Source: a bacterium (GTDB lineage: Bacteria; Blakebacterota; Blakebacteria; Blakebacterales; Blakebacteraceae). Taken from it: 12,382 nt of DNA. The position numbers were made by a program, and so were the translations under genes. Positions 1 to 12,382 of this stretch are shown here, piece after piece; the first letter of the stretch is position 1, and each line of letters starts with the position of its first letter. The notes under the pieces were generated by a model. The model was not told the DNA's origin. It did no database searches and worked only from the letters and a program-made list of their open reading frames with translations. The stretch lies in the NCBI GenBank assembly GCA_025774205.1, contig JALGWK010000067.1, positions 1 to 12,382 on the forward strand. The letters run 5' to 3'.

Positions 1-1113
1 GCCGATCTCCGAAGCAAGGATGGCCGGATCACTGGCGTCGAGCGATTTCGCGTTCGCGTCCTGCACGACCGGATCGCTGGCCGTAACCGCGTAGTTCCCC
101 CGGGCGACAAAGATCCAGCCTTCCGTGCCGACGAACTTTACCCCGTTGGGATAGGCGCCGCTGATGTGCATGACGGCGCCATTGGCATAGGTCGCCGTCA
201 CCTCGAAATCACCGTGCACGTTCCACAGGCCGCTCTCGGGGAAGGTTGCCTCGGCTTCCACTTCGATCGGTCCGGTGAATTCAGTGCCCATGCCCCAGTG
301 GGCAGTGTCGAGATGGTGAGCGCCCCAACCGGTGATCATGCCGGCGCCGAACTGCTCGCAGCGGAGCCAGCCTGGCCGATCATACCCTTCCTGGGGGTGG
401 ACCCGATTCTCGGTGTAGTACACCTCCGGCGTCGATCCGAGCCACATCCCGTAATCGAGATTCGACGGGACAGGCATCTCCAGTTCCTCGTCCCCCGAGG
501 GATCACCGGGGAGACCTATGAAGAGTTCGGTGACGTCGCCGATCCTTCCGTTCCTGACGAGTTCGCAGGCCTTCTTGAACTGCGGCCAGGGAGAGACCGC
601 ACGCTGCTGACTGCCGACCTGGAAGATGCGACCGGTTGCCTGCACCGCGTCGGACATGGCCCGTCCCTCGCTGATGGTCAGCGAAGCCGGTTTCTGCAGG
701 TAGATGTCCTTCCTCGCCCTGGCGGCGTCGACCGCCGCTCGGGCATGCCAGTGGTCGGGGGTGGAGATGATCACGGCGTCGATGCTCCGGTCTTCGAGCA
801 TCTCCCGGTAATCCTGGTAGACCGCCACGTCGACGTGGTTCTCCTGCTCCGTGCGCTCGGCGTACCAGCCCTCGATCAGCTCCTTGCACTCCCGCGCCCG
901 CTTGATGTCCACGTCGGCGCAGGCCACCACCCGGGCGTGATCGTACTTCATGGTCTCCGGCAGATCGTGCGTTCGGGCGATCCGGCCGCACCCGATCTGG
1001 GCGACCTGGATGATGTCATTCCGTCCGCGGCCGCAGGCCGTCAGGATGGTGGGCAGGGTAAAGGTGCCGGCCAGCCCGGCGGCCGAAGTGTTCAGGAAGC
1101 TCCTTCTCTTCAT
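1..1113 (-). CDS. Tat-exported Gfo/Idh/MocA family oxidoreductase (3' end outside window)
   Basis: NAD(P)-dependent sugar oxidoreductase of the Gfo/Idh/MocA family. The 371 visible residues start at ATG 1113 with GGAG six bases upstream. Residues 1-27 are a twin-arginine lipoprotein signal: KRRSFLN (RR at 3-4), a hydrophobic stretch, and lipobox LTAC (Cys27). The Rossmann dinucleotide motif IGCGRI is at 40-45, STPDHWHA at 117-124, LQKP (the family's EKP loop with Q for E) at 139-142, and the active-site-like GWGAHHLDTAHWG at 262-274. The family reaction is reversible oxidation of a sugar hydroxyl, often C3. Tat export fits a protein that folds around its cofactor before transport. It is last in the leftward operon, 58 bp after the ThuA-like gene, and pairing with ThuA suggests 3-keto-glycoside chemistry. 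The substrate cannot be read. The C-terminus is missing because the gene leaves the window. Confidence 0.93.
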   Translation of the reverse strand, partial: MKRRSFLNTSAAGLAGTFTLPTILTACGRGRNDIIQVAQIGCGRIARTHDLPETMKYDHARVVACADVDIKRARECKELIEGWYAERTEQENHVDVAVYQDYREMLEDRSIDAVIISTPDHWHARAAVDAARARKDIYLQKPASLTISEGRAMSDAVQATGRIFQVGSQQRAVSPWPQFKKACELVRNGRIGDVTELFIGLPGDPSGDEELEMPVPSNLDYGMWLGSTPEVYYTENRVHPQEGYDRPGWLRCEQFGAGMITGWGAHHLDTAHWGMGTEFTGPIEVEAEATFPESGLWNVHGDFEVTATYANGAVMHISGAYPNGVKFVGTEGWIFVARGNYAVTASDPVVQDANAKSLDASDPAILASEIG

Positions 1114-1171
1114 TTCTATCTCCGCTTCATCGTGATCGTGGTGATCTTGAGCGCGTGTCGATGGTCTCTCC

Positions 1172-1930
1172 TCACTCACGACCGAGGATCCAGAGGATCC
1201 CCCCTCTCAGATGCTCCCGGAAGAGGGGATCGTCGTAATGTTCGATCTTGTGTCCGAGGGCCGTGTACCACTGCCTGCCCCCTTCGAAGGTATGGTGCCA
1301 GGCCAGCGGGATGTAGTCGCCGAAGGTTGTCCCGGGATATTCCTCCCGCCCGGCATCCTCGACCGTCGTCAGATCGGCCGCCAGCAGGACATGGATGTCG
1401 GGATTGAGATGATGGAGGTAGTAACACTCATCCTCCCATGGCCAGACATCGGGGAGATGGACGGTTGACAGGTGCTCCCCGTCGATCACCCGGATCTCGA
1501 AGGGCTGCAGCGCGGGATGACGACGGAAGAGACCACCCTGCATGGCCCAGAACCAGGGCCACTCCCGTTCGCTGCCGCTCGAGGAATGGATCCCGGCGAA
1601 GCCCTTCCCCGAGCGTATCCAGGCCTGGAAGGCATCCCGCTGGGCGGTAGTGGTGAAGGCATCGTTGTTGGAATTGGAGAAGATCACGGCGTCGAACGCC
1701 TCGAGCTGATCGGGGGTGAAGACGGCCGGGGTGTCCGTGACCACCGTCTCGATCCCCAGATCGGCACAGATCTCCTCGAGAGCCTGCACACTGGCGGCGA
1801 TGTTGTCGTGGACGAAGCCGACTCCGTTCCGGGTGTAGATCAGGACCTTCTTCCCCCTGACCCTGCCCTCCCCGGAGGCGCAGGAACTGACGAGCGCTGC
1901 CAGTAGGAGGATCACGATGGTACGCTTCAT
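1172..1930 (-). CDS. ThuA-like domain lipoprotein
   Basis: A 252-residue ThuA-like (trehalose-utilisation) protein with a class I glutamine amidotransferase-like fold. Residues 1-17 are a lipoprotein signal ending in VSSC (Cys17), so the mature protein is probably membrane-anchored outside the cytoplasm. Family blocks are the strand KKVLIYTR (27-34), HDN at 41-43, GFAGIHSSSG (110-119), the usual GFVGIH region, and WYTALGHKIEHY (221-232), which matches the C-terminal YTSLGH block. Length is normal for a single-domain ThuA protein. Rhizobial ThuA works with the Gfo/Idh protein ThuB in trehalose breakdown through a 3-keto intermediate, and the Gfo/Idh gene follows immediately here. A role in processing a 3-keto sugar is therefore inferred. 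It starts 16 bp after the PmoA-like gene ends, consistent with one transcript. Confidence 0.9.
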   Translation of the reverse strand: MKRTIVILLLAALVSSCASGEGRVRGKKVLIYTRNGVGFVHDNIAASVQALEEICADLGIETVVTDTPAVFTPDQLEAFDAVIFSNSNNDAFTTTAQRDAFQAWIRSGKGFAGIHSSSGSEREWPWFWAMQGGLFRRHPALQPFEIRVIDGEHLSTVHLPDVWPWEDECYYLHHLNPDIHVLLAADLTTVEDAGREEYPGTTFGDYIPLAWHHTFEGGRQWYTALGHKIEHYDDPLFREHLRGGILWILGRE

Positions 1931-1946
1931 GGTCTCTCTCCCCCGT

Positions 1947-3197
1947 TCATCGTTCGGCCATTGCCGGCCAGGCGTAGTTCCGCCACAGTCGATCGATCAG
2001 GTCGGCCTCCATCTCTCCGTCAAAGACCAGGGCCCGGTAGCGCAGAACATATTCCTGCCCGGGCAGAAGGTACCAGGTCTCATGCCGGATGGGACAGAAC
2101 TCGAAGTACTGATCTCCCCGTCCACCGTTGGCATTCTCGGGCCAGATCCTCATCGGTTCGGGGTGGGCGCGGTTGGCGGGATGGCTCATGAAGACGATCC
2201 CCGATCTCCCCCCCGGCGCGGTCTCGCCCTCCACCAGACACCAGCGGGCGAACGAGGCATCGGCTTCCGATCTCGTCAGTCCTTCAGATGTCAGTACCGT
2301 CGAGTTCTCGTTGGTCCATTCCTCCGTGGCGCGGAATCCGATCCCACCGCCGTAACGGTAGGCCGTCAGTTCCACCAGGCTGTCGGTGGCGCAGCTGAGC
2401 GTGAAGGTGAAATCGACCAGCCAGACCTGTCGGCCATCGAGATAGAGACTCCAGCTATGGACGTCCCAGACCTCGTTCAGGGCAACTTTGTCTGCCCCGG
2501 GGGCGGTGAAGTCGACATGCTCGTGATGGGCCCTGAAGCCCGCGAAGAGGCACCCGGAGTAGTGTGAGAGGATACCGGCGTGTCGTACCGTACCCAGGCC
2601 GAGGGCGAGGTTCCAGAAGTCGACCTCGCGGCCTTCGAAGATGGTGTGCGTCCAGGGATTCCATATCCCGTAGTGATGGTAATGATCGTCGGGCTGGATG
2701 GCCGTGAGGACGGCTCCCGCGGGGGAGCGGAGGGGATGGATGTACGCCCCGGCGCGCCCGTTGAGCGGATCGGTCCCCTCGGGGGCCTCGATGAAGGCGT
2801 GCCGGTACCGCAGGACCTCCTGTTCTCCGAACCGGATCGTGATATCGTGACGGTCGATCCGGGCGCTCATCCCCGGCTTATACCCGATCTCCGGCACCTT
2901 CATGACCCGGTAACGGACCCGCTCGCCCCCCGTGATGGTCTCCCCGGGAACGAACCAGAGCCGCGGTGTGATCCCCCCCTCGACCTGGGCGGGAAGCACG
3001 GTCCAGCTGTCCCCCTCCATCCGGTGGAGGACCAGCGTACCCTCGTCCGGATTGTAGTCCACCCCGGTCAGATCGACAGAGAGCGGCTGGTTCAGGAAAT
3101 CCTCACGGGGAGCGAGGGTGAACTCAAGGACAGGATCCGATTGTGCTGAACAGACGAGCGGCCAGAGCAGCAGAAGGAACGCGGGGATTCTTCTCAT
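1947..3197 (-). CDS. PmoA-like (DUF6807) secreted protein
   Basis: A 416-residue protein of the family annotated as PmoA-like or DUF6807. The name 'methane oxygenase PmoA' is historical, and nothing here suggests methane oxidation. Residues 1-18 are a Sec signal peptide (MRRIPAFLLLLWPLVCSA, cleavage before QS). The hallmarks are RAGAYIHPLRSPAGAVLT (148-165) and the histidine-rich DDHYHHYGIWNPW (170-182), equivalent to the family's DHPHHRG block. The rest looks all-beta. Members often lie beside Gfo/Idh, ThuA and glycoside hydrolases in planctomycete and FCB genomes. The biochemical role is not established, and a carbohydrate-related role is inference. It is the first gene of the leftward operon and diverges from the 3440 gene. 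The ribosome-binding site before ATG 3197 is weak. Confidence 0.85.
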   Translation of the reverse strand: MRRIPAFLLLLWPLVCSAQSDPVLEFTLAPREDFLNQPLSVDLTGVDYNPDEGTLVLHRMEGDSWTVLPAQVEGGITPRLWFVPGETITGGERVRYRVMKVPEIGYKPGMSARIDRHDITIRFGEQEVLRYRHAFIEAPEGTDPLNGRAGAYIHPLRSPAGAVLTAIQPDDHYHHYGIWNPWTHTIFEGREVDFWNLALGLGTVRHAGILSHYSGCLFAGFRAHHEHVDFTAPGADKVALNEVWDVHSWSLYLDGRQVWLVDFTFTLSCATDSLVELTAYRYGGGIGFRATEEWTNENSTVLTSEGLTRSEADASFARWCLVEGETAPGGRSGIVFMSHPANRAHPEPMRIWPENANGGRGDQYFEFCPIRHETWYLLPGQEYVLRYRALVFDGEMEADLIDRLWRNYAWPAMAER

Positions 3198-3231
3198 GAC
3201 AGCCCGGTTCTGCGGATAGTTGATGCGATCG

Positions 3232-3257
3232 ATCGGACTCGTTTCATCGAATCCGAT
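3232..3257. promoter_or_regulatory. 26-bp inverted repeat in divergent intergenic region (candidate operator)
   Basis: The left arm ATCGGACTCG (3232-3241), six-base spacer TTTCAT and right arm CGAATCCGAT (3248-3257) match at 9 of 10 paired positions. It lies 35 bp upstream of the leftward operon's start codon and about 180 bp upstream of the rightward one. A dyad this size in the control region between two divergent operons would suit a LacI- or GntR-type repressor, but no regulator gene is in the window. A TATACT hexamer at 3298-3303 could be a rightward -10 element, but I see no convincing -35. Confidence 0.4.
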
Positions 3258-3439
3258 AGTAGAGCGATAGTCCGGGACCGTCCACAGGCAACGGCTGTAT
3301 ACTCTCGCCCGGAAGCATCCCTCAACCTGATCCCCGGGTAACGATGACGGACTCTTCTCCTGTTCGTGCCATGATCTGCCTTCTCTCCCTGCAGCTGACA
3401 GCGGTCTGCCTCCTTACCCACCACCTGAGGATGACCTTC

Positions 3440-5815
3440 ATGAATAGTGAAGAACACCGGCACTCCGCGACCGGAACGATCCTGCACTCTCTCCGCAGAG
3501 CAGACCTGTTCGCGCGTATCGGGCTCATTTGCCTGCTGGGCGTTCTTGGTGCCTGCGGACGCGCGGGCACCACCAGCCGTACGGGTTCTGATGACGAGAT
3601 GGCCATCACCAGTACGGAGACCGGTTACCGGGTGACACTCGATGAGGTGGAATGCCTTGACTTCCGTCTCCCCGAACTGAACGGGATCGGCCAGCCCCGG
3701 GTGTCGGTGAAGGCGGTCGAGGATGGCTGGCAGCGGGTGAGCCTGCGGTGGGAGGTGCCCGGAGAGATCGCCCAGGACGAACTCTCCGTGCTCTTCGACC
3801 TCACCATGCAGCCCGATTTCTGGTGGGCGCCCCATCTCGCCCCGGAAGAGGGGTACGTTGTCGCGCAGCACGTCTTCCGTTCACCCGCCCTGCTCGTCCA
3901 GCAGGATGAACTCAGCCTGGCGATCGTTCCCGACCTCGACCTGGTCGGAGACCGGCCGGGTAATCCCTGGTTCCTCGATTTCGATGCCCCGGCGCGACAG
4001 ATGTGGCTCGGCATGGTCCTGACCGACATCCCGGTTCACGTGCTCTACACGAAACGACCGGGGATGACCTTCGAGGCCGGCGAGGTGGAACTTGCCTTCT
4101 ACATCCGTGCCTGGAACGATCAATGGGGAATCCGCAATCCCTGGGCTCCGGTTGCCTCCTTCCTGTGGGAGCGGTGGGGTACCCCCCTGCTGACTACCGG
4201 GGAACCGGTCCAGGCCTCGCTCGAGACCTACACGCGCCGCACCTACGACTGGGCTTTCGATTCCTGGGGTGATCATGTCTGGCAGGAATTCGAGATAGAC
4301 GGCACCCGGGTCGGCGCACCGCAGTTCATCGTCAACATCTCCCAGTCGCCCAACTATCCGGGGGTCTGGTACCAGCGGGAATTCCTCTCGATCTGGAACC
4401 AGGCCTGGTTCTCATCCCTGCGCAGTGCCTCTGGTCTCTACCGGTATGCCCGGGATATCGGGGATGAGGAACTGCTGCGTAAGGCCCGGCTTACGAAGGA
4501 ACTGGCCCTGGCGGCCCCGATGAACGACGGGATCTTCCCGGCCGTGATCCGCACCCCGAACGAGACGGTTGAGATCGACGGGGAGGGATATCGCCGTCCG
4601 CAAGGCTGGGACGAGGCGGTCTGGACCAACTCGAACCGCTCACCGCGGGATCATGGCATCTCCGACGCCTGGTACCACGTGCTCGACGCCAGCTGGACCG
4701 CTCTCCTCATGCTCCGCTGGCATGAGGAACTGGAGCGTGATGAGCGCCTGGTTGACTTCGCCAGCACCTGGGGTGACCGTCTGCTCACTCTTCAGGATGA
4801 GGAGGGGTTCTTCCCCGGCTGGCTCCACCCGGAGACCCACCTGCCGGGACCGGTGATGAACCGGACCCCCGAGACAAGCATGAGTGTGACCTTCCTGCTC
4901 GAGCTGGCCGGGATCACCGGAGAGGAACGGTACCGCGAGGCCGCCCTGCGAGCCATGGACGCGGTGCTGAACACGATCGTACTTGAAGGAAACTGGCTCG
5001 ATTACGAAACCTACTGGTCGTGCTGCGGCTGGGGCCGGGAACTCTATCTCGATCGGAAGATCGAACGGAACGCCATGCACAAGCAGAACACTCTCTCGAT
5101 GTTCTGGACCGCCGAGGCGCTCCTCGCGAGCTGGCGTGCCACCGACCAGCAGGTGTACCTCGGAGCCGGCTGGCGGACCCTCGACGAACTCTCGATGGCC
5201 CAGCAGGTGTGGCAGCCACCTTTCATCTACGTACCCGCCCTGGGCGGATTCGGGGTGATGAACACCGATGGTGAGTGGAACGATTCTCGTGAGACCCTCT
5301 TCGCCGAGCTCTTCCTCGACTACTACCGCTGGACCGGGAATCCCACCCACTTCGAGCGCGGCATCGCGGCCCTGAAATCAGGCTTCATCATGATGTACTG
5401 CCCCGAGAACCCGATCGTGCAGGCCATGTGGGAGAAAGTCTATCCCTGGTTCGGACCGGAGGACTTCGGCTTCACCATGGAGAACTACGGCCACGGCGGT
5501 CTCACCTCGGCGGAGGGTGAGGGGATGGGGGTCTTCACCATCTACGACTGGGGCAACGGTGCAGCGGCCGAGGCCGCGATGCGTATCATCGATCACTGGG
5601 GCCAGGTGTACATCGACCGTGTACGCGGCCGGGCTTTCGGGATCGACCGGGTAGAGGTGAACAGGAGAGGTCGGGGCTGGGAGCTCGTGAACGAGATCGA
5701 TGAGCCGCGGTCCATCCGGGTGGTCTACGAGGATGGTTCGGAAGAAGTGGTTGAGATCGTTGACCGGATCGTTATCCGGCCTCCGGTCCCGGATGACGAT
5801 CGGCGATCGCCATGA
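3440..5815 (+). CDS. Large lipoprotein with probable six-hairpin glycosidase-type fold
   Basis: A 791-residue protein when started at ATG 3440, chosen because GAGG at 3427-3430 sits nine bases upstream. In-frame ATGs at 3344 and 3431 only add residues before the signal. The N-terminus has a positively charged stretch, a hydrophobic segment and lipobox LGAC (Cys39). Residues about 60-260 look beta-rich. Residues about 320-670 show repeated helical pairs with aromatic and acidic residues typical of (alpha/alpha)6 barrels, such as LLELAGITGEERYREAALRA. Distinctive sites are YWSCCGWGR (525-533) and ENYGHGGLTSAEGEG (681-695). I cannot assign a named glycoside hydrolase family or catalytic residues. 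Context, divergent from a sugar-oxidation operon and just upstream of GH172, points to a glycan-active enzyme. A lyase or non-catalytic barrel is also possible. Confidence 0.75.
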   Translation: MNSEEHRHSATGTILHSLRRADLFARIGLICLLGVLGACGRAGTTSRTGSDDEMAITSTETGYRVTLDEVECLDFRLPELNGIGQPRVSVKAVEDGWQRVSLRWEVPGEIAQDELSVLFDLTMQPDFWWAPHLAPEEGYVVAQHVFRSPALLVQQDELSLAIVPDLDLVGDRPGNPWFLDFDAPARQMWLGMVLTDIPVHVLYTKRPGMTFEAGEVELAFYIRAWNDQWGIRNPWAPVASFLWERWGTPLLTTGEPVQASLETYTRRTYDWAFDSWGDHVWQEFEIDGTRVGAPQFIVNISQSPNYPGVWYQREFLSIWNQAWFSSLRSASGLYRYARDIGDEELLRKARLTKELALAAPMNDGIFPAVIRTPNETVEIDGEGYRRPQGWDEAVWTNSNRSPRDHGISDAWYHVLDASWTALLMLRWHEELERDERLVDFASTWGDRLLTLQDEEGFFPGWLHPETHLPGPVMNRTPETSMSVTFLLELAGITGEERYREAALRAMDAVLNTIVLEGNWLDYETYWSCCGWGRELYLDRKIERNAMHKQNTLSMFWTAEALLASWRATDQQVYLGAGWRTLDELSMAQQVWQPPFIYVPALGGFGVMNTDGEWNDSRETLFAELFLDYYRWTGNPTHFERGIAALKSGFIMMYCPENPIVQAMWEKVYPWFGPEDFGFTMENYGHGGLTSAEGEGMGVFTIYDWGNGAAAEAAMRIIDHWGQVYIDRVRGRAFGIDRVEVNRRGRGWELVNEIDEPRSIRVVYEDGSEEVVEIVDRIVIRPPVPDDDRRSP

Positions 5816-5835
5816 CATTCAGGCCGGCACCGACG

Positions 5836-5856
5836 GGAGGTGACGACATCACCTCC
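5836..5856 (+). other. Intercistronic hairpin
   Basis: A perfect 8-bp inverted repeat, GGAGGTGA (5836-5843) and TCACCTCC (5849-5856), with five-base loop CGACA, lies in the 77-bp gap between the six-hairpin and GH172 genes. There is no T-run after it, so it is not a textbook terminator. In RNA it would form a GC-rich hairpin 36 bases before the GH172 start. That could stabilise or process the transcript, or set the expression ratio. The left arm resembles a Shine-Dalgarno sequence but has no start codon behind it. The role is inferred. Confidence 0.4.
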
Positions 5857-5892
5857 ATCCGGATAACATCCCGCTGGAAAGGAGCCTTAGTC

Positions 5893-7047
5893 ATGAGGAA
5901 ACTGGCATCAGCAGTCATCGCATGCTCGCTCTGCATCATCGGTCTTGCCGGATGCAGCGAGAAGGAGGAGATCGACGTGTTCGAAATCAGTCTTACATCC
6001 CTGCCCCTCCTCAGTGACGCACAGACCAGATCTATCAGCCCTGAGAACTTCACCGGCGAGAAGGGCAAGGGCGGAATGGCCACTGAGGGCACCGGCGCCA
6101 ACGCCGCCCGCGAGCTGGGTCAGGGCTGGAAGGTCTCTCCTTCGGTCCGGATCGAAACCGGGGAGACCTTCACGCTGGCGGAGATCGATGGATCGGGCGC
6201 AATCCAGCACATCTGGATGACCCCGACCGGAGACTGGCGCCACTCGATCCTCCGCTTCTGGTGGGATGGAGAAGAGGAGCCGTCGATCGAGGTCCCGGTG
6301 GGTGACTTCTTCGCCAACGGCTGGGGATCGTTCGCACACGTGAACTCGCTGGCAGTCTGCGTCAATCCGGGCAGCGGCTTCAATTGCTACTGGACGATGC
6401 CCTTCAGGCGGTCGTGCCGGATCACCATGGAGAACATCAGTGAGGACCCGATGTACCTCTACTACCAGATCGACTACACCCTGGCCGACATCCCCGGTGA
6501 CGCCGCTTACCTCCATGCCCAGTTCAGGCGGTCGAATCCCCTGCCCGACATGACCGATTACACCATCCTCGAGGGCGTCCGCGGCCAGGGCCAGTACGTC
6601 GGCACCTACATGTGCTGGGGGGCCAACAGCCCCGGCTGGTGGGGTGAGGGCGAGATCAAGTTCTTCATGGACGGCGATGACGAGTTCCCTACCATCTGCG
6701 GTACGGGGACCGAGGACTACTTCTGCGGCTCGTACGGCTTCTCCAGTCCCTACACCCGCGACTACATGGAGTTCAGCACGCCCTACGCGGGCATGCCCCA
6801 GGTCATCAAACCGGATGAGGAGAAGGGCACGCCCCCCCGGTTCGGACTCTACCGGTGGCACATCACCGATCCGATCCGGTTCGCCGACGACCTGCGGGTG
6901 ACGATGCAGGCCCTCGGCTGGCAGAGCGAAGGACGGTACCTCCATCTGCAGGATGACATCTCCTCGGTGGCCTTCTGGTACCAGGCTGAACCACACGCGC
7001 CCTTCCCGACCCTGCCCTCGCCCGAGGAACTGGCGATCGTGAAGTGA
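5893..7047 (+). CDS. GH172 (DUF2961) family lipoprotein glycosidase
   Basis: A 384-residue protein. ATG 5893 is chosen because AAGGAG lies eight bases upstream and a textbook lipoprotein signal follows directly (LAGC, Cys21). The in-frame ATG at 5812 overlaps the previous stop but puts 27 unlikely residues first. Family blocks are TEGTGANAARELGQGWKVSP (64-83), IQHIWMTP (104-111), WWGEGEIKFFMDGD (249-262) and GTGTEDYFCGSYGF (270-283). GH172 was defined from difructose-anhydride and arabinofuranose-active enzymes, which are oligomeric. The acidic residues in the last two blocks are the likely catalytic ones (family knowledge from memory). The substrate here is unknown, a furanoside being a reasonable guess. 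It probably acts at the envelope. It is second in the rightward operon. Its stop overlaps the next gene's GTG start, so the two may be translationally coupled. Confidence 0.9.
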   Translation: MRKLASAVIACSLCIIGLAGCSEKEEIDVFEISLTSLPLLSDAQTRSISPENFTGEKGKGGMATEGTGANAARELGQGWKVSPSVRIETGETFTLAEIDGSGAIQHIWMTPTGDWRHSILRFWWDGEEEPSIEVPVGDFFANGWGSFAHVNSLAVCVNPGSGFNCYWTMPFRRSCRITMENISEDPMYLYYQIDYTLADIPGDAAYLHAQFRRSNPLPDMTDYTILEGVRGQGQYVGTYMCWGANSPGWWGEGEIKFFMDGDDEFPTICGTGTEDYFCGSYGFSSPYTRDYMEFSTPYAGMPQVIKPDEEKGTPPRFGLYRWHITDPIRFADDLRVTMQALGWQSEGRYLHLQDDISSVAFWYQAEPHAPFPTLPSPEELAIVK

Positions 7048-7826
7048 ATCCTCTTATCCGGTGCGCTATTCTGTGCCTGCTTCTGGGTGTTCCATCTGTC
7101 TCTTCCGCTCAGGTAAGTCCGCTGGAACGGGCCATGGCCCTCTGTGATTCGGGCATTGTATGTCTCGAGCGGGGAGACATTCAGACCGCCCACTCTCTTC
7201 TCAGCCAGTCACTTGTGCTTGTCGACGACGATCCCGGGATTCTCATCGGGATGGGTCGTGTTCTACTGGCGACTCCCAGACAAGCCGGGCGTGCCCTTGA
7301 GTATCTGTCTCAGGCAGTGAGGCTGGATCCAACAAACCCTGCCGCGCGTTACTACAAGGCCCTGACCCACATCGAACTCTCAAAAAGAGTGCTGGACGTG
7401 GGCAATGCTCAATTTGCGCTGCAGGAGCTCCAGGCCCTCACAGCAATTGATCCATCCCACCCGGACGCCTGGTTCCAGATAGGCTCTCTCTCCAGAGATC
7501 ACTTCCAGGATCCGGGGGAGGCCAGCAGGGCATTCCAGATGCAGATAGACGCCAATCCCGCACATATCGAGGCTCGGGCGGAACTTCTGCGCACTCTGGC
7601 AGAGATGGGGGAGTGGCGGAAGGCAGTCGACGTCGGGGAGGATCTCCTCGGACGGGATCCTCCGTTGGAATCATTTCTGTATTGCGCCGGATCGTACTGG
7701 AGGCTCGATAATCATCGGGAAGCCAGAGGAATTTTCGAACGCTACTTTGCAGCCGCACCCGATCAGGAAAGAGCCCTCTACTTCGATCTTTCTTTCATCC
7801 TCCCGAGAGGCCCGCACTTACGCTGA
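7044..7826 (+). CDS. N-terminal fragment of the GWxTD gene: signal peptide and TPR repeats
   Basis: This is the open frame that would be translated as it stands (260 codons, the last eight after the shift). A Sec signal (MNPLIRCAILCLLLGVPSVSSA) precedes TPR-like helix pairs, for example ALEYLSQAVRLDPTNPAARY and ASRAFQMQIDANPAHIEARA. TPRs usually hold protein partners. The frame ends in the non-homologous tail RGPHLR and a stop just inside the GWxTD domain. A stable truncated TPR protein is possible but has no support beyond the frame itself. Confidence 0.6.
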   Translation: MNPLIRCAILCLLLGVPSVSSAQVSPLERAMALCDSGIVCLERGDIQTAHSLLSQSLVLVDDDPGILIGMGRVLLATPRQAGRALEYLSQAVRLDPTNPAARYYKALTHIELSKRVLDVGNAQFALQELQALTAIDPSHPDAWFQIGSLSRDHFQDPGEASRAFQMQIDANPAHIEARAELLRTLAEMGEWRKAVDVGEDLLGRDPPLESFLYCAGSYWRLDNHREARGIFERYFAAAPDQERALYFDLSFILPRGPHLR

Positions 7827-8030
7827 TCTCCCACTTTCAGGCAGAACCGAGTACTGGAACCATTACTGGACAGTCAGGGATCCCCTGCCACAAACAATGG
7901 AAAATGAGCGGCTGATTGAACACTTCATCCGGGTTGCTTGGGCACGGCTCGAGTTCGGCCGCACCGCATGGCCCTGGGATGCTCGCGGAGATTTCTACGT
8001 TCGCTACGGGGAACCCGATCACCGCAGCGC
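7795..8030 (+). other. Out-of-frame GWxTD domain segment
   Basis: In the frame containing codon 7747, positions about 7806-8028 encode the GWxTD core: REARTYADLPLSGRTEYW, then WTVRDPLPQTMENERLIEHF, then AWPWDARGDFYVRYGEPDHR. The order, a W-x-x-RDP-x-P block followed by a W-x-W-D and YGEPD block, is that of GWxTD domains, with the name motif reading AWPWD. The segment has no start codon of its own at a sensible place and meets a stop at 8098-8100, so it is not expressed as a domain unless the frame is restored. Confidence 0.7.
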
Positions 8031-9278
8031 GATTCCGATCCACTCCTGTTCTCCCGGAAGCGGGACTTCGAAGAGAGCATGGGAGTATCCTCAATGCTGA
8101 CCGGAATGGGCCTGCTGGATGTCTACGATGGTGCGGAGAGGGTGATAATGGAGGCCATCGTCGATTCCCTGATGCGGCTCTATCCGGATGCGGACATGCA
8201 GACGATAATCCGGGAGGCGGAGCTCGAGATGGAGAATCGAATGTTGAGGGCCGCCTCCTCTCCAGCGCCGGAACGCTGGGTATACCTGGACCGGGGGATC
8301 GACATCAACTTCGATGATCCGGTCGGGCGGGGTGCATACCTCATATCGGGTGACCGGTCCCGGGTGCTTGTTGAACGTATGGAAGCGGGACTCCCGAGTC
8401 TGTCTGAAGCAGAGGACGCTATCGAGCACATCGACCCCATGGACACAGTTGTCACCTTCCGGGGCTCGAACGACCGTACCGTCGTCGAATATGCCTTCGC
8501 CCTGCTGCCGGACGAGTTCGGCTCATTCAGGAGCCGGACCGGCGCCTATGCTTCTATTGAGGTTGACGTCAGGCTTTTCAATCCCGATTGGACACCGGTG
8601 ACAGAGAGCGATGTGAGACGCAGGCGACTGGAGACGGTGTCGGAGGTAAACATCAGGGGCATCCCTCTTTTCGTTGATTGCACGCGCCTTGAAGTCGTTC
8701 CCGGAACATACCTGCTCACGACATTCCTGCTGGATCCGGTATCGGGGAAGAGGGCTACAGCAGAGGAAGAGATCGAGCTTCCTGACTACTCCGGCTCCGG
8801 GCTGATGCTGAGCGATATTCTCCCGGCGGCTTTGATCCGGGAGGTGGAGCCGGGATTGGCATCACGATTCCGACGCGGGGAGCTGGAGGTCCTCCCGCTT
8901 CCAGGCAGAGCACTCCAGGTCGATCAACCTCTATTCATCTACTACGAGATCTACAATCTCGAGAAGAACGACGTCGGGGGAACAGATTACGAGGTCACCT
9001 ACTCAATCGCCGAGATGCCTGATGGGTCCGGGATCGGCGCGAGACTCTACCAGGGAGAGGTGAGTCCTGTCAGAGCGAGGCGGCGCAGAATCGTTCTCTC
9101 GTCCTCCTTTCCACGCAGCGGCATTCAGACAGATATCAGTGAGTATCTGGAACTGGGCATGGAAGAGTTACCGCCCGGCACATATCTCCTTGAACTGACC
9201 GTGCGTGATGTCTTAAGCGGAGCAGAAACCAGTAAACAGTTACTGTTCAGAACATTGCCAAAGGCCGGGCGTCGGTAA
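8028..9278 (+). CDS. C-terminal fragment of the GWxTD gene
   Basis: About 416 codons in the same frame as the N-terminal fragment, from RDSDPLLFSRKRDFEESMG onwards. Internal starts exist (ATG 8079 or 8094), but without a signal peptide they would give a cytoplasmic fragment. The sequence is helical to about 8280 and then beta-strand-rich, with the family's ILPAALIREVEPG, LPLPGRALQVDQPLFIYYEI and LPPGTYLLELTVRDVLSG segments. It ends at TAA 9276-9278. The function of this domain is unknown. Confidence 0.6.
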   Translation, partial: RDSDPLLFSRKRDFEESMGVSSMLTGMGLLDVYDGAERVIMEAIVDSLMRLYPDADMQTIIREAELEMENRMLRAASSPAPERWVYLDRGIDINFDDPVGRGAYLISGDRSRVLVERMEAGLPSLSEAEDAIEHIDPMDTVVTFRGSNDRTVVEYAFALLPDEFGSFRSRTGAYASIEVDVRLFNPDWTPVTESDVRRRRLETVSEVNIRGIPLFVDCTRLEVVPGTYLLTTFLLDPVSGKRATAEEEIELPDYSGSGLMLSDILPAALIREVEPGLASRFRRGELEVLPLPGRALQVDQPLFIYYEIYNLEKNDVGGTDYEVTYSIAEMPDGSGIGARLYQGEVSPVRARRRRIVLSSSFPRSGIQTDISEYLELGMEELPPGTYLLELTVRDVLSGAETSKQLLFRTLPKAGRR

Positions 9279-9302
9279 TCATGGTATCCATCTAACGTGC
9301 CG

Positions 9303-9492
9303 CGGTTGACGGTATCTTCTATATTGAGTTCATGCGGATCATCGAAGAGAGCATATCTGCGGACGAACTGGTGAAGAGATGACCCGTCTCCGCGAGGTCC
9401 TGCTGGACTACTTTCTCGGAGACAACCTCTACGGATCGACACCGGAGTCCTGGCACCGGTACTTCCACCCGTTCGGGGTAGCCGCGAACAGG
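9303..9492 (+). repeat. Decayed direct copy of the DUF5674 two-gene cassette
   Basis: Positions 9303-9373 match 10933-11003 with only two differences, both in the leader; the first 42 coding bases are identical. Positions 9372-9492 match 11505-11626 at about 93 per cent with one G missing. The intervening 500 bp or so, most of gene A and the first 70 codons of gene B, are deleted. Homology stops abruptly at both ends. The remnant fills most of the 306-bp gap between the GWxTD and zincin genes. Confidence 0.92.
9332..9382 (+). pseudogene. Truncated DUF5674 gene, 16 codons
   Basis: ATG 9332 opens MRIIEESISADELVKR and stops at TGA 9380-9382. The first 14 residues equal the start of the intact DUF5674 protein at 10962. 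The deletion junction follows codon 14. This is a gene remnant. Whether the peptide is made is unknown. Confidence 0.8.
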
Positions 9493-9528
9493 GCTAAGAA
9501 TACCACCACATCAACACTTCGCAGGTAG
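9379..9528 (+). pseudogene. Truncated partner gene (C-terminal part only), open for 49 codons
   Basis: ATG 9379 overlaps the stop of the 16-codon remnant (ATGA). It reads MTRLREVLLDYFLGDNLYGS and on through HRYFHPFGVAANR, corresponding to residues 71-108 of the intact 109-aa partner, then 11 unrelated residues to TAG 9526-9528. Compared with the intact copy, five codon differences are silent and two change the residue (L/F and V/T). So the protein was under selection before, or possibly after, the deletion. I call it a remnant, but it retains the best-conserved-looking part of the protein. Confidence 0.65.
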
Positions 9529-9584
9529 TTCCGGTGTGAGAGCCTGGCCGTACGGTTCCGGCATATACTTTAGGCAGGTCCACG

Positions 9585-10439
9585 ATGCTGCGATGGAACA
9601 GGAAATCCGTAATCCGACCGGACCCTGTCAAACCGGCACCACCGGAAGAGATCGAGGCGATCTGGGATCTGATCGAGGGCGACTGGATCGATGAGGCAGC
9701 CGCCGCGGCAGCAAAGCTGGCCGAAAGGTACCAGGCCGACGGCGAGGTCCAGCTCGCGCTGGGAGTTACTGCCTGCGAGGCCGGACGGTACGACGTATCC
9801 GATGAAGCGTTGAAGCAGGCCGCCCGGCTGGGAGTCGACGACGAGAGCCTTCTGTACCGGTACCGGGCCGAGACCTGCTTCCGGCAGTGGCGCTTCGAGG
9901 AAGGCCAGCGGATCATCGAACCCTGGCTCGGGCGGGCTCCTCAGGACGCTTTGGGGTGGCACCTGCTGGCCCGGCTGCTCGAGCATCAGGATGATCTCGA
10001 AGGCGCCGAGGCGGCCTACCGGCAGGCGGCCGGGCTGGTGCCGGATGAGTTCTTCTCCCCATCCCGGCTCACCGCGGAGGAGATGGACGAGGCCGTAATC
10101 CGGGCCCGGTCCGGGCTGCCGGCCGAGTTCCAGGCTGCCCTGGACGAGCTCCCCATCCAGATCCGTCCCCTGCCAACCGCAGACATGGCTCACGACGATC
10201 CCGGCGATCCACTCCCCCCCGATCTGCTGGGCCTGTTCACCGGCACCAGCCAGCTCGACCGCTCGGTCTTCACCTTTCTGGAATCCCCCGGTGTGATTTA
10301 TCTCTTTCAGTGGAACCTGGAAAGCTCCTCTCCCGACCGGGAGTCACTGATTGAGGAGATCCGCATTACCCTCTGGCACGAACTGGCCCACTACCTCGGT
10401 TTCGACGAAGAGGCGATGCCTGATCTGGGCCTGGCCTGA
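9585..10439 (+). CDS. TPR-containing zincin-like metallopeptidase
   Basis: A 284-residue protein with no signal peptide, so cytoplasmic. Residues about 20-155 form TPR-like helix pairs (for example GWHLLARLLEHQDDLEGAEA). Residues about 163-284 match the small zincin-like 'metallopeptidase family' (Zincin_1) domain: ALDELPIQIRPLP (185-197), DLLGLFTGTSQLDRSVF (213-229), IYLFQWNLE (238-246), EEIRITLWHELAHYLGFDEE (257-276). HELAH (265-269) supplies the zinc ligands and catalytic Glu266, and D274 could be the third ligand. Stand-alone family members are about 110-140 residues, so the TPR half is an addition that may select substrates. Targets are unknown. ATG 9585 has CAGG six bases upstream, and a TATACT at 9564-9569 could be its -10 element. 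It lies between the two cassette copies and has the GC-rich composition of its neighbours. Confidence 0.88.
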   Translation: MLRWNRKSVIRPDPVKPAPPEEIEAIWDLIEGDWIDEAAAAAAKLAERYQADGEVQLALGVTACEAGRYDVSDEALKQAARLGVDDESLLYRYRAETCFRQWRFEEGQRIIEPWLGRAPQDALGWHLLARLLEHQDDLEGAEAAYRQAAGLVPDEFFSPSRLTAEEMDEAVIRARSGLPAEFQAALDELPIQIRPLPTADMAHDDPGDPLPPDLLGLFTGTSQLDRSVFTFLESPGVIYLFQWNLESSSPDRESLIEEIRITLWHELAHYLGFDEEAMPDLGLA

Positions 10440-10543
10440 GAGTGCCTGACCGGGGTGGAGCTCGGCGCAGCACGGGCTATTCATCTCGATTGCCGTAAGC
10501 ATGGGCTCTACAAGGCCGGATAGAATATGGGCGAACTACACGA

Positions 10544-10930
10544 TCATTCAGGATTCAGTCGATACAATCCTGCTCCGTGAGGTGGAATCGAAGGAGCAAA
10601 CTCATAGTTGTAGGTCCCTAATTCTGTATTCTCCCACAGATCACGAATTCCACATGTTCCTGAATCGAAGATTTCCATAAGTAATACACTGATGCTGATT
10701 GTTAGTTCATCATCCAGATTGAACACGGCAAGATATCTGTCCTGCGAAGCAGGAATGTCGGCAATCCAGGCAATTTGATTGTCACGCCGGAACAACTCAT
10801 GATTATCGGTACTGCCCCTGTTCACATTCAGTACACCCTGATTCGTGATCAACGATTTCGTGAATTCATCGTTATCCGGCATGTGCCCGGCGGTAATGGA
10901 TTGGTCATTATGGCGGAAGTCTACCTGTTC
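10544..10930 (-). pseudogene. C-terminal fragment of an alpha-galactosidase-like glycoside hydrolase
   Basis: On the reverse strand the frame reads EQVDFRHNDQSITAGHMPDN from the 10930 end, then LITNQGVLNVN, IAWIADIP, YLAVFNLDDE, RDLWENTELGTYNYEF and PPHGAGLYRLNPE, ending at TGA 10546-10544. This order (LLTN-EVL-VNQ, then the beta-sandwich with RDLWE and PPHG-LYRL) is that of the C-terminus of GH27-like alpha-galactosidases. The catalytic barrel is absent. An ATG at 10882 could start 112 residues, but that would be only the tail. By hand count 10561-10860 is about 45 per cent GC, against about 65 per cent in a 60-base sample of the zincin gene, suggesting foreign origin. The fragment breaks off beside the cassette leader at 10933. 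Confidence 0.68.
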
Positions 10931-10932
10931 GA

Positions 10933-10961
10933 CGGTTGGCGGTATCTTCTATATTGGGTTC
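10933..10961 (+). promoter_or_regulatory. Conserved leader of the DUF5674 cassette, possible promoter
   Basis: The 29 bases before ATG 10962 recur before ATG 9332 (9303-9331) with two changes. TATATT at 10950-10955 (9320-9325 in the other copy) would place a transcript start near the ATG, giving a leaderless or very short-leader mRNA. There is no clear Shine-Dalgarno sequence. No good -35 lies at 16-18 bp within the repeated part. The conserved TTGRCGG at 10936-10942 is too close to act as a normal -35 but could be an operator half-site. Confidence 0.35.
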
Positions 10962-11306
10962 ATGCGGATCATCGAAGAGAGCATATCTGCGGACGAACTG
11001 GTGGAGATAGCCCGGGAAGGCTTCGGGGACATGGTCAAAGGGGTTGTGGATGTGAAGCGCGGCATCATGGCCCTGGGAGCTGAACTTCATTCGGACGAAG
11101 AGGCGGTGCTCCTGGAATCGGGCTCTGACCAGAATGACCTCTGGGGTATCAACCTCTATCCGGAGGACATCGGGGAAGAGGCCTTCATCGAGTTCGATTC
11201 AATGATCAACATCCGCCCGAGCAGGGGGAACCAGAGTCGGGGAGTAGATGATCCTGCGATCAGGGAACAGATCGTCGAGATCGTCGGAACGCTGGTGACG
11301 GCATGA
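10962..11306 (+). CDS. DUF5674 family protein (cassette gene A)
   Basis: A 114-residue cytoplasmic protein matching DUF5674, a family without known function. ATG 10962 is chosen because the family sequence begins MRIIEESIS and because the repeated copy conserves this ATG and its leader. The frame is open further upstream, to an ATG at 10845, but that part overlaps the reverse-strand alpha-galactosidase fragment. Conserved-looking blocks are FGDMVKGVVDV (21-31), GAELHSDEE (39-47), DLWGINLYPE (59-68) and FDSMINIRPSRGNQSRGV (78-95). Acidic and histidine residues (H43, D45, E46, E47) and the RPSRGNxSRG loop could form a binding or catalytic site, but this is a guess. The stop overlaps gene B's start (ATGA, 11303-11306), implying coupled translation and a joint role. 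Confidence 0.85.
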   Translation: MRIIEESISADELVEIAREGFGDMVKGVVDVKRGIMALGAELHSDEEAVLLESGSDQNDLWGINLYPEDIGEEAFIEFDSMINIRPSRGNQSRGVDDPAIREQIVEIVGTLVTA

Positions 11307-11632
11307 CCGAACAGCACCCATCTCTGGCGGCCGGTCGATGGCGGGAATTCCCGCTCGTCGTACAGTTCGCCCATATCGGCAGCGAGGTGGAACGGGCGCT
11401 GAACTGGGAAGCCAGGGGCAAGGAGGAACGGTCCCGCCGGGCCCTGGAACGCGGGCTTGAACTGCTCAGCCTGACCATCGCCGATCCCAGGCATCGAGGT
11501 CGTCTGAAGGAGATGACCCGTCTCCGCGAGGTTCTGCTGGACTACTTTTTCGGAGACAACCTCTACGGATCAACACCGGAGTCGTGGCACCGGTACTTCC
11601 ACCCGTTCGGAACAGCCGCAAACAGGAGATAG
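11303..11632 (+). CDS. Small helical partner protein of DUF5674 (cassette gene B)
   Basis: A 109-residue, charge-rich, probably all-helical cytoplasmic protein with no signal or membrane segment. I recognise no named family, but its core (VQFAHIGSEVERALNW at 20-35, LTIADPRHRGRLKEMTRLRE at 57-76, DYFFGDNLYGSTPESWHRYF at 80-99) looks like a conserved bacterial family rather than a chance frame. The decayed copy with mostly silent differences confirms it is a real gene. ATG 11303 overlaps the gene A stop, and TAG is at 11630-11632. The two proteins probably form a complex or a regulated pair. An antitoxin/toxin-like arrangement is possible, but no HEPN, PIN, RelE or MazF motif is visible. Function unknown. 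Confidence 0.8.
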   Translation: MTEQHPSLAAGRWREFPLVVQFAHIGSEVERALNWEARGKEERSRRALERGLELLSLTIADPRHRGRLKEMTRLREVLLDYFFGDNLYGSTPESWHRYFHPFGTAANRR

Positions 11633-11680
11633 GCCGGAGTCCGCCGAGGAGACCGGATCATCCTGACCGGAGTTAATGCC

Positions 11681-12382
11681 TTGAACCTTTTCAGTCAATT
11701 CAGCGCCTGGTTCGAACAGCATCCTGTTGCAGGTGAATTCGTTGTCGGCGGGGTGATACTGACGGCCGGCGTGGCCGGCTATTTCATCTTCCGCAAGCTC
11801 GTCATCGTGCTGATCCGCAAGGCGGCCGAAAGAACCCGGACCACCTTCGACAACCATCTGCTGGAAGGCCGGGTCTTCAACCGTCTCTCCTGGATCATCC
11901 CGGTCCTGCTCTTCAACGGGTTCAGTTTCCTGATGCCGTCGAGCGGCGAAATCATCAGCCGGCTCATGCAGATCGCGATGGTCGGCATCGTGGTCTGGAC
12001 CATCAGCTCGATACTGTCGGCCGTGAACCGATTCTACGAAACGCTCGAGGTATCCCGGGAACGTCCGATCAAGGGCTACCTGCAGATCATCAATCTCATC
12101 GTCTACCTGTTCGGTTCCATCATCATCATCGGCCTGATCATCAACCAGCCGCCGTGGGCGCTGCTCAGCGGTATCGGCGCCATGACCGCCATCCTGCTGC
12201 TGGTCTTCAAGGACACCATCCTCTCCTTCGTGGCCGGGATCCAGATCACCAGTTACAACCTGCTGCACGTCGGAGACTGGATCGAGATGCCGGAATACGG
12301 TGTCGACGGCGATGTCATCGACATCGCCCTGCACACCGTCCGGGTGCAGAACTGGGACAAGACGATCACGGTCATCCCGACC
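11681..12382 (+). CDS. YbdG-like MscS-family mechanosensitive channel (3' end outside window)
   Basis: The first 234 residues of an inner-membrane small-conductance mechanosensitive channel of the YbdG type, which opens under membrane tension to release solutes on osmotic downshock. TTG 11681 is chosen because GGAG lies eight bases upstream and the ATG at 11676 hits a stop after two codons. Membrane helices are visible at about 20-38, 70-85, 97-115 and 133-155. The pore-lining helix is at 160-190 (GIGAMTAILLLVFKDTILSF). The MscS beta domain begins HVGDWIEMPEYGVDGDVIDI (196-215) and runs to VQNWDKTITVIPT at the window edge. The VDGDVIDIALHTVRVQNWDKT block is characteristic of YbdG rather than MscS itself. 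E. coli YbdG has 415 residues, so just over half is present. It is probably transcribed separately from the cassette 48 bp upstream, though no terminator is seen between them. Confidence 0.9.
   Translation, partial: MNLFSQFSAWFEQHPVAGEFVVGGVILTAGVAGYFIFRKLVIVLIRKAAERTRTTFDNHLLEGRVFNRLSWIIPVLLFNGFSFLMPSSGEIISRLMQIAMVGIVVWTISSILSAVNRFYETLEVSRERPIKGYLQIINLIVYLFGSIIIIGLIINQPPWALLSGIGAMTAILLLVFKDTILSFVAGIQITSYNLLHVGDWIEMPEYGVDGDVIDIALHTVRVQNWDKTITVIPT

What the first reader, a model, noticed from the sequence alone, without database searches (positions are those of the whole stretch)
10933..11632. Compact two-gene cassette (DUF5674 + 109-aa helical protein): candidate undescribed two-component module
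Seen: two small cytoplasmic genes with an ATGA overlap, a short own leader and a second copy of the same unit 1.6 kb upstream. Known: DUF5674 has no assigned function, and coupled small gene pairs that duplicate and decay locally are typical of toxin-antitoxin, modification-pair or mobile accessory modules. Inference: the two proteins act together. The conserved H/D/E cluster and RPSRGNxSRG loop in A make A the more likely enzyme, with helical B as partner.
Basis: partly seen in the sequence, partly recalled or inferred. Interest (0 to 1): 0.72.

Follow-up and report, generated by a model that had tools for sequence, protein, structure and literature searches.

The report
Unnamed two-gene toxin-antidote-like bacterial cassette
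Two small overlapping bacterial genes of unknown function turn out to be inherited together across many phyla and on conjugative plasmids, and because the first gene keeps breaking while the second survives, they look like an undescribed toxin and its antidote, although no one has tested this.

Summary
Window 10962-11306 encodes a DUF5674 protein (A; Pfam E 9e-38), overlapped by ATGA with a 109-aa helical protein (B, 11303-11632; no match in Pfam, NCBIfam, PADLOC or PHROGs). The "second copy" is only a deletion scar: 75 nt of the start of A joined out of frame to 117 nt of the end of B.

The pairing is real and near-obligate. In samples of three phyla (584 genomes), 142 of 146 A genes are followed directly by B or a B-like small helical gene. 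The pair also sits on 32 cyanobacterial plasmid records, half of them conjugative, and on two viral contigs, in changing neighbourhoods.

New result: decay is one-sided. A is broken with B intact in 16 loci; the reverse occurs once (sign test p = 0.0003, not corrected for relatedness). Intact B stands alone 18 times, A 4 times. A therefore behaves like a costly or dependent partner and B like its neutraliser. My best explanation is a type II toxin-antitoxin-like module with A as toxin (confidence 0.5).

Not shown: toxicity, target, or binding. A's predicted fold matches nothing solved; the A-B interface was not resolved (pTM 0.60). The main rival is an enzyme with an obligate partner.

The parts
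10911..10961 (+). Leader of the pair; TATATT 6 nt before the A start codon, no visible ribosome-binding site (possible leaderless promoter). The last 29 nt (10933-10961) are repeated at 9303-9331.
   Evidence: Shared with G001 and, from 10933, with copy 2; promoter role is inference (no sigma-70 consensus hit).
10962..11306 (+). Gene A: 114-aa DUF5674 protein, proposed toxin-like or dependent component.
   Evidence: PF18924 E 9e-38; AF2 pLDDT 89, pTM 0.83, beta-alpha-beta-beta-alpha-beta-beta-alpha; conserved K26 D30 H43 D45 E47 W61 N83 P86 N90.
11303..11632 (+). Gene B: 109-aa all-helical partner, proposed neutraliser; overlaps A by ATGA.
   Evidence: Start overlap read directly; four-helix bundle in the model of its homologue; no known family.
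9303..9377 (+). Deletion derivative, left part: leader (29 nt) plus the first 45 nt of a second A.
   Evidence: 96% identical to 10933-11007.
9376..9492 (+). Deletion derivative, right part: last third of a second B, fused out of frame to the A start.
   Evidence: 93% identical to 11510-11626; junction read.

Best explanation
A-B is a compact, horizontally mobile two-gene module that works like a type II toxin-antitoxin system. A (DUF5674) is the harmful or at least B-dependent component and B (a four-helix bundle) binds and restrains it. Translation of B is coupled to A through the ATGA overlap, so that no A is made without B. Shown: near-obligate adjacency across phyla, overlap, purifying selection on both genes, presence on conjugative plasmids and in changing neighbourhoods, and one-sided decay of A. 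Inferred: direct A-B binding, toxicity of A, and an active site formed by K26/D30/H43/D45/E47 with the conserved loop N83-R93. The target (RNA, nucleotide or protein) is unknown.
For: (1) Adjacency: Patescibacteria 52/52 A genes, Omnitrophota 66/70, Acidobacteriota 24/24 are followed by B or a B-like gene (90, 91, 94, 98; 120-122). None of 14 well-known control genomes has A. (2) Mobility: 32 cyanobacterial plasmid records carry A, 17 of them typed conjugative, and each A locus read there has B next to it or, once, split off by a TnpB insertion. Two viral contigs carry A-B. G000 and G001, same genus, share the unit at 84-93% DNA identity but no alignable flanks. (3) One-sided decay, counting only samples searched from both sides or finished plasmids: A broken with B intact 16, A intact with B broken 1 (p = 0.0003); intact B alone 18, A alone 4 (p = 0.004). 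(4) Both genes are under purifying selection where intact, dN/dS 0.07-0.23. (5) Orphan antitoxins are abundant in confirmed TA families, read by the authors as degrading pairs or anti-addiction modules (PMC7192599).
Against: No toxicity or binding data exist. A stands alone in four Omnitrophota loci (L204, L208, L210, L211), although these A sequences are divergent. No known toxin or antitoxin family matches. The interface was not resolved (pTM 0.60). Most genomes carry a single copy and A occurs in 26-45% of the CPR and Omnitrophota genomes sampled, which also suits an accessory metabolic pair. Toxin-first order is the less common TA order. Counted loci are not phylogenetically independent, and many come from metagenome assemblies.
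Confidence: 0.5

Rival explanations
1. A is a small enzyme or binding protein with a beneficial accessory role and B is its obligate partner or chaperone (B's bundle most resembles FliS-type chaperones). Nothing is toxic; A is lost when the role is no longer needed.
For: A alone is rare because it would misfold without B. A is as conserved as or more conserved than B (dN 0.08 against 0.25 in L106/L111). B's bundle aligns with FliS chaperones, Z 10.0. Single copy per genome.
Against: A partner without its client should decay first or together with it; instead B stays intact after A breaks (16 to 1) and stands alone 18 times. FliS similarity at Z 10 is within what unrelated helical bundles give, as the tool itself warns. 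The pair is frequent on conjugative plasmids.
Confidence: 0.27
2. It is an anti-phage or anti-plasmid defence module (abortive-infection type) rather than a maintenance module; A acts only when triggered by a mobile element.
For: Neighbours in some plasmids include a dpdE gene and a TnpB gene, a VPA1262-family gene and transposases. A solitary B lies beside what reads like a hicAB pair (L194). Patchy distribution.
Against: No PADLOC model matches. Neighbours are mostly unrelated and no defence island recurs. The pair itself occurs on viral contigs.
Confidence: 0.13
3. B has its own cellular function and A is a regulator or modifier of B; loss of A simply frees B.
For: B alone is retained in many genomes (L078-L082, L162, L273).
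Against: In one plasmid lineage lacking A, B itself is broken in three of four members (L113, L114, L124 against L115), which argues against an essential independent role of B.
Confidence: 0.1

Closest known systems
DUF5674 (Pfam PF18924)
   Same: A is a member: E 9e-38 over residues 3-110.
   Different: The family has no assigned function, no paper in the library searched and no relative of known structure found by sequence. The constant partner gene B is not part of its description.
Type II toxin-antitoxin modules (such as HigBA, MqsRA, HicAB, in which the toxin gene comes first; order from general knowledge)
   Same: Two small overlapping co-directional genes, plasmid carriage, patchy spread, orphan second gene (as in PMC7192599).
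   Different: Neither protein matches a known toxin or antitoxin family; B has no recognised DNA-binding domain; toxicity is untested.
HEPN-MNT toxin-antitoxin pairs
   Same: One small alpha/beta protein plus one helical protein of about 100 aa, overlapping genes.
   Different: B lacks the R-x(4-6)-H motif among its invariant residues and A lacks the GS...DxD nucleotidyltransferase motif (alignments).
FliS flagellin chaperones
   Same: Closest solved folds to B: four-helix bundle, Z 10.0, rmsd 3.2, 97 residues.
   Different: No sequence family match; bundles of this kind match by chance; no flagellar gene among the neighbours examined.
CheD / YfiH-type fold
   Same: CheD is among the best but weak fold matches of A (Z 3.2, rmsd 3.6, 76 aligned); both have a GG-x-x-H stretch.
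   Different: The catalytic Cys of CheD is absent (K26 in A). Profile comparison aligns only six residues, probability 0.1%. Photosystem PsaD chains score the same Z.

Membership tests
DUF5674 (PF18924) | Score above Pfam gathering cut-off over the whole domain | tested here: met
   129.1 bits against cut-off 27, profile 2-108 of 109.
Type II toxin-antitoxin system | Two small adjacent, co-directional, coupled genes that co-occur | tested here: met
   142 of 146 A genes with B or B-like partner directly downstream; ATGA overlap in the window.
Type II toxin-antitoxin system | Spread by horizontal transfer, on plasmids or other mobile DNA | tested here: met
   32 cyanobacterial plasmid records, 17 typed conjugative; two viral contigs; changed context within one genus.
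Type II toxin-antitoxin system | Toxin stops growth when expressed alone and antitoxin neutralises it | not testable with these tools
   Only an indirect sign: A breaks with B intact 16 to 1.
Type II toxin-antitoxin system | Antitoxin protein binds toxin protein | tested here: inconclusive
   AF2 of the A-B read-through in L033: pLDDT 91 but pTM 0.60, so domain arrangement is not determined.
Type II toxin-antitoxin system | Member of a described toxin or antitoxin family | tested here: not met
   No Pfam, NCBIfam or PADLOC toxin/antitoxin family.
HEPN-MNT pair | R-x(4-6)-H in the HEPN protein and GS...DxD in the MNT protein | tested here: not met
   Neither motif is among the conserved columns of B (A3) or A (A5).
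CheD glutamine deamidase | Catalytic Cys-His pair and CheD sequence family | tested here: not met
   K26 stands at the Cys position by spacing; hhalign probability 0.1%.
FliS chaperone | FliS sequence family and flagellar context | tested here: not met
   No FliS family hit in any of 27 B proteins at E<=1; fold similarity alone.
Known anti-phage defence system | Match to a defence-system model | tested here: not met
   PADLOC-DB 2.0.0: no hit for A or B at E<=1.

The most novel reading that the evidence does not exclude
A new class of toxin-antitoxin (or abortive-infection) module, common in uncultured phyla and cyanobacterial plasmids. Its toxin has an undescribed fold and active site, and it is matched with at least three divergent types of helical-bundle antidote (B1, B2, B3) at the same genomic position.
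Probability: 0.4. Interest if true: 0.75.

Novelty: new variant of a known kind. Interest (0 to 1): 0.52.

Why it matters
DUF5674 is in about a quarter of sampled Patescibacteria and nearly half of sampled Omnitrophota genomes, and on cyanobacterial plasmids, yet has no function and no paper in the library searched. Showing that it almost never travels without its partner, and that decay is one-sided, gives the family a concrete hypothesis that a simple bench experiment can test. If true, it adds a toxin with an unmatched fold and explains an orphan family in lineages that are mostly uncultured.

Tried and rejected
Second copy as an intact duplicate: rejected; it is a deletion scar.

Strict rule 'A never without B': rejected; four Omnitrophota A genes have no partner next to them. 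In two of those genomes a solitary B lies elsewhere.

CheD-like deamidase idea from the weak fold match and the equal 17-residue spacing of GG-x-x-H: not supported by profile comparison.

EsaG, PsaD and cytidine deaminase fold hits: E >= 1.4 or Z <= 3.3, not meaningful. Viral structure library: nothing below E 0.16.

Phage collection: no A. B in viral contigs by pattern scan: none confirmed, though two contigs were found through A.

A common 3' breakpoint of A deletions near codons 80-87 looked programmed. Internal deletions are in frame in L009, L013 and L016 but out of frame in L035, L180 and L192, so no case for programming is made.

Homology of B1, B2 and B3: hhalign gives 6-39% probability with helices 1-2 in register; left as plausible, not shown.

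First attempt at an A-B alignment misplaced B on A and was redone.

Full report
WHAT IS THERE. The window is one contig (G000:C206) of a 527-contig draft genome, 86% complete, from a small group whose nearest named record is a Candidatus Latescibacterota MAG. At 10962-11306 lies gene A, 114 aa, DUF5674 (PF18924, E 9e-38). Gene B, 109 aa, starts inside the A stop codon (ATGA, 11303-11306) and ends at 11632. B and 26 relatives match no Pfam family convincingly; A and B have no NCBIfam, PADLOC or PHROGs match of note. The upstream 'copy' at 9303-9492 is 75 nt from the start of the unit joined to 117 nt from its end, out of frame: a deletion scar of a former second copy.

IS THE PAIR REAL? I searched A and B independently. 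B in GTDB contigs gave 29 loci in about ten phyla; 26 have A or a piece of A directly upstream, one (L012) is masked there, and two (L029, L037) have none. In 192 Patescibacteria genomes A occurs at 52 places, all followed by B or by an analogous small helical gene, usually overlapping. In 145 Omnitrophota genomes there are 70 A places: 55 with B, 10 with a B-like gene of another type, 1 with a frameshifted B, 4 with no partner. In 247 Acidobacteriota genomes there are 24 A places, all with a partner. Total 142 of 146. No A in 14 well-known control genomes.

THREE PARTNER TYPES. Besides the window type (B1), divergent A proteins are followed by a 90-100 aa type (B2, ending in a WAE..LTWANIL.HRA helix) or a cyanobacterial type (B3). 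Helices 1-2 align in register between types, but profile probabilities are only 6-39%, so common descent is plausible, not shown.

MOBILITY. A is on 32 cyanobacterial plasmid records (17 conjugative by PLSDB typing) and B on 40, with changing neighbours (transposases, TnpB, dpdE, efflux genes). Two viral contigs carry A-B; the phage collection has no A. In G001, same genus, the unit is 84-93% identical at DNA level from 10911 to 11656 (except A codons 26-80, deleted there), but the flanks do not align and the next gene (a mechanosensitive channel) has only 27% relatives there. Rearrangement rather than transposition could also explain this.

ONE-SIDED DECAY. This is the main new finding. I counted only samples searched from both sides (three phyla) and the plasmid loci read in full. 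A broken, B intact: 1 Patescibacteria (L101), 2 Omnitrophota (L180, L192), 5 Acidobacteriota (L250, L253, L254, L255, L257), 8 plasmids (L105, L109, L118, L119, L121, L122, L123, L125) = 16. A intact, B broken: 1 (L199). Intact B with no A: 5 + 6 + 3 + 4 = 18 (L078-L082; L162, L184, L193, L194, L196, L197; L273, L274, L277; L112, L115-L117). A with no partner: 4. Sign tests give p = 0.0003 and 0.004; the loci are not fully independent, and plasmid loci were read selectively, though records not read show single-piece matches covering most of both genes. The lesions differ from each other (stops, frameshifts, N-terminal losses, internal deletions), so most are separate events. Six further broken A genes (L009, L013, L016, L024, L034, L035) were found through B alone and are left out of the test. 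L012 is masked and not counted.

SELECTION. Where intact, both genes are under purifying selection, dN/dS 0.07-0.23.

STRUCTURE. A alone: pLDDT 89, pTM 0.83, order beta-alpha-beta-beta-alpha-beta-beta-alpha; the conserved RPSRGNxSRG loop is the least certain part. No solved fold matches (Foldseek best E 1.4; VIA best Z 3.3). A-B: the pair in L033 is in one frame, so a read-through of its TAG stop was folded with unpaired rows; pLDDT 91, pTM 0.60. B is a four-helix bundle, nearest to FliS (Z 10.0), within the range of chance for bundles. No interface can be claimed.

HOW IT MOST LIKELY WORKS. Inference: A is a small toxin-like protein whose conserved K26, D30, H43, D45, E47 and loop residues form its active or binding site; B binds A and blocks it; overlap couples their translation. 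When A breaks, B remains as a harmless or protective orphan, as reported for orphan antitoxins in Klebsiella (PMC7192599). What would argue otherwise: the four solitary A genes, and the fair fit of an enzyme that needs B to fold. Confidence 0.5.

NOVELTY. No paper in the library names DUF5674. As a candidate toxin-antitoxin-like module with an unmatched A fold and its own partner family it is a new variant of a known kind, pending a toxicity test.

Noticed in passing
window 10544-10930 (- strand): Fragment of an alpha-galactosidase (Melibiase_C domain, E 6e-9) that lacks its catalytic part; its 5' end is cut close to where the A-B leader begins.
   Followed up: partly
window 7044-9278: TPR protein, GWxTD domain (TIGR04514, E 5e-12) and a following 446-aa ORF in different overlapping frames: one GWxTD protein split by frameshifts, or assembly errors.
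   Followed up: partly
G001:C179:5114-5278 (L009), L013, L016: Three in-frame internal deletions of A in different phyla that all rejoin at the NIRP motif (codons 81-83), leaving about 60-aa mini-A proteins with intact B.
   Followed up: partly
L210 and L211 (Omnitrophota): Divergent DUF5674 gene without B, fixed between glmS-like and rsmI-like genes in two genomes that each carry a solitary B elsewhere.
   Followed up: partly
L194 (Omnitrophota): Solitary B directly downstream of genes that read like a hicAB toxin-antitoxin pair.
   Followed up: no
L120 (Nostoc sp. ATCC 53789 plasmid pNsp_b): A TnpB-family gene lies between A and B, splitting the pair.
   Followed up: no
window 1172-7047: Run of secreted or lipoprotein genes with ThuA, DUF6807 and DUF2961 domains, a likely sugar-use cluster.
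   Followed up: no
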